The notes beneath the pieces were generated by a model. It ran no database searches, had not been told where the DNA came from, and saw only the letters and a program-made list of their open reading frames with translations. Shown piece after piece: positions 1 to 64,000 of a stretch of DNA of 64,000 bases. Both the position numbers and the translations under genes were made by a program. The DNA comes from Gardnerella massiliensis (GTDB taxonomy: Bacteria; Actinomycetota; Actinomycetes; Actinomycetales; Bifidobacteriaceae): positions 285,875 to 349,874 of the forward strand of contig NZ_LRTV01000001.1 of NCBI RefSeq assembly GCF_003408845.1, read 5' to 3'. The stretch's first letter is position 1, and every line of letters starts with the position of its first letter.

Positions 1-15
1 AGCATATTACGCAAG

Positions 16-2877
16 ATGCGCATACAACGACAAAATACGCAACATTCGCAAACGTCGCCAAGTAAAAAACAAAATCCTATTGTTACGCCTACTACTACGC
101 CTACTGTTTATGGCGATGTAGTTATGCAAGCTTCTTTAGATGACGGCTTACACCAAGTTGCCTCGTGGCTTTGCTGCTTACAAGGCAAACGTAAAAAGTA
201 TACGATTGAGGGCACGCGAGTATCATTACCAGATGCTTTGCGCTGTAATCTTTCTTATGAAGACGCTATTGCCACAGCATTTTTTGCAACATTTTTCATA
301 CCTGATTTGCATCAGACTTTGGTTGGCTTTGGGTACAGTCACGTTTTGCGTAGGTTACAAAATGAAGCCCCACTTGGCGCTATTCGTCGAAGCGTAGCAG
401 ATATTGATAAAGCAATAGACAGGGGCTTGCGTGTTTCCGGCTTGGAAGAGTATTACAAACGCGTTATGCAAGACGTTGGAGCATTAGAGCCAACGCGAAG
501 CCTTGAAGCATTTCACGGTGCAGAAAGACTACACCTGCAGTCAGCTCAACGAACTTCAGCACACTATCTTATTTGGGATGACTCGCTTGAGCCTGCCGCA
601 GCGCTAAAAGTACTACGTATTGAAGGCGCTCTCAATCGTCTACAGGCAGTCTATCGGTGCTTGCAATCGAACGCTTCACAAGGTGGGAAAACTACAGAAG
701 ATAACGTAACTTGCGAGCGCATTGCTGCTATTGATAACGCAATTATTGAAGATCCTGCTTTTATTGCTAGCGAAGCTTTAGGAATGCAAAGTTTTGGCAA
801 CCCTTTGCAAGATGACAACATACGTCCACTGATGCACTTGTGGCGTAAAGCGCGCAAATGCCAACAGTCTGCTTCTTATCTAAAACAAACTAAAGCAGGA
901 GAGTGGCAGTATCGTCAATCTCTTGCCGAACTTATTCGCAGCTTATATTTACCCTTCCGTTTCGACGCCGACTTTCGTTCGCATCTTAACGATGGGAAAG
1001 TTGCCATCGCTTTTACCGCAACAGGCACATCTTTGATGCCATCATGCACTTATGATGCCGTATCAAACACCTGGAACAAGCTTAATAACAGCGAGAAATC
1101 GCGCGTGGCCACAGATTATAATCTTCGACTTGGCATAATGCTTGCAACTCTCGCATTTGGTATTAACGAACAAATACAGCACGTGTCAATTCGACTCGAT
1201 TCCATCGGCCTTGAGGAAATGGTTGCTGCTCAAGATAGCGCTATTAGCACGCTACTCAATCGCACGCTAAGAGCGTTACGCAATATGAACGGTAGTGTTA
1301 CTCCGTCAAAAGGCGAACCAAAAGATGGAGACGTTCATGGAGATCCTGCTCAACTTCAGGATTTACAACATCTGCCTCTTGCCGATGTTATTGATGCCGC
1401 ACAATCACTAGTCGATGCTCATACTGCGGATATTACTAAAGCAGTAGCAACAGATGCCGGCGATGCTGAAGATAGTGTCACTGTTGAAATCACAGACGAT
1501 GACGCCAATAATGCTACTGGCAGTACCGACGGCAATCCTCTATCCGCATTTAGCGAACCTCCAGAAATACGAACGTTAGTAACGGTAACTTTTGAACGCG
1601 AATCTTTTATAAAACATATTCGCGCGCACGGATTGCAAAATCCTATAGAATTTTATCGTCAGTCGCATGCCGTTTTGCGCGTGAAAGAAAACAATACTCT
1701 TGAAACCATTGAGCCATCGTTTGACTTGCACGATTCGTGTTTTGCCCCTCACGGCGCTCAAGAAGAACCCGAATTTTCCGATACTATTTTTGACAATAAT
1801 CAAGAAGAAATTTTAGGAACCTACTATTCTCAAGGTCTTTCAATTCAAAGAGAAGACTTACTACAGCAGGCAGTTACTGATTTTCATCATATTGCTTCTG
1901 AACCAATCCCGACAACAGCTGAAAAAGCTAGGGAAGCCATGCGTATTATTGATAGTATTGGCGACCCTGAGCTGAGCAAACGAGCGGACGACGTTACAAA
2001 AGCACTTATCGATGAAGCACCAATACCAGAGCTTTCCTTCACCGTTTCGCAAGACATTCACTCAATGCGCATACGAGCACACGAACAATTTATGGAAGGC
2101 GATCTTAAACAAGCGATTGAAGATTACGAGGAAAATATTGCTCGTTTCGACGCCATGTTTTCTGTAGGCAATACTGTCCCTCGCTACTTTAATTCTTACG
2201 CTGAGAGAGTAGTGTACAACCGTCTGTTTGCAACTCAAGACGAGCACACTTTACTTATTCCAGACGGGCTGTTCTACGCACACATGGAAATTGCGGATTT
2301 ACTTTCACAATTACACCAAAACGATGCAGCACTTAAGCATTTGAACACCATGGTTTCCTACGCTCCAACCTATGCTCTTTCGCATTTGAGACTCGCGGCG
2401 GCATTGTGCCAGCAGGAGGATTGGACCTCAGCTATTGCTGCCTGCTTAAACGCTTTACGCGTGTCGTTTGATAAAGACGATGCCGCATTTGCCTATTACA
2501 GGCTCGCGTATGCTGCGTGGATGCAAGATCGTTTTGCTTTAGCTGCCGGAGCTTACCGTATGGCAGACTATTTAGCTCCGGGGCGAATTGAGCCTTTAAG
2601 CGTGGAGTTAGAAGAATTATTGTCCAGAATGCAGTCGCAATGCTATAAAGCTCCACGTAATATGGACGAAGTGCGGCAGATTTTTCAGCAAGAGGATATT
2701 CCTGTCTGGCCAAATATTGAGGCAAATCATATTATTGGTAAGGCTGCGAAGCTTACTGTTGACGATGGTATGTTTGTGATTGCTCGAACATTATGCGTAG
2801 CACATATTCGTATGACACTATCGGAAGATTGGGAAGGTGCAGTGCAATCGCAATTTTTGCGTTCACTTAACGCATAA
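16..2877 (+). CDS. TPR-containing protein of unknown function
   Basis: I do not recognise this 953-aa protein as a named family. The C-terminal third (about residues 690-890) has several helix-turn-helix pairs with the small/large residue pattern of tetratricopeptide repeats, suggesting a protein-interaction scaffold. The middle (about 430-520) is acidic and low in complexity and looks like a linker. The N-terminal 400 residues are mostly helical with no motif I can name. There is no signal peptide or membrane segment, so a cytoplasmic location is likely. The frame is open to the window edge and no Shine-Dalgarno precedes the ATG at 16, so the true start may lie outside the window. ligA follows after 91 bp on the same strand. 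Coding potential is certain; function is not. Confidence 0.75.
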   Translation: MRIQRQNTQHSQTSPSKKQNPIVTPTTTPTVYGDVVMQASLDDGLHQVASWLCCLQGKRKKYTIEGTRVSLPDALRCNLSYEDAIATAFFATFFIPDLHQTLVGFGYSHVLRRLQNEAPLGAIRRSVADIDKAIDRGLRVSGLEEYYKRVMQDVGALEPTRSLEAFHGAERLHLQSAQRTSAHYLIWDDSLEPAAALKVLRIEGALNRLQAVYRCLQSNASQGGKTTEDNVTCERIAAIDNAIIEDPAFIASEALGMQSFGNPLQDDNIRPLMHLWRKARKCQQSASYLKQTKAGEWQYRQSLAELIRSLYLPFRFDADFRSHLNDGKVAIAFTATGTSLMPSCTYDAVSNTWNKLNNSEKSRVATDYNLRLGIMLATLAFGINEQIQHVSIRLDSIGLEEMVAAQDSAISTLLNRTLRALRNMNGSVTPSKGEPKDGDVHGDPAQLQDLQHLPLADVIDAAQSLVDAHTADITKAVATDAGDAEDSVTVEITDDDANNATGSTDGNPLSAFSEPPEIRTLVTVTFERESFIKHIRAHGLQNPIEFYRQSHAVLRVKENNTLETIEPSFDLHDSCFAPHGAQEEPEFSDTIFDNNQEEILGTYYSQGLSIQREDLLQQAVTDFHHIASEPIPTTAEKAREAMRIIDSIGDPELSKRADDVTKALIDEAPIPELSFTVSQDIHSMRIRAHEQFMEGDLKQAIEDYEENIARFDAMFSVGNTVPRYFNSYAERVVYNRLFATQDEHTLLIPDGLFYAHMEIADLLSQLHQNDAALKHLNTMVSYAPTYALSHLRLAAALCQQEDWTSAIAACLNALRVSFDKDDAAFAYYRLAYAAWMQDRFALAAGAYRMADYLAPGRIEPLSVELEELLSRMQSQCYKAPRNMDEVRQIFQQEDIPVWPNIEANHIIGKAAKLTVDDGMFVIARTLCVAHIRMTLSEDWEGAVQSQFLRSLNA

Positions 2878-2956
2878 AAAGCTACGTAAATTTCATAATC
2901 ATAAACTTCATAATAACTTCATAAACGTCACAAACGTGTAAAACATATCGAGTTGA

Positions 2957-5905
<2,949 letters not shown>

Positions 5906-5910
5906 CGTAT

Positions 5911-7041
5911 ATGAACGCAAGCGAACTTGAAACACGCCTTTACGATCTGCTCGGCAGCGTTATTGACCCTGAATTAGGACGTTCAGTTACCGAACTCAAT
6001 ATGGTAACTGGCGTGCATGTTAGTGCAAAAAACGCAGGCTTAAACGCTTCTCTGCCAGAATATGATGTTGAAATCAATCTTGAACTCACAGTGCCAAATT
6101 GCCCACTAGCGCAAGTCATATCCGAACGAGTTACAACAGCAATTTCGCAATATCCTCATGCCACACTCGTTCCGCATGTTCACATTACAGCAATGAGCGC
6201 AAGCAAATTAGCCGAGCTCGTATCAAATTTGAAAGCTGAGCGTAGGGAAAATCCCTTTAACAAAGCTGGAGCCCACACAAGAATTTTCGCCATCGCCTCC
6301 GGTAAAGGCGGGGTAGGGAAATCTTCTATAACCGCCAATTTAGCAGCAACTTTTGCGGCACTAGGTTACGACACGGCAGCTATCGACGCTGACGTATACG
6401 GTTTTTCCTTACCGCGCATGTTTGGAGTAAATTCTCAGCCTACGAATCTTAACGGTATGCTGATGCCGGTTGTTGCTTGGGGAGTAAAGCTTATTTCAAT
6501 CGGCATGTTTGCTGGAACTGATCGCGCTATTTTGTGGCGAGGTCCACGTTTACAGCGCTCGTTAGAACAGTTTTTATCAGACGTTTGGTGGGGAAATCCA
6601 GATGTTCTTTTGCTTGATTTAGCTCCGGGAACGGGGGATATGGCATTAGCAGTCGCGCAATCGTTACCTAACGTAGAACTTGTAGTAGTTACTACTCCGC
6701 AACCAAGCGCATCGGACGTAGCTGTAAGAGCAGGACTTATGGCTTTGCAAATTCCAGTGAGTGTGCGCGGCGTAGTAGAAAACATGAGCTGGTTTGAAAA
6801 CAATGGTGAACGCTTAGAAATATTTGGTTCCGGAGGTGGGAAACGCGTAAGCGAACAGCTTTGCAATGCTCTACATACCAATATTCCGCTTCTAGCTCAG
6901 CTTCCTCTGGACACGTCTCTTCGAGAAATTGGCGAAGCGGGGCGACCTGCGGTACTTGCGGAAGACGGCAAACTAGCCGACTCACCATTAGCTAATACTT
7001 TTGTTAAACTTGCAAAAAGCTTAATGGAAAAATCTGAGTAA
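5911..7041 (+). CDS. mrp: Mrp/NBP35-type iron-sulfur carrier ATPase
   Basis: P-loop ATPase of the Mrp/ApbC family, which carries and transfers Fe-S clusters. An N-terminal MIP18/DUF59 domain (about 1-100) is followed by the deviant Walker A, SGKGGVGKSS (about residues 130-140), and a conserved PGTGD motif. The CxxC motif that binds the bridging cluster in Mrp/NBP35, normally just after the ENMS segment, is absent; this protein reads ENMSWFENNG there. Cluster binding may therefore be altered, as I believe also occurs in other actinobacterial Mrp proteins. No Shine-Dalgarno is visible, and the ATG lies 5 bp after the ligA stop, so translation is probably coupled to ligA. Confidence 0.9.
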   Translation: MNASELETRLYDLLGSVIDPELGRSVTELNMVTGVHVSAKNAGLNASLPEYDVEINLELTVPNCPLAQVISERVTTAISQYPHATLVPHVHITAMSASKLAELVSNLKAERRENPFNKAGAHTRIFAIASGKGGVGKSSITANLAATFAALGYDTAAIDADVYGFSLPRMFGVNSQPTNLNGMLMPVVAWGVKLISIGMFAGTDRAILWRGPRLQRSLEQFLSDVWWGNPDVLLLDLAPGTGDMALAVAQSLPNVELVVVTTPQPSASDVAVRAGLMALQIPVSVRGVVENMSWFENNGERLEIFGSGGGKRVSEQLCNALHTNIPLLAQLPLDTSLREIGEAGRPAVLAEDGKLADSPLANTFVKLAKSLMEKSE

Positions 7042-7047
7042 AAATAA

Positions 7048-7082
7048 ATATGGGGTCACTTTACTTTCAAGCAACCCCATAT
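7048..7082. terminator. Bidirectional terminator between mrp and the DUF349 gene
   Basis: The 9-bp arms ATATGGGGT (7048-7056) and ACCCCATAT (7074-7082) pair perfectly around a 17-nt loop and have A/T-rich flanks on both sides. The hairpin lies between two convergent genes and can serve both. Confidence 0.7.
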
Positions 7083-7116
7083 TATTAATCTTTTGAGAAG
7101 ATTACGCTACTAAACG

Positions 7117-8487
7117 CTACTTAATGGCGTTCAACCATTGTTCCTTAGTAGCTTTTTCAGCCTGCAACTTAGCCTTACGGTTCTTATCAGTTTCCTTTGC
7201 AATTGCAGCATCAAGATCTTCAAGCTGTGCCTGAAGTTGCAAAGCAAAACTAGACTTACGAGCGTTAGCCTCAGGATCTTCATCCCTCCAAGCGGCTTCC
7301 TCAACAGCCTTAATCTTCTTATCAACTTCGTTCAAACGAGACTCAATACGACGCATATCTTCGCGAGGAACGAAACCAATAGCATCCCATTCTTCCTGAA
7401 TTTGAGACAGCGCTTGACGAGCCTTTTTAGCAGCTTCCTCATTTTCTACAGGAAGCAAAGCCTCAGCCTTCACCAACAAAGCTTCCTTCTTGGAAAGATT
7501 CTCCTGCTCACCAGCATTGAGCTTCTCACGATCAGCCTGACGCGCATGGTAGAAGGCGTCAGCAGCCTCACGGAACTTAGTCCACAAAGCGTCATCATGT
7601 TGACGACCAGCGTTACCAGCTTTCTTCCAACGATCCATCAAAGCATTAAACTTCATAGAAGTTTCACGCCAATCAGTGGAATCTTTCAAAGTTTCTGCTT
7701 CAGCAATAATTGCTTCCTTAAGCTGCTTGGCGTTATTACGCACGTGCTCGCGTTCCTTAACCCAAGCGTTCCTAGCCTGAGTAAAGGTCGAACGAGCCTT
7801 AGAGAAACGCTGCCACAGTGCGTCAGCGTCAGTCTTGTTCAAATGAATGGTAGTGCGCTGATGCTCCTGCCACTCGTCAAATAAAGCACGTAACTTGTCG
7901 TTAAGCTCACGCCAATTCGTCGAATCGCCCATATTAGCAATTAAAGCTTCAGCACGTTCTACAATAGCTGCACGCTCTTTCAAAGCCTTTTCAAGAGCTT
8001 CTTTACGAGCTTGGCTCATCGCTTCCTTTTTTTCTTCGCCTTTTGCTTTCAACTCGGCGTGTCGCGCACGCAAAGCGGCAATGTCACCAACCGCAGCAGG
8101 GTTGTCTAACTCAGCTTGCAAAGCATTCAAAGTTTCGTCAATTTCTTTCGCCTTTACGTTGGAAGATTCCAAACGCTTGGCGAACAAATCAAGCTTAATC
8201 TTCAAGTCAAGATAGCGATGAATATAGAAGGTCAATGCTTCTTCAGGAGTGCCAGTGGAGTACTGACCAACCTCACGTTCGGCCCCATCTTCCTTAACAT
8301 AAACAGTGCCACTTTCATCAACGCGGCCAAAGGTTTTCGCGGCTTTAATATCTTCTTCGCTATAGGAAATAGTTGGTGCCTGGGCAACAACACGAGCTTT
8401 ATGCGCGAAGCTAGCCGGCGACGGCGCGTGTGGCTTTGGGGTAGTAGTGGATTGAGTATTTTCTTCAGGTTTAGTCTGTTCGGTCAC
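7117..8487 (-). CDS. DUF349-domain coiled-coil protein
   Basis: A 456-aa, highly charged, nearly all-helical protein. Several copies of the DUF349 repeat are visible, each built around W-R-E or W...FR/F-K with D-A-L-W-x-x-F. The N-terminal 40 residues are Pro/Thr-rich and disordered. Actinobacterial and proteobacterial members have no settled role. Start choice: the frame is open for 27 codons upstream, but GTG at 8487 is preceded by AAGGAG at good spacing, and the divergent hisS promoter occupies the region beyond, so I prefer GTG. It converges with mrp and diverges from hisS. Confidence 0.85.
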   Translation of the reverse strand: MTEQTKPEENTQSTTTPKPHAPSPASFAHKARVVAQAPTISYSEEDIKAAKTFGRVDESGTVYVKEDGAEREVGQYSTGTPEEALTFYIHRYLDLKIKLDLFAKRLESSNVKAKEIDETLNALQAELDNPAAVGDIAALRARHAELKAKGEEKKEAMSQARKEALEKALKERAAIVERAEALIANMGDSTNWRELNDKLRALFDEWQEHQRTTIHLNKTDADALWQRFSKARSTFTQARNAWVKEREHVRNNAKQLKEAIIAEAETLKDSTDWRETSMKFNALMDRWKKAGNAGRQHDDALWTKFREAADAFYHARQADREKLNAGEQENLSKKEALLVKAEALLPVENEEAAKKARQALSQIQEEWDAIGFVPREDMRRIESRLNEVDKKIKAVEEAAWRDEDPEANARKSSFALQLQAQLEDLDAAIAKETDKNRKAKLQAEKATKEQWLNAIK

Positions 8488-8569
8488 GGTCGACTCCTTA
8501 CAGCAGATGCACGGTAACAGTGTTACGAATAAGTATGACGGTAAGCCATGATTTTTCCGCAACACCACC

Positions 8570-8582
8570 TATTATAGTGGAC
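8570..8582 (+). promoter_or_regulatory. Candidate leaderless promoter -10 of hisS
   Basis: TATTAT at 8570-8575 is followed by 7 nt and then the hisS ATG. No Shine-Dalgarno is present, which fits a transcript starting at the A of the start codon. No clear -35. Confidence 0.5.
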
Positions 8583-9983
8583 ATGGTACAAGGCTCATCA
8601 ATCTCAGGTTTCCCTGAATGGCTTCCTAGTGAACGCGCTGTAGAACAGCAAGTAATTGACACGCTACGAGAAGTCTTTGAACTCAATGGTTTTATTGGCA
8701 TTGAAACGCGTGCCGTAGAGCAGGGTTCAAGTTTGTTAAAAAAGGGCGAAACTAGTAAAGAAATTTATTTATTGTCGCGTTTGCAGGAAGTTGGCCACGA
8801 ATCCGACACTCCAATTGAAGAACGAATCGGTTTGCATTTTGATTTAACAGTGCCGCTAAGTCGTTATGTTGTAGAACACACTGGAGATTTGGCGTTCCCA
8901 TTCAAGCGCTGGCAGATGCAGAAGGTTTGGCGAGGAGAGCGTCCACAAGAAGGCCGTTTCCGCGAATTTGTACAAGCAGATATTGATGTTGTTGGAAATG
9001 GTGAACTTCCATCCCACTACGAAGTTGAGTTGCCGCTCGTGATGGTCGAAGCTCTTGAACGCTTACGCAAGTTTGGACTTCCTAAAGCAACGGTTCACGC
9101 TAATAATCGTAAGCTTTCTGAAGGTTTTTACCGCGGTATTGGCTTAACTGATATTGAAGGCGTACTTCGAGAAATCGATAAGCTAGATAAAATCGGTGCA
9201 GATGAAGTAGCTAAACTTCTGGTAAAAGAGTGCGGTGCTACGGATTCTCAAGCCGCAGCCTGCTTGGAATTAGCAGAGCTTACTGCAGCAACAGGTGAAG
9301 AATTAAAGTCTCGTTTTGACGCATTATGTGAGAAGCACAATATTTCCCGCAGTGAAGACAATGAATCATACGTTTTAGCTTCAGAAGGCGTCGAAACGTT
9401 GGCAATGATTGTTGACGAGGCAGCTCGAATTCGTCCTGGTGCCGTAGTCGCTGATTTGAAGATTGCTCGTGGACTTGACTATTATACCGGTTCCGTTTAC
9501 GAGACTTTCCTTGATAACGCAGCATCTCTAGGCTCTATCTGCTCCGGAGGTCGTTACGACAATCTCGTTTCACAAGGAAAGAAAAAGTATCCAGGCGTAG
9601 GTTTGTCTATTGGTATGTCTCGCTTACTTTCTTACATGCTACACACGGCAGGTGCGACCGTTTCGCGAGTTTCTCCGGCTGCAGTGCTCGTAGCAGTTTG
9701 GAATGAGGAGGATCGTCCCGCATGCAACGAAATCGCTAGGAAACTTCGCGACCGTGGTATTGCAGTTGACGTTGCGCCGACGGCAGCCAAGCTTGGCAAA
9801 CAAATTAAATATGCAGACAAGCTGGGTATTCCTTACGTATGGTTCCCTGCAGATAGTACTGAATCTGAGTCTTCTCACGATGAGGTAAAAAATATTATTA
9901 CTGGCGAGCAAGAATCCGCAGATGTCACGTCGTGGCAACCGGATACTGTTTATGCCCGGCAGACAGTTTCTTGCGCCCAATAA
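8583..9983 (+). CDS. hisS: Histidyl-tRNA synthetase
   Basis: Class II synthetase that charges tRNA-His. Motif 2 is visible (R-E-F-V-Q-A-D-I-D-V-V), as is the histidine-binding loop R-G-L-D-Y-Y-T-G. The C-terminal anticodon-binding domain starts around residue 360. The ATG at 8583 gives a 466-aa protein beginning MVQGSSISGFPEWLP, which matches the usual bifidobacterial N-terminus. The 21 codons upstream are open but lack a ribosome site and overlap the promoter. Translation is probably leaderless. aspS follows after 91 bp, an arrangement common in actinobacteria. Confidence 0.95.
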   Translation: MVQGSSISGFPEWLPSERAVEQQVIDTLREVFELNGFIGIETRAVEQGSSLLKKGETSKEIYLLSRLQEVGHESDTPIEERIGLHFDLTVPLSRYVVEHTGDLAFPFKRWQMQKVWRGERPQEGRFREFVQADIDVVGNGELPSHYEVELPLVMVEALERLRKFGLPKATVHANNRKLSEGFYRGIGLTDIEGVLREIDKLDKIGADEVAKLLVKECGATDSQAAACLELAELTAATGEELKSRFDALCEKHNISRSEDNESYVLASEGVETLAMIVDEAARIRPGAVVADLKIARGLDYYTGSVYETFLDNAASLGSICSGGRYDNLVSQGKKKYPGVGLSIGMSRLLSYMLHTAGATVSRVSPAAVLVAVWNEEDRPACNEIARKLRDRGIAVDVAPTAAKLGKQIKYADKLGIPYVWFPADSTESESSHDEVKNIITGEQESADVTSWQPDTVYARQTVSCAQ

Positions 9984-10074
9984 TAAGTGCGAATATTTTT
10001 CGCATATTAGGCTGCAGGTTCGTGTCAAATATAACAAATTAATACACTAATTAGAACGTAGAGGAAGTGGACTT

Positions 10075-11871
10075 ATGAGCCAGACGGCGTATCGTACACA
10101 TCATGCCGTTGAAGTGACTGAAGAATTGGTCGGGCAAAAAGTAACCATCGCTGGTTGGGTTGATCGTCGCCGCGATCACGGTGGCGTCGCCTTTGTTGAC
10201 GTCCGTGACAACACAGGCTTGGTGCAGGTTGTTATTTACGATGAGGAAACCGCACGACCATTGCGTAGTGAGTTCGTTGTACAGGTAACCGGTGAGGTTC
10301 GCTTGCGTCCGGATGGCAACGAGAATGACCATTTGGCAACTGGTAAGATCGAAATCGTTGCTGAAACGGTTACAATTCTCGCCAAATCTGATGCTTTGCC
10401 ATTCCAAGTTTCAACGGCTTTGGAAAACGAGTCCGAAAACAAGCTTCCTAGCGAAGATGTTCGTTTGAAGTACCGTTACCTTGATTTGCGTCGCCCGTCT
10501 ATGCAGCGCAATTTGAAGCTTCGCTCTGATATGGCTAAAGCTGCTCGTCACGCTTTGGAAGATATGGACTTCACTGAGGTAGAAACTCCAACCTTTATTA
10601 AGTCCACTCCAGAAGGCGCACGTGACTTTGTTGTCCCAGCACGCTTGGTTCCAGGCTCTTGGTACGCACTCCCACAGTCTCCGCAGCTTTTGAAGCAGCT
10701 GCTCATGGTTTCTGGCGTTGAACGCTACTACCAGCTTGCTCGTTGCTATCGCGATGAAGACTTCCGCGCGGATCGTCAGCCTGAGTTCACTCAGCTCGAT
10801 ATGGAAATGAGCTTTGCAAGCCAGGAAGATGTTATGGCTATGGCAGAGCGCGTTATTGCCGCTATTTGGAAGGAAGCCGGCCACGAAATTACTCTTCCTT
10901 TGCCTCGTATCACTTGGCAGGAAGCTATGGATAAGTACGGTTCCGATAAGCCAGATTTGCGCTTCGGTAATCCTCTTATTGAGTTGACTGACTTCTTTAA
11001 GAACACTCCATTCCGCGTGTTCCAAGCTCCTTATGTCGGCGCAGTCCTCTTTAAGGGCGGTGCTGAAACTCCTCGTCGTCAATTTGACGCTTGGCAGGAT
11101 TGGGCTAAGCAGCGTGGAGCTAAGGGCTTGGCTTACGTAGTCTTCGGTGAAGATGGCGAGTTGAAGGGGCCTGTGGCTAAGAATCTTAGTGAAGAAGAAC
11201 GCGCAGGCCTTAAGGAAGCTGTTGGCGCAGAAGATGGCGACGCAGTGTTCTTTGCAGCAGGCTCCCGCGAATCTTCGCAGCTTCTTCTTGGTGCTGTACG
11301 CGTAGAGCTTGCGAACCGCGCAGGTTTGCTTCATCCAGACGAGTTCGCTTTCACTTGGGTTGTTGACTTCCCACTGTTCAAGCGCACGGATGATCCAGAT
11401 GACGACGATGTTGCAGTCGGCCACTCCAAGTGGACTTCTATGCACCATCCGTTTACAATGCCATCTGCTGATTGGATCGATAAGTTTGATAAAGATCCAG
11501 AGCATGCTATGAGCGATTCTTACGACATCGTTTGCAACGGTAACGAAATGGGCGGCGGTTCCGTGCGTATTCACCGCGACGATATTCAAGATCGCGTTTT
11601 GAATGTTCTTGGAATCGACAAGGCTGAAGCTGATGAAAAGTTCGGATTCTTGCTTGAAGCCTTCAAGTATGGTGCTCCACCTCACGCTGGTATTGCTTTG
11701 GGCTGGGATCGTACTGCCGCAATTTTGGCAGGCGCAAGCTCCATTCGCGACGTCATCGCCTTCCCTAAGGCTGGCGGCGGCCGCGATCCTCTAACTGGCG
11801 CTCCAGCTCCAATTTCGGACGAACAGCGTGCAGAAACTGGCGTAGATTACGATCCAGAAGAAGACGAGTAA
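10075..11871 (+). CDS. aspS: Aspartyl-tRNA synthetase
   Basis: Class IIb synthetase of 598 aa that charges tRNA-Asp. It has an N-terminal OB anticodon-binding domain (about 1-110), the class II motif 2 region around [10 protein letters not shown], the bacterial GAD insertion domain (about 300-420) and motif 3, G-I-A-L-G-W-D-R, near 550. AGAGGAAGTGG sits before the ATG. Whether it is discriminating or also charges tRNA-Asn cannot be settled from this window. A strong terminator follows. Confidence 0.96.
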
Positions 11872-11936
11872 AATAGTATCGCATATTGCGAGTATTAATC
11901 GAATCACAGATTACGATTTGTAATATTCGCTCAAAT

Positions 11937-11981
11937 AAAAGCTGTTAGGTGTGATGAAATGTCACAACTAACAGCTTTTTT
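11937..11981 (+). terminator. Terminator after aspS
   Basis: AAAAGCTGTTAG (11937-11948) pairs perfectly with CTAACAGCTTTT (11968-11979), with further pairing inside the loop, and runs into T residues. The symmetric A/T flanks could also allow reverse function. Confidence 0.85.
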
Positions 11982-12039
11982 GTAACCTAAGAGTTACAAA
12001 ACGTAACGATAGCGATAAATAACTGTAACACAGCGTGAT

Positions 12040-12052
12040 TAGACTGCTTCAT
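12040..12052 (+). promoter_or_regulatory. Candidate leaderless promoter -10 of gluA
   Basis: TAGACT (12040-12045) lies exactly 7 nt before the ATG at 12053, and no Shine-Dalgarno is present. The spacing is the same as in the other SD-less genes of this window. Confidence 0.4.
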
Positions 12053-12865
12053 ATGGATAAGCAAGTAGCAAAGTCACATCCAAATGCCGAGGATATGACT
12101 TCCAGCACTGGTTCAGTGCACAAAGCGGCAACTCCTTTAGTAGAATTAAGCCATGTCGAAAAGCACTATGGAAAACTTCACGTGCTTAAGGATATTAATC
12201 TCACGGTTAATAAAGGCGAAGTACTTGTTATTATCGGTCCTTCCGGTTCTGGCAAGTCAACTATGTGCCGTACTATCAACCGTCTCGAAACTATTGATTC
12301 TGGCGATATTCGCATCGACGGCGAGCCACTTCCGCAAGAAGGCAAAGAACTCGCAGCTTTGCGCGCAGAAGTAGGCATGGTTTTCCAATCGTTTAACTTG
12401 TTCGCCAATAAAACAATTCTGGAAAACGTAACACTTGCTCCTATGAAAGTTCGTCATATGGATCAGCAAAGTGCAGAAACGTTAGCTATGGAATTGCTTG
12501 CGCGCGTAGGCGTTGATAACCAAGCCAACAAAATGCCTTCGCAACTTTCTGGCGGTCAGCAGCAGCGTGTTGCTATTGCTCGCGCTCTCGCTATGCAGCC
12601 AAAAGTTATGTTATTCGATGAGCCAACGTCCGCACTTGATCCGGAAATGGTGAATGAAGTACTTGACGTTATGGTTAATCTTGCTAAAGAAGGCATGACC
12701 ATGATTTGCGTAACTCACGAGATGGGCTTTGCGCGTAAAGCAGCAGATCGCATCGTGTTTATGACAGATGGTCATATTCTTGAGCAGGGAACTCCTGAAG
12801 AATTCTTCGAGAATCCGAAGACTGATCGAGCAAAAGATTTCCTTTCCAAGATTCTTACGCATTAA
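12053..12865 (+). CDS. gluA: Glutamate-type amino acid ABC transporter, ATP-binding subunit
   Basis: Cytoplasmic ATPase of a polar amino acid importer (GlnQ/GluA family). Walker [10 protein letters not shown], signature LSGGQQQR, Walker [14 protein letters not shown] and the switch histidine in CVTHEMGFA are all intact. The first 35 residues are a nonconserved tail before the conserved core. The upstream ATG at 12035 is also open, but the TANNNT-7-ATG arrangement favours 12053. It heads a four-gene set with a binding protein and two permeases, matching gluABCD of Corynebacterium. The exact substrate (glutamate, glutamine or aspartate) is inferred from subunit similarity only. Confidence 0.88.
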
Positions 12866-12965
12866 TAAAGTTTTTTCATTTGAGTTTTGAGTTTTAACTT
12901 TTAAGTCTTAAGTCTTACGAAGCTCACCACTATTGGAAAAACTGTTCTTACGAAGGGAATAAGTC

Positions 12966-13799
12966 ATGAACATATTACGAAATCGCTCGTTACGCGCGAT
13001 ACTAGCTATGTTATGTACTCTTTGCTGCGTTCTACCGCTTTCCGCATGCGATCGCAGTGATGGCAAAAAAGTGATACGAATTGGTATTAAGTTTGATCAG
13101 CCTGGCTTGGGCTTCAAAAAAGCCGGAACTTACGTAGGTTTCGACGTTGATGTTGCTAAATACGTGGCTAAGAAACTCGGATATTCTGAAGATCAAATCG
13201 TATGGAAAGAGTCGCCTTCTAAGCAACGCGAAACAATGTTGCAAAACGGTGACGTCGATATTATTGTAGCAACGTACTCAATTACGGACGCTCGCAAAAA
13301 TATTGTTTCGTTCGCGGGACCGTATTTTATTGCTGGTCAAGATTTGCTTGTTCGCAAGGATGAGCATAAAGTAAGTGGTCCAAACGATTTAAACGGAAAG
13401 CGTTTGTGCTCAGTATCTGGTTCAACATCTGCAATAGCTATTAAAGAGAAGTTCGCTTCAAAAGTACAGCTTATGCAACAGCCAGGTTATGCAGAATGTG
13501 CAACCGCACTGTTCTCTGGCATTGTGGATGCCGTAACTACCGATGATATTATTCTCGCAGGCTTAGCAACTGCATCTCGCGGTCGCCTCAAACTCATCGG
13601 TAAGCCATTCACAGCAGAGTATTACGGCATTGGTATTAAAAAAGGCAATACGCGTTTGGCTAAACGTATTAACGCAGCTTTGAAAGACATGATGCACAAC
13701 GGCTCATGGAAGCGAGCGTTAAACGACAATTTGCGCGGCACTGGTTTTAAGCCAAATGCTAAGTATAATCCACCGGTACCTCAGGAAGGGGAGGAGTGA
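12966..13799 (+). CDS. gluB: Glutamate-type ABC transporter, substrate-binding lipoprotein
   Basis: Family 3 solute-binding protein of 277 aa. The N-terminus is a lipoprotein signal peptide: basic residues, a hydrophobic stretch, then the lipobox L-S-A-C with the lipidated cysteine at residue 28. The mature part has the typical opening (I-R-I-G-I-K-F-D-Q-P-G), the D-V-D-V-A motif and two lobes. Lgt, the enzyme that would lipidate Cys28, is encoded at 29192-30118 in this window. GAAGGGAATAAGTC before the ATG supplies the ribosome site. gluC starts one base after the stop. Confidence 0.9.
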   Translation: MNILRNRSLRAILAMLCTLCCVLPLSACDRSDGKKVIRIGIKFDQPGLGFKKAGTYVGFDVDVAKYVAKKLGYSEDQIVWKESPSKQRETMLQNGDVDIIVATYSITDARKNIVSFAGPYFIAGQDLLVRKDEHKVSGPNDLNGKRLCSVSGSTSAIAIKEKFASKVQLMQQPGYAECATALFSGIVDAVTTDDIILAGLATASRGRLKLIGKPFTAEYYGIGIKKGNTRLAKRINAALKDMMHNGSWKRALNDNLRGTGFKPNAKYNPPVPQEGEE

Positions 13800-13800
13800 T

Positions 13801-14478
13801 ATGCAAGATTTTATACAACTTTTTACCTCCTACAATATTCCGGGAGCATTCCTGGTTAATATTGAAATAACGTTGTGGAGCATACTTTTTTCCAGCATTA
13901 TTGGCGTAATTCTCGTTACGATGCGTATTTGCCCTGTATCTTCCTTACGCATGGTTGCTACAGTTTACGTGGAGTTGTTTAAGAATATGCCATTGACTAT
14001 CATCATGGTTTTCATGGTGTTGGGCGTATACGCACAGCTTAAGCTCGGATTCTCACAGATTTTTGACGTGAACTTCTTCTGGCTTGCTGTTACCGGCTTG
14101 TCACTGTACACGGCAGCATTTGTGTGTGAATCGCTACGATCAGGTCTTAATACAGTACCAATTGGTCAAGCTGAGGCTTGCAGGGCGTTGGGATTGAATT
14201 TCTTCCAGTCAGCAACGCAAGTGATTTTACCTCAAACTTTCTGTGGATCGGTGGCTCCACTTGGCAACACGTTTATTGCGTTGTTAAAAAATTCTACTGT
14301 GGCCGCTGCAGCTTCTGTCGCTACAGAAACTTCCACAATGATGAGCGAAATGATTGAAAAACATGCGGACTTAATTGTTCCTATCTTCCTAATTTTCGCA
14401 TGCGGATACATTATTCTCATTATCCCTATCGGTATTTTGACAACGTATCTGTCTAACAAGCTTGCAGTGAGAAGGTGA
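13801..14478 (+). CDS. gluC: Glutamate-type ABC transporter permease
   Basis: Inner-membrane permease of the HisM/GluC family (225 aa, about five membrane helices). The EAA loop is visible as Q-A-E-A-C-R-A-L-G-L near residue 122 and contacts the ATPase. The frame is open 15 codons further upstream, but GGAGGAG directly before the ATG at 13801 fixes the start, one base after the gluB stop. gluD follows at once. Confidence 0.9.
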   Translation: MQDFIQLFTSYNIPGAFLVNIEITLWSILFSSIIGVILVTMRICPVSSLRMVATVYVELFKNMPLTIIMVFMVLGVYAQLKLGFSQIFDVNFFWLAVTGLSLYTAAFVCESLRSGLNTVPIGQAEACRALGLNFFQSATQVILPQTFCGSVAPLGNTFIALLKNSTVAAAASVATETSTMMSEMIEKHADLIVPIFLIFACGYIILIIPIGILTTYLSNKLAVRR

Positions 14479-14483
14479 TACCA

Positions 14484-15566
14484 ATGGCTAAAGAATGTGA
14501 ACAATCATTATTGTTTGATGCTCCAGGGCCAAAAGCTCGCAAGAAAATCCGTACGGCAAATATTATTGCAGGCTGCGTGTTTGCACTATGTGTAGTTGCT
14601 ATACTTTTGCGTTTAAGCAATCCGCCTGATGGAGAAAACCAACTTTCATGGGTGTTATGGAACCCTGCTGTTGATTCTGAATCTTGGATTGATTTTTACC
14701 TTCCTGGCTTATGGATGACGTTGAAAGCATCGCTGGTTGCAGTCGTTGGCTCTATAATTTTCGGCTTATTCTTTGGATTGTGCCGTTTATTACCAAACTT
14801 ACTTATTCGCAGCATTTCAGCAGTGGTGGTAGAGTTTTGCCGAGCTGTGCCGGTGTTGATGCTGATGATTTTCTTGTGGAGAGCGTTTGCACTTTCCGGC
14901 ATGAAAGAAGCATCTTACTGGGCTGTTGTACTTGCGCTTATTCTGTACAACGGTTCCGTGGTTGCAGAATTGGTGCGATCTGGCGTTGGTAATCTGCCAA
15001 ACGGTCAGCGTGAAGCTTCTCTCGCTCTCGGCTTAAGCGAATATCAGTCTCTTACGCAAATCGAAATGCCACAGGCCATCATTGCTATGATGCCAGCAGC
15101 TGTAACTCAGTTGGTGGTTGTGTTGAAGGATACAGCACTTGGCTCAATTATTATGTACACTGATTTGCTTCAAGAGTCTCGTCGCTTGGGATCGATGTAC
15201 TTTAATATTTTGCAAACCTTAAGTGTTGCAGCAGTTATTTACTTCTTGATTTGCCTCGCTTTGTCTTGGTTCGCAGAATGGTTACCGTCTCATTTGAAGA
15301 ACCGTACTGCTGCTCCAACAGAAGTGGAACCAGTTGCGCCAATTGCTATTATGGATCCTTCTAATGTGAACCAGATGGCTGTTGCTAAGGAAGTTAAAGA
15401 GCTGCCATACGGTGGTACTCCTCGTAAGTATCACGTGCATCACCGCGGCACGAATGCTTCTATTCATCATTGGCGTCGAACTCGCTACTTGCAAGGCTAC
15501 GATGAGCATCATCTTGAAACTGGCGACGAACCAGAAAATGATGATACAGAGGATACTAATAATTAA
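14484..15566 (+). CDS. gluD: Glutamate-type ABC transporter permease with long C-terminal tail
   Basis: Second permease of the importer (360 aa), pairing with GluC. The EAA loop appears as Q-R-E-A-S-L-A-L-G-L-S. About the last 80 residues, after the final membrane helix, form a hydrophilic tail rich in Pro, His and acidic residues; family members usually end near the last helix, so the tail is extra. A GTG at 14475 overlaps the gluC stop, but GAGAAGG at 8-nt spacing favours the ATG at 14484. A terminator follows. Confidence 0.9.
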   Translation: MAKECEQSLLFDAPGPKARKKIRTANIIAGCVFALCVVAILLRLSNPPDGENQLSWVLWNPAVDSESWIDFYLPGLWMTLKASLVAVVGSIIFGLFFGLCRLLPNLLIRSISAVVVEFCRAVPVLMLMIFLWRAFALSGMKEASYWAVVLALILYNGSVVAELVRSGVGNLPNGQREASLALGLSEYQSLTQIEMPQAIIAMMPAAVTQLVVVLKDTALGSIIMYTDLLQESRRLGSMYFNILQTLSVAAVIYFLICLALSWFAEWLPSHLKNRTAAPTEVEPVAPIAIMDPSNVNQMAVAKEVKELPYGGTPRKYHVHHRGTNASIHHWRRTRYLQGYDEHHLETGDEPENDDTEDTNN

Positions 15567-15616
15567 TTCATTAGTTCAATTAGCATCCTAGATTCGCATC
15601 CTAAAAAAATATTCAC

Positions 15617-15653
15617 AAGCGTAGTCAGTTATTACATACTGGCTACGCTTTTT
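15617..15653 (+). terminator. Terminator after gluABCD
   Basis: AAGCGTAGTCAGT (15617-15629) pairs with ACTGGCTACGCTT (15638-15650) with one G-T pair, followed by a short T-run. Confidence 0.8.
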
Positions 15654-15694
15654 ACGTTTTCATCTAAGCGAAATTATGAAAAAACAAACAACGT

Positions 15695-15723
15695 TTGCGC
15701 ACAGACTAACAAATCGCTAAACT
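15695..15723 (+). promoter_or_regulatory. Candidate promoter of the UGPase gene
   Basis: TTGCGC (15695-15700), a 17-nt spacer and TAAACT (15718-15723) resemble a sigma-A type promoter, about 33 bp before the start codon. Confidence 0.45.
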
Positions 15724-15756
15724 ATTAGGGTCACATGCATACGAGGAGGCCATTAC

Positions 15757-17184
15757 ATGGATGACGCGTTTGAGCTGTCTGCTGCAAAGATGCGCAGACA
15801 CAATATGAGCGATACTGCTATTGAACAATTTGCCCACCTGTACGATGTATGGCGTAATAATCAATCGGGAGAGTTTATTCGAGAAAGTAGCATAGAAGCT
15901 ATTAAAACTGTGCCTAACTTTCACGAAATTTACGAAACAATAGACCACGATAAAGCAGTTAATGCATTTGCAAAAACGGCCTTCATTAAGCTGAATGGCG
16001 GTTTGGGAACTTCTATGGGATTGTCTTGCGCAAAATCTTTACTACCAGTGCGCAGACATAAAGCACGACAAATGCGTTTTATTGATATTATTATTGGCCA
16101 AGTTCTTACTGCCCGTCAACGTTTGGGCGTGGAGCTTCCTCTTATCTTCATGAACTCTTTCCGCACTTCTCACGACACTTTGCAAGTACTTAAGCGCAAT
16201 CGCAAGTTTGTGCAGGAAAATATTCCAGTAGAAATTATTCAGCATCAGGAACCTAAACTAGTTGAAGAATCCGGCGAGCCTGTTTCATACGAGCAAGATA
16301 CGGAGTTGGAATGGTGTCCTCCAGGTCACGGCGATATTTTTTCAACGCTGTGGGAATCTAATTTGTTACAGATTTTGCAAGAACATGGCATTGAATACTT
16401 GTTTATTTCAAACTCTGATAATTTAGGTGCTAGGCCGTCTAGAACGCTTGCACAACATTTTGAAAATACTGGTGCTCCTATCATGATTGAGGTTGCTAAG
16501 CGCACTCAGGCAGATCGAAAGGGAGGACACATAGTTCGTGACGCTCAAACGGGTCGCTTAGTTCTTCGCGAAATGACTCAGGTACATCCAGAAGATCGCA
16601 GAAGTGCGCAAAGTATTAAAAAACATCCTTATTTCAACACTAATAATATTTGGGTTCGTGTTGATGCTTTGCGTAAAAAATTGGAGGAATACCATGGTAT
16701 TTTGCCTCTTCCTGTTATTTGCAATCGTAAAACCGTCGATCCAACTCTCGAAACTAGCACTCCTGTAATTCAGCTTGAAACGGCTATGGGAGCTGTAGCG
16801 TCACTTTTTGACGACGCAATTTGCGTGGAAGTAGATCGCATGCGATTCCTGCCGGTTAAAACAACGAATGACTTATTTATTATGCGTTCTGACCGATTCC
16901 ATCTGACTGATTCGTATGAGATGGAGGATGGTAATTACATTTTCCCTGATATAGATTTGGATCCGCGATATTATAAAAATATTAACGATTTTAACGAACG
17001 ATTCCCGTATTCAGTTCCTGCACTTGCCGCGGCAAAATCGGTTACGATTCGAGGAGATTGGACCTTTGGAAGTCAAGTTTCCATGTTTGCCGATGCGGTT
17101 TTGGAAGATACGGGGGAGCCAAGTTATGTACCAAACGGCGAGTTTGTTGGACCTCAAGGAATTGAGCCAGATTCTTGGGTTTAA
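15757..17184 (+). CDS. ugpA: UTP-glucose-1-phosphate uridylyltransferase (eukaryote-type UGPase)
   Basis: Makes UDP-glucose from UTP and glucose-1-phosphate. At 475 aa it belongs to the UGP2-like family, not the short bacterial GalU family. The nucleotide-binding signature is clear as L-N-G-G-L-G-T-S-M-G near residue 78, where some family members have extra lysine or arginine. The F-I-S-N-S-D-N-L-G segment near 220 fits the sugar-nucleotide site. In bifidobacteria this enzyme feeds the Leloir pathway for galactose and lacto-N-biose. AGGAGG precedes the ATG. The symbol varies between annotations. Confidence 0.88.
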   Translation: MDDAFELSAAKMRRHNMSDTAIEQFAHLYDVWRNNQSGEFIRESSIEAIKTVPNFHEIYETIDHDKAVNAFAKTAFIKLNGGLGTSMGLSCAKSLLPVRRHKARQMRFIDIIIGQVLTARQRLGVELPLIFMNSFRTSHDTLQVLKRNRKFVQENIPVEIIQHQEPKLVEESGEPVSYEQDTELEWCPPGHGDIFSTLWESNLLQILQEHGIEYLFISNSDNLGARPSRTLAQHFENTGAPIMIEVAKRTQADRKGGHIVRDAQTGRLVLREMTQVHPEDRRSAQSIKKHPYFNTNNIWVRVDALRKKLEEYHGILPLPVICNRKTVDPTLETSTPVIQLETAMGAVASLFDDAICVEVDRMRFLPVKTTNDLFIMRSDRFHLTDSYEMEDGNYIFPDIDLDPRYYKNINDFNERFPYSVPALAAAKSVTIRGDWTFGSQVSMFADAVLEDTGEPSYVPNGEFVGPQGIEPDSWV

Positions 17185-17491
17185 TAAAATTTTCGCCACT
17201 TGCGTCTTATATATGCGGCAACGTTACATTTTTCCTAAAGAAAAAAATACGTATGGCGTGTCGCTAAAAAATGGCGTATTTTCAACGATGTTGAGGTATT
17301 AGTGCGCACATGATACAGAATTATATTAAGTTTTTTGCAAAAATGTCCACACGTACCGCAAAACACCATTAAAATAGAAACGGTGTGTGCGTATAGTGCA
17401 CAAGATTCAGGCTTGTTTTAAGTAAGTCTGAAGTGTTGTGACAGCACACGCTAGCAATAAACAATAGTAAATAAACGATACGTGAGGACCA
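17185..17491 (+). promoter_or_regulatory. UGPase-pafBC intergenic region with hairpin and promoter candidate
   Basis: This 307-bp spacer has no convincing gene. AAAATACG (17244-17251) and CGTATTTT (17275-17282) can form a weak terminator-like hairpin after the UGPase gene. Further on, TTAAAA (17369-17374), a 17-nt spacer and TATAGT (17392-17397) form a plausible promoter for pafBC, leaving a leader of about 90 nt. Confidence 0.35.
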
Positions 17492-19417
17492 ATGGTAGAA
17501 GGAAGCAACGGAAGGCGACGTTTTTCCGACAAATGGGGCAAACACGAGCTTGATGTGCTCGCTGTATTGTCTTCCGCATTCCCGCAATGGCTGACTTCGC
17601 GGCAAATAGCCCAGCGCGTGAAAGCTTATGCAGATTCTTATGGTGAGCTTGCAGACCAAGCAGCCAAGGCGGCATTTGCAAAGCAGTTCCAACGCGATCG
17701 CGCCAAGCTCGCTGCTATGGGTATCGCAATTGAGTCTAGGCAGCCTGAATATTCTTCTAAGTCAGAAGGTCAGGATTTCGCATCGTATCGTTTACAATTG
17801 GGCGATGAGCCTCGAGTTCGACTGCGTTTTGACCAATCTGAATTGCCGGTATTAGCTGCAGCTAACTATTTAGCTCGTTCGATGTCTATTTCGTCACTTG
17901 AATCAGATCAACATGAACAGCAGCGCACTTCTCGCACAGCTCCTCGCGTTCCGCAAACTCCAATCCCAGGCTTAGGTTTAGATTCTATTGCTCCTGGTCT
18001 TGGCACTCAAATGCTTCCGGATTCTTTGGTGAAGGTTATTGATTCCCGTCGTTTTGCCGCAACCGTGGACGTCGACGGCGAACATTTGAATGTCGCTTAT
18101 ACTGACGCTGACGACTTAGCTATGTTTGTGCTTGAACACCCTGGTTCAAGCGTGGTAAGCCCTCAAGAGGCTGTTGACGCTTTCCACCGTCGTTTACACG
18201 CTGCAGCCGAATTCTCATCGTGTGATGAGCATAGTCAATGCGACGATACCGATAATGTTGCAGAGACTGCGCAAACTTCTTCTGATACTCAAGAAGCCGA
18301 CGATGACAAATCGCATGCAAAGAAGAGCTCCTCGTTCCAAACTGGTAGCGAAGTTGATCGTAGACTTCGTCTCATGTTGTTCCTTTCTGCGCATCTTGGC
18401 GAGGAATTCCCACTCAACGAGCTTGCTGAACGTTTTATTGGCAAACCAAAGAATGAGGATGAACTTCGTCGTTTCGTCACCATTCTTCACAAGGACATTA
18501 ACACTCTCACCACGGTTTCCGACGATGGAGAGATGGCTGGTAGTCAGTTCTTCGATATTGATTGGACGCTTCTCGAGAATGAGAATATTGTTTCTGCAAC
18601 TAACTCTTTGGGCTTGGAGCGTTTAGCTGGCATCTCCCAACAGTACTTGAGTATGCTCACTGCTTCCGCTAATTATTTGGCTCATTCTCCACTTTTGCCA
18701 GCAGAGCAGCGCGCTCAAGCAGAGTCGTTGTATAAGCGACTTCGTCGTCATGTTCTTCCTGGACAGACCCCATGGCTGAGCTTAACCGGTTACGAAATTG
18801 AACCTCGCAACTGTTCTATCGTGCGCAGTGCCATCAATAGTTCAGCATTGCTGGATATGGAATATACTGATGGAGCTGGGCGGACCCGGCGCAAGATTGT
18901 TGCCCCTTACAAGATTTACGTTGATGAGGGAGTGTACTACGTTGCGGTTTGGACGGACGTTGAGCAACAAACCCCAGAAGATAAGCGTAATTTGGTAGCT
19001 AAAGATACCACTATTAATAAAGCCAACGGTTTGCCACGTATTTGGCAAGTTCTGCGTGTTGCGCGCATTGAGCACGCGGAAGTGGTACAGCCTATTTCTC
19101 CTGTTGAGATTCCAGATGTGCCGGTAAGTGAACTTCGTAAGTGGAGTTTCGATAATGGCACTGAAACTTGCTTTATCACTGACGAAACTGAACTGAATTT
19201 CTTGAAGAATCTTTCTGGTGCCACGATGGAGCCTTATGAGAACGGCGTGAAAGTCCGTCTCACGGTGTCTTCTGATTCATGGTTCGTAGCTTTTTGTATA
19301 GCACACGCGCGCCATATTACCTCAGTTGCTCCTGAAACATTGCGCAGCATGATTGTTGCTCGCGCACAACGTGAGCTGAGCGTTAATCATGCTGACGGCG
19401 AAAACGCGGGAGAGTAG
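17492..19417 (+). CDS. pafBC: Fused PafB-PafC WYL-domain transcription regulator
   Basis: At 641 aa this is twice the length of PafB or PafC. The N-terminal half starts with a winged-helix segment (about 8-85, with L-T-S-R-Q-I-A-Q-R-V) and a degenerate WYL part. A second winged-helix region (about 285-345, D-R-R-L-R-L-M-L-F-L) is followed by an intact WYL domain around 450-490 and a WCX C-terminus. In mycobacteria PafB and PafC form a DNA-damage activator acting beside LexA, with WYL as the ligand-sensing part. A Ser/Asp-rich linker lies around 240-280. TGAGGA precedes the ATG. The small membrane gene starts 2 bp after the stop, then helY, the same order as mycobacterial pafBC-tatAC-helY but without tat genes. 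Confidence 0.82.
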   Translation: MVEGSNGRRRFSDKWGKHELDVLAVLSSAFPQWLTSRQIAQRVKAYADSYGELADQAAKAAFAKQFQRDRAKLAAMGIAIESRQPEYSSKSEGQDFASYRLQLGDEPRVRLRFDQSELPVLAAANYLARSMSISSLESDQHEQQRTSRTAPRVPQTPIPGLGLDSIAPGLGTQMLPDSLVKVIDSRRFAATVDVDGEHLNVAYTDADDLAMFVLEHPGSSVVSPQEAVDAFHRRLHAAAEFSSCDEHSQCDDTDNVAETAQTSSDTQEADDDKSHAKKSSSFQTGSEVDRRLRLMLFLSAHLGEEFPLNELAERFIGKPKNEDELRRFVTILHKDINTLTTVSDDGEMAGSQFFDIDWTLLENENIVSATNSLGLERLAGISQQYLSMLTASANYLAHSPLLPAEQRAQAESLYKRLRRHVLPGQTPWLSLTGYEIEPRNCSIVRSAINSSALLDMEYTDGAGRTRRKIVAPYKIYVDEGVYYVAVWTDVEQQTPEDKRNLVAKDTTINKANGLPRIWQVLRVARIEHAEVVQPISPVEIPDVPVSELRKWSFDNGTETCFITDETELNFLKNLSGATMEPYENGVKVRLTVSSDSWFVAFCIAHARHITSVAPETLRSMIVARAQRELSVNHADGENAGE

Positions 19418-19419
19418 TC

Positions 19420-19755
19420 ATGCCCTGGTGGATTTGGCTGCTTATCACGATTTTTATGCTGTGCATGATTGCTGCGGGTTTGACTTTAGTCGTGTTGAGT
19501 GCAATAAGGTTAGCAAAAACGTGTTACGGTTTTTCTCAGGAAGTTGCGTCTCGTTTTGATTTTTTGAATGAAGATAGCGACGCCGAAGTTTGCAGAGATC
19601 CGCTCTTTACGCAACCTATTGCCCACGCAGCTCACCGCTATGAACGTACTCGTACTCGCGTTGTTGAACGTCATGAACGTATTCGCGAAAAGCATCGTCT
19701 TGTATGGCAACATTGGCAGGAAAAATCGCTGCGCGAAGAAGACGTACAACTATAA
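19420..19755 (+). CDS. Small single-span membrane protein
   Basis: A 111-aa protein with one N-terminal membrane helix (about residues 4-32, P-W-W-I-W-L then a hydrophobic run) and a very basic, Arg/His/Glu-rich C-terminal helix, probably cytoplasmic and possibly coiled coil. It begins 2 bp after the pafBC stop (GAGAGTAGTC supplies a ribosome site) and ends 25 bp before helY, so it is part of that operon. Its position is where tatA and tatC lie in mycobacteria, but it lacks the F-G hinge of TatA, so I do not call it TatA. Function unknown. Confidence 0.7.
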   Translation: MPWWIWLLITIFMLCMIAAGLTLVVLSAIRLAKTCYGFSQEVASRFDFLNEDSDAEVCRDPLFTQPIAHAAHRYERTRTRVVERHERIREKHRLVWQHWQEKSLREEDVQL

Positions 19756-19780
19756 ACAAGAAAGCGACACACTTCTTTTT

Positions 19781-22408
19781 ATGACTCGATTATCACATCG
19801 TCAAAACGATAACAGCGCACAAAATAGCACTGATTTCACAAACGATGTTACGTTATCACCTTCTGAACGTTTCTCTGCTTTTCGTAAAGTAATCAAGCAC
19901 GAGAAATCAATGGCCGCCAAATTTGAGCGCACTCTTTCTTTTGATCTCGATGATTTTCAGCGCGAAGCTATTGAGGCTTTGGAAAGTGAAAATAATGTCA
20001 TCGTAGCAGCGCCTACAGGTGCCGGCAAAACGGTTGTTGCTGATTTTTCTGTATTCCTTGCGCAACATCGCAACGTAAAAGCGTTTTATACTACTCCTAT
20101 TAAAGCGCTAAGTAACCAAAAATATCATGATTTCTGTGAACTTTACGGCACCGATCGCGTTGGCTTACTCACGGGGGACACTTCTGTAAATCCTGAAGCT
20201 GATATCGTCGTGATGACAACGGAAGTCTTACGCAATATGCTGTACGAACATTCTATTACGTTGCAGTCTCTTGGCTTCGTTGTTCTTGATGAAATTCACT
20301 ATCTCGCTGATAAATTCCGTGGCGCCGTGTGGGAGGAAGTAATTATTCACCTCCCTGAATCGGTGAAAATTATTGGATTGTCAGCAACGGTTTCTAACGT
20401 TGAAGATTTTTCTGCGTGGATTGAGTCAGTGCGAGGGAATACGCATTTGGTTGTCGACGAGCATCGTCCGGTACCTTTGGAACGTCACGTCGTTATTCAG
20501 AAGGATGATCAAACAGAACCTGAATTGCTTGATTTGTACGATCACGATACAAACGGCATAATGACTCAACGCGTAAATCCTACTTTGCTGCGCAAACTTC
20601 ACGAATGGGAGCATCGCGCTCGTAAACGCGCCTCGTCGCACTCTGATAGCAAGTATGCTTATCGAAAAGGCAAAAGGCGCAGCATAAACGCGTCGAGTAG
20701 TGACTCTGATTTTACTCGTCGTTATACTCCCAAACGTTGGGCTGTTATTGACGAGTTGGACTACTTAAGTATGCTTCCGGGCATTTACTTCATCTTTTCT
20801 CGTTCTGGCTGCGATCAAGCCGTTCAGCAGTGTTTACGCGCTGGTTTAACGCTTACGTCGGATGAGGAAATGTATGAAATCCGCCGAATTGTTGACAGCA
20901 TGGTTGCAGATCAGCTTTCCAAAGACGATTTACATGCTTTGAATTTTGAACGCTTTCGTTTTGCACTTGAACAGGGATTTGCTGCTCACCATGCAGGTAT
21001 GATTGCACTGTTCCGGCATATTGTAGAGACTTTATTTGAACGCGGTCTTATTAAGGTTGTTTTCGCAACTGAAACTTTGGCACTGGGTTTGAATATGCCT
21101 GCTAGGAGCGTAGTAGTAGAGAAGCTGGTAAAGTTTGATGGCACTGGTCACGTGCCTCTCACTCCAGGCGAGTTTACGCAACTTACAGGTCGTGCTGGCA
21201 GACGTGGCATTGACGATATTGGTCACGCTATTTTGGTTGATCATGCCGATTTTGTGCCTCAACAAGCTGCAGCACTTTCTAGCAAACGCGTATATCCTTT
21301 ACACTCCAGCTTTGTACCAACGTTTAATATGGCTGTTAATTTGCTCCATTCTAGCGATGCAGATACGGCAAGAACTACACTAGATCGCTCATTTGCGCAA
21401 TGGGAAGCTAATGCTTCTGCACAACGCTTACACACTCGTATGGTGGAGCTTACGGAAGCTCTTGACGGCTATGAACGCGCTTTTCACTGCGATCAAGGCG
21501 ATTTTGCTGAGTTTTTGCAGTTGCGTATGCAACTTAAAGACGCTCAGCACGATCAGCGTCGTAAACTTAAGCACACGTTATTCGATACGGATGCTGAACG
21601 CACTGAAGCTTTCAAAGCATTAGACGCAACTATTGCGCACTTAAGAGAGCAGGAACGAACTCACCCTTGTGCTGGGTGCGCAGAAATTCAACAGCACTTG
21701 CGTTGGGGATACCATTGGATGCGTGAGCATAAAGAGTTAGAACAGGTTCGTGAACGCTATGAATCGCGCACTGGTTCTGTAGCGCGCACGTTTGACCATA
21801 TTTGCGATGTGCTTACGTATTTGAACTATTTGCAACCGGCAAGTGACGATAAATGCAGCAACATAATATCTCTTACCAATCGCGGGCAACTGTTACGAAG
21901 ATTGTACAATGAGTTAGACATCGTGTTTGCGCAAGCTATTTGCGAGGGAATATTTAATAATCTCACTCCTGTCGAGTTGCTTTCCAGCTTATCTGCTCTC
22001 GTTTACGAATCGAGGGGACCGTCCGGGGGAGAGCCACGCAGGTATCCTGGCGGCCAAGATGGTGCTGTTTTTACTACAGTTTCGCGTATGAAGGAATTGT
22101 TTGTGCGCATGAATGCGTTGTGTGCGAAAGCGCATTTGCCTTCTTTGCGTCCGCTTGAATTTGGAGCTGTAGATATTATGTACGATTGGGCTCAAGGTGC
22201 TGATTTGAGCGAGATTTTGCGTAATACTGACAGTACTGGCGGCGATTTTGTGCGTCAAGCGAAGCGTCTTATTGATTTGTTAACGCAACTTTCTGTGGCA
22301 GGCGAGTATTTAAACGCTCTCGATGGAGTCGACCGCAACATTGCCTCGCGTGCGCATGAAGCTGCAGAATTAATGAACCGTGGTGTTGTAGCGTATTCGG
22401 ATGTATAA
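19781..22408 (+). CDS. helY: Ski2-like DEAD/DEAH helicase HelY
   Basis: An 875-aa superfamily 2 RNA/DNA helicase. Visible motifs: Walker A APTGAGKT (about 75), TPIKALSNQK (Ia), DEIH (II), SAT (III), and motif VI in T-G-R-A-G-R-R-G. The domain layout matches mycobacterial HelY and eukaryotic Ski2/Mtr4 helicases: two RecA domains, a winged helix and a helical C-terminus. The frame is open 71 codons further upstream, but those overlap the previous gene. ATG 19781 starts the conserved region; its ribosome site is weak (AAGAAAG), so coupling with the upstream gene is likely. Confidence 0.9.
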   Translation: MTRLSHRQNDNSAQNSTDFTNDVTLSPSERFSAFRKVIKHEKSMAAKFERTLSFDLDDFQREAIEALESENNVIVAAPTGAGKTVVADFSVFLAQHRNVKAFYTTPIKALSNQKYHDFCELYGTDRVGLLTGDTSVNPEADIVVMTTEVLRNMLYEHSITLQSLGFVVLDEIHYLADKFRGAVWEEVIIHLPESVKIIGLSATVSNVEDFSAWIESVRGNTHLVVDEHRPVPLERHVVIQKDDQTEPELLDLYDHDTNGIMTQRVNPTLLRKLHEWEHRARKRASSHSDSKYAYRKGKRRSINASSSDSDFTRRYTPKRWAVIDELDYLSMLPGIYFIFSRSGCDQAVQQCLRAGLTLTSDEEMYEIRRIVDSMVADQLSKDDLHALNFERFRFALEQGFAAHHAGMIALFRHIVETLFERGLIKVVFATETLALGLNMPARSVVVEKLVKFDGTGHVPLTPGEFTQLTGRAGRRGIDDIGHAILVDHADFVPQQAAALSSKRVYPLHSSFVPTFNMAVNLLHSSDADTARTTLDRSFAQWEANASAQRLHTRMVELTEALDGYERAFHCDQGDFAEFLQLRMQLKDAQHDQRRKLKHTLFDTDAERTEAFKALDATIAHLREQERTHPCAGCAEIQQHLRWGYHWMREHKELEQVRERYESRTGSVARTFDHICDVLTYLNYLQPASDDKCSNIISLTNRGQLLRRLYNELDIVFAQAICEGIFNNLTPVELLSSLSALVYESRGPSGGEPRRYPGGQDGAVFTTVSRMKELFVRMNALCAKAHLPSLRPLEFGAVDIMYDWAQGADLSEILRNTDSTGGDFVRQAKRLIDLLTQLSVAGEYLNALDGVDRNIASRAHEAAELMNRGVVAYSDV

Positions 22409-22527
22409 CAAGATATACGACGAATAGAGACTGTTACGAAACAATGTCATGAGCTTATAACATTTAGCATGAACGTATAGTCCGTGCAATTCGATAACTT
22501 TTATAAGGTACTATGTAAGGAGATACT

Positions 22528-22875
22528 ATGGCAGAACGCAGTTTACGCGGTATGAGTATTGGGGCTAAATCGTTAGAGTCTGACGATAATGTGGATTTTG
22601 CAGCTCGAAACGATATTGCTTACGTGTGTCCGAAAGGTCATCGTACTATTCTTCCTTTTGCTCAAGGTGCTGAAATCCCTGAAGAATGGGAATGCCGCTG
22701 CGGTACGATTGCGCACCGTGAAGGTGACGACGATCGTCCTGACGACGATTTTAATAAGCCGTCGCGTACGCACTGGGATATGCTACTGGAACGTCGTAGC
22801 GAAGAAGAGTTGAAGACGTTACTTGATAAGCGTTTGAAGATGCATCACGAAGGTTGGATTCCTGATTATGAGTGA
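22528..22875 (+). CDS. rbpA: RNA polymerase-binding protein RbpA
   Basis: Actinobacterial transcription factor (115 aa) that binds the RNA polymerase beta subunit and the principal sigma factor and stabilises open complexes. The zinc-ribbon half (V-C-P-K-G-H ... W-E-C-R-C-G), the basic linker region and the sigma-interacting C-terminal helix (R-T-H-W-D-M-L-L-E-R-R) are all present. TAAGGAG precedes the ATG. A 119-bp spacer separates it from helY, giving room for its own promoter. The HAD gene overlaps its last 8 bp. Confidence 0.95.
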   Translation: MAERSLRGMSIGAKSLESDDNVDFAARNDIAYVCPKGHRTILPFAQGAEIPEEWECRCGTIAHREGDDDRPDDDFNKPSRTHWDMLLERRSEEELKTLLDKRLKMHHEGWIPDYE

Positions 22876-23605
22876 AGACTCAGCAGTTTTAAGCAATATG
22901 AACGCACGACGTATTGTATTGCTTGATCTTGATGGTACACTCACTCAATCTGATGCCGGTATTATAGCTTGTGCAAAAATTGCTTTGCGCAAGTTGCAGC
23001 AACCAATTCCAGACGATGCGGAAATGCAACGTTTTATTGGACCTTCGATTATGGAGTCTTTTCAGCGTAACCATGTGCCAGCTGAATTGTTGCAGGATGG
23101 TCTTGCTTTATATCGTAAGTATTATTCTGAAGAGGCTGTTTTTGACGATCCAAATCATCCGGGTAAGAAAATTCCGGGTTGTTTACTTAACAAAGTTTAT
23201 GAGGGTATTCCTGAGCAGCTTATAGCATTGCGTAACGCTGGTTTTTATTTAGCTACAGCGTCATGTAAGCCTGAGTATCAAGTGAAGCCAATCTGCGATT
23301 ATTTCGGCTTGACAACGCTTATTGATGGCATTTATGGCGCAAGTCGCGATATGTCTCGTATTACTAAGGCCCAGGTCATTCGATACGTTTTTGATGAAAT
23401 TGGATATGATTCAGCTAAAGGCGACAAAGCGCTTATGGTTGGCGACCGTTGGACTGACGCGGATGGTGCTAAAGAGTGTGGATTAGATTGCTTAGGATGT
23501 GCTTGGGGTTATGCTGAGCCTGGCGAGCTTGCAGAGCATGGTTCGTACAGAATTATCGATTGCGTAAGCGAATTGAGCACAGCAGTTTCGGAATATTTTG
23601 CTTAA
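22868..23605 (+). CDS. HAD-superfamily hydrolase, phosphoglycolate phosphatase-like
   Basis: A 245-aa HAD phosphatase with motif I (D-L-D-G-T-L-T, nucleophile Asp near residue 19), motif II in the T-A-S segment near 136, a lysine in the C-terminal half, and motif IV (G-D-R-W-T-D). The cap is helical, as in PGP/Gph subfamily I enzymes. Substrate is not predictable. The ATG overlaps the end of rbpA by 8 bp, so translation is probably coupled; an internal ATG at 22901 is the only nearby alternative. Confidence 0.85.
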   Translation: MSEDSAVLSNMNARRIVLLDLDGTLTQSDAGIIACAKIALRKLQQPIPDDAEMQRFIGPSIMESFQRNHVPAELLQDGLALYRKYYSEEAVFDDPNHPGKKIPGCLLNKVYEGIPEQLIALRNAGFYLATASCKPEYQVKPICDYFGLTTLIDGIYGASRDMSRITKAQVIRYVFDEIGYDSAKGDKALMVGDRWTDADGAKECGLDCLGCAWGYAEPGELAEHGSYRIIDCVSELSTAVSEYFA

Positions 23606-23644
23606 CAGTCCCAAATTTCGTGTGCATACGTTATTTTGACTTAA

Positions 23645-23785
23645 TTTCGTTAGTTTCTTTACATGACCGTAAAGTAACCGTCGTTTTTTGGCGATATTTC
23701 GTTATTTTCTGTACGTGACTGTAAAGTGACTATCACTTTTTGGCGATATTTCGTTATTTTCTGTACGTGACTGTAAAGAAATAAT
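23645..23785. repeat. 52-bp tandem repeat, about 2.7 copies
   Basis: Units start at 23645, 23697 and 23749 with an exact 52-bp period. The shared core reads TTTCGTTATTTTCTGTACG, followed by TGACTGTAAAG and, in units 1 and 2, TTTTTGGCGATA. Unit 1 holds the inverted repeat CTTTAC-N6-GTAAAG. The repeat lies in the 341-bp gene-free stretch 23606-23946, downstream of the HAD gene; the rest of that stretch is AT-rich with no supportable gene. Confidence 0.9.
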
Positions 23786-23946
23786 CGCTTTAAGCTATTT
23801 TGGTTGGTTACATACATATTAGATTTATCCGATAATGTACGTTATGTCAGATTACGTATGTTGAAATAACGAGAGGAACCTCAATACTATTCCCTCACAC
23901 AACCAAAAAACTGCGCAAAAATATGTTAAAAATTCCCTACATGTCT

Positions 23947-24411
23947 TTAATCGTCTAATCCAGCAAGAAATGCAATATATGACTGAGCTGTCAACACAGC
24001 AAGATTAACCATAATGAAGCTGATAACAATATATGCCGACGGCACATAACAAATGCTAAACAAATTTCGCGCGCTCAACGAAACAATCTCATAATCTTTA
24101 GCAATATGCAAAACCATGTAAGACAGCATTGCACAAGGCAATCCGCAACAATGTGCAATAACAGCACTCCATGGAACCTTTACAGCCTCATACTTTGATT
24201 TATCGCGCATTATTATATGAACAGAATCACGCACTGAACTACCAAAGCACTCGCGCTCTTTACGCAATACAGCAGCAACAATTGCCCGATTCCTTAATAA
24301 AATACTCAACGAAATAAATAAACTATAAGTAAATAAGACTACTGCAGACAACCAAAACGCGACTACCAGCACAACAACACAACCAGCAAACCCAAAAACA
24401 CTACCTAGCAT
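23947..24411 (-). CDS. Multi-span membrane protein of unknown function
   Basis: A 154-aa hydrophobic protein with about four membrane segments: two at the N-terminus within residues 1-45, one near 85-105 and one at the C-terminus. I do not recognise the family. A start at 24444 is open, but ATG 24411 lies 2 bp after the merR stop with GGGGATAG before it, so I chose the shorter form. It is the last gene of the pgsA-to-merR block, and no obvious terminator follows. Its place recalls the membrane genes next to Rv1828 in mycobacteria, but I see no specific similarity. Confidence 0.65.
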   Translation of the reverse strand: MLGSVFGFAGCVVVLVVAFWLSAVVLFTYSLFISLSILLRNRAIVAAVLRKERECFGSSVRDSVHIIMRDKSKYEAVKVPWSAVIAHCCGLPCAMLSYMVLHIAKDYEIVSLSARNLFSICYVPSAYIVISFIMVNLAVLTAQSYIAFLAGLDD

Positions 24412-24413
24412 TA

Positions 24414-25022
24414 CTATCCCCAAGTTTCTTGAACAAGGTTCCAAGTATCACTACTACGCGTCTGCGATTGCAATAATTTCAACGATTGTTGATCAGCATG
24501 AGACTCAATCTGACTTGTAGTGTCATACGCAGCAGTTTCGAGAGTCAAATCTTCTTCTACGCGAGCAACAATATGACCAACAGCAATAGCAAACACCGCT
24601 AACCCGGAGGCAAGCATACGCCGCATATTTTCCTGATTATCGTCGCACTCCTGCACAGTCTGCCCATCACAAATAATAGTCATCTGTTTCAGCCGCTCAA
24701 TTGAATGACGATTAAGAAAAATAATTGCAGTCGTCACATTCACTAAATTGACGCCAGCATCAAGCAGCCTCTTTGCAACCGCCATAATCGCAATATCCTT
24801 AAAAGAATATAAGCGACGAGAACCAGAACCATTAGAAGGATGAATCGACGGCTCTACAATGCTTTTGCGCGCCCAATAATCAAGTTGCCGGTACGTAATG
24901 CCGGCAACCTTTATAGCAACACTACCGCGATACCCACGAGCGTAATCAGCAGAAAGTGAAAAACTAAATAACTCCCCCTGTATCGCGTCGTCAGCACTAA
25001 CGAACTGTGGTGACTGCGTCAT
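24414..25022 (-). CDS. MerR-family regulator, Rv1828-like
   Basis: A 202-aa DNA-binding protein. The MerR helix-turn-helix is visible near residues 38-100: V-A-I-K-V-A-G-I-T-Y-R-Q-L-D-Y-W-A-R, then S-R-R-L-Y-S-F-K-D-I. This is the form of actinobacterial Rv1828 proteins, which sit directly after GarA as here. The C-terminal part lacks metal-binding cysteines, so the signal is unknown. The frame overlaps the end of garA by 26 bp if ATG 25022 is used; a start at 25052 is also open. The tight overlap argues for co-translation with garA. Confidence 0.8.
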   Translation of the reverse strand: MTQSPQFVSADDAIQGELFSFSLSADYARGYRGSVAIKVAGITYRQLDYWARKSIVEPSIHPSNGSGSRRLYSFKDIAIMAVAKRLLDAGVNLVNVTTAIIFLNRHSIERLKQMTIICDGQTVQECDDNQENMRRMLASGLAVFAIAVGHIVARVEEDLTLETAAYDTTSQIESHADQQSLKLLQSQTRSSDTWNLVQETWG

Positions 25023-25440
25023 GAGCGAAGAATACCAATCGGAACTTGCCAATCATAATCTCATCGCCATTATGCAACACAGACTCATCGACACGTTTAC
25101 GATTGACATAAGTACCATTCAAACTACCAGCATCAACAATGCTAAAAACATTGCCATTACGTTTAAAAACAGCATGCGCACGCGAAACAGTGGAGTCGTC
25201 AAGCAAAATATCAGCGCGAGAATCACGGCCAACTGATACCACATCCTCGTCAAGAAGGTAACGAGAACCGGACACCGCTCCCCTGGTTGAAATCAACAAA
25301 GCAGTTCCAGGCAACAATTTTGCTATAGTCTCAAAATCATCCTGCTGCAACGGACGATCTGAAGTAGTATTCATCGGAATATTAATAGCTGGCATACCAA
25401 TAATAGTGGTTTCACCAGCAGTAGGAATCGGTTCAGTCAT
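24997..25440 (-). CDS. garA: GarA/OdhI-like FHA-domain protein with N-terminal ETT phospho-motif
   Basis: A 147-aa protein with one FHA domain (about 45-137). The phosphothreonine-binding residues are present: G-R-D (71-73), S-R-A-H (86-89) and N-G-T (108-110). The final strand I-G-K-F-R-L-V-F is nearly identical to mycobacterial GarA. Near the N-terminus, E-T-T at residues 10-12 matches the E-T-T site phosphorylated by PknB/PknG in GarA and OdhI. In those proteins the phosphorylated tail folds onto the FHA domain and switches off inhibition of 2-oxoglutarate dehydrogenase and glutamate enzymes. Bifidobacteria are generally thought to lack that dehydrogenase, so the targets here must differ at least in part. 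It appears to have its own leaderless promoter. Confidence 0.85.
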   Translation of the reverse strand: MTEPIPTAGETTIIGMPAINIPMNTTSDRPLQQDDFETIAKLLPGTALLISTRGAVSGSRYLLDEDVVSVGRDSRADILLDDSTVSRAHAVFKRNGNVFSIVDAGSLNGTYVNRKRVDESVLHNGDEIMIGKFRLVFFAHDAVTTVR

Positions 25441-25453
25441 ACTTGCTATTCTA
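25441..25453 (-). promoter_or_regulatory. Candidate leaderless promoter -10 of garA
   Basis: On the minus strand TAGAAT (25448-25453) lies exactly 7 nt before the garA ATG and there is no Shine-Dalgarno. It sits in the short gap after the DUF881 gene, so garA-merR could be transcribed apart from the upstream block. Confidence 0.5.
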
Positions 25454-25458
25454 CCTTG

Positions 25459-26295
25459 TTACTCGACCGGTTTGGCATACTCATACTGTTTTGGTTCGCG
25501 TGTCGTATTAATTTCTACCTCATCCAGCACAGACACATGCACGTATGCACCAAATTTAATCTTCAGACGCGATCCCACGCCACCAGCAATATTAACCGCA
25601 TTTTGCAAATTTTGCGGATCGCCAATTGCCTTAACAATGTAAGGAGGATCAATCGTCACACCATCACACTCAAGACCTTGCTTAGTTTGTGCAATGTAAC
25701 TTGAAGTCACAATACGAACATCGTTAATAGACATCACTTCTACTCCAGCATTGCGCAATTCTTCTATAAGCTGAAACATAGTAGCAGCGTCAATATTTTC
25801 CTTCTCCCCATCGGTAATGTGAATAATAATTCCTTTACCAACAGCAGGAAGACGTCCAGAAATAATACCGTTAGTTTGAGCATTTTGATTGGCAATACGC
25901 CGAGCTTCTTGCTGCTTATCAACTGCCTCTCTCAAAGAATTAAGCTGACCAGTAAGCTCACCTTTTCGACGCTCCAAACTTTGGATTTGCGCATGCGTTT
26001 CAGTAATAAGTCGAGTTAATTCTTCTTCACTCATAGTCTCATACAACAGCGAAGTACTACGATTGACCTGAATCATATAAGCGAAACCAAGAAGAGCACA
26101 CAAAAGCATCATAAGTAGACCGGTAAAAATACGCGCGCGCGTCGTATGACCGCTAAGAGAAGGCTTTGATTTGCGTCGCACAGCCGGAAAAGAACCAGTT
26201 TGAGTCTCATCACTTTCACGATCTTTAGCATGCTGACGACGCAACTTACGAATAATATCGTCACCTTTTGGAGCATGAGACAATGGAGGAACCAT
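25459..26295 (-). CDS. DUF881 membrane-anchored protein (second copy)
   Basis: A 278-aa protein with a basic cytoplasmic N-terminus, one membrane helix (about residues 54-76) and an extracytoplasmic coiled coil (about 85-130) leading into the DUF881 domain. Its V-G-K-G-I-I-I-H-I-T-D core and P-P-Y-I-V-K-A-I-G-D-P motif are clear. Paired DUF881 genes flanking sbp are typical of actinobacteria and Firmicutes; they are thought to act at the envelope or division site, but the role is unproven. TAGGAG precedes the ATG, 2 bp after sbp. Confidence 0.88.
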   Translation of the reverse strand: MVPPLSHAPKGDDIIRKLRRQHAKDRESDETQTGSFPAVRRKSKPSLSGHTTRARIFTGLLMMLLCALLGFAYMIQVNRSTSLLYETMSEEELTRLITETHAQIQSLERRKGELTGQLNSLREAVDKQQEARRIANQNAQTNGIISGRLPAVGKGIIIHITDGEKENIDAATMFQLIEELRNAGVEVMSINDVRIVTSSYIAQTKQGLECDGVTIDPPYIVKAIGDPQNLQNAVNIAGGVGSRLKIKFGAYVHVSVLDEVEINTTREPKQYEYAKPVE

Positions 26296-26297
26296 AT

Positions 26298-26630
26298 TTA
26301 ACTCCTAAAGATAAAGCGACGAATCGCTGAAACATTCGAGAAAATACGAATGCCGAGCACAACAATTACAGCAGTCTGCAATTGCGCGCCAACGCCGAGC
26401 TGATTTCCTAGCAACACCAGCAATGTTGCTGCAATTACGTTAGAAAAGAAGGAAATAACAAAAACTTTATCCGAAAAGTTTCGTTCACAATATGCTCGCG
26501 CCGCACCAAGCAACGCATCTAACGCTGCAACCACCATAATTGGCAGATAAGGCTGGATCACAATAGGAATATCAGGATGTACCACGATGCCAATCAATGC
26601 TCCCAGAATCAATCCCAGAATTGCCGCCAT
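26298..26630 (-). CDS. sbp: Small basic protein Sbp (DUF1290)
   Basis: A 110-aa hydrophobic protein with three membrane helices, matching the DUF1290 family (Bacillus Sbp, mycobacterial Rv1824). Typical features are the G-A-L-I-G-I-V opening and the A-A-L-D-A-L-L-G-A-A-R-A loop. It lies between two DUF881 genes with 2-bp gaps on each side, the canonical arrangement. GGGAGG precedes the ATG. Biochemical function is unknown in the family. Confidence 0.88.
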   Translation of the reverse strand: MAAILGLILGALIGIVVHPDIPIVIQPYLPIMVVAALDALLGAARAYCERNFSDKVFVISFFSNVIAATLLVLLGNQLGVGAQLQTAVIVVLGIRIFSNVSAIRRFIFRS

Positions 26631-26632
26631 GT

Positions 26633-27688
26633 TTATTTCCTCCCTCTTTCACTAGCAAAATTAATATCGCCAGTACTCGCCGCGGATAATCGTATAACGC
26701 GCGAAGATGAAATTTGCGGATTAATGCCCGCATTAACCAAAGCAGCATACCAACGGCAGCGCTTCAACATATTAAACACTTTTAGTAACTCACCTGTATC
26801 GCCAATTGCTTCAATAACATAAGGGCTCTGAGTTTGATTAACACCAACCAGTATTGTCTGCCCCGCAATGCGAATAGAAGTCTGAGCACCAATGCGGTGA
26901 CCATTAACAGCAATCGCCTCAGCGCCAGCTTCCCACAAAACCGACACAAACATTTGAATATCGCGATCTGTAATAACGCGCATGCGAGCAGCGCTCGCCT
27001 CACGCGGAAGCGAAGCACTATTGCTATCGGTAGCAGCAGAAAGAGGATTAGCAATAGTTAAGGTTACGCCTGAACCTTCAACGCTACGCGTGCCGTTAAT
27101 CATATCATCCGATTTACTCACCTGATCTTCCTCAGGGGTGGTAATACGATCTGACTCATGATCTACGCTGTTACGCAACAGCGTTACTTCCTTCACCAAA
27201 TTATCAAACCTGTTCGTATACCCGGTTAATTCATTTGCTAAAGAAGTACGAATTGCTTTGCGAGGATCTGTATGCAACTTTCGCACAAACTGGCTGCCAA
27301 CGGTACCAATAGCGATACAAATTAAGAATACGATAATACGCGTAATCCAACGATTAAGCGGCTTAACAGGCTGCTTACTCAAGCGCGCATCCATAAACAA
27401 AGGATCAACAGGACGATTTGTTAAATCATCAATAAGACGCAGCGCATAATCGTCAATGTACCGACGACGATCGTGATGATTAACAAAGCTGTGAGAAGAA
27501 TTCATAGAAACGTGGTGCGCATCAAGCCACTTAAACGAATCAGAAAAAAGTGCACGCCTACGCGACAACGCGATGCCTGCCGAAACCTCAAAAGACACAG
27601 GCATATCGCTTACTGAAGTATGACCATCCGCACTATCTCTATCCTTTGCACTATCGGAAATGCTGTGGAGTGTACTCTGTTTCGTCAT
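26633..27688 (-). CDS. DUF881 membrane-anchored protein (first copy)
   Basis: A 351-aa protein. It has a long charged N-terminal region (about 115 residues, likely cytoplasmic), one membrane helix (about 116-134) and an extracytoplasmic DUF881 domain with G-S-G-V-T-L-T-I-A-N-P-L and S-P-Y-V-I-E-A-I-G-D-T-G motifs. It is the longer partner of the copy at 25459-26295. It begins 21 bp after pgsA with AGGT as a weak ribosome site, so it is probably co-transcribed with pgsA. Confidence 0.88.
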   Translation of the reverse strand: MTKQSTLHSISDSAKDRDSADGHTSVSDMPVSFEVSAGIALSRRRALFSDSFKWLDAHHVSMNSSHSFVNHHDRRRYIDDYALRLIDDLTNRPVDPLFMDARLSKQPVKPLNRWITRIIVFLICIAIGTVGSQFVRKLHTDPRKAIRTSLANELTGYTNRFDNLVKEVTLLRNSVDHESDRITTPEEDQVSKSDDMINGTRSVEGSGVTLTIANPLSAATDSNSASLPREASAARMRVITDRDIQMFVSVLWEAGAEAIAVNGHRIGAQTSIRIAGQTILVGVNQTQSPYVIEAIGDTGELLKVFNMLKRCRWYAALVNAGINPQISSSRVIRLSAASTGDINFASERGRK

Positions 27689-27709
27689 GTAAACCTACAG
27701 TACTCAAAT

Positions 27710-28315
27710 TTATGCTTTCGCAACGCGAGCAAGTAATTTACAAGCCTGCTTAAGATACAACAACCCAGCATACCAATACAATCCAATACCCCATACTCCA
27801 CAAGCAAGGGCTGCAGCATACACCATAAACATTGATTCAGAAGCTACAGCGTACACAATCATAAGCATAACTATTGCAAGCATAAGCAACGCCGTACCAG
27901 CTTTGCCCACAAAATTAACCGGCAAAGGACCGTAATCATACTGTGCGAGAATCACAACCAACACTGCCATAACTGCATCGCGCAATATAACCAGTGCCAA
28001 AGCCCACCACGGTATAATCGCCGCAATAGCTAAAGCCAACGTGCTACAAACAATAAGCAAACGATCTGCTATAGGGTCAAGAATTTGACCAAGTTTACTC
28101 ACCTGATTCCAACGACGAGCAATATAGCCGTCCACGCAATCAGAAAAAGCAGAAATGGCTAAAACCACCAACGCAACAACCATGTAGTGCTGAGTAATTA
28201 GCCAAGCAAGATACGGAATTGAGCATATACGAAGAAAACTGATAGCGTTAGGCACTGTTATGACACGATTCATCGCTTCCGGACTATATTCCTGACTTAC
28301 CACGAACTTAGTCAT
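27710..28315 (-). CDS. pgsA: CDP-alcohol phosphatidyltransferase (PgsA-type)
   Basis: Membrane enzyme of 201 aa with about five or six helices. The CDP-alcohol phosphotransferase signature D-x2-D-G-x2-A-R-x8-G-x3-D-x3-D is complete (D-C-V-D-G-Y-I-A-R-R ... G-Q-I-L-D-P-I-A-D). Place and type suggest phosphatidylglycerophosphate or related phospholipid synthesis from CDP-diacylglycerol, the product of CdsA encoded 2 kb upstream. AGGAAGA precedes the ATG. It heads the DUF881-sbp block, as Rv1822 does in Mycobacterium. Confidence 0.9.
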   Translation of the reverse strand: MTKFVVSQEYSPEAMNRVITVPNAISFLRICSIPYLAWLITQHYMVVALVVLAISAFSDCVDGYIARRWNQVSKLGQILDPIADRLLIVCSTLALAIAAIIPWWALALVILRDAVMAVLVVILAQYDYGPLPVNFVGKAGTALLMLAIVMLMIVYAVASESMFMVYAAALACGVWGIGLYWYAGLLYLKQACKLLARVAKA

Positions 28316-28426
28316 ATCATCTTCCTAACTTCATACCGTTCTATCAAATTAAATCAGACTAACTCTTAAAAATCTAACGCATCAGTGAGCAAAAGTCGGT
28401 AAGCGCGCACAACCTGCTAATAAATC

Positions 28427-28446
28427 GGGGACATATTCATGCCCCC
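28427..28446 (-). terminator. Probable terminator after rpe
   Basis: On the minus strand GGGG-GCAT pairs with ATGT-CCCC around a GAAT loop (8 bp with one G-T pair), followed by a T-rich stretch. Confidence 0.5.
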
Positions 28447-28459
28447 AATTAATCACATC

Positions 28460-29125
28460 CTACGCTCTCCAAGCAGCCTGTGCAGTATTGCGAATAGCTT
28501 CAATAGCCGCAGCTGGACTCTCAGCCCCATACACCGCAGACCCTGCAACCAGCACATCCGCACCAGCTTCAGCAACCGTTGCAGCAGTGGAAGGGCTAAC
28601 GCCGCCATCTACCTGAATATGAGTATTCAAACCGCGACGCGTAATCTCATCGCGCAAACGACGAACTTTATTCATTTGATTGCTTAAGAACTTTTGGCCA
28701 CCAAAACCTGGCTCAACAGTCATAATAAGAACCATGTCAAACTCGTCGAGAATATCGAAAATTGGCTCCACAGGCTCCGCAGGACGCACTGCAAAGCAAG
28801 CCTTACAACCCATGTCACGCAGCTGACGAGCCAAGCGGACAGGAGCATGCGTAGCTCCCATGTGGAAGCTTACCGACGCGGCTCCAAGCTTCGCATACTC
28901 TGGAGCCCAACGATCCGGGTCCTCAATCATAAGGTGAACGTCAACCGGAAGCTGAGTCACCTCACAAATACGCTTAACAATTGGCTCGCCAAGCGTCAAA
29001 TTCGGTACAAAATGATGATCCATCACGTCAACGTGAACGAGATCCGCGTTAGCAATGGCATCGAGATCACGCTCGAGATTGCAAAAATCCGCGGAAAGAA
29101 TACTAGGTGCTATTTGTATATCCAT
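28460..29125 (-). CDS. rpe: Ribulose-phosphate 3-epimerase
   Basis: Interconverts ribulose-5-phosphate and xylulose-5-phosphate, a step feeding the bifid shunt. At 221 aa it is a normal TIM barrel: A-P-S-I-L-S-A-D at the N-terminus, the metal and catalytic residues in H-V-D-V-M-D-H-H-F-V-P-N, H-L-M-I, V-E-P-G-F-G-G-Q-K-F, and D-G-G-V with the phosphate-binding loop. ATG 29134 in the same frame is possible, but ATG 29125 has a TAGAAT hexamer 7 nt before it and gives a standard N-terminus. Confidence 0.94.
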   Translation of the reverse strand: MDIQIAPSILSADFCNLERDLDAIANADLVHVDVMDHHFVPNLTLGEPIVKRICEVTQLPVDVHLMIEDPDRWAPEYAKLGAASVSFHMGATHAPVRLARQLRDMGCKACFAVRPAEPVEPIFDILDEFDMVLIMTVEPGFGGQKFLSNQMNKVRRLRDEITRRGLNTHIQVDGGVSPSTAATVAEAGADVLVAGSAVYGAESPAAAIEAIRNTAQAAWRA

Positions 29126-29138
29126 GTGTTCCATTCTA
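29126..29138 (-). promoter_or_regulatory. Candidate leaderless promoter -10 of rpe
   Basis: TAGAAT (29133-29138, minus strand) is separated by 7 nt from ATG 29125. If this is right, the ATG at 29134 lies inside the promoter and is not used. Confidence 0.45.
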
Positions 29139-29191
29139 AGAAAGGCAAGCGACTAGCATAGTCAAAATATAAACAATACTTTTTATTGCCT

Positions 29192-30118
29192 CTACTTACT
29201 CGCAGATTGCGCCCGACTCTGAGATTCTCGTTCCCGTTCGTCGGCAGTAATATCAATAAGACGTTCCGTAAGCGTATTCCTACTATTTTTACTGCGCTGA
29301 AGTAACGCAAAACTTATAGCGGCAAGAATAAAGACCACCAAAGAAACCCACACGTTGATGCGAACACCCAAGAAAACGTGCGAAAAATCAATTCGCAACG
29401 CTTCAATCCATACTCTTCCAGCGGTATACCACATAACGTAAAGAATAAACAAAGATCCGGCTTGCAATTTGCTAGTAAGCACCTTACCAAAACCAATAAG
29501 CAGTGCCGCTCCAACGAAATTCCACAACATTTCGTACAAAAATGTTGGGTGGAAAAGCGTCCCGGCAGGACAAGTTAAACCGTCATAACAGCGTTCGCTA
29601 TGCCCAATCGCCTGGGTGGCAGCATAATTCAATTTCAAACCCCACGGCAGCGTTGTTGGAGCACCATAAAGTTCCTGATTAAACCAATTGCCAAGTCTGC
29701 CAATTCCTTGAGCAATAAGCACAGCTGGAGCCGCACAATCAGCTAATAAACCGATAGGATATTTGCGGTGTGCGCACCAAGCACATGCTGCTAACGACCC
29801 CAACAGTATGCCTCCCCAAATCCCTAGGCCACCGTTCCATACTCGGAAAATTTCAAAGAAATCACCGTGGGCGCCAAAAAATTTCTCAGGAGTAGTGACT
29901 ACATGATACAAACGTGCACCAATAATTCCGCAAGGAAGACTCAACAATACTGTATCTAAAATCTGGTCAAAACTACCGCCTACGCGCTTCCAACGACGTG
30001 CAGTAATCCACATTGCGACTAAAATCCCAGCAAGAATGGAAAGCGCATAAAACTTTATATGAATAGGCCCAAGCGACAACTGTGAAATGCTCGGGGAAGG
30101 AATAAAACAGACTGTCAT
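29192..30118 (-). CDS. lgt: Prolipoprotein diacylglyceryl transferase
   Basis: Membrane enzyme (308 aa, about seven helices) that transfers diacylglycerol from phosphatidylglycerol to the lipobox cysteine of prelipoproteins. The family signature is present as G-R-L-G-N-W-F-N-Q-E-L-Y-G around residue 145, with the essential arginine and asparagine. R-L-Y-H-V near residue 65 matches the second conserved loop. ATG 30118 was chosen over an upstream one at 30202 because the extra 28 codons overlap cdsA and are not membrane-like. No Shine-Dalgarno; leaderless start likely. Confidence 0.94.
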   Translation of the reverse strand: MTVCFIPSPSISQLSLGPIHIKFYALSILAGILVAMWITARRWKRVGGSFDQILDTVLLSLPCGIIGARLYHVVTTPEKFFGAHGDFFEIFRVWNGGLGIWGGILLGSLAACAWCAHRKYPIGLLADCAAPAVLIAQGIGRLGNWFNQELYGAPTTLPWGLKLNYAATQAIGHSERCYDGLTCPAGTLFHPTFLYEMLWNFVGAALLIGFGKVLTSKLQAGSLFILYVMWYTAGRVWIEALRIDFSHVFLGVRINVWVSLVVFILAAISFALLQRSKNSRNTLTERLIDITADERERESQSRAQSASK

Positions 30119-30131
30119 GGGGACGATTTTA
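30119..30131 (-). promoter_or_regulatory. Candidate leaderless promoter -10 of lgt
   Basis: TAAAAT (30126-30131, minus strand) lies 7 nt before the lgt ATG, just after the cdsA stop. It would give lgt a transcript of its own. Confidence 0.5.
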
Positions 30132-30156
30132 GTCGAAACCCCAGATTGCGCGAAGT

Positions 30157-31182
30157 CTAAAGATGCGCAATATTTAATAGCACAAGCAACACAGGACCGC
30201 AAAGCAAAATAGAATCCACCCTGTCGAGAACACCTCCGTGGCCTTTCAACAAATGTCCCATGTCTTTAATGCCTATATCTCGCTTCAACATCGAAGCGCA
30301 TAAATCACCAAAAGTACCAACAATGCCAGAAGCAATACCCATAACTAAAGGCATCCACCAACAACTCAACCAAGCAAAACCGTAGAAACCTGCAACAATC
30401 GCATAAGCCCCAACAACAGCAAAAAGCATAGAACCAAGCAGTCCTTCAACAGACTTCTTAGGAGATATACGAGGAGAAAGCTTATGCTTACCAAGCCAAG
30501 CGCCCGCAAACAGGCCACCTGTATCACTTAACGCCGGCAGGAATACAAGCAACATGGCATGAGCAACAGCATATCGCGTATTAGTTAAAGCAAGTACAAT
30601 ACAGGATGCTAATAGCGGAATATACAAAAGTACAAACAGTGAAGCAGCCATGTTGGTGAAAGGAGTATGCTCATACTCGCAACTTGAAGAACCCTGGAGC
30701 TTCTTCTCAACAGCATTCATAGTGCGTACGGAAAGATTACTACTCAACGTTGCGCAAATTACCGTGAGCAGCAAAGAAGCTGTAATACCACTTGCCATTG
30801 CTACAGCATGCCATTTCGCGTAGTAGGTGGAAAAAATAGTAACTAACGAACACAACGACAACGTTACAAAAGGTATGTGTAACCCAAGAGTTGCAAAATC
30901 AACATGCAACTCCCACAACGCTAACACCATAAAAACAGCCATCAGCACCACAAAAACGTCAACGCTAATGAGAAGACACGCTACAATAGCAACAACCAGA
31001 ACAGCTGCTGTGGCAACAGCCTGTGGCATATTACGACCGGTTCTACGGTTAATATCGGTTAAAGCTTCATGGGTGCCGTAAGAATGTGCTTCATCAAAAG
31101 TTGACTTAGTTGCCTTCACAACATGGTCAGCACTCGATTTATTGACTTCATTGGCAAAATCATGCTCATTTTGTTGACTCAT
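30157..31182 (-). CDS. cdsA: Phosphatidate cytidylyltransferase
   Basis: Makes CDP-diacylglycerol for phospholipid synthesis, the substrate for PgsA. At 341 aa it has about eight membrane helices and the C-terminal signature S-x8-K-R-D-x3-K-D (here G-D-L-C-A-S-M-L-K-R-D-I-G-I-K-D) with the following G-H-G-G-x-L-D-R-x-D. The first 65 residues are hydrophilic and nonconserved. ATG 31182 lies 31 bp after frr; an upstream start at 31257 would overlap frr and is less likely. The ribosome site is weak (GGGTGT). Confidence 0.92.
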   Translation of the reverse strand: MSQQNEHDFANEVNKSSADHVVKATKSTFDEAHSYGTHEALTDINRRTGRNMPQAVATAAVLVVAIVACLLISVDVFVVLMAVFMVLALWELHVDFATLGLHIPFVTLSLCSLVTIFSTYYAKWHAVAMASGITASLLLTVICATLSSNLSVRTMNAVEKKLQGSSSCEYEHTPFTNMAASLFVLLYIPLLASCIVLALTNTRYAVAHAMLLVFLPALSDTGGLFAGAWLGKHKLSPRISPKKSVEGLLGSMLFAVVGAYAIVAGFYGFAWLSCWWMPLVMGIASGIVGTFGDLCASMLKRDIGIKDMGHLLKGHGGVLDRVDSILLCGPVLLVLLNIAHL

Positions 31183-31213
31183 ACGACACCCATTCAGATT
31201 GAAACTACGAGAA

Positions 31214-31768
31214 TCAGACTTCCATAATTTCTTTTTGCTTGCCTTCCAACAAAACATCTAAAGAATCAGTAATTTGCTTAGTGAGCTTATCAAGCTCCTT
31301 TTGCAAACGGTCACCTTCATCCTCACCAAGATCACCGTCTTTTACTGACTTATCAATAGATTCCTTGGCTTTGCGACGAATATTGCGAACCGCAACCTTG
31401 CCTTCTTCAGCCTTATTCTTAGCAAGCTTAACGTATTCCTTACGGCGTTCCTCAGTGAGTTCAGGCATAGTCACGCGAATTACGTTACCGTCGCGATTAG
31501 GACTTACGCCCAAGTCAGAATCACGAATAGCTTTTTCAACAGCATTAGCCTGAGAAGCATCAAAAGGAGTTACCGAAAGGGTTCGAGGCTCTGGGACACC
31601 GATAGAAGCTACAGCCTTAATTGGAGTTGGTGCACCATAATAATCAACCATAATACCGTTTAACAGAGCAGGATTAGCACGACCAGTGCGAATACCCATG
31701 AAGTTCTCTTTCGTAGCTTCAACAGACTTGTTCATTTGCTCTTTCGCCTGATCAATGATTGCTGACAT
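31214..31768 (-). CDS. frr: Ribosome recycling factor
   Basis: With EF-G it splits post-termination ribosomes. The 184-aa length and the sequence (G-R-A-N-P-A-L-L, L-S-V-T-P-F-D, V-R-N-I-R-R-K-A) are canonical. AAAGGAG precedes the ATG. It follows pyrH with a 127-bp gap and precedes cdsA, the usual rpsB-tsf-pyrH-frr-cdsA order of actinobacteria. Confidence 0.97.
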   Translation of the reverse strand: MSAIIDQAKEQMNKSVEATKENFMGIRTGRANPALLNGIMVDYYGAPTPIKAVASIGVPEPRTLSVTPFDASQANAVEKAIRDSDLGVSPNRDGNVIRVTMPELTEERRKEYVKLAKNKAEEGKVAVRNIRRKAKESIDKSVKDGDLGEDEGDRLQKELDKLTKQITDSLDVLLEGKQKEIMEV

Positions 31769-31895
31769 GTGTTCTCCTTTGTATGTTCCTTTACAATTTA
31801 TTCAACAGATACCTAGACTAAACTAACATGACACCATGCAAGTTGTGTTCACACTCAACGCTTGCGTATGAACGGCAGTAAGCTAGGAAACGATG

Positions 31896-32645
31896 TTATG
31901 CAAACGTTGGCTCCATATCAGACACTAACGTGCCAATAGGATCTCCAACAAGAGCACGAGTTACGTTACCTTCACCCTCTAATCCAAACACGCGAATCTT
32001 TTGTTTATTATCACGAGCCATAGAAAGAGCCGAAGCATCCATAACAGCTAAACCATCAACAAGGGCACGCTGATAATTTAATGTCAAGAACTTTTTAGCT
32101 GACGAATCCTTGCGAGGATCAGCACTATAGACACCATCAACGCCATTTTTACCCATCAAAACTTCGTCGCAATGAATTTCCAAAGAACGTTGAATAGAAA
32201 CAGTGTCCGTAGAGAAGTAAGGCATACCAGCACCAGCACCAAAAATAACCACACGTCCCTTTTCAAGATGACGTATTGCTTTCAATGGAATGTAAGGTTC
32301 AGCAACTTGTCCCATCGTAATAGCAGTTTGTACGCGAGTTGCTTGACCAGCCTGTTCAAGAAAATCTTGAAGAGCTAAGCAATTCATAACAGTGCCTAAC
32401 ATACCCATGTAATCGCCACGACTACGATCGATACCGGCTTGTTGTAACTCCGCTCCCCTAAAGAAATTGCCACCGCCAACAACAATAGCAACTTGAACGC
32501 CTTCATGCACTGCAGTCACGATTTCTCCAGCAATTCTGCGAATAACATGGGTATCAATACCGACAGCGCCACCGCCAAATGCCTCACCTGAAAGCTTCAA
32601 TAAAACCCTACGGGACTTGCTTTCCTCCGCTTGTGCAATAGCCAT
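31896..32645 (-). CDS. pyrH: UMP kinase
   Basis: Phosphorylates UMP to UDP; a hexameric amino acid kinase-fold enzyme. K-L-S-G-E-A-F near the N-terminus, [10 protein letters not shown] and the A-T-D-G-V-Y-type segment (here [10 protein letters not shown]) are conserved. The frame is open 7 codons further, but GGAGGA 7 nt before ATG 32645 decides the start (249 aa). A terminator separates it from tsf. Confidence 0.96.
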
Positions 32646-32752
32646 ACAGATTCCTCCAGTCATCACGGCGAATGCAAGTATATCTTTGCTAGTTTATCTA
32701 TAAATCGCGACACTCAAAACGCACAAATTAAACTAGCAAATAAATATGAAAA

Positions 32753-32782
32753 TGGGCTGCGTACAGAAATGCACACAGCCCA
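32753..32782 (-). terminator. Terminator after tsf
   Basis: TGGGCTG (32753-32759) and CAGCCCA (32776-32782) form the stem; on the minus strand it runs into TTTTCATATTT. Confidence 0.75.
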
Positions 32783-32823
32783 ACAATTTAGGAATCAGAA
32801 TCGATTCTCAGCATAAGCGATGC

Positions 32824-33675
32824 TTATTCAGCAGCACCCTTGCCAACCTCAAGACGAGCAAAGGCAAAAGCGGTACCGCCAACTTCCTTGAACAAGTCGC
32901 CAACGCTCTTGGAAGGATCCTTAACGTAAGCCTGCTCAAGAAGCACAGTTTCCTTGAAGAAGGCGTTCATGCGGCCTTCAACAATCTTTGGAACAATCTT
33001 CTCTGGCTTGCCTTCAGCCAAGGACTTCTCGGTAGCAACGCGACGCTCAGATTCCAAAACTTCTTCTGGAACATCTTCGCGACGAAGCCACTGAGCACCC
33101 ATAGCGGAAATCTGCAAAGCTGCTTCGTGAGCAACCTTTGCGCCAGCTTCGTCAGTAGCAATCATGGAAACAATGCTTGGAGGCAATTCCACGGACTTCT
33201 TGTGAGCATAAATCTCAACGTGTGGACCGCTTACCTTAGCAACCTGACCGACCTTGACGTGCTCACCGAACAAAGCTGCTGCTTCTTCAACAGCTTCCTT
33301 AACGGTTGCGCCATCAGCTGGTGCTGCAAGTACTTCTTCAGTAGTAGAAGCAGAAGCCTCAACAGCATGGTCAAGAACAGTGTTGGAGAATTCCACGAAC
33401 TTAGGGGTCTTTGCCACAAAGTCAGTTTCGGAATTCAACTCAACTGCGTAACCAGTTTCGCCTTCAGCAGACTTAACAACCTTAGAAGCGATGGTGCCTT
33501 CCTGAGCCTTACGGCCTTCACGCTTACCAGCGGCCTGAATACCCTTAGCGCGGATGATTTCCTTAGCGCGGGCAACGTCGCCTTCAGCTTCAGTAAGAGC
33601 TTTCTTAACGTCCATCATGCCGGCGCCAGTTTCTTCACGCACCTGCTTAATCAACGCTGCAGTAATTGCTGCCAT
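32824..33675 (-). CDS. tsf: Elongation factor Ts
   Basis: Nucleotide exchange factor for EF-Tu, 283 aa. The N-terminal UBA-like domain has the signature V-R-E-E-T-G-A-G-M-M-D-V-K-K-A-L, and the second signature E-L-N-S-E-T-D-F-V-A contains the residues that enter EF-Tu. GAGGAG precedes the ATG. It follows rpsB and shares its transcript, modulated by a hairpin in the 104-bp gap. Confidence 0.97.
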   Translation of the reverse strand: MAAITAALIKQVREETGAGMMDVKKALTEAEGDVARAKEIIRAKGIQAAGKREGRKAQEGTIASKVVKSAEGETGYAVELNSETDFVAKTPKFVEFSNTVLDHAVEASASTTEEVLAAPADGATVKEAVEEAAALFGEHVKVGQVAKVSGPHVEIYAHKKSVELPPSIVSMIATDEAGAKVAHEAALQISAMGAQWLRREDVPEEVLESERRVATEKSLAEGKPEKIVPKIVEGRMNAFFKETVLLEQAYVKDPSKSVGDLFKEVGGTAFAFARLEVGKGAAE

Positions 33676-33703
33676 TTTGTTCTCCTCGTATCAAAACGAT
33701 TCT

Positions 33704-33754
33704 GAGTAAAGCTGTTAGAAATTCATTCAGTAAGAAACTCACACAGCCTTACTC
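33704..33754 (-). terminator. rpsB-tsf intergenic hairpin, possible attenuator
   Basis: GAGTAAAGCTGT (33704-33715) pairs with ACAGCCTTACTC (33743-33754) over 12 bp with one mismatch or wobble. Downstream on the minus strand there is only a short T-run (GTTTTG), so it looks like a partial terminator that could lower tsf relative to rpsB. Confidence 0.5.
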
Positions 33755-33779
33755 AAGAATCTGGTTGCAAATTAGCTTA

Positions 33780-34598
33780 TCAGGCCTGGGCCTCAGTGTT
33801 TTCTTCCTCGGCTGGCTTAGCTTCAGCTTCGTCATCCTTGGTAAGCAATTCCTTCTCCCAAGCAGCCATTGGCTGAGCTTCAGCACCTTCGGACTTAGCG
33901 CCCTTGCCAGCGTGCTCAAGCAAACCAGCAGCTACAGCGTCAGCCATCAAGCTGGTCAACAATTCAACGCCACGAATAGCGTCATCGTTAGCTGGAATTG
34001 GGTACTCAACAGCTTCAGGATCAGTGTTGGTATCAACAATTGCTACCACTGGGATACCGAGCTTATGAGCCTCTTCAACGGCCAAAGCTTCCTTGTTGAT
34101 GTCAACAACGAACATGGCGGAAGGAGTACGGTTCATATTACGAATACCACCGAGCTGCTTCGAAAGCTTATCCTTCTCACGCTCAAGAAGCAAAAGTTCC
34201 TTCTTGGTCAAGCCGGAGCCACGAACGTCGGTGAAGTCCATCTCTTCAAGTTCCTTGAGGCGCTTCACGCGAGTAGAAACAGTCTGGAAGTTCGTCAACA
34301 TACCGCCAAGCCAACGTTCGCACACGTAAGGCATGTTCACGCGAGTAGCCTGGTTCTGTACAGCTTCCTGAGCCTGCTTCTTAGTGCCAACAAAAAGCAC
34401 AGTGCCGTTGTGAGCAACAGTCTGCTTGATGAAATCGTAAGCCTTGTCGATCATGTCGAGCGACTTGAACAAATTGATGATATGAATACCATTGCGCTGA
34501 GTAAGGATGAATTGCTTCATCTTTGGGTTCCAGCGACGAGTCTGATGACCGAAGTGCAAACCAGCCTTCAGCATTTCGCTCATGGTAATCTGTGCCAT
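33780..34598 (-). CDS. rpsB: 30S ribosomal protein S2
   Basis: A 272-aa protein with the standard S2 core: [18 protein letters not shown], then [17 protein letters not shown] and P-V-V-A-I-V-D-T-N. The last 35 residues are acidic and Ala/Glu-rich, as often in actinobacteria. AGAAAGG precedes the ATG. The 296-bp upstream gap (34599-34894) carries its leader, which is rich in short inverted repeats (for example GTCGGT with ACCGAC on the minus strand), and the def terminator. A structured, autoregulated leader is possible but unproven. Confidence 0.97.
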
Positions 34599-34823
34599 AT
34601 CTTTATACCTTTCTTGTCGGTTCTTGCCTGGCCATGTCTGTTCGCATGCAACTTGGCTGACACATGTCTAAATCCAAGCCGACCGACACGAACGGACGCG
34701 TACATGGCGCGTATTTGCGCATCTCAATAGACAATAACAAGCGAGCAATCAGATAACGCGACTGTACTCATGCTCAAAATAGACACGCAAGGAATAAGTA
34801 TATCAGATACTTAATACTAAAAA

Positions 34824-34863
34824 ATCGGTATTTTCTGCCAAATAAACAACAGAAAATACCGAT
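34824..34863 (-). terminator. Strong terminator after def
   Basis: ATCGGTATTTTCTG (34824-34837) and CAGAAAATACCGAT (34850-34863) pair perfectly over 14 bp; on the minus strand a T-run follows directly. Confidence 0.9.
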
Positions 34864-34894
34864 ATCATACGCTACTTAAACGCACTCTTCGTTG

Positions 34895-35380
34895 TCAGAC
34901 TGCACTATTGCGCAATTCACGCAACGCTTGACGACGGACATCCTTCTCAAGGCGATCTAAATAAATATGTCCATCTAAATGATCGCACTCATGCTGCAAC
35001 ATGCGAGCCATAAGACCTTCGCCTTCAAGCACCACAGTTTTGCCATCCAAATCGATGCCACGAACGCGCGCATAATTCGCTCTGCGAGTTTTGTACCATA
35101 AACCTGGAACTGAAAGACACCCTTCGTCGTCGTATTGTTCGCCACTCATCGTTTCCAACACAGGATTCAACACGTAACCAATACGACCGTCAATATTGTA
35201 GGAAAAAGCTCTTAAGCTCACACCAATCTGGTTAGCAGACAAGCCGGCACGTCCTGGATCATTCACCGTTTCTAGCAAATCTTCCACTAAATGCTTAACG
35301 GCTGGAGTAATCTCACGAATTTCCTCACACGGCGTACGCAACACAGGATCCGGCACAACGCGAATCTTTCTAATACTCAC
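34895..35380 (-). CDS. def: Peptide deformylase
   Basis: Removes the formyl group from nascent proteins. At 161 aa, all three motifs are visible: G-L-S-A-N-Q-I-G-V (motif 1), E-G-C-L-S-V-P-G with the metal-binding cysteine (motif 2) and Q-H-E-C-D-H-L-D-G (motif 3, HExxH). The start is GTG at 35380, with GGAG about 5 nt before it. It lies 43 bp after the acyl-CoA ligase gene and ends at a strong terminator, so the two are probably co-transcribed. Confidence 0.95.
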
Positions 35381-35423
35381 TCATACTCCATTCACAAACA
35401 TAACGTATTTTGAGACAGTCACT

Positions 35424-37463
35424 TTAATCACGTATCGTGTTATCATCGTCACGCGACGTTTCCGCATTTTCAGGCGATGATTCCTCACCAAAACGCTTCA
35501 AATGAGTCGCGGCCTGATCAAACGCCTGACGCACTCGCGGAGTTACTGCTTCTTGCGCCTGCTTCACCGTCTCCTGAGCCTGCTTTACCGTTTCGGTTGT
35601 TTTATCGAGAAACTTTACAGTCGCCGGAAGCGGACGAGTATTAGGCTTTGGCGCATACAATTGAGTCTCAATAATATCAGCGTAACGGTTAAGAATCTTA
35701 GGACGAACAATTTTCATACTCGGCGTAAGAGTACCAGATTCTTGCGTAAATTCATCTTGTAAAATAACAAATTTACGAACAGACTCAGCGCGAGACACCG
35801 TACTATTAGCTTGATCTATAAATTGTTGAACCACTGAACGAACAGCCTCATTATTGGCAATTTCGCTCATAGGAAGGTTCACATCCATACCCTTATTTTT
35901 AAGCCAGGATTTAACCATATCTGGATCCAATTCAATAAGAGCAGATACGAACGGTTTACCATCTCCTACAACAACAGCATGCGAAACTAGAGGGCATTGA
36001 GCAATAATGCTCTCCATAGGTGCTGGGCTAATATTCTTTCCGCCTGCCGTAATAATAATATCCTTCTTACGACCAGTAATAGAAAGGAAACCTTCGTCAT
36101 CAATTTCACCAAGATCGCCAGAATGCAGCCAACCATTTTCGTCAATAACCTCATCGGTAAGCTCAGGCCTATTAAAGTAACCCATAAAAACGTTAGGGCC
36201 CTTAATCAGTACCTCGTCATCGTTGGCAAGACGAATAGTAATACCAGGACCAGGGCGACCAACAGAACCGACTTGATTTGCATGCTCAAAATTAACTACG
36301 CAAGGAGCAGCCGTTTCCGTCATGCCATAGCCCTGAATAAACGTAATACCATCAAGACCGTTGAAGAAGTGCGCTAAGTCAGCGTTGATAGGTGCACCTC
36401 CGCACGCAAGCCACGCAAGATTTGGACCTAAAGCGGAGCGGATGGAAGAACCAACAGTGCGCATATACATGGCATGATTCACGCGAGACGCAAGCGAGTG
36501 TGCTTTACCGTCGACATTGTCGCGAGACCAATGAATAAAGTGTTGAACAGCCCTAGCAAAAATACGACCTCGAATACCTGCGCCAGCTTTCTGCGACGCA
36601 GCATTATACACTTTTTCAAAAACTCGAGGCACACCAAGCAAATACGTTGGCTTAAAACTACGCAAATCTGCAAGTAAATGCTTAGCGTTAGGAACATAGC
36701 CGATAACACCATGCGCACCAATAGCAACATACTGGATATAACGAGCAAAGCAGTGAGCTAAAGGAAGGAAGAGTAGCAAACGGCTTGGCTTATAAAGCAT
36801 ATCGTTAAGAACATCGTAGCCAGCATACACAATATGCGTAAAGTTACGATTGGAAAGCATAGCGCCCTTTGGTCTACCAGTAGAACCTGAAGTGTACACG
36901 ATAGTAGCCAAATCATCAGCTCGTACAGCAGCAATAGAATGCTCTAATTCTTCGTCAGTAGTCGATTTGCCGAAATCAATAAGAGCGTCAAGTCCACCAT
37001 TTTTAAAGTTGAATATAGATTTAAGCGTAATCTTTTTATTGTCGTGCCTTACACGTTCCAAACATTGAGCGTGAGCATCGTCACCAGCAAAAGCAATAAT
37101 TGGCTTAACTTCGTCAATAATATCCGCTGCCTGCAACGCTGAATCGGTTTCGTAAATAGGAATAGTAACAGCACCTATTGCAGCACACGCAAAGTCAGCA
37201 ATACCCCACTCATAACAGGTAGCGGAGTAAATCACAACTTTTGATCCATGCTGTACGCCAAGCGCAATAAGTCCACGCGCTACAGCACGAACTTTGGCAA
37301 GCATTTCGGCAGCAGTAACATCGTGCCATTGTCTTGTGTCATCATCCTGCCATTGCGCAATAAGACCTCGAGGATCGCGCACTGCACGGTTAGCAAGCAA
37401 TGAAAAAATGGTATCACCATCTTGAGTTGGGTGAATGGCTTCTACTGAAAATTCTCGGAGCAT
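35424..37463 (-). CDS. fadD: Long-chain fatty acid-CoA ligase (AMP-binding enzyme)
   Basis: ANL-superfamily enzyme of 679 aa that adenylates a fatty acid and couples it to CoA. Visible: the P-loop Y-T-S-G-S-T-G-R-P-K-G, G-Y-G-M-T-E-T-A, and H-S-G-D-L-G ... G-R-K-K-D-I-I with the C-terminal A10-type lysine region. It resembles actinobacterial FadD15-type ligases. In an organism with type I FAS its role may be recycling host or membrane fatty acids (inference). The last 75 residues include an in-frame 7-residue repeat (E-T-V-K-Q-A-Q) and an acidic tail. The start at 37463 follows a TACAAT at 7 nt; upstream ATGs at 37469 and 37496 are open. Confidence 0.88.
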   Translation of the reverse strand: MLREFSVEAIHPTQDGDTIFSLLANRAVRDPRGLIAQWQDDDTRQWHDVTAAEMLAKVRAVARGLIALGVQHGSKVVIYSATCYEWGIADFACAAIGAVTIPIYETDSALQAADIIDEVKPIIAFAGDDAHAQCLERVRHDNKKITLKSIFNFKNGGLDALIDFGKSTTDEELEHSIAAVRADDLATIVYTSGSTGRPKGAMLSNRNFTHIVYAGYDVLNDMLYKPSRLLLFLPLAHCFARYIQYVAIGAHGVIGYVPNAKHLLADLRSFKPTYLLGVPRVFEKVYNAASQKAGAGIRGRIFARAVQHFIHWSRDNVDGKAHSLASRVNHAMYMRTVGSSIRSALGPNLAWLACGGAPINADLAHFFNGLDGITFIQGYGMTETAAPCVVNFEHANQVGSVGRPGPGITIRLANDDEVLIKGPNVFMGYFNRPELTDEVIDENGWLHSGDLGEIDDEGFLSITGRKKDIIITAGGKNISPAPMESIIAQCPLVSHAVVVGDGKPFVSALIELDPDMVKSWLKNKGMDVNLPMSEIANNEAVRSVVQQFIDQANSTVSRAESVRKFVILQDEFTQESGTLTPSMKIVRPKILNRYADIIETQLYAPKPNTRPLPATVKFLDKTTETVKQAQETVKQAQEAVTPRVRQAFDQAATHLKRFGEESSPENAETSRDDDNTIRD

Positions 37464-37476
37464 ACTCATTATTGTA
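37464..37476 (-). promoter_or_regulatory. Candidate leaderless promoter -10 of fadD
   Basis: TACAAT (37471-37476, minus strand) lies 7 nt before ATG 37463. A TTCGTG at 37494-37499 is a weak -35 candidate with a 17-nt spacer. Confidence 0.5.
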
Positions 37477-37657
37477 CTTGATAAGCGAATCGACACGAAC
37501 GCATCAAGTACAAAAATTGATAGTTAATCTTGTTAAATATGAACAACGCAAGTAAAACGCGAAATTAAAAAATCTACAAACCCGAGCAACTAAACCGTCA
37601 AATAGCCTACGCAACAGCGTAATAATCGCAAATATCGCAATATAACCCTACAAGAAA

Positions 37658-37684
37658 CGGTCCAGTACGTAACGTACTGAACCG
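37658..37684 (-). terminator. Terminator after guaB3
   Basis: CGGTCCAGTACGT and ACGTACTGAACCG pair with one bulged or mismatched position around a tiny loop; on the minus strand TTTCTT follows. Confidence 0.75.
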
Positions 37685-37718
37685 CATCTATTTGTGCCCA
37701 CAGTGCTAGCACATAGCG

Positions 37719-38849
37719 TTAACGAATATCCTGATGGAATGGGTTAAACACAACGCTACAACGCTGGAAGCTTTTTACATCTACGTAACCGGTAGAAGCC
37801 ATAGTGCGTCGCAATGCGCCAATAAAGTTGGTGGTTCCGTCCGCTTCGTGGCTTGGCCCAAAGAGAATATTCTCCAGAGGAGCAACAGTGCCAACATGAG
37901 AACGCATACCACGTGGAAGTGTGGAATGTCGCGCTTCAGCTCCCCAATGAGTTCCGCGTCCTGGAGCTTCAGTCGCTCGCGCTAATGGCGTGCCCAACAT
38001 AACAGCATCCGCACCCATGGCAAGAGCTTTAATAAAGCTGCCAGAATTACCCATGCCACCGTCGGCAATGATTTGAACGTAACGTCCACCGGATTCATCC
38101 ATGTAATCGCGGCGAGCTTCAGCAACATCAGCGATTGCAGTAGCCAGCGGCGCTTGCACGCCTAACGTATTCATAGTTGAAGACACTGCTCCGCCGCCAA
38201 AACCGACGAGAATACCCGCAGCGCCCGTTCGCATCAGATGCAATGCTGAGGTGTAATCAGCGCATCCGCCGACAATAACTGGCACATCCAAATCGTAAAT
38301 AAACTTTTTCAAATCGAGCGGCTCATGGTCTTTCGAAACATGCTCTGCAGACACTGCCGTACCGCGAATCACGAATAAGTCAACTCCGGCTTCGATTACA
38401 GTATTGTAAAACTCTTGGGTTCGTTGCGGCGAAAGAGCTGCGGCTACAGTGACGCCAGCATTACGAATGGTGTGCAATCGCTTGGCAATCAATTCTGGCT
38501 TAATCGGTTCAGCATATATTTCCTGAATACGTTGCGTTGCCGTTTGTGCCGGAAGCTCGGATATTTCTTTCAACAATGGTTCTGGATTCTCATAGCGAGT
38601 CCACAAACCTTCCAAATCGAGCACACCCAGGCCGCCCATTTGACCTATAGCAATAGCAGTATCCGGACTCGTCACCGAATCCATTGGAGCGGCAATAACT
38701 GGAATGTCAAACGTATAAGCGTCTATCTGCCAGGCAGTAGATACAGCTTGCGGATCGCGCGAGCGGCGCGAAGGAACAATAGCAATATCGTCAAGCGAAT
38801 ATGCAACGCGGGCTTTCTTGCCCAATCCAATTTCAATTTCTTGAGACAT
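37719..38849 (-). CDS. guaB3: GuaB3-family IMP dehydrogenase-related protein
   Basis: A 376-aa TIM-barrel protein of the actinobacterial GuaB3 group, without CBS domains. The N-terminus (S-L-D-D-I-A-I-V-P-S-R-R), the V-I-A-A-P-M-D-S-V motif and G-R-Y-V-Q-I-I-A-D-G-G are typical. The loop that carries the catalytic cysteine of true IMP dehydrogenase (G-S-I-C-T-T) reads G-G-G-A-V-S-S-T here, so no thioimidate chemistry is expected. Mycobacterial GuaB3 also lacks this cysteine. The real activity is open: a GMP-reductase-like or regulatory role in purine balance. It has a leaderless-type start and its own terminator, so it is monocistronic. Confidence 0.85.
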   Translation of the reverse strand: MSQEIEIGLGKKARVAYSLDDIAIVPSRRSRDPQAVSTAWQIDAYTFDIPVIAAPMDSVTSPDTAIAIGQMGGLGVLDLEGLWTRYENPEPLLKEISELPAQTATQRIQEIYAEPIKPELIAKRLHTIRNAGVTVAAALSPQRTQEFYNTVIEAGVDLFVIRGTAVSAEHVSKDHEPLDLKKFIYDLDVPVIVGGCADYTSALHLMRTGAAGILVGFGGGAVSSTMNTLGVQAPLATAIADVAEARRDYMDESGGRYVQIIADGGMGNSGSFIKALAMGADAVMLGTPLARATEAPGRGTHWGAEARHSTLPRGMRSHVGTVAPLENILFGPSHEADGTTNFIGALRRTMASTGYVDVKSFQRCSVVFNPFHQDIR

Positions 38850-38862
38850 ACTTACTAGGCTA
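38850..38862 (-). promoter_or_regulatory. Candidate leaderless promoter -10 of guaB3
   Basis: TAGCCT (38857-38862, minus strand) lies 7 nt before the ATG at 38849. The nearest purine-rich stretch (AAGGAA) is too far away to act as a Shine-Dalgarno. Confidence 0.45.
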
Positions 38863-38970
38863 GTTCCTTATGCTGACGAAATGTTGTGTCGCAATAATAC
38901 GAAAAATTAATAATTGCGAAACGCAACGGAGGCTACGGCAGAAGATTGCAAAAGCGGCACTGACGTGTGA

Positions 38971-39040
38971 CGCTACACTACGCTACCCCACGCTACCCAA
39001 AGATACCCAAAGATACCCAACGCTATCCAAAGATACCCAA
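38971..39040. repeat. Seven tandem decamers upstream of guaB3 and the DUF6459 gene
   Basis: Seven consecutive 10-bp units, in exact phase from 38971 to 39040, follow the pattern A-(C/A)-G-(C/A)-T-A-(C/T)-(C/A)-(C)-(A/C/T); ACGCTACCCA and AAGATACCCA are the main forms. They lie in the 518-bp gene-free stretch 38850-39367 between divergent genes. An ORF can be drawn through them (38870-39148) but has no ribosome site and I do not believe it. The rest of the stretch is AT-rich. Confidence 0.9.
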
Positions 39041-39270
39041 CGATGTGAATTGTTATACACATATCAACAATTGAGCAAAACCGTAATGTGTATAATTCAA
39101 CACACCTTAAAGCGTTTATTTTCAACGAAAAAAGCAAATATTTTGTAAATTATCCACATTTTTTACAATTATACAGTTTTTCAAAAAATACGTTGTATGC
39201 TTTTATCTAACCTTGTTGAAATTGCAGAAATGCGAGATTTTCAGGGGAAAATATTTACTGATATTTCCTC

Positions 39271-39338
39271 TATGGGCAATTCCTTACGTGCGACAATTTC
39301 CTACGTGTGGCAATTTCCTCATATGTGGCAATACTCTT
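39271..39338. repeat. Imperfect 17-bp repeat array before the DUF6459 gene
   Basis: Two close copies, TACGTGCGACAATTTCC (39285-39301) and TACGTGTGGCAATTTCC (39302-39318), abut directly. A shorter related copy precedes them (TATGGGCAATTCC, 39271-39283) and a diverged one follows (TATGTGGCAATACTC, from 39322). The array ends about 30 bp before the TTG start of the next gene, a place suited to an operator. Confidence 0.75.
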
Positions 39339-39367
39339 TTACCCTAGTAAAGAGAAGGAGAAAAGCT

Positions 39368-39988
39368 TTGATAGTAGATTATATAGATGCTCATGGATGG
39401 AGCAGTGCTGATGACGACGACGATGAATTCAACAATGAATCATCGAACGTTAATACTGGCGATAGCAGCAATACCAACAATAAGAAACCTGGCGAAGACC
39501 CTCCTCCAGTCGTGAGGATTAATGCCTTTTGCCGGCTGCCCGTGTACGAAGGCAAGTTACCTATTGCTCTGTCTCGCAAACATTTGGAATATCACGTCGG
39601 TACGTGTTGTTCCGAAGATTGCGACGAAGAAAAGTTCGTAAAACTTGCGTTAAGAACGTGCCGTATTGCTTGCATTGCCGCCGACCTTTACCGAGGCAGG
39701 CCGATTACTCCTGCCATGGCGAAATTGTTAACTCCTCAGTGTGCCACTAAATTAACCAATGCCTGGAAGTTAATGGAAGGGTATTTCAAGGAGAAAAATG
39801 ATTCCGAAGCCTGCTCAATGTTACGAAGGATGCCAGCAATTCCTAATCTTATCAATGGCATGCTGGTAAACCCTCATCATTTTGAAGGCGTGGTCTGCAT
39901 TGACATTGGTAATACATGTCATTGGGCATCATTGGCATTGGAATTAAAGTATGGAAATTGGATTTGCACTTATGCCGATTTGGGCTAA
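39368..39988 (+). CDS. DUF6459 / Rv3235-family protein
   Basis: A 206-aa protein. After a low-complexity acidic and Asn-rich stretch (about 15-45), the C-terminal 110 residues match the Rv3235 (DUF6459) pattern: a helix with R-x-A-x-I-A-A-D-L-Y-R-G-R-P-I-T-P, then L-T-P-Q-C-A-T-K-L, and at the end a strand pair, W-A-S-L-A-L-E-L-K-Y-G-N-W-I-C-T-Y-A-D-L-G. The family is actinobacterial and functionally uncharacterised. The frame is open back to 39197, but AAGGAG 7 nt before TTG 39368 and the repeat array upstream argue for the TTG start. The assignment rests on pattern recall. Confidence 0.65.
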   Translation: MIVDYIDAHGWSSADDDDDEFNNESSNVNTGDSSNTNNKKPGEDPPPVVRINAFCRLPVYEGKLPIALSRKHLEYHVGTCCSEDCDEEKFVKLALRTCRIACIAADLYRGRPITPAMAKLLTPQCATKLTNAWKLMEGYFKEKNDSEACSMLRRMPAIPNLINGMLVNPHHFEGVVCIDIGNTCHWASLALELKYGNWICTYADLG

Positions 39989-40115
39989 TTGCAATGAAAA
40001 TACACCATAATAACTGAAACTGAAAATAGATGATATTAAATTGATTAAGAATAAATTAAACGAAACGAAAATAGACGATACTAAAGTAGATAAAAACAAC
40101 ACAACTGAAAATAAG

Positions 40116-40193
40116 AACTCCTCCTTATAGATCGTTGCAAAGCATACGCGACATAAATCATGCCAAGCTAGGTCTATGATGGAGGAGTTTTTT
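40116..40193 (+). terminator. Long hairpin with T-run after the DUF6459 gene
   Basis: AACTCCTCC (40116-40124) pairs with GGAGGAGTT (40181-40189). Inside, ATAGATC pairs with GGTCTAT, and GCAT with ATGC at the tip. TTTTTT follows at 40188-40193, as in an intrinsic terminator, but a span near 75 nt is unusual. The right arm is also a perfect Shine-Dalgarno 6 nt before an ATG opening a 12-codon ORF (40194-40232). The stretch 39989-40115 before it is AT-rich with diverged direct repeats and no gene I can support. Confidence 0.6.
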
Positions 40194-40253
40194 ATGCGTT
40201 CACAATACAAAATAGAGAGAGTAAACGCGTAGGTTACTTAATATATAGGTTAC

Positions 40254-42578
40254 TTAATCGTTACTGTTACGCAGTGCAGTATATATAATTTTTGCTTTAC
40301 TTTCACCAATTCCAGGTACCTTCTGCAAATCTTCTAGTGAAGCTTTCCTTATTCCTTTTACGGAACCAAACTGAGCAAGCAAACGTTTGCGGTACGCTAC
40401 CCCAATACCAGGGATAGTGTCAAGAATTGAATGCAATGCACCTTTTCGACGTCGAATACGATGATACGTAATAGCAAAGCGATGTGACTCGTCTCGCGCT
40501 CGCTGCAATAAATATAAGCCCTGCGAACTTCTTTTTAAGATTATCGGGTAATCCTCGTCAGGAAGCCACACTTCCTCAAGCTTTTTAGCTAAGCCACACA
40601 CTGTAATATCGTAAATTCCAGCATCGTGCATAGCTCGTCTTGCAGCCTTTGCCTGCTCGCGCCCACCGTCAACCATAACTAACTGTGGCCTATATGCAAA
40701 ACGCTTCTTACTCATATCTTCATAGGAGTTATCTTCGCAGGAGTTATTTTCGCAGGAGTTATCTTCACAAGATTTGTTAGCATTATGCGACGCAGTGTTT
40801 GAAGCAGCATCACTATGACTAAACCTTCGCAATATCGTTTCGTATACTGCACTTAAGTCGTCAATCTTGCCATCACCGTTTTCGCCACGAATAGCAAAAT
40901 GACGATACTCACTTGGACGAGCTAAACCATCTTCGAAAACAACCATAGAAGCAACCTGATAGCTACCGTCTACAGTATTGGAAATATCGTAACATTCAAT
41001 GCGCAAAGGTGCCTCTGCCATGCCAAGTGCTTGCGCTATCTCGTTCATAGCCTCGGTTCGCATTTCCATACTGCTTATGCGATGCGATTTTATGCGCGTT
41101 AAAGCCTGGCTCGCATTATCGTTAGCGCGTTGCATAAGCGCTCGCTTTTCTCCACGTTCCGCAACGCGAATGGTTACTTGAGAACCACGAATACTGCTGA
41201 GCCACGATTCTAATTCTTGTAAACGTTCCTCTGGAATAGCGACAGGAACGATAATTTCTCGAGGCACAGGAGCAATAGGCGCCAATAAATCTTCACGACC
41301 CGTGGTTTCTTGACGCTCTCGACGAATTTTAGTGGCCTGTGCTCTCGACGCAGGGTCAATTGCAGTAGCCTTAGTCGAAGTGTTAAAAGCGTCGCGAAGC
41401 TGCTTAATAGTGACTAGATTGCGCTGTATTTCAGTAGCATCATGTTCATACTCTGCATATACGTGCGTGAGAAGATCGGCTAACAGCTCACCATCGCTCA
41501 TCTCTTCATTGCGTTCTACTGACCAGTTGCGTTCTCCTCGAATCATCCCAGCTCGCACAAAAAATGCGTGGATGGATGCTTCCAAATCGTCACCACATAA
41601 ACCAAATACGTCTGCTTCCACATCATCGTCAAAGACCACGGCATTTTGTTGCAAAACGGTGCTAAGCACTGCAATTTCGTCGCGCAATGCAGCCGCACGC
41701 TCAAACTCTAAATCCTCACTCGCTCGCTTCATTTCACGCGTTATTTGCGCAATATACGAATTACCAATACTGCCCGTAAGTATGCCAACTACATGCTCAA
41801 CATATTCACGATGCTCGCGAGGCGTAATATTGCCAACACAAGGAGCCGAACACTTGCCGATGGAAGCTAGCAAACATGGTCGTCCAGTTCTATGGGCTTT
41901 ATAAAACACGCCTGAAGAACAGGTTCGAATAGGAAATGTTTTCAGCAACGAATCTAAACTATGTCGTAGCGGCCATACTTTTGCGTATGGTCCAAAATAC
42001 AGTGTTTTCTTAGCCCCACGATTGCGAGTAATCCAAACTCTCGGAAACTCTTCACCAACAGATACAGCCACATAAGGGTAAGTTTTATCGTCGCGAAACA
42101 CTACATTAAATCGTGGATCAAATGCTTTAATCCATGTATATTCCAGCGTTAGCGCTTCAAATTCTGTTGCTACAACTGTCCACTCCAAACTGCGGGCAGT
42201 AAGTACCATGGATTGCGTGCGCGGATGCAACTGGTATAACGGTTGAAAATAATTTGCTAAACGATTGCGCAAATTTTTTGCTTTTCCAACGTAAATAACA
42301 CGCCCTTGACCGTCTCGCCATTTGTACACTCCCGGTTTAGCTGGAATATCTTGAGAAGCAGGACGAAATAAATCACGACTATCGCCTAATAAAGGCGCAC
42401 CAAAAGCATTAACGTCACTTTTACTAATTTGATGAGGATCATAGAGATTGTGCTGCGTCTTATGCCAGCAAGAATCTTGATGCGTATCGCAAACGGCATC
42501 ATCAGCGTCACAAACGTCACTATTATCATTGCCACTACTGCCGTAATTATATTGGTTAGTAATGTTATCGTCGTTCAT
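40254..42578 (-). CDS. uvrC: UvrABC excinuclease subunit C
   Basis: Makes both incisions in nucleotide excision repair. Domains in order: GIY-YIG endonuclease (G-V-Y-K-W ... V-I-Y-V-G-K-A-K-N-L-R-N-R, about 80-160), a UVR motif (near 265-300), the RNase H-like domain with D-I-S-N-T and M-V-D-G-G-R-E-Q, and two helix-hairpin-helix motifs at the C-terminus. At 774 aa it is longer than usual. About 75 extra acidic, Asn-rich residues precede the GIY domain, and AAGGAGGTG before the ATG shows this start is real. A second insertion near residue 605-625 consists of five-residue units N-S-C-E-D encoded by a 15-bp repeat. Confidence 0.95.
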   Translation of the reverse strand: MNDDNITNQYNYGSSGNDNSDVCDADDAVCDTHQDSCWHKTQHNLYDPHQISKSDVNAFGAPLLGDSRDLFRPASQDIPAKPGVYKWRDGQGRVIYVGKAKNLRNRLANYFQPLYQLHPRTQSMVLTARSLEWTVVATEFEALTLEYTWIKAFDPRFNVVFRDDKTYPYVAVSVGEEFPRVWITRNRGAKKTLYFGPYAKVWPLRHSLDSLLKTFPIRTCSSGVFYKAHRTGRPCLLASIGKCSAPCVGNITPREHREYVEHVVGILTGSIGNSYIAQITREMKRASEDLEFERAAALRDEIAVLSTVLQQNAVVFDDDVEADVFGLCGDDLEASIHAFFVRAGMIRGERNWSVERNEEMSDGELLADLLTHVYAEYEHDATEIQRNLVTIKQLRDAFNTSTKATAIDPASRAQATKIRRERQETTGREDLLAPIAPVPREIIVPVAIPEERLQELESWLSSIRGSQVTIRVAERGEKRALMQRANDNASQALTRIKSHRISSMEMRTEAMNEIAQALGMAEAPLRIECYDISNTVDGSYQVASMVVFEDGLARPSEYRHFAIRGENGDGKIDDLSAVYETILRRFSHSDAASNTASHNANKSCEDNSCENNSCEDNSYEDMSKKRFAYRPQLVMVDGGREQAKAARRAMHDAGIYDITVCGLAKKLEEVWLPDEDYPIILKRSSQGLYLLQRARDESHRFAITYHRIRRRKGALHSILDTIPGIGVAYRKRLLAQFGSVKGIRKASLEDLQKVPGIGESKAKIIYTALRNSND

Positions 42579-42647
42579 TTATTCACCTCCTTCATTTCGA
42601 TTTACGACTTACGACTTTCGACTTACGACAATTTGAACCAAACTATA

Positions 42648-43115
42648 GTTTATTTTACAATTCGTTTGGTGTGGCGCGAGTTTTGGGAGATTTCTCTCCT
42701 CGAACGTCCCGTCCTTCGTCGCTCTGGCTGTTAAAGGCTTTTATGTCTGCTTCGTTTTCTATGAACGTTGCTTCCTCAGTCCTCTTTTAGTTCTCGTAGA
42801 GAAATCCCCCTAAACTCTGCGTGCTAATCGTTAATAACCGTGTCTATCGCTGAGATTTTTCGATTTTTCTTCTTCGCTCGACTTGTCAGTAGCCTGCGGT
42901 TCTGCGCGACGACCTGCCGAAGCGCTCAAAGCGTAGCGCGCGAAGGCAACTCGGAGCGGAAACTCGCTTAAGTTGGAAGTCCGGGGGACTTCCAACGCGA
43001 GTTTCGTAGCGAGCGCGTCGCAATCCGCGCGAGCGTCCTTCGCTCAGCGCGAAAAATCTCAAATCTCTACCACGCTAATATTCCCACAAATGAATGATGA
43101 CACAATTAAGATGTA
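42648..43115. other. Structured G+C-rich intergenic element between uvrA and uvrC
   Basis: No gene is supportable in this 468-bp core of a 567-bp spacer. It has nested inverted repeats. TGAGATTTTTCG (42851-42862) pairs with CGAAAAATCTCA (43050-43061). AAACTCGC plus GTTGGAAGTCC pairs with GGACTTCCAAC plus GCGAGTTT (42960-43004) around a GGG loop. A further imperfect pair lies at about 42672-42697 and 42797-42822. The part near 42890-43050 is much richer in G+C than its surroundings. The 11-bp direct repeat AACCAAACTAT borders the element at 42637-42647 and 43116-43126. A mobile remnant, a dispersed repeat or a structured RNA would all fit. Confidence 0.6.
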
Positions 43116-43145
43116 AACCAAACTATGAGTGCTGTCACAGGCAAG

Positions 43146-46118
43146 TCAATGCGCAGTAAGCATCGGCTTGAGGAATTTGCCAGTCCAGCTTTCAGAACAC
43201 CTCGCCACTGATTCCGGAGAACCTTCTGCAACCACAGTTCCACCGTTATCTCCTCCCTCTGGACCTAAGTCAATAATCCAGTCGGCAGACTTTACCACAT
43301 CAAGATTATGTTCAATAACGATAACGCTGTTACCTTTATCGACCAGAGACTGCAATACGCTTAACAATTTTCTCACGTCTTCACAATGAAGTCCGGTTGT
43401 TGGCTCATCGAGTATATATACAGTCTTCCCAGTTGACCTTTTCTGCAATTCCGTAGCAAGTTTCACACGTTGCGATTCACCACCAGAAAGTGTTGGCGCA
43501 CTTTGCCCTAGACGAATATAGCCAAGACCAACCTTCACAAGCGTATCTAAATATCTGGCAATAGACGGGTAAGATTTGAAGAACACTGCCGCTTCAGAAA
43601 TAGGCATATCAAGAACGTCGGAAACAGATTTGCCTTTATAAGTAACTTCCAAAGTTTCACGATTGTATCGCTTTCCGTGGCACGCTTCACATTCAACATA
43701 GACGTCGGGAAGGAAATTCATTTCAATTTTTAATGTTCCATCGCCGTGGCACGCTTCACATCGACCACCTTTTACGTTAAATGAGAAACGTCCAGGACCA
43801 TAACCGCGAACTTTTGCTTCGGGAGTTTGGGCGAAAAGCGAGCGAATTTTGTCCCACACACCCGTGTAGGTTGCAGGATTAGAACGCGGAGTGCGACCAA
43901 TAGGATTCTGATCCACATGTACTACTTTGTCACAATATTCAACGCCTTCCACCCGCTTATGTTTTCCAGGAACTATGCGTGCACCGTTGAGCTTATCAGC
44001 AAGGACTGGGTAAAGAATTGAATTTATTAAGCTTGATTTTCCTGATCCTGATACGCCCGTAATGCAGGTGAATACACCTAAAGGTATGCTTACGTCGACA
44101 TTTTTTAAGTTATGTTCACGGGCACCGAGAATGTGAAGCATACGGTTTTCGTCTACAATACGACGTTGTTTTGGTACGTCTATTGAACGTCTGTGAGCAA
44201 TATAGTCTCCGGTAATTGAGCGCTGAGCTTTGATAATATCTTTGGACGGACCTGAATACACTACTTCTCCGCCATGTTCACCAGCTTCTGGACCAATGTC
44301 AACCAACCAATCTGCTTGACGAATGGTATCTTCGTCGTGTTCTACCACAATTAGCGTATTTCCGAGGTTTCGTAAATGGTGCAACGTTGCAATTAAGCGC
44401 TCGTTATCTCGCTGATGTAAGCCAATAGATGGCTCGTCAAGCACATACATAACACCAACTAATCCTGAACCTATCTGCGTAGCCAAACGAATTCGTTGCG
44501 CTTCGCCGCCAGATAATGTTTTTGCAGCTCTTGAAAGAGTGAGATAACTTAAGCCAACGTCGTTTAAGAAGCCAAGGCGAGCGCGTATTTCTTTCACTAC
44601 TTCCGCCGCAATTAAGGCTTGAGAGCCTTCCAAATTAAGCTGATTTATCCACGAAAGACTGCGCTCAACCGGCATATCACACACTTCCGCTATGGAAGTA
44701 TCTGCAACTGTTACTGACAACACTTCTGGACGCAAACGTTTACCTTGACATTGCTGGCATGGTACTTCGCGCATGTAGGATTCGTAGTATTGGCGCATTT
44801 GTTCCGAGTCTGTTTCATCATGCTTACGCATGAGTGTTCTGACTACACCCTCAAAGCCAGTTGTATATTCGCGTTGTCTGCCCCAACGATTTTTATACGA
44901 TACTTGCACAGTAAAGTCGTGCCCGTACATAATAGCATTACGAATATCTTTGCTAAGATTCTTCCAAGGCGTATCCATGCTGAAATTTAAATCTTGGGCA
45001 AGTCCAGATAGTATGTGCTGATAGTACATGCCTGCTGACTTATTCATTGCCCAAGGCTCGATTGCTCCCTGAGAAAGAGACTTGTCGGGATCTGGGATCA
45101 CAAGTTCTGGGTCGATTTCAAGGTTGTATCCAATTCCGGAACATTCTGGGCATGCTCCGTATGGTGCATTAAATGAAAATGTTCTCGGCTCAATTTCGTC
45201 AAGTTCTAGCTGATGATTGTTCGGGCAAGCACGATGCTCTGAGAAGGTACGACGACGTTGAGATGAATTGTCGGGTTCGTCAACGAAATCAGCAACTACC
45301 ACGCCTTGCGAAAGTCGCAATGCTGTTTCTATTGAATCAGTAAGTCGTACTCGAATACCATCTTTAATAACCAGTCGATCAATTACTACTTCAATAGTGT
45401 GTTTTTTCTGCTTTTCAAGAGCAATATCTTCAGCAAGCTCATACATACTTCCGTCAATAATCGCTCGCGCATAACCGTCGGATCGCAAAAGATCAAGAGT
45501 TTCCTTAAATTCTCCCTTACGTCCGCGTACAACGGGAGCTAAAATTTGCAAACGCGTACGTTCTGGCATTGCCAAAAGTGTATCAACCATCTGTTGCGGT
45601 GTTTGTGCACTTACTAATTGACCACACACAGGGCAATGCGGCACACCTATTCTTGCGAACAGAAGTCGTAAATAATCGTAAATCTCAGTGATAGTGCCGA
45701 CAGTAGAACGCGGGTTACGATTGGTAGTTTTTTGATCGATAGAAACAGCCGGGCTTAAACCCTCAATAAAATCTACATCAGGCTTATCCATACGACCTAA
45801 AAATTGACGAGCATACGCGCTTAACGATTCAACATAGCGTCGTTGACCTTCAGCGAAAAGCGTATCAAAAGCAAGCGAAGACTTACCCGAGCCGGAAAGT
45901 CCTGTAAAAACAACCATACGGTTGCGAGGAATCGACAAACTCACATTTTTAAGATTGTGTTCTCTAGCGCCTTGAATAGTTATTTTCCACTCAGCAGGAA
46001 CTTGCGATAAATCGGATATAACCGTCCCGTTATGGGTACACAGCGGAGCGTTATCTAACAAATTTTGTAAAGCGTCCGGCTGCTTAGCGTCCGGCTGCTT
46101 ATTCTCCTGCTGTGTCAT
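43146..46118 (-). CDS. uvrA: UvrABC excinuclease subunit A
   Basis: Damage-recognition ATPase of nucleotide excision repair, 990 aa. Two ABC modules are visible: Walker [10 protein letters not shown] near residue 60 and G-V-S-G-S-G-K-S-S in the second half. Signatures are L-S-G-G-E-A-Q-R and L-S-G-G-E-S-Q-R, each module with a zinc-binding insertion (C-P-E-C and C-E-A-C-H-G-D-G ... C-E-A-C-H-G-K). Near the N-terminus a five-residue unit, K-Q-P-D-A, is duplicated. TTGGAGG before ATG 46118 decides the start over an ATG 4 codons upstream. A LexA box covers its promoter. Confidence 0.96.
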
Positions 46119-46198
46119 TGCCGCCTCCAACTAATCTGAATAGTAAAACACTCCTGAAACGCAAACCCCTCAATAAGCGTCTCACTCCATAGCAAGCC

Positions 46199-46227
46199 AT
46201 TATAGAACACTTGTTCGAAAAAGTAAA
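46199..46227 (-). promoter_or_regulatory. uvrA promoter with LexA/SOS box
   Basis: On the minus strand TTTACT (46222-46227), a 17-nt spacer and TATAAT (46199-46204) form a promoter about 80 bp before uvrA. The spacer holds TCGAACAAGTGTTCTA (46203-46218), which matches the actinobacterial/Bacillus-type LexA consensus TCGAAC-N4-GTTCGA in 11 of 12 defined positions. Confidence 0.8.
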
Positions 46228-46302
46228 GTTTACTTGTGCTTGCTCTATCGCAATCAGCGTATGCTATATCACAATTCCCAAAAATTCGTTACCACTACAC
46301 GA

Positions 46303-46308
46303 TATAAT
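46303..46308 (+). promoter_or_regulatory. Candidate -10 of the ABC-F gene
   Basis: A perfect TATAAT, 72 bp before the ATG at 46381. No good -35 is visible. The 262-bp divergent spacer otherwise holds only the uvrA promoter. Confidence 0.4.
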
Positions 46309-46380
46309 GGTTCGTTTGGCTAACAATTTTCTTAGCACACATGCGATAAGCCTACATTTCTGGGGAACGGAACACATATT

Positions 46381-47982
46381 ATGCCTATTGACGCACAAGC
46401 ATTAACCATACAAATTGGTGCGCGCACGCTGTTAAATCCTACCGACTTTCACGTCACTAAAGGTGACAAAATTGGTTTAGTAGGACGCAACGGTGCAGGC
46501 AAAACAACGCTAACCCGCGTCATTACTGGAGAAATGCTGCCAGCTGGAGGTTCCGTACGAGTCAGCGGCGGCTTAGGCTACCTTCCGCAAGATACGCATG
46601 CTGCAGACCCTGAGCAAAGTGTGCTCGACCGCATTATGAGCGCACGAGACATTGCTTCCATAGTGTCACGTATCCGCAAAGCGGAAAAAGAGATGACCAA
46701 TCCAGATCCAGATATCATGACAAAAGCGATGAACCGCTACGACAAAGCAATGCAAGACTTTGAAAAAGCAGGCGGTTACGCAGTGCAATCCGAAGCAATA
46801 TCAATGGCCACCAGCTTAGGGCTTCCACAAGAAGTTATGCGACAATCCCTAGGCACACTTTCCGGCGGTCAGCGCAGACGCATTGAACTTGCTAGAATTC
46901 TGTTTTCTGACGCAGATACGCTGATTCTTGACGAGCCAACTAACCATTTGGACGCGGACTCTATTATCTGGTTACGCAACTATTTAAAACGTTTTGAAGG
47001 CGGATTCCTAGTTATTTCCCACTCCACTGAATTACTTGACGAAGTTGTGAATAAAGTATGGCATTTAGACGCACAACTCGCGCAAATCGACATGTATTCC
47101 ATGGGTTGGAAAGCATATTTACACCAACGCGTAGTAGACGAAGAGCGTAGGCGTCGCGAGCGCGAAGTGGCAGAAAAGAAAGCCGAACGCCTTATGAAGC
47201 AAGGCATTCGCTTACATGCGAAAGCAACTAAAGCAGTGGCAGCTCAAAACATGATGCGCAGAGCCGAACGTTTACTTAGCGAAACAAGCGAAGCACAAAA
47301 ACAAGAAAAAGTTGCTGATATTCGCTTCCCAGAACCAGCGCCCTGCGGACGCACTCCTATTATGGCGAAAGATATTTCTAAGGCCTACGGTTCTAATATT
47401 GTTTTTGCTGGAATTAACCTCGCAATAGACAAAGGTTCTCGCGTTGTTATTTTGGGATATAACGGCGCCGGCAAAACCACAACCTTACGTATTTTAGCTG
47501 GCGAAGAAACGGCAGATACTGGCGAAGTACAATACGGCCACGGCTGCAAAATAGGTTACTTCGCTCAGGAACATGACACCCTGGATTTAGACGCAACAGT
47601 ACTCGAAAATCTCCAGCACGTTGCTCCAAATTTGAACGACACCCAAGCACGATCCATGCTAGGAAGCTTCCTCTTTTCTGGCGACGACGCTATGAAACCG
47701 GCCCGCGTACTATCAGGCGGTGAAAAAACGCGACTTGCGCTCGCAACACTTGTCACATCTCAAGCCAACGTATTGCTGCTCGACGAACCTACAAACAACT
47801 TGGATCCGGCGTCAAGAAATGAAATTCTTAAAGCTATTGCAAAATACGAAGGCGCTATCGTTCTAGTAACACACGATGAGGGCGCTGTAGAAGCATTACA
47901 ACCTGAACGCGTGCTTCTTATGCCGGACGGGGACGAAGACTTGTGGAACGACGAATACCTTGATTTGGTCGCCGAAGAGTAA
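46381..47982 (+). CDS. ABC-F family ATPase
   Basis: A soluble protein of 533 aa with two ABC domains and no membrane part. Walker A G-R-N-G-A-G-K-T-T and G-Y-N-G-A-G-K-T-T; signatures L-S-G-G-Q-R-R-R and L-S-G-G-E-K-T-R; Walker B followed by D-E-P-T-N-H/N-L-D in both. The linker between domains (about 225-310) is long, charged and helical, as in ABC-F translation factors that act in the ribosomal E site. Which subfamily (Uup, EttA or antibiotic resistance) cannot be settled by eye; no antibiotic-resistance-type extended loop is evident. GGGGAACGG precedes the ATG. A decamer repeat runs across its stop codon. Confidence 0.88.
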   Translation: MPIDAQALTIQIGARTLLNPTDFHVTKGDKIGLVGRNGAGKTTLTRVITGEMLPAGGSVRVSGGLGYLPQDTHAADPEQSVLDRIMSARDIASIVSRIRKAEKEMTNPDPDIMTKAMNRYDKAMQDFEKAGGYAVQSEAISMATSLGLPQEVMRQSLGTLSGGQRRRIELARILFSDADTLILDEPTNHLDADSIIWLRNYLKRFEGGFLVISHSTELLDEVVNKVWHLDAQLAQIDMYSMGWKAYLHQRVVDEERRRREREVAEKKAERLMKQGIRLHAKATKAVAAQNMMRRAERLLSETSEAQKQEKVADIRFPEPAPCGRTPIMAKDISKAYGSNIVFAGINLAIDKGSRVVILGYNGAGKTTTLRILAGEETADTGEVQYGHGCKIGYFAQEHDTLDLDATVLENLQHVAPNLNDTQARSMLGSFLFSGDDAMKPARVLSGGEKTRLALATLVTSQANVLLLDEPTNNLDPASRNEILKAIAKYEGAIVLVTHDEGAVEALQPERVLLMPDGDEDLWNDEYLDLVAEE

Positions 47983-48028
47983 TGAAAAGTAATGAAGAGT
48001 AATGAAAAGCAATGAAAAGCAATAAGCA
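47981..48028. repeat. Decamer tandem repeat across the ABC-F stop codon
   Basis: Four exact-phase units of AATGAARAGY at 47981-48020 and a partial fifth. The stop codon TAA of the ABC-F gene lies in the first unit boundary. Most units contain a TAATGA or CAATGA step. Confidence 0.85.
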
Positions 48029-48098
48029 ACAACTAGCAAACAACTAACAGCAACGAGCAAGTAATCGGCTACTCTCAACTTTGCAATAGAATGGTTAT

Positions 48099-50366
48099 GT
48101 GGTGATTGCAACATCCGTTTCTCAAAATTTACCGCCAGAAAAGCGCGCAGGCACTTTGCATGAGCAAAACCAGCGTTTTCATGCTTTTACAGTCGCAACA
48201 ATATGGCATACGTTGCGCATTCCTTTGCTAGTGTTACTGCTCATTGCCGTATGCGAGTGCTCTTTCGGCAATATTCCGTTTTGGACTAGCGTCACAGGAA
48301 GCACCGATAGTGTTGCCGCTCATAATACTTTGGGACCGGGCGTTGTGCGTCTTTCTTCCGGAGGATTGCTTATTACTGATCCTTCTGAAGCATATTTAGA
48401 AGTAACTTCCGACGGAAGCTCACCATATATTCGTTTGCAGCCTGCTACTCTGTCGCACAAAGTTAGCAGAAAAACCACCGCAATACGTAAACAGGCTGTG
48501 AAGCATAAAACTCTTATTGATGATATTCATGTTCGTATTGAAGCAGATCGAACAGTTGGTAAACCACAAAGTACTAATCCCAGGGCATTTGACGCCGCTT
48601 TACTAACACTACCTGAGTCCGCTATTCATAAGCCGTGCATAGTGCGCGTATGGTTGCAACATCCTTTGGGAACGGTACTTGATATAGAGGATGCTCGAGC
48701 GAACGTAAGAGCACCGTTTAGTTGGTCATGGGGACGCGTGTGTCTGCTTGCATTATGCGCTTTTCTTATAGGTTTATGGAATCCTTGGTCGCGACTTTGG
48801 CGCATACAACTCGACACACACAGTTTGAAACAGCGTTGCTTTTTTGTAGCTTCTTTGCTTCCGTTGGTGATTGTTGGGATAGTAACAGTTGTGTGGAATC
48901 TGAAAAACTCCACTCCTTTGCATTTCGACACTGCAGGAAATTACACTTACGACTTTGATCAGTACGCACACACCGCCGATGCTCTTCTTAAAGGACAAGT
49001 ACACCTTAATCTTCCTGTCCCGCGGGAGTTAACGCAGCTTGCAAATCCGTACGATCCCATGGCAAGAAACATGTTGCTCAACCATTCCGTACACAATATG
49101 TACTGGGATTACGCATATTATCAAGGCCACTGGTACTCGTATTTCGGAGTGCTTCCCGCAGTTTTGCTTTTTATGCCGTATCGTCTTATTTCGGGACTTT
49201 GGATACCGGGCGGCGCTATGCTTCCCACTACGGTTGCAACAATAGTATTTCTTATCGGTTTTCTTATAGCAGGATCACTACTCGTTATTCGTCTTATAAA
49301 GCACACCGTCGATCACGCTTCATTGGGAACTGTTTCTATTGCTATAGTCATGTTCTTTATTACCGCGAATACTGTGTACTTGTGGTTTAGAACGTCATTT
49401 TATTCGGTTCCTATGGCAGCTTCACTATTTTTCACTGCGTTAGGATTGTGCTGTTATTGCGGCTATAACAAAACTAAAAAATTACGAAATATTGCGTTAG
49501 GCTCCTTCTTTATATCGCTTAATTTAGGATGTAGACCAACGTTTATAATAGCAATTCTTTTTGCTATTCCTGCTTTCTATACAGACGTAAAAAATAGTAT
49601 TGTTCGTTTACGTAACAGCTTCCACGACTCGCATGACTCTCGTTCGTGGCTTACATCGCTTACTTATCTCGTGTGCTGGATACTGCCCGTTATACTTGTT
49701 GCGATTCCTTTCTGCTGCTACAACATGCTTCGTTTTGGGTCGCCTATGAATTTTGGTAACGAGTATCAGATAACCATTACCGACATGACCACGATGCGTC
49801 TTCCGGCACAAAATATACTTCCGTCCATTATCAGCTACGTCGCCTTACCGTTGCGTATAATTGGAACATTCCCTTGGATTGGCATTCAACCTCTTGCTTT
49901 TGATCGTTGGCAGTATGCTGAACCTATGATTGGCGGCATGTTCGTATTGTCGCCATTGGCATTAGTTGGCATTATTGCCGCTTTTCTTATGCGCAAACGT
50001 TCCAGCAGTAATTTTGCATGGCACACCGTCATAACTGCGTTGGTAGCCGGCAGTATTCTTATTGTTTTTGATAGTTTGAAAGCTGGTGTCGGCTGGCGTT
50101 ATATTGCTGACTTTGCGTGGACTTTCGCATTGGCTGCGGTAGTAGGCGTAACTTTACTTTTAGAACATTTGTTGAGTATGCGACAAGAAGATTGTCTGCG
50201 AAAGAAAGTTGCTTACTATTCGCTTACGTCAGCAGTGGTGGCACTATTAGCATTTTCGCTTATTATTGCTGCTTTAAGTTGGTTTGTTACCGGACGCGAA
50301 GACAGCACACTTCGTTTCAATCCTGATTTGTGGTATACGGTTCGCGCTTGGCTTACGCTCATGTAA
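48099..50366 (+). CDS. Polytopic membrane protein, GT-C glycosyltransferase-like
   Basis: A 755-aa protein. One membrane helix near residue 40 is followed by an extracytoplasmic domain (about 60-200), then about ten more helices. The loop after the third helix reads Y-D-F-D-Q-Y and G-Q-V-H-L, and further on Y-Y-Q-G-H-W-Y-S-Y-F-G-V-L-P. This arrangement of an acidic first loop and aromatic motif recalls GT-C glycosyltransferases acting on lipid-linked sugars, but I cannot name the family. The start is GTG at 48099 (or 48102), with TAGAAT (48087-48092) 6 nt before it and no Shine-Dalgarno. It converges with the aminotransferase with 17 bp between stops; a small hairpin (50369-50385) may end both. 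Confidence 0.7.
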   Translation: MVIATSVSQNLPPEKRAGTLHEQNQRFHAFTVATIWHTLRIPLLVLLLIAVCECSFGNIPFWTSVTGSTDSVAAHNTLGPGVVRLSSGGLLITDPSEAYLEVTSDGSSPYIRLQPATLSHKVSRKTTAIRKQAVKHKTLIDDIHVRIEADRTVGKPQSTNPRAFDAALLTLPESAIHKPCIVRVWLQHPLGTVLDIEDARANVRAPFSWSWGRVCLLALCAFLIGLWNPWSRLWRIQLDTHSLKQRCFFVASLLPLVIVGIVTVVWNLKNSTPLHFDTAGNYTYDFDQYAHTADALLKGQVHLNLPVPRELTQLANPYDPMARNMLLNHSVHNMYWDYAYYQGHWYSYFGVLPAVLLFMPYRLISGLWIPGGAMLPTTVATIVFLIGFLIAGSLLVIRLIKHTVDHASLGTVSIAIVMFFITANTVYLWFRTSFYSVPMAASLFFTALGLCCYCGYNKTKKLRNIALGSFFISLNLGCRPTFIIAILFAIPAFYTDVKNSIVRLRNSFHDSHDSRSWLTSLTYLVCWILPVILVAIPFCCYNMLRFGSPMNFGNEYQITITDMTTMRLPAQNILPSIISYVALPLRIIGTFPWIGIQPLAFDRWQYAEPMIGGMFVLSPLALVGIIAAFLMRKRSSSNFAWHTVITALVAGSILIVFDSLKAGVGWRYIADFAWTFALAAVVGVTLLLEHLLSMRQEDCLRKKVAYYSLTSAVVALLAFSLIIAALSWFVTGREDSTLRFNPDLWYTVRAWLTLM

Positions 50367-50383
50367 AAAATTACGGAAGGTAA

Positions 50384-51571
50384 TTATTCTGCCAATAATG
50401 CGTCAACAGTCCGCAGTAGTGCGTTAAGACCACTGTTAAACTGTTCAGGCTCCGGCAGTAGCGAAAGTGCAAGATACCCGTTTACTGGCATGTCGAAATA
50501 GTATCCAGGCTGCGAAACTAAGCGATAATCTTTCATCAATCGTAACGCTAACACGTCGTCATCAATGCAAGAAGGGACTCGCAATAAAATATTCCATCCG
50601 CCTTCAGCTCTTAGTGCACTCACGCAACATTGTGGCCATTTATCTAAAGTTTCTCTAAGAGTTTGAAGATTACCCAGCACTCGGCTTCTCACCATATTCG
50701 TTTGAGAATTGGCATATTGTAAAAGTTCTGGAATATGTTCAGAAACGGTTGCGCCGATTGGTAAGAAGTCGTCAGCAATCACATCGAGACGACGCTGCGC
50801 TTGAGCAACCTCATCTTCTGGACCAGAAACTTCAATCCAACCAACTTTGGCGTGTGGCGCTGCCAGCATTTTTGAGAAACCATCCAGCGCAAACACCAGC
50901 GTTGAGCTTTCTCCAGCCAAACGTGCGTTATCTTCAAAAGGTTCTAAAGAATAATCGTAGAAGACTTCATCAGCAATAATTGCCACTTCATGTTCTCTAC
51001 ACAAGCGTAATATTTCTTCACGTTCCTCAGGCTTTACGTAAGAGCCAGTAGGATTATTGGGGTTAATGAGCACAAGCGCTCTGATACGCAACGAATCATT
51101 TTCCAGTAGACTACGAACGCGAGGAACGTCAATAGTCCAAGAACCATCGTAGTGCAGCGGATATGGTATTGCGTTCACGCATTGTAAACGAGCTATTGAA
51201 TCGATCAGCGGATATCCGGGGGTCGGACCTATAACAGCATCTCCAGCATCACACATGAGCATCATGAGCCAGGCGTAGGCTTGCGAGGTTGAAGACAAAA
51301 CATAGAGACGGTCAGGATTAAGTTTCGCAGGAGTGCGAATACTGCCGCGGTTGTCGCGCTGGTTAATGAAATCAGACAGCAGCATGCGCGCTTCAATAGG
51401 GCCACGAGGGTCAGCAGTGTAGCGATCAGACAAACAACGCGGAGCGAGTCCGTGAACTGTTGGATTAGAATCGTTTAATTTCGTAAGCTTAATACCATTT
51501 GCTACAGCTTTGCGCTGAGCTAGAATAATGGGATTCGGCTCGCTTACGTCTACTCTTGAAGAAAATCGCAC
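50384..51571 (-). CDS. Class I/II pyridoxal-phosphate aminotransferase
   Basis: A 395-aa fold-type I aminotransferase. The PLP lysine lies in D-G-F-S-K-M-L-A-A-P-H-A-K-V-G-W (near 232); N-P-N-N-P-T-G and A-D-E-V-F-Y-D-Y are the usual cofactor-contact motifs. Amino acid specificity is not predictable. The start is GTG 51571, with TAGGGT 6 nt upstream (51578-51583) and no Shine-Dalgarno; this spacing resembles that of the 48099 gene. Confidence 0.87.
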   Translation of the reverse strand: MRFSSRVDVSEPNPIILAQRKAVANGIKLTKLNDSNPTVHGLAPRCLSDRYTADPRGPIEARMLLSDFINQRDNRGSIRTPAKLNPDRLYVLSSTSQAYAWLMMLMCDAGDAVIGPTPGYPLIDSIARLQCVNAIPYPLHYDGSWTIDVPRVRSLLENDSLRIRALVLINPNNPTGSYVKPEEREEILRLCREHEVAIIADEVFYDYSLEPFEDNARLAGESSTLVFALDGFSKMLAAPHAKVGWIEVSGPEDEVAQAQRRLDVIADDFLPIGATVSEHIPELLQYANSQTNMVRSRVLGNLQTLRETLDKWPQCCVSALRAEGGWNILLRVPSCIDDDVLALRLMKDYRLVSQPGYYFDMPVNGYLALSLLPEPEQFNSGLNALLRTVDALLAE

Positions 51572-51600
51572 GCCACTACCCTAGCACCTGGCATAACAAA

Positions 51601-51634
51601 AGCTGGGCACATAAATTCATTCACGCGCCCAGCT
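51601..51634 (-). terminator. Terminator after ppgK
   Basis: AGCTGGGC (51601-51608) and GCCCAGCT (51627-51634) pair perfectly; on the minus strand TTTTGTT follows. Confidence 0.8.
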
Positions 51635-51700
51635 AGTAAAAACTAAATAAAATTATAACGGCAAACCTACACGGTAAACCTAATTAATTTTAAAAGCTAC

Positions 51701-52471
51701 TCAGTGCTGCTGCTTCTGGCTTGCATAATAAGCGGCACCAATAATGCCAGCCTCGTTATGTAAGGAAGCAACAACAATAGGAGTTTTAATGTCGATATGT
51801 GGCAAGAACTTTTCGCTTACGCGGCTCACACCACCACCAACAACAAACAAATCAGGGTTAAAGTACTTTTCCATCAAACCATAGTACTTAGTTAAGCGCT
51901 TAGCCCACTTCTTATAGCCCATATCCAACTTCTCGCGAACGGAAGAAGCAGCATACTTTTCAGCATCACCCTTGCCTTTTTCAAGCTGAATATGACCAAG
52001 CTCAGTGTTCGGAATAAGTACGCCGTTATAAATCAAAGCGGTACCAATACCGGTTCCAAGCGTAGTTGCAATAACCAAACCGTCTTTGTCTTTAGCGGCA
52101 CCAAACTTTTGTTCAGCTAAACCAGCAGCATCAGCATCGTTGACAACCGTCACCGGACGACCGCAAGCCTCACTGAAGACTTCTGTAACGTCGACACCAA
52201 TCCAAGACTGGTCAAGATTAGCCATAAAATCAAGCTTCTTACCCGGCTTAATAGGAGCAGGGAACGCAATTCCCACAGGAGCATCTGCAGGTACTTCAAA
52301 ATGCTCAAGCTGCTGACGAACAATATCAGCAACCGCTTGAGGCGTAGAAACTGCAGGAGTAAGAATCTTATAACGAGGTTCTGCAAACTCACCTTTTTCC
52401 AAATTAACCGGAGCGGCCTTAATACCGGAACCACCAATATCGACGCCAAATGCTTGCGCAGTTTCAATCAT
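51701..52471 (-). CDS. ppgK: Polyphosphate glucokinase (ROK family)
   Basis: Phosphorylates glucose with polyphosphate (and often ATP), an actinobacterial enzyme. 256 aa. The phosphate loop V-D-I-G-G-S-G-I-K is at the N-terminus, the catalytic Asp lies in V-N-D-A-D-A-A, and T-L-G-T-G-I-G-T-A, E-L-G-H-I and V-G-G-G-V-S-R follow. The ROK zinc-binding cysteine cluster is absent, as expected for PpgK. ATG 52471 is preferred to 52507 because the extra codons are not conserved; GGGGAG lies 11 nt before it. Glucose-6-phosphate would enter the bifid shunt. Confidence 0.9.
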   Translation of the reverse strand: MIETAQAFGVDIGGSGIKAAPVNLEKGEFAEPRYKILTPAVSTPQAVADIVRQQLEHFEVPADAPVGIAFPAPIKPGKKLDFMANLDQSWIGVDVTEVFSEACGRPVTVVNDADAAGLAEQKFGAAKDKDGLVIATTLGTGIGTALIYNGVLIPNTELGHIQLEKGKGDAEKYAASSVREKLDMGYKKWAKRLTKYYGLMEKYFNPDLFVVGGGVSRVSEKFLPHIDIKTPIVVASLHNEAGIIGAAYYASQKQQH

Positions 52472-52644
52472 CTTCGCTAACACTCCCCTCTGAATGTGTG
52501 CTGACAATAGGATATGTACGATTATTCTATACTATATCTAGCGCGACACGCTTACTAACTTCCCAATAAAACGGCGCCTTTATTCACTTTTACCATACGT
52601 GAAACACGCTCGTAAAAAGCTGATTACATTGGCAAAACAATTGA

Positions 52645-53679
52645 TTACAAAGAAGGCATAGGCTTCCACGAGTTGTCGTGAAGAATTTTTCTCGAATCAA
52701 GCCAACCAGTAAACAATTTACCGATACCAGAAAATATATGCGCACGGTCAACCGCTATTAAACGAATAACCTCTTTAACCGCAGTCAATGCAGTTCCCAA
52801 AGCAAAAATAAACGGGTGAAAATCGCCATGAACCATAAAGTAACGAGCCATAAACCCACGATTTCGCATAATATGGTAACGGTTCATGTCTGAAGTCGAG
52901 TTCAGTTGACGCACTCCAGCAATATCCCAGTTAGGAATATCTCGGGTGCGACGAAGGATAATATCCGGCACCACAATCGGATTCGTAACTTTACTCGCAA
53001 GGTACCCGTACGTAGTATCATCCCAATAAATAAAGTAACGAGGATCCGGAAAACCAATTTTTTTGACAATATCTCGACGAATCAAACCACCCTCAAAGCA
53101 CATCGTGTTCATCACGCGATAACCCGCCTTACCAAACGCTGCAGGAGCAATCGGATTAGGAATACCAAGCGAAACCAAAAAATCGTATTGCCAGTAGAAT
53201 TTGCCACCGTCATAATCTAAGCGGCTTCCTTGAATAACAGCGTGACGCTTCGTCCACGGAGCCAAACGCTCAATAGACTCAGGAACCGTCTCAACATCAT
53301 CGTCCATAACCCAAAACCATTGAGCACCAAGCTCATAAGCCTTCTTTACGCCAGCACTAAAACCACCAGCACCACCAAGATTTTCATCTTGAGGAGCGTA
53401 AACAACATGAGATTCATTGCCTTCAGCGTCTTTTTCTGCTTTACCCCAACGGTTAGTTAAATCAGTTTCGAGACGCACAACCAATTCGCGAGTTCGATCG
53501 CTCTGCTCATTATCGACAACCACAATTCTCCAAGGGCACTCGTTCAAACATTCAAACGAATGGAACAAATTCTCCAAAAGTTCTTGACGCTTATAAGTGA
53601 CTACGACAATAGCTAATTTATCAATGCTATTCACTGCTACAGTATTACCATTTTTTGTTAATCTACTCGTATTGCTCAT
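52645..53679 (-). CDS. Family 2 glycosyltransferase
   Basis: A 344-aa GT-A fold enzyme. V-V-T-Y-K-R opens the nucleotide-sugar site, and the metal-binding W-V-M-D-D-D-V motif is near residue 120. The later segment P-R-Y-F-I-Y-W-D-D-T-T-Y and the conserved W/H region resemble galactofuranosyl- and rhamnosyltransferases of cell-wall polysaccharide synthesis (GlfT1-like). No membrane helix is obvious. No partner polysaccharide genes are nearby, so the acceptor is unknown. The ribosome site is weak. Confidence 0.85.
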   Translation of the reverse strand: MSNTSRLTKNGNTVAVNSIDKLAIVVVTYKRQELLENLFHSFECLNECPWRIVVVDNEQSDRTRELVVRLETDLTNRWGKAEKDAEGNESHVVYAPQDENLGGAGGFSAGVKKAYELGAQWFWVMDDDVETVPESIERLAPWTKRHAVIQGSRLDYDGGKFYWQYDFLVSLGIPNPIAPAAFGKAGYRVMNTMCFEGGLIRRDIVKKIGFPDPRYFIYWDDTTYGYLASKVTNPIVVPDIILRRTRDIPNWDIAGVRQLNSTSDMNRYHIMRNRGFMARYFMVHGDFHPFIFALGTALTAVKEVIRLIAVDRAHIFSGIGKLFTGWLDSRKILHDNSWKPMPSL

Positions 53680-53777
53680 ACTGGTATTCTCGCACCTACC
53701 CTCGCCACTTAGCTACACGCGTCACATATCGACCCGACTACGCCCAATGTTCCTAGTATGCGATACAAAAGAAGAGT

Positions 53778-53917
53778 AGTTTCAGGGAAGGTGAAAATCC
53801 TTACTGGCGGTAACAAAAACGCTTTGCACGTGTTTTTGAAGCCCGCGAGCGGCATACAAGCTGCTGATTCGGTTCAATTCCGAAGCCAACGGTTACAGTC
53901 CGGATGGAAGAAACGGA
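53778..53917 (+). promoter_or_regulatory. FMN riboswitch (RFN element)
   Basis: The conserved blocks of the RFN element occur in order: AGGGAAGGTGAAA, CTGGCGGTAA, AGCCCGCGAGCGGC, GATTCGGT ... ATTCCGAAGCC, AACGGTTACAGTCCGGATG and GAAGAAACGG. Its last paired strand runs into the ribosome site GGAG (53915-53918) of the next gene, 8 nt before the ATG, with no separate terminator, so control is most likely at translation. When FMN is bound, the riboflavin importer would be shut off. Confidence 0.95.
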
Positions 53918-53925
53918 GACCCACC

Positions 53926-54495
53926 ATGGGAATTTCGCATACTCATAATCATCAAACAAACGCCAATAACACTCAATGGTCAAGTGAAAAAATTGCGAAA
54001 TATGCGCTATTTGTAGCACTTTCAATGGCAGTAAGCTTCATAGAATTCCCGCTTATTCCAGACTTTTCATTCCTAAAATACGATCCTTCTGGAATCGTGT
54101 GTCTTGTAGCAGGATTTGCATACGGACCGGCTGCAGCAGCAATCGTAAGCATACTCGGTTTTGCACCACACTTATTTACCAATCCACTCGGCACAGTGAT
54201 GGCCGTACTCGTATCTTTAGGAGCTAGCGTTACAGCAGCAATCGTATACAAAAAAATGCATACCAAAAAAGGCGCAATCATTGCACTTTCGGCAGGCTCA
54301 GTTGTTGCTATTGCGCTCGCAATAGCAGGAAATCTTGTTATTACTCCTCTTTACGCTCACATGACTGTTTCGCAGGTTGTGGCTCTTATTATTCCAGCAC
54401 TGCTGCCGTTTAATATTATTAAACTTGCGCTTCACGTTGTAGTAACAATGCTTGTTTATAAACCAGTTTCTAAACTACTCCACCACAGCAAGTAG
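53926..54495 (+). CDS. ribU: Riboflavin ECF transporter S component RibU
   Basis: A 189-aa membrane protein with five or six helices. Its N-terminal cytoplasmic stretch is followed by A-L-F-V-A-L-S-M-A-V-S-F-I-E-F-P-L-I-P, matching RibU/ECF S-component folds. The ligand is assigned from the FMN riboswitch directly upstream. The frame is open to 53758, but those codons lie inside the riboswitch; ATG 53926 has GGAG before it. The fused ECF energy module follows 21 bp later, so the whole importer is one transcript. Bifidobacteria of this type often lack riboflavin synthesis, making the importer important (inference). Confidence 0.9.
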   Translation: MGISHTHNHQTNANNTQWSSEKIAKYALFVALSMAVSFIEFPLIPDFSFLKYDPSGIVCLVAGFAYGPAAAAIVSILGFAPHLFTNPLGTVMAVLVSLGASVTAAIVYKKMHTKKGAIIALSAGSVVAIALAIAGNLVITPLYAHMTVSQVVALIIPALLPFNIIKLALHVVVTMLVYKPVSKLLHHSK

Positions 54496-54516
54496 ATCTT
54501 ATAAACGGCATAAACT

Positions 54517-56871
54517 ATGCAAAATACCAGCACAAGCAGTAGTATGAACGAAACTCAAAATTGCGCAGTTGAAAACAATACTCTAGTAGTGTTGCGAAAT
54601 ATTTGCTTCAGCTACGATGATGGAAAAACTTGGACACTTAACAATCTAAGTCTTACAATTCGCTCCGGCGAACGCGTAGCGATTGTTGGCAAAAACGGTT
54701 CTGGTAAATCAACGCTGGCAAAGATTATTGCCGGTTTAACAGCTCCGGATAGCGGCTATGTTAAATTGTGCGGCGAAAAAGTTTTTGAAAATACTACTGC
54801 TTATGCTGACGCTTACAAAAATGCGCGAAAGTTTATTGGCGCTCTGTTCCAAAGTCCAGAAGATCAGATTGTTACTACTGTTACTGAAGATGATGTTGCT
54901 TTTGGACTGGAAAACCTGAACGTAGAACAGCATAAAATGCGAAAACTTGTTAACAATGCTTTAGAAGCTGTTCACATGCAAAATCATAGACTTTCTAACC
55001 CGAGTCTTATGAGTGGCGGACAAATGCAGAAAGTTGCTTTAGCAGGATCTATTGCAATGCAGTCAAAGCTACTTGTGCTAGACGAGCCTACTTCTATGCT
55101 CGACTCTAAATCTCGCGAAAACGTTGACACATTATTTGACGATTTGCATAAAAGCGGCACGAGTATTGTGCAGATTACGCATAGAATTGACGAATGCCAG
55201 AATGCAGATCGCATACTTCTGCTAGAAAATGGGGTGCTTCACGAAATTTGTTTAGAAGATCTGAAATCATATTTCAACAATTCTAAATATAGTTTTTCAA
55301 AAAAAGCGCAGGAAAATATTAATAATTATGCGAAGCAAAACGCAAGTATAAGCGATAGCACGCATACGAATAAAGCAATTTCAATATCACACTTAACAGT
55401 TAAATACGATGATAAATCTCCAGCTGTAATTAACAACTATTCACTTGATGTAAATGAAGGTGAAATAGTTGCAATAATGGGCGAAAACGGCTGTGGAAAA
55501 TCCACTCTTGCGAAAGCTTTGTGCGGATTATTAAAAGCAGAATCTGGTTCTATAAGCGTAGAAAAAATACCTGTTAGTGAAAAAACTTCTAAAAAGAATC
55601 GGCAAAACTTACGCAAAACTATTGGCTACGTTATGCAGCTTCCAGAACAGCAACTTTTCGCAGAAACTGTACGCGAAGATGTTGCTTACGGTCCTAAAAA
55701 TTTTGGGATAAAAGGAGACGCCCTTAAAGAACGCGTAAATGAAACGTTGAGACTGCTTAATCTTGAAAATTTGGCAGAAAAATCTCCTTTTTCTCTTTCC
55801 GGCGGCCAACAGCGTCTTGCAGCAATAGCGGGCGTTCTTGCTTTTAGACCGCGAGTACTTGTGCTTGATGAACCAACAGCAGGATTAGATTTTGAAGCAT
55901 CGTTGTGCATTCTAGAAATTCTTCGAACTCTTAATAATCAAGGCGTAACAATAGTTATGATTACGCATAATCTTCAAGAAGCAAAAGCTTTAGGAGCAAG
56001 ATTAGTAACATTAAAAGCAAACAAAAGTGAAAGTTTAGAAGATAAAAATAAATCATCACAAGAAACGATTAAACAAGAAGAAACTTCGCAAGAAAAATCA
56101 ACCTCACTACTTAGCTCTTTTGATCCCAGAATAACACTTATATCCTGCTTTATGCTCATGCTAAGCGCTTTTAGCATCACTCATTACACGCAGTTAGCTG
56201 TTCTTGCTTTTGCCACACTGTGTCTAATTATTGCCGCAAAAATACAATTCATAAAACTAATTTCTTCACTACACATGCTTATTGCAATATTTACTTTTTC
56301 GGGATTGCTGAATATTCTTGCCGTTCGCACAGGCAAAATACTTTATAAACTTGGGCCGATTATTGTAACTTACGACGGAATTAATTGCGCAATACTATTT
56401 GCCACAAGATTCTCGCTTGTAATTATTATTGGCGCAATATTAGTTATGACAATAAGCCCAACAGTACTAACCGAAGCTTGCACGTCTTTACTGTCGCCGC
56501 TTAAAACTATTGGAGTGCCAACGCAGGAAATATCGCTTATTATGAGCCTAGCATTGAGATTTTTACCAACGCTTTCTAACGAGGCAGTAGAAGTTGCGCA
56601 CGCTCAAACCGCTAGAGGTGGAAGCATACGGGACGGCTCAATTTGCAAACGGATTCACGCAATATCTTCGCTTATTGTTCCTGCTTTTGCAGGCGTTATT
56701 CGCCACTCAGAAACACTTTCTTTAGCACTTGACACTCGCTGCTACACGCCAAGCGCAACAAGGTCTCATTTGCACACGTTAAAAGTTAGCACAAAAGACG
56801 TGCTGCTATTAGTTGTGGCCGTTGGTTTTGTTAGCGCGATTATTACGTTAGGAATATTACGTTTCTATTAG
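54517..56871 (+). CDS. Fused ECF transporter energy module (EcfA-EcfA'-EcfT)
   Basis: One 784-aa chain combines three subunits. First ATPase: Walker A G-K-N-G-S-G-K-S-T near 54, signature M-S-G-G-Q-M-Q-K, D-E-P-T-S-M-L-D. Second ATPase: G-E-N-G-C-G-K-S-T near 322, L-S-G-G-Q-Q-R-L, D-E-P-T-A-G-L-D. After a charged Lys/Glu/Ser linker (about 505-535) comes the EcfT part with about five helices and the two coupling motifs A-R-G-G-S and D-T-R-C-Y. It would energise RibU, and possibly other S components. Most bacteria encode these as three genes. No strong ribosome site is visible, so it may be coupled to ribU. Confidence 0.9.
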   Translation: MQNTSTSSSMNETQNCAVENNTLVVLRNICFSYDDGKTWTLNNLSLTIRSGERVAIVGKNGSGKSTLAKIIAGLTAPDSGYVKLCGEKVFENTTAYADAYKNARKFIGALFQSPEDQIVTTVTEDDVAFGLENLNVEQHKMRKLVNNALEAVHMQNHRLSNPSLMSGGQMQKVALAGSIAMQSKLLVLDEPTSMLDSKSRENVDTLFDDLHKSGTSIVQITHRIDECQNADRILLLENGVLHEICLEDLKSYFNNSKYSFSKKAQENINNYAKQNASISDSTHTNKAISISHLTVKYDDKSPAVINNYSLDVNEGEIVAIMGENGCGKSTLAKALCGLLKAESGSISVEKIPVSEKTSKKNRQNLRKTIGYVMQLPEQQLFAETVREDVAYGPKNFGIKGDALKERVNETLRLLNLENLAEKSPFSLSGGQQRLAAIAGVLAFRPRVLVLDEPTAGLDFEASLCILEILRTLNNQGVTIVMITHNLQEAKALGARLVTLKANKSESLEDKNKSSQETIKQEETSQEKSTSLLSSFDPRITLISCFMLMLSAFSITHYTQLAVLAFATLCLIIAAKIQFIKLISSLHMLIAIFTFSGLLNILAVRTGKILYKLGPIIVTYDGINCAILFATRFSLVIIIGAILVMTISPTVLTEACTSLLSPLKTIGVPTQEISLIMSLALRFLPTLSNEAVEVAHAQTARGGSIRDGSICKRIHAISSLIVPAFAGVIRHSETLSLALDTRCYTPSATRSHLHTLKVSTKDVLLLVVAVGFVSAIITLGILRFY

Positions 56872-56970
56872 CAATATGCAACAATTCGCAATATACTGTA
56901 TAATCCGTTAGGTGCTTATGTAATTTATGTAATATTTGCGTTATAAAACTTGCATTTGAAAGGACGCCTT

Positions 56971-57276
56971 ATGGCATTGACTAAAAAGCAGACTAAGCAG
57001 CTTCGCGCACTTGCTAATACGCTTAGCCCACTTTTGTACGTTGGTAAGAACGATATTACTGATGCAGCTGTAAAGCAAGCAGACGAAACCATGCAGTACC
57101 ACGAGCTCATGAAGTGCGCTGTGCAAGATGGCTCTGGCTTAAGTGCTAAAGAAGCTGCGGATGCTCTTGCTCAAAAGCTCGGTGCCGAAGTTGTGCAAGT
57201 TATTGGCAATCGTTTTGTGCTGTTCCGCGTCTCTCCACTCGACAACGTTGACCACATTATGCTTGTGCGTGAGTAA
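56971..57276 (+). CDS. yhbY: YhbY-type CRM-domain ribosome assembly protein
   Basis: A 101-aa single CRM (CRS1-YhbY) domain protein that binds RNA and associates with pre-50S particles. Visible: K-Q-T-K-Q-L-R-A-L-A at the start, L-L-Y-V-G-K-N-D-I-T (the G-K-x-G-type loop), and the end V-V-Q-V-I-G-N-R-F-V-L-F-R. AAAGGA before ATG 56971 decides the start over one 7 codons upstream. A terminator follows. Confidence 0.9.
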   Translation: MALTKKQTKQLRALANTLSPLLYVGKNDITDAAVKQADETMQYHELMKCAVQDGSGLSAKEAADALAQKLGAEVVQVIGNRFVLFRVSPLDNVDHIMLVRE

Positions 57277-57304
57277 AAGTAACTTAAAAAATATTAATAC
57301 TGTA

Positions 57305-57340
57305 TTAAAAGGCTTCTTAGAATTGTAAGAGGCCTTTTAA
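57305..57340. terminator. Bidirectional terminator between yhbY and rarA
   Basis: TTAAAAGGCTTCTTA (57305-57319) pairs with TAAGAGGCCTTTTAA (57326-57340) with one wobble around a 6-nt loop; both flanks are A/T-rich and the genes are convergent. Confidence 0.85.
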
Positions 57341-57356
57341 TTATTATGTTTAATTA

Positions 57357-58724
57357 TTATCCGATAGATTCATTAAGAATGGCACGGATTTGAGATAAGC
57401 GTTGAGTTAGCTCGTGCTCGTAGCCGCGGTTTGATGGATGGTAGTATTCGCGGCCAACAAGCTCGTCTGGCATGTACTGTTGGGACGCTACAGCTCCCGG
57501 GCAATCGTGTGCATACTGGTATCCTTCGTGATTACCCCAACTTTTCATAAGTTTCGTTGGAGCGTTGCGCAGATGAAGCGGCACTTGACCAATATTTCCA
57601 GCATCAACATCTTGCAAAGCCTGATTAATAGCATTGTAGCTTGCGTTGGATTTAGGAGCCGTTGCTACAGCAATCACAGCTTCAGAAAGAATAATACGCG
57701 CTTCCGGCATCCCGATTAAAGCAACCGCTTGAGCTGCAGCAACAGTTACTTGCAAAATCTGGGGAGCTGCCATACCAACTTCTTCAGCAGCAGCAATCAT
57801 AATTCGCCTGGCAATAAAACGCGGGTCTTCTCCAGCTCTAAGCATGCGCGCTAAATAATGCAAAGAAGCGTCAACGTCACTTCCGCGCATTGATTTAATA
57901 AAAGCCGAAATCACGTCGTAATGATCGTCACCATCTTTGTCGTAGCGAACAGTATTAGTATCCATTACGTTAGAAACAATATCAGTAGTAATTACAGGCT
58001 TCTTTTTGCCATGCTGTAACGCAACATCTCCTGTTACTGCTCCTGCAGCCGCCTCCAAAATAGTAAGCGTTTTGCGCGCATCTCCCCCGCTTAAACGAAT
58101 AATAGAATCAATCGCTTCGTCATCGATTTTAAGCTGATTGTTGAGCCCATTTTCGCTAGTTATTGCGCGTTCTATAAGCGTATGTAAATCTTCTACGCTA
58201 AGTGACTCAAGTTTTACTACTACAGACCTACTTAAAAGCGGCTTAATGATTGAAAAGCTTGGGTTTTCGGTTGTAGCTCCAATAAAAGTTACGTCACGAT
58301 TTTCAACGCTTGGAAGCAGAGCATCTTGTTGAGATTTAGAAAAACGGTGAACTTCGTCAATAAAAAGTACTGTTTCTTGTCTCTTACTCACTAAACGTTC
58401 GTGCGCACGATCAAGCACAGCTCGAACATCCTTAACACCAGAAGTTACAGCAGAAAGTTCTTCAAACACGCGACCAGACTGGCGAGCAACAATATATGCG
58501 AGAGTAGTTTTCCCGACTCCCGGAGGGCCAAAAAGCACAACAGAACTTGGAGCAGTAAGAGAGCCTTTCGACTGCGGATTTGCAAGCCTACGCAAAGGAG
58601 AACCTTCTTTTAGCACATGCGACTGCCCAAGCACGTCTTCAATACGGCTCGGTCGCATACGCACTGCCAACGGACGCGTTACGTCGCTAGGTGCACTACT
58701 TGCTGCAAATAAATCCTGCTCCAT
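57357..58724 (-). CDS. rarA: Replication-associated recombination protein RarA
   Basis: A 455-aa AAA+ ATPase of the RarA/MgsA/WRNIP1 family that acts at stalled forks. Walker A G-P-P-G-V-G-K-T-T, Walker B L-F-I-D-E-V-H-R-F, sensor 1 G-A-T-T-E-N-P-S, sensor 2 G-G-D-A-R-K. The C-terminal tetramerisation domain is present (R-R-I-M-I-A-A-A-E-E-V-G). ATG 58724 (M-E-Q-D-L-F) is the conserved start; ten upstream codons are open but overlap the promoter. A LexA box lies over its promoter, so SOS induction is likely. Confidence 0.93.
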   Translation of the reverse strand: MEQDLFAASSAPSDVTRPLAVRMRPSRIEDVLGQSHVLKEGSPLRRLANPQSKGSLTAPSSVVLFGPPGVGKTTLAYIVARQSGRVFEELSAVTSGVKDVRAVLDRAHERLVSKRQETVLFIDEVHRFSKSQQDALLPSVENRDVTFIGATTENPSFSIIKPLLSRSVVVKLESLSVEDLHTLIERAITSENGLNNQLKIDDEAIDSIIRLSGGDARKTLTILEAAAGAVTGDVALQHGKKKPVITTDIVSNVMDTNTVRYDKDGDDHYDVISAFIKSMRGSDVDASLHYLARMLRAGEDPRFIARRIMIAAAEEVGMAAPQILQVTVAAAQAVALIGMPEARIILSEAVIAVATAPKSNASYNAINQALQDVDAGNIGQVPLHLRNAPTKLMKSWGNHEGYQYAHDCPGAVASQQYMPDELVGREYYHPSNRGYEHELTQRLSQIRAILNESIG

Positions 58725-58731
58725 AACCACC

Positions 58732-58762
58732 AGCTTACAATATGCATAGAACAAACGTTCGA
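58732..58762 (-). promoter_or_regulatory. rarA leaderless promoter with LexA/SOS box
   Basis: TAAGCT (58732-58737, minus strand) lies 7 nt before the rarA ATG. TCGAACGTTTGTTCTA (58747-58762) matches TCGAAC-N4-GTTCGA in 11 of 12 defined positions and covers the spacer and -35 zone. Its outer bases are the same as in the uvrA box. Confidence 0.75.
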
Positions 58763-58808
58763 TTTTAATTGCGAATTAACTAAAGCAAGTTTACAACAGT
58801 TCGCAGCA

Positions 58809-61337
58809 CTATACGTGCGAAACTTGGTAATCAAAGAACACAACTTCGCCTTCTTCTTGCGTTGTATCTAAATCTACAACGCCAGTAATAGCCCAATTAT
58901 GATCTCCATCCGAATCGTCAATAATTTGACGAACTTTCCACGAGTGCTCACTTTTTTCAAGCGAATCGTCCAAAATAAACAAGTCGCCACTTCGAGCCTT
59001 AGCATCGATACCAACATACTCATGCTCGTCGTAGTAATCGTCAAGCACATCATTCCACTCGTGAACGCCATAGCCCCAAGCTTTATCCAACTCGCCGAGA
59101 GACTCAGCATCTTCCAAATCCATAAGCTGCACGCGACGGAACATAGCATTCCTAATCAACACAATAAGCCCACGACGATCCTCAACCACAGATTCAGAAG
59201 TTCCAGGCGCCGCAAGCATTACAGCACTAGCTTCAGCATCCGAACCGCCTGCACTCTCCCACTCGTCAACCAAACTAGAATCAATCGAGCGCACAACAAG
59301 ACGAAGCCACGAAATAATATCACGCAACTCCTCGTTAAGCATGTCTTCCGGCACAGTGCGCGCAAGCGAACGGTAAGCGTCAGAAAGGTAGCGAAGAAGC
59401 GTTCCTTCACTTCTAGCAATACCATAACGCGAAATGTAGCCGGTAAAATCGGAAGCAGTTTCAACCATGTCTCGAAGCACAGATTTAGGCTTAATCCAGT
59501 AGTCGTTCGCCCAAGGCACATCCTTACGATACTGCGCAAAAGCAGGAGCTAGTAAATCTTCCAAAGGCTTAGGATAGCTAACTTCAGCCAAGCGCTCCAT
59601 GCGCTCCTCGTAGTCGACACCATCATCCTTCATACCAGCCATCGCAGCATCACGAGCTTTACGCTCTTGCGCGCGAAGCACAGGCTTAGGGTCGTCCAAA
59701 GTAGCTTCAACCATGGAAATCACGTCAAGTGCGTAACTCGGAGATTCCGGATCCAGCAATTCCAAAGCCGCAAGCAAGAACGGGGAAAGCGGCTGATCCA
59801 ACGCAAAACCTTCTGGCATAGTAACGTCAAGCTCATAATCGCACGAACCGTCCGCATGCTCTTTACATTCAATCACTTGAGTATCGAGCAAAGTCTGGAA
59901 AATATCGTCGCAACGCTCAAGCAATTTTTCTTTATCTTGCGGCTTTTGCGCACTATCTTCAATAAGTTTTTCAACGCGAGCGCGAGCATCCCCACCTTGC
60001 GTAACTTCGTTCAAAATCATTGAGTGCGTTACAACCATGTGCGGATTCAAAGTTTCAGGAGCGCTTTCAATCAGCTTAGTAAACGTTGGCTCACCCCAAA
60101 CAACAAATCCTTCTGGAGCTTTCTTACGCTTAATTTTTTTAAGTTTTTTAGGATCGTTTCCGGCTTTTGCAACAGCGCGCGCGTTCTCAATCTCGAACTC
60201 TGGAGCCTCTGCAACCACTAAGCCCTCAGTATCAAATCCCATTCGCCCTGCACGCCCTGCAATTTGGTGAAACTCGCGAGCGCGAAGCTTTCGGCTACGA
60301 TTCCCATCAAATTTTGTGAGCGCCGTAAGTACAACCGAGTGAATTGGCACGTTAATACCAACTCCGAGCGTGTCTGTTCCACAAATAACTGGTAGCAGTC
60401 CTTGCTGAGCGAGCTGTTCGACGAGTCTGCGGTAGCGTGGAAGCATGCCAGCGTGATGCACGCCAACGCCAGTTCGAAGCAGCCTTTGCAAAATTTTGCC
60501 GAATCCTGTAGTAAATTTGGTACCTTTAATGGCTTGGGCTATTTTATCTCGCTGCTCTTTGCTTGAAACTCCCGTGCTTGCGAGCGCTTGCGCTGTTTCC
60601 AAAGCCGCGTCTTGCGAAAAGTGAACTACGTAAATCGGCGTTAAACCCTTGTTAAATAAGAGTTCTACAGTTGCAGCAAGAGGCTTATCTGTGTACTCGT
60701 ATTCGAGAGGGATTGGACGTGGCGCGTCTGCAATAATATCGACACTTCGTTTTGTTGATTTTTCTAAGCGTTCCGCAATATCCGTTACGTCTCCGAGAGT
60801 TGCGCTCATCAGCAAAAATTGCGTGTTCGGAAGCGTAAGTAACGGCACTTGCCAAGCCCAGCCGCGCTCTGGGTCGCCGTAGTAGTGGAATTCGTCCATT
60901 GCGACGCAGTCAACTTCAGCGTTTGCTCCTTCACGCAAGGCTTGATTTGCTAAGATTTCCGCAGTGCAGCAGATTATTGGAGCATCCGCGTTAATATGCG
61001 AGTCGCCAGTAATCATACCAACGTTGTCGCGCCCAAAAATTGCAACTAAATCGAAGAACTTTTCGGATACGAGCGCTTTAATTGGTGCAGTATAGTAGGA
61101 GCGTCTGCCGGTGGCGAGCGCTGCGAAATGCATGCCGAGTGCAACGAGCGACTTTCCAGAACCTGTTGGCGTGTTTAAGATCACGTGGTCTCCTGCAAGC
61201 AAATCCATAACGGATTCTTCTTGATGCGGCCACAAATCCACATGCTTGTTAGCGCTAACCCAATCAACAAATGCTTGAAAAATCTCGTCTTCGCTAGCAT
61301 GATGCAAATCGAGAGCTAACTCGCCTAATCCAGCCAT
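58809..61337 (-). CDS. DEAD/DEAH helicase with DUF3516 domain
   Basis: An 842-aa superfamily 2 helicase, Ski2-like. Walker A T-P-T-G-S-G-K-S near 58, T-A-P-I-K-A-L (Ia), M-D-E-F-H-Y-Y (motif II is DEFH rather than DEAH), S-A-T-L-G-D (III), and A-G-R-A-G-R-M-G (VI). The C-terminal half (from about 480) is the helical DUF3516 region found in actinobacterial homologues. It is distinct from HelY at 19781-22408; both lineages are kept in many actinobacteria. Role unknown, probably RNA-related. TAGGAG precedes the ATG. Confidence 0.9.
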   Translation of the reverse strand: MAGLGELALDLHHASEDEIFQAFVDWVSANKHVDLWPHQEESVMDLLAGDHVILNTPTGSGKSLVALGMHFAALATGRRSYYTAPIKALVSEKFFDLVAIFGRDNVGMITGDSHINADAPIICCTAEILANQALREGANAEVDCVAMDEFHYYGDPERGWAWQVPLLTLPNTQFLLMSATLGDVTDIAERLEKSTKRSVDIIADAPRPIPLEYEYTDKPLAATVELLFNKGLTPIYVVHFSQDAALETAQALASTGVSSKEQRDKIAQAIKGTKFTTGFGKILQRLLRTGVGVHHAGMLPRYRRLVEQLAQQGLLPVICGTDTLGVGINVPIHSVVLTALTKFDGNRSRKLRAREFHQIAGRAGRMGFDTEGLVVAEAPEFEIENARAVAKAGNDPKKLKKIKRKKAPEGFVVWGEPTFTKLIESAPETLNPHMVVTHSMILNEVTQGGDARARVEKLIEDSAQKPQDKEKLLERCDDIFQTLLDTQVIECKEHADGSCDYELDVTMPEGFALDQPLSPFLLAALELLDPESPSYALDVISMVEATLDDPKPVLRAQERKARDAAMAGMKDDGVDYEERMERLAEVSYPKPLEDLLAPAFAQYRKDVPWANDYWIKPKSVLRDMVETASDFTGYISRYGIARSEGTLLRYLSDAYRSLARTVPEDMLNEELRDIISWLRLVVRSIDSSLVDEWESAGGSDAEASAVMLAAPGTSESVVEDRRGLIVLIRNAMFRRVQLMDLEDAESLGELDKAWGYGVHEWNDVLDDYYDEHEYVGIDAKARSGDLFILDDSLEKSEHSWKVRQIIDDSDGDHNWAITGVVDLDTTQEEGEVVFFDYQVSHV

Positions 61338-61394
61338 ACTACGCTCCTACTTGACTTTACTTGCGCTTTTATTATTTTCGCTTTATTCGTAACT

Positions 61395-63602
61395 TTACTT
61401 GCGCTTCTTTTTATCTCGCACTTTTACGGAGATTTGGATAGGAGTACCTTCGAATCCAAATTCTTCGCGAAGCGATCGCTCAATAAAGCGACGGTACCCG
61501 TGCTCTAAGAAGCCGGTTGTGAAAATCACGAAACGTGGAGGGCGAGTGGACGCCTGAGTTGCGAACAAGATTCGTGCCTGCTTGCCACCTCGTAAAGGAT
61601 GCGGATGTGCAGATTGAATACGCCCCAAGAAAGCGTTGAGCTTGCCAGTAGGAATACGCTTATCCCAGCTATCTAAAGCTGTTCGCATAGCACGGGCGAG
61701 ACGATTCGTATGCCATCCTGTTTTTGCAGAAAGGTTCACGCGCTCAGCCCAAGTTACACGCTCAAACTCAGTCTTCCACAAGCGTTCCATGCGCTGCCTG
61801 GAAAATTCGTCCATTAAATCCCACTTGTTAAACACAAGTACGATTGCGCGACCAGCGTCAACAGCCTGGCTCATAACTTTCAAATCCTGCTCTGCAATAG
61901 GCTGGGAAGAGTCAAAAAGAATCAAGGCGAGTTCTGAACGCTCAATCGCAGCCTGTGTACGAAGTGAAGAATAGTATTCAGCACCCGTAAGCTTGTGCTG
62001 CCTGCGCTTAATACCAGCCGTGTCAATAAACAGCCAGTCCTCGCCGTCAACTCGCACAACCTCATCAACAGGATCTCGAGTAGTACCAGCCAAGTCGTTT
62101 ACAACTGCACGCTCCTCATGAGCCAAATGGTTCAAAAGTGAGGATTTACCAACGTTTGGGCGACCAACTAACGCAACCCTACGAAGACCTTCTGGAGTTA
62201 AGAAGCCCGAAGTTTTATTCGCTTTCTTTAAAGAGTTAAGAGCAGCGTCAAGCAAGTCTCCCACGCCTCTGCCGTGCATTGCGGAAATTCCGTAAGGCTC
62301 GCCCATACCAAGCTTCCAAAACTCCGCTGTCAAATACTCGCTTCTAGCGTCGTCAACCTTGTTAACCGCTAAAGTAATAGGCTTTCCAGCAGCGCGAAGC
62401 ATTGAAACAATGCGCTCGTCTGTAGCCGTCAAACCAACTTGACCGTCTACTAAGAAAATCACAGCATCGCTTAAACGTACCGCAACTTGAGCTTGCTGAG
62501 CAATCGAAGAATCAATACCTTCAACATCAGCTTCCCAGCCGCCTGTGTCCACCAGCTTAAAGTTGGTTCCAGCCCATTCAGCGTCATAGCTTACGCGATC
62601 TCGAGTAACGCCTGGAGTGTCTTCTACAACAGCAACTCGGTGGCCTAGAATACGGTTTACAAGCGTTGATTTTCCAACGTTTGGTCGACCAATTACAGCG
62701 ATTACGCCAACCGCTTTAGTGTTTTTTGTGTTATCTTCATTTACTACGTCACCACGAAGCAGCGCGCGATCTTCATCGTCAAGATCGTAGCCTTCAAGAT
62801 TCGCAGCGTAACGATCGTATTCATCCTGCTCAACAGCAGCGTCAACCATTTCAACAAGCGCGTCAAGCGTCTGCTCAAACGTCAAATCTGAATTATCGAG
62901 CGTAGTTACGCCGTCCGCAGCTTGAAGAAAATGCGTTACTTTGGCGTCTTTAGCGTCGCGAGCACGAATATCGTCTTCTTCAGACGTTTGATTATTTTTA
63001 GATTGATTATTTTGTAAACTTTCCTGCTCAATATCTTGCTTATTTCTGCGAGCTTGACGCACTTCTTCACGAGCGGTAAGCAGCACGCGAACTTGCGCAT
63101 TAGGAGCCACAACAGTAGTAATATCGCGGCCTTCTGCAACTATGCCCTCTCCAGAAGAGAATGAATCTTCAGCTGACTCTGCCGCAATATACGCGCGCTG
63201 AGCAGCGATAAGCATGCGGCGAACTGCAGGAATTGAAGAAACAGTAGATACATGCGAAGAAACTTCGCCAGAACGCAACTCTTCGCTAATATCTTCGCCG
63301 TCGATTACTACTACAGGATTTTTTGGATCAACACTAAATTCAGCATGATCTTCAGTAAATAAAGCACCAACAGCTTCAACAATTTGGTCAAAACGTTCAG
63401 CATCCGCAGGATTAGTTGGCTGACCTTCTTCATCCAATTCAAGCTGCGTACTTAAATCAATACCCTGCTTCAAACACCACCATGCAGCAGCACGATACAT
63501 GGCTCCCGTATCCAAATATGCGAAACCGTAGTATTGCGCTAAAGCGCGAGAAGTAGAAGACTTACCTACTCCTGCTGGTCCATCAATTGCTACACAAATC
63601 AC
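61395..63602 (-). CDS. cmk-der: Fused cytidylate kinase - GTPase Der
   Basis: A 735-aa two-enzyme fusion. Residues 1 to about 265 are CMP kinase (Walker [10 protein letters not shown] at 8-16; [12 protein letters not shown] near 157-160). Its lid region (about 187-211) carries a Gln/Asn/Ser-rich insertion. From about 298 comes Der, a 50S assembly GTPase with two G domains (both [16 protein letters not shown] and [12 protein letters not shown] and N-K-W-D) and a C-terminal KH domain with a basic end. The start is GTG 63602 with a perfect AAGGAGG, overlapping the rluB stop by GTGA. The fusion is known in bifidobacteria. Confidence 0.94.
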
Positions 63603-64000
63603 AGGCCAACCTCCTTAGAAAGCGAACGCACTTCAGTTTGAGAAAGCACACGATACGATCCCGCCTTCAAATCACCCAACTTAATAGGGCCAATTTGCGT
63701 ACGAACCAAGCGCTTTACAGGGTAACCTACAGCACCAAAAATTCGGCGCACAATACGATTCTTACCCGAATGTAATACGACTTTTACCATTGTTGTGTCG
63801 TGATTCTGGTCGATTATTGCGCAACGGTCGAGCTTAATCCAACCGTCTTCAAGATTTACACCTTGCGAAACCAAGCGTCGGCAAACCATTCCGTTTATTT
63901 TGCCTTCAACAGTTGCAATATAGGTTTTTTCAACCTCATACTTTGGGTGCATCACATGCTGGCTTAATTCACCATCGTTGGTCATTAAAATAAGACCTTC
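63599..64000 (-). CDS. rluB: Pseudouridine synthase RluB/RsuA family, C-terminal part
   Basis: The gene runs off the window edge; 133 codons of the C-terminal end plus the stop are visible. [18 protein letters not shown] and K-N-R-I-V-R-R-I-F are conserved in RsuA/RluB-type enzymes that modify rRNA; the catalytic aspartate lies upstream, outside the window. Its TGA overlaps the GTG of cmk-der (GTGA), so the two are translationally coupled. The exact rRNA site cannot be assigned from this part. Confidence 0.88.

Follow-up and report, generated by a model that had tools for sequence, protein, structure and literature searches.

The window, meaning the whole stretch of 64,000 nucleotides analysed here, belongs to a Gardnerella-type genome of 1,622,653 bases in 13 contigs (about 1.62 Mb). 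It includes uvrA and uvrC, both on the minus strand, and the gap of 567 bp between them, already noted in the first-pass annotation, was borne out by the gene ends at 42578 and 43146. The UvrC of the window matched seven named loci, five from Gardnerella and two from "Bifidobacteriaceae bacterium", with best segments of 73-79%. It carries a low-complexity stretch, SCEDNSCENNSCEDNSYEDM, and its alignment to the relative G022 is interrupted there (residues 595-625).

The spacer holds a 484-bp element whose features are listed in Table 1. The first-pass annotation had placed it at 42637-43126; the element itself was recovered but its exact limits are 42644 and 43127. We found all the inverted repeats previously described in the spacer: the stem around GGG (42972-42982 with 42986-42996, 11 of 11 pairs, 3-nt loop), the outer 8-pair helix, and an outer 12-bp pair (42851-42862 with 43050-43061, 12 of 12, 187 nt apart), the last being distinct from the terminal repeat of the element. 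The latter was recovered in the inverted-repeat comparison over 15 nt (42645-42659 with 43112-43126, 87%). The step in base composition is present too, since positions 42900-43099 have 56% G+C versus about 38-49% in the surrounding 200-bp segments; it comes mainly from the B module, the segments over A having 42-46%. As previously suggested, the element contains no credible ORF: none of at least 80 amino acids lies inside or spans it, and a mechanically called ORF of 101 amino acids (42429-42734) enters from the left. A promoter and terminator scan of the element gave two promoter-like signals, versus 0.7 expected, and no terminators. Short local repeats, TTTCGAYTTACGAC, lie between the element and uvrC (42595-42629).

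Table 1. Coordinates of the uvrA-uvrC region in the window and of the full-length copies on the contigs of the same genome.
Feature	Position	Strand	Remark
uvrC	40254..42578	-	start codon side at 42578
uvrC ribosome-binding site GAAGGAGGTG	42584-42593		intact, 51-60 bp from element
16-bp sequence, 13 bp of it outside left end	42631..42646	+	14/16 identical to right end 43111-43126
Whole element (484 bp), read from LE to RE	42644..43127	+	ends common to five full-length own-genome copies; similar ends in G118, G124
Left terminal inverted repeat TATAGTTTATTTTACA	42644..42659	+	
LE motif TTTGGTGTGGCGCGAGTTTT	42665..42684	+	24 matches vs 1 for reversed control
A hairpin, left arm	42678..42705	+	28 nt, 82% complementary to 42790-42817; covariation
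Module A as used for search	42687..42903	+	
Module A conserved core and closing bases of stem	42702..42793	+	alignment of copies
A hairpin, right arm	42790..42817	+	complementarity, covariation
Module B, 133 bp	42904..43036	+	G+C-rich, nested in element, dispersed alone too
Main B stem-loop, 11 pairs, GGG loop	42972..42996	+	
RE region; core motif AAAAATCTCAAATCTCTA at 43052-43069	43035..43127	+	23 matches vs 2 for control
Right terminal inverted repeat, CATAGTTTGGTTTACA on minus strand	43112..43127	-	13/16 identical to left one
uvrA	43146..46130	-	stop at 43146; upstream of element, same direction as uvrC
Full-length copy (window)	C1:328518-329001		484 bp; left/right repeats agree 13/16
Full-length copy	C6:15147-15630		484 bp; left/right repeats agree 12/16
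Full-length copy	C7:45537-46020		484 bp; left/right repeats agree 13/16; B at another place
Full-length copy	C6:44561-44920		360 bp; left/right repeats agree 13/16
Full-length copy	C7:34953-35311		359 bp; left/right repeats agree 10/16

The sequence AACCAAACTAT, which the first-pass annotation had compared to a target duplication, is indeed found on both sides and the likeness is longer than claimed, 42631-42646 and 43111-43126 being identical at 14 of 16 positions. We nevertheless rejected a target-site duplication because the right copy (43116-43126) falls within the right terminal repeat of the element itself and recurs at that place in other copies. The left copy (42637-42647) is mostly outside the element, and no equivalent of it was found beside the other four full-length copies, which have no long flanking duplication but TA at most. 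For the left AACCAAACTAT, we favour an origin as an additional right end placed directly against the left end, an arrangement resembling a head-to-tail junction, although it may also be a coincidence.

Copies of the element and their modules

When 42600-43150 was used as the query against the own genome, 85 BLAST pieces were recovered, most of them partial, and the earlier suggestion of a dispersed repeat was thus well founded. Fifteen of these pieces correspond to the B stem matching the other strand, and many places yield more than one piece. The best other copy is 92% identical over 485 bp. Five full-length copies share the same ends; three measure 484 bp and the other two 359-360 bp, B accounting for the size difference. 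These copies begin with a TATAGKTTATATTRCA-like repeat and finish with its complement, and 7 of their 10 ends have TA as the terminal dinucleotide. The own genome contains six exact matches to the terminal motif, each of them located at a family copy. With up to two mismatches, the motif was no commoner than its reversed control (94 matches versus 93) and is therefore unable to find decayed ends.

Conserved ends, LE and RE, enclose module A and often the hairpin module B, and the element is a mosaic. When eleven long copies were aligned, we observed sharp internal borders, some copies being LE-A-RE without B and others containing B. More generally, LE-RE pairs bound interiors that differ in content. 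At one such place (L139, C6 about 219700-220100), the interior resembles neither A nor B and consists of an array of short repeated units (CGTTACTGGTGCAG...CTGCGTTAGTAACG with variants).

Searches with B by itself and with a copy lacking B, together with scans for the end motifs, yielded an inventory of 57 non-overlapping B places in the stretches that were fetched, 20 RE sites and 20 LE sites. These numbers were obtained from 78 B matches after removal of overlaps, from 23 RE matches after exclusion of those with three mismatches, and from 24 LE matches after exclusion of four unrelated ones (L185, L188, L189, and L193). An RE in the right orientation was found 111-601 bp away from 16 of the 20 LE sites; two of them share one RE, giving 15 elements. 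Copy numbers in the draft genomes are probably too low, since the assemblies have runs of N inside or beside family copies (L156, L021, and L281). Between mechanically called, uncurated ORFs, 58 family clusters were located: 31 between co-directional, 18 between convergent and 6 between divergent ORFs, and 3 at contig ends. Nineteen clusters overlap an ORF, 18 of these ORFs being of 91-176 amino acids and possibly spurious, and one of 281 amino acids.

Module B, an imperfect palindrome, occurs dispersed as single copies, as pairs and within other repeats. At ten places without B (nine in the own genome and one in G022), the B site has about 8 bp, GACGTCCG, or GACGTTCG in the copy at C6:44561. 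B copies also occur within a second, tandem repeat family, in which units without B have a 7-bp spacer (13 of 13 matches of the search pattern), and a unit of this second family lies at most 60 bp to the left of 7 of the 46 B copies whose left end is intact. Owing to shared letters, the borders of these insertions can be placed only to within a few bases. B being more numerous than the full-length elements, the terminal repeats are unable to explain all of the spread.

Distribution and empty sites

Matches were found in 13 of 112 genomes of the genus, the own genome included. Twelve of these 13 genomes have a size of 1.5-1.8 Mb, the other one, G020 (3.0 Mb), having a single weak match (E = 1.9e-4). 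A separate genome search was in agreement, with 5 of 39 genomes matching and G020 again weak. The family thus appears confined to the Gardnerella lineage, which is seemingly classed with Bifidobacterium in the taxonomy used. Full-length copies of the A type occur in G118 (359 bp) and G124 (358 bp), with similar ends that are more weakly paired (10/16, ungapped, and 9/16).

The insert is missing from the uvrA-uvrC spacer of all seven named loci, which measures 46-147 bp there versus 567 bp in the window genome. We found no insert between uvrA and uvrC in G009, G014, G020, and G022 either; G022 and L037 are probably one record, which leaves ten distinct relatives without it. G118, which has full-length copies elsewhere, is probably the same record as L041 and as such would lack the uvrA-uvrC insert. 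The expected empty site was thus recovered as far as absence of the insert is concerned, but not as an isogenic site: the relatives belong to other species, with best uvrC segments 66-82% identical, so that absence and not precise excision is shown. A firmer case is the 484-bp copy at C6:15147, which G022 lacks in the corresponding spacer although the adjoining terminator-like hairpin is kept there. Conversely, G022 has copies at L025 and L031, and the same places hold family members in the own genome. The modules at places occupied in both genomes are the same or differ, which suggests that part of the family is old and counts against recent mobility.

A phage or plasmid origin found no match in 50,697 phage and 72,556 plasmid records, and the LE and A-core patterns had no exact match in viral contigs. 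The B pattern was present in 29 viral contigs; we took these matches as chance, only 1 of the 29 loci being alignable to the element, over 23 nt.

Folding and covariation of modules A and B

The minus strand of the 484-nt element folds at -167.3 kcal/mol, versus -136.2 (sd 5.5) for shuffled sequences (z = -5.65, 0 of 100 as good). A covariation check of the kind proposed in the first-pass annotation had a positive outcome, pairing being kept by paired changes in both A and B.

For B, 42 copies had at least 96 nt from the left end, of which 40 distinct ones were aligned over 101 nt with a 38-pair structure assigned from the sequences. The proportion of paired cells was 88.9% versus 84.1% in shuffles (0 of 500 as high), 11 of the 38 pairs had changed on both sides versus 6.8, and covariation was 0.185 versus 0.097 (0 of 500 as high). 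The number of further pair types in B was not above that of the shuffles (21 versus 22.2). When the partners were slid, pairing fell to 24-49%. At the two positions of the outer stem that are left unpaired, 38 of 40 copies have a tandem G-A/A-G, the remaining two having A-T/T-A. Beyond position 98 or so, B is swapped for at least two other segments.

Module A has a core of about 85 nt conserved across copies and species. The stem closing this core is made of three unrelated classes of arm sequences, the two rarer ones with two copies each, and complementarity is kept in all of them; the closing pairs vary further (GAAC/GTTC, GCAC/GTGC, AAAC/GTTT, GTGC/GCAC, GCGC/GCGC, and GCAA/TTGC). After dropping copies with N or below 75% identity, 25 distinct A copies were left, of which 23 were aligned and tested on 20 pairs of the RNAalifold consensus. 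In this alignment, from which L007 (B inside an arm) and L055 (left arm replaced) were excluded and would have lowered the percentage, 96.7% of the arm cells were paired versus 85.4% in shuffles. As many as 15 of the 20 pairs had changed on both sides, versus 5.2, and covariation was 0.367 versus 0.144; on each of five measures, none of the 500 shuffles scored as high, and every slid version scored lower, all these statistics being inflated by relatedness and by the choice of structure. The exchange of whole arms with complementarity kept would be hard to get without a constraint or a mechanism copying one arm to the other.

Discussion

We consider it likely that the insert in the uvrA-uvrC spacer is one copy of a non-autonomous, modular MITE-like transposable element of the Gardnerella lineage. 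The traits of a MITE found here are dispersed copies with fixed ends, terminal inverted repeats, no encoded protein and an empty site at the species level. Insertion, probably at TA, would have been the work of a transposase acting in trans and recognising the ends, and modules would have been gained, lost or swapped through recombination or the separate dispersal of B. Searches for such an enzyme detected no DDE_3 transposase (IS630 type) in 23 genomes, a set that includes the own genome, G009, and G014 and excludes G022, and no Y1_Tnp (RAYT type) in four family-bearing genomes (own, G009, G014, and G022), the control being positive in 5 of 14 genomes. Besides lacking DDE_3, the own-genome assembly, which has gaps, has no exact terminal motif outside the family that would point to an autonomous partner with the same ends. 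The absence of a matching transposase of these two types suggests that the family may now be idle. Transcription of uvrA and uvrC would extend across the copy in the window, placing a large hairpin between the two cistrons. As the ribosome-binding site of uvrC is intact, we would expect at most a modest effect on this gene, for instance uncoupling or RNase processing such as is described for Correia elements (PMC2649163).

The piecewise exchange of modules, the presence of B in lieu of about 8 bp in module A and, in the second repeat family, of a roughly 7-bp spacer, the joint changes of A arm pairs and the failure to find DDE_3 and Y1_Tnp in 23 and 4 genomes, respectively, could all be explained if the mosaic spread without any transposase, through recombination, gene conversion and template switching between palindromes. 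Recombination alone, however, does not lead one to expect both ends to be common to five full-length copies at unrelated places and similar in two relatives, and we regard this scenario as unlikely. The core of about 85 nt closed by three unrelated complementary arm pairs, together with the replacement by B of 7-8 bp in hairpin-rich repeats, raises another idea, that module A is a mobile structured core settling at the tips of existing palindromes, or rebuilding its own stem by template switching. This idea is doubtful on present data; if it were true, the target would be a DNA shape, the extruded hairpin, and not a sequence, and the outcome would be self-assembling mosaics of nested hairpins.

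The strong covariation in the A arms and B stems could also indicate that the element is kept as a structured RNA, either cis-acting or small, read with uvrA-uvrC and similar operons, mobility being secondary. The A consensus folds better on the minus strand (-29.5 versus -22.0 kcal/mol on the plus strand), to which both the wobble pairs (11 versus 6) and the orientation relative to co-directional genes (9 of the 12 clusters that contain A) lean. These two leans are nonetheless compatible with chance (p 0.33 and 0.15, respectively) and the same covariation is expected from DNA hairpins or from template-switch copying between arms. Moreover, the element is absent at uvrA-uvrC in ten relatives and no Rfam family scored above its gathering threshold (one match, 19.3 bits versus 80). 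We regard maintenance as an RNA as quite improbable; the hairpins themselves may act as RNA. REP/REPIN sequences are linked to the RAYT transposase, and B, being an imperfect palindrome dispersed alone, in pairs and inside other repeats, might be the true mobile unit, moved as REP/REPIN-like palindromes by such an enzyme. We regard this as very improbable given the lack of Y1_Tnp in the four genomes searched, the 133-bp length of B with its exchangeable 3' parts, and the terminal inverted repeats of the window element. The MITE-like element is our preferred reading.

In design, the element appears to be BOX- or Correia-like on our best reading, a likeness drawn from descriptions, and it seems assignable to no named family. 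BOX elements of Streptococcus pneumoniae (PMC3049150) have end modules (boxA and boxC) around a variable number of interior modules, with predicted stem-loops; conserved ends, a variable modular interior, stem-loops and clusters with mutually inserted repeats are common to both. Unlike BOX, the Gardnerella element has terminal inverted repeats, interior modules that differ in kind as well, and a B module dispersing alone. The Correia/NEMIS elements (CREE) of Neisseria are described as being 104-157 bp long with two main size classes differing by an internal segment, and one of them is located upstream of the excision-repair gene uvrB (PMC2229807, PMC2649163). The likeness lies in the terminal inverted repeats, the TA ends, the two size classes and the stem-loop formed if transcribed, whereas the Gardnerella element is longer (359-484 bp) and belongs to another lineage. 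CREE can carry promoters, whereas no signal was clearly beyond chance in our scan (2 versus 0.7 expected). RUP of S. pneumoniae resembles our element in being short and non-autonomous, with TA insertion and movement proposed in trans, but it has a proposed partner, IS630-Spn1 (PMC2229807), whereas DDE_3 was found in none of our 23 genomes. Finally, REP/REPIN sequences share with it the presence of dispersed palindromes (PMC3116915), whereas the Gardnerella element is longer, modular, and without Y1 transposase in the four family-bearing genomes. Among the papers listed by a limited search of the open-licence PMC literature, we saw no earlier description of such a family in Gardnerella.

A repeat family varying in place and module content among Gardnerella-type species would serve as a typing marker, as BOX does for pneumococcus. 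The element may also alter the expression of its neighbours, here the repair gene uvrC. In addition, the A hairpin makes it testable how palindromes keep complementarity under full sequence turnover, be it by selection, template switching or hairpin-tip insertion.

Other repeats and genes near family copies

The second dispersed tandem-repeat family is organised around GGAACATTTGCCGGA...CTCCGGCGTTTG, for example at C7:83000-86400 (L231) and C8:80816-83946 (L015). The fetched stretches, 165 kb in all, contain 66 GGAACATTTG units, of which some are interrupted by B. A further motif, GTGTGCAGCAGCA...ATGCTAGTG with its variants, recurs just outside several copies (C1:479000, C1:728000, and C1:769000), near RE ends or A copies. 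A B-related fragment lies no more than about 60 bp downstream of each of two tRNA-Ser genes (anticodon tga at L012:1135-1316 and cga at L106:843-1023), and a tRNA-Gly gene adjoins B copies at L183.
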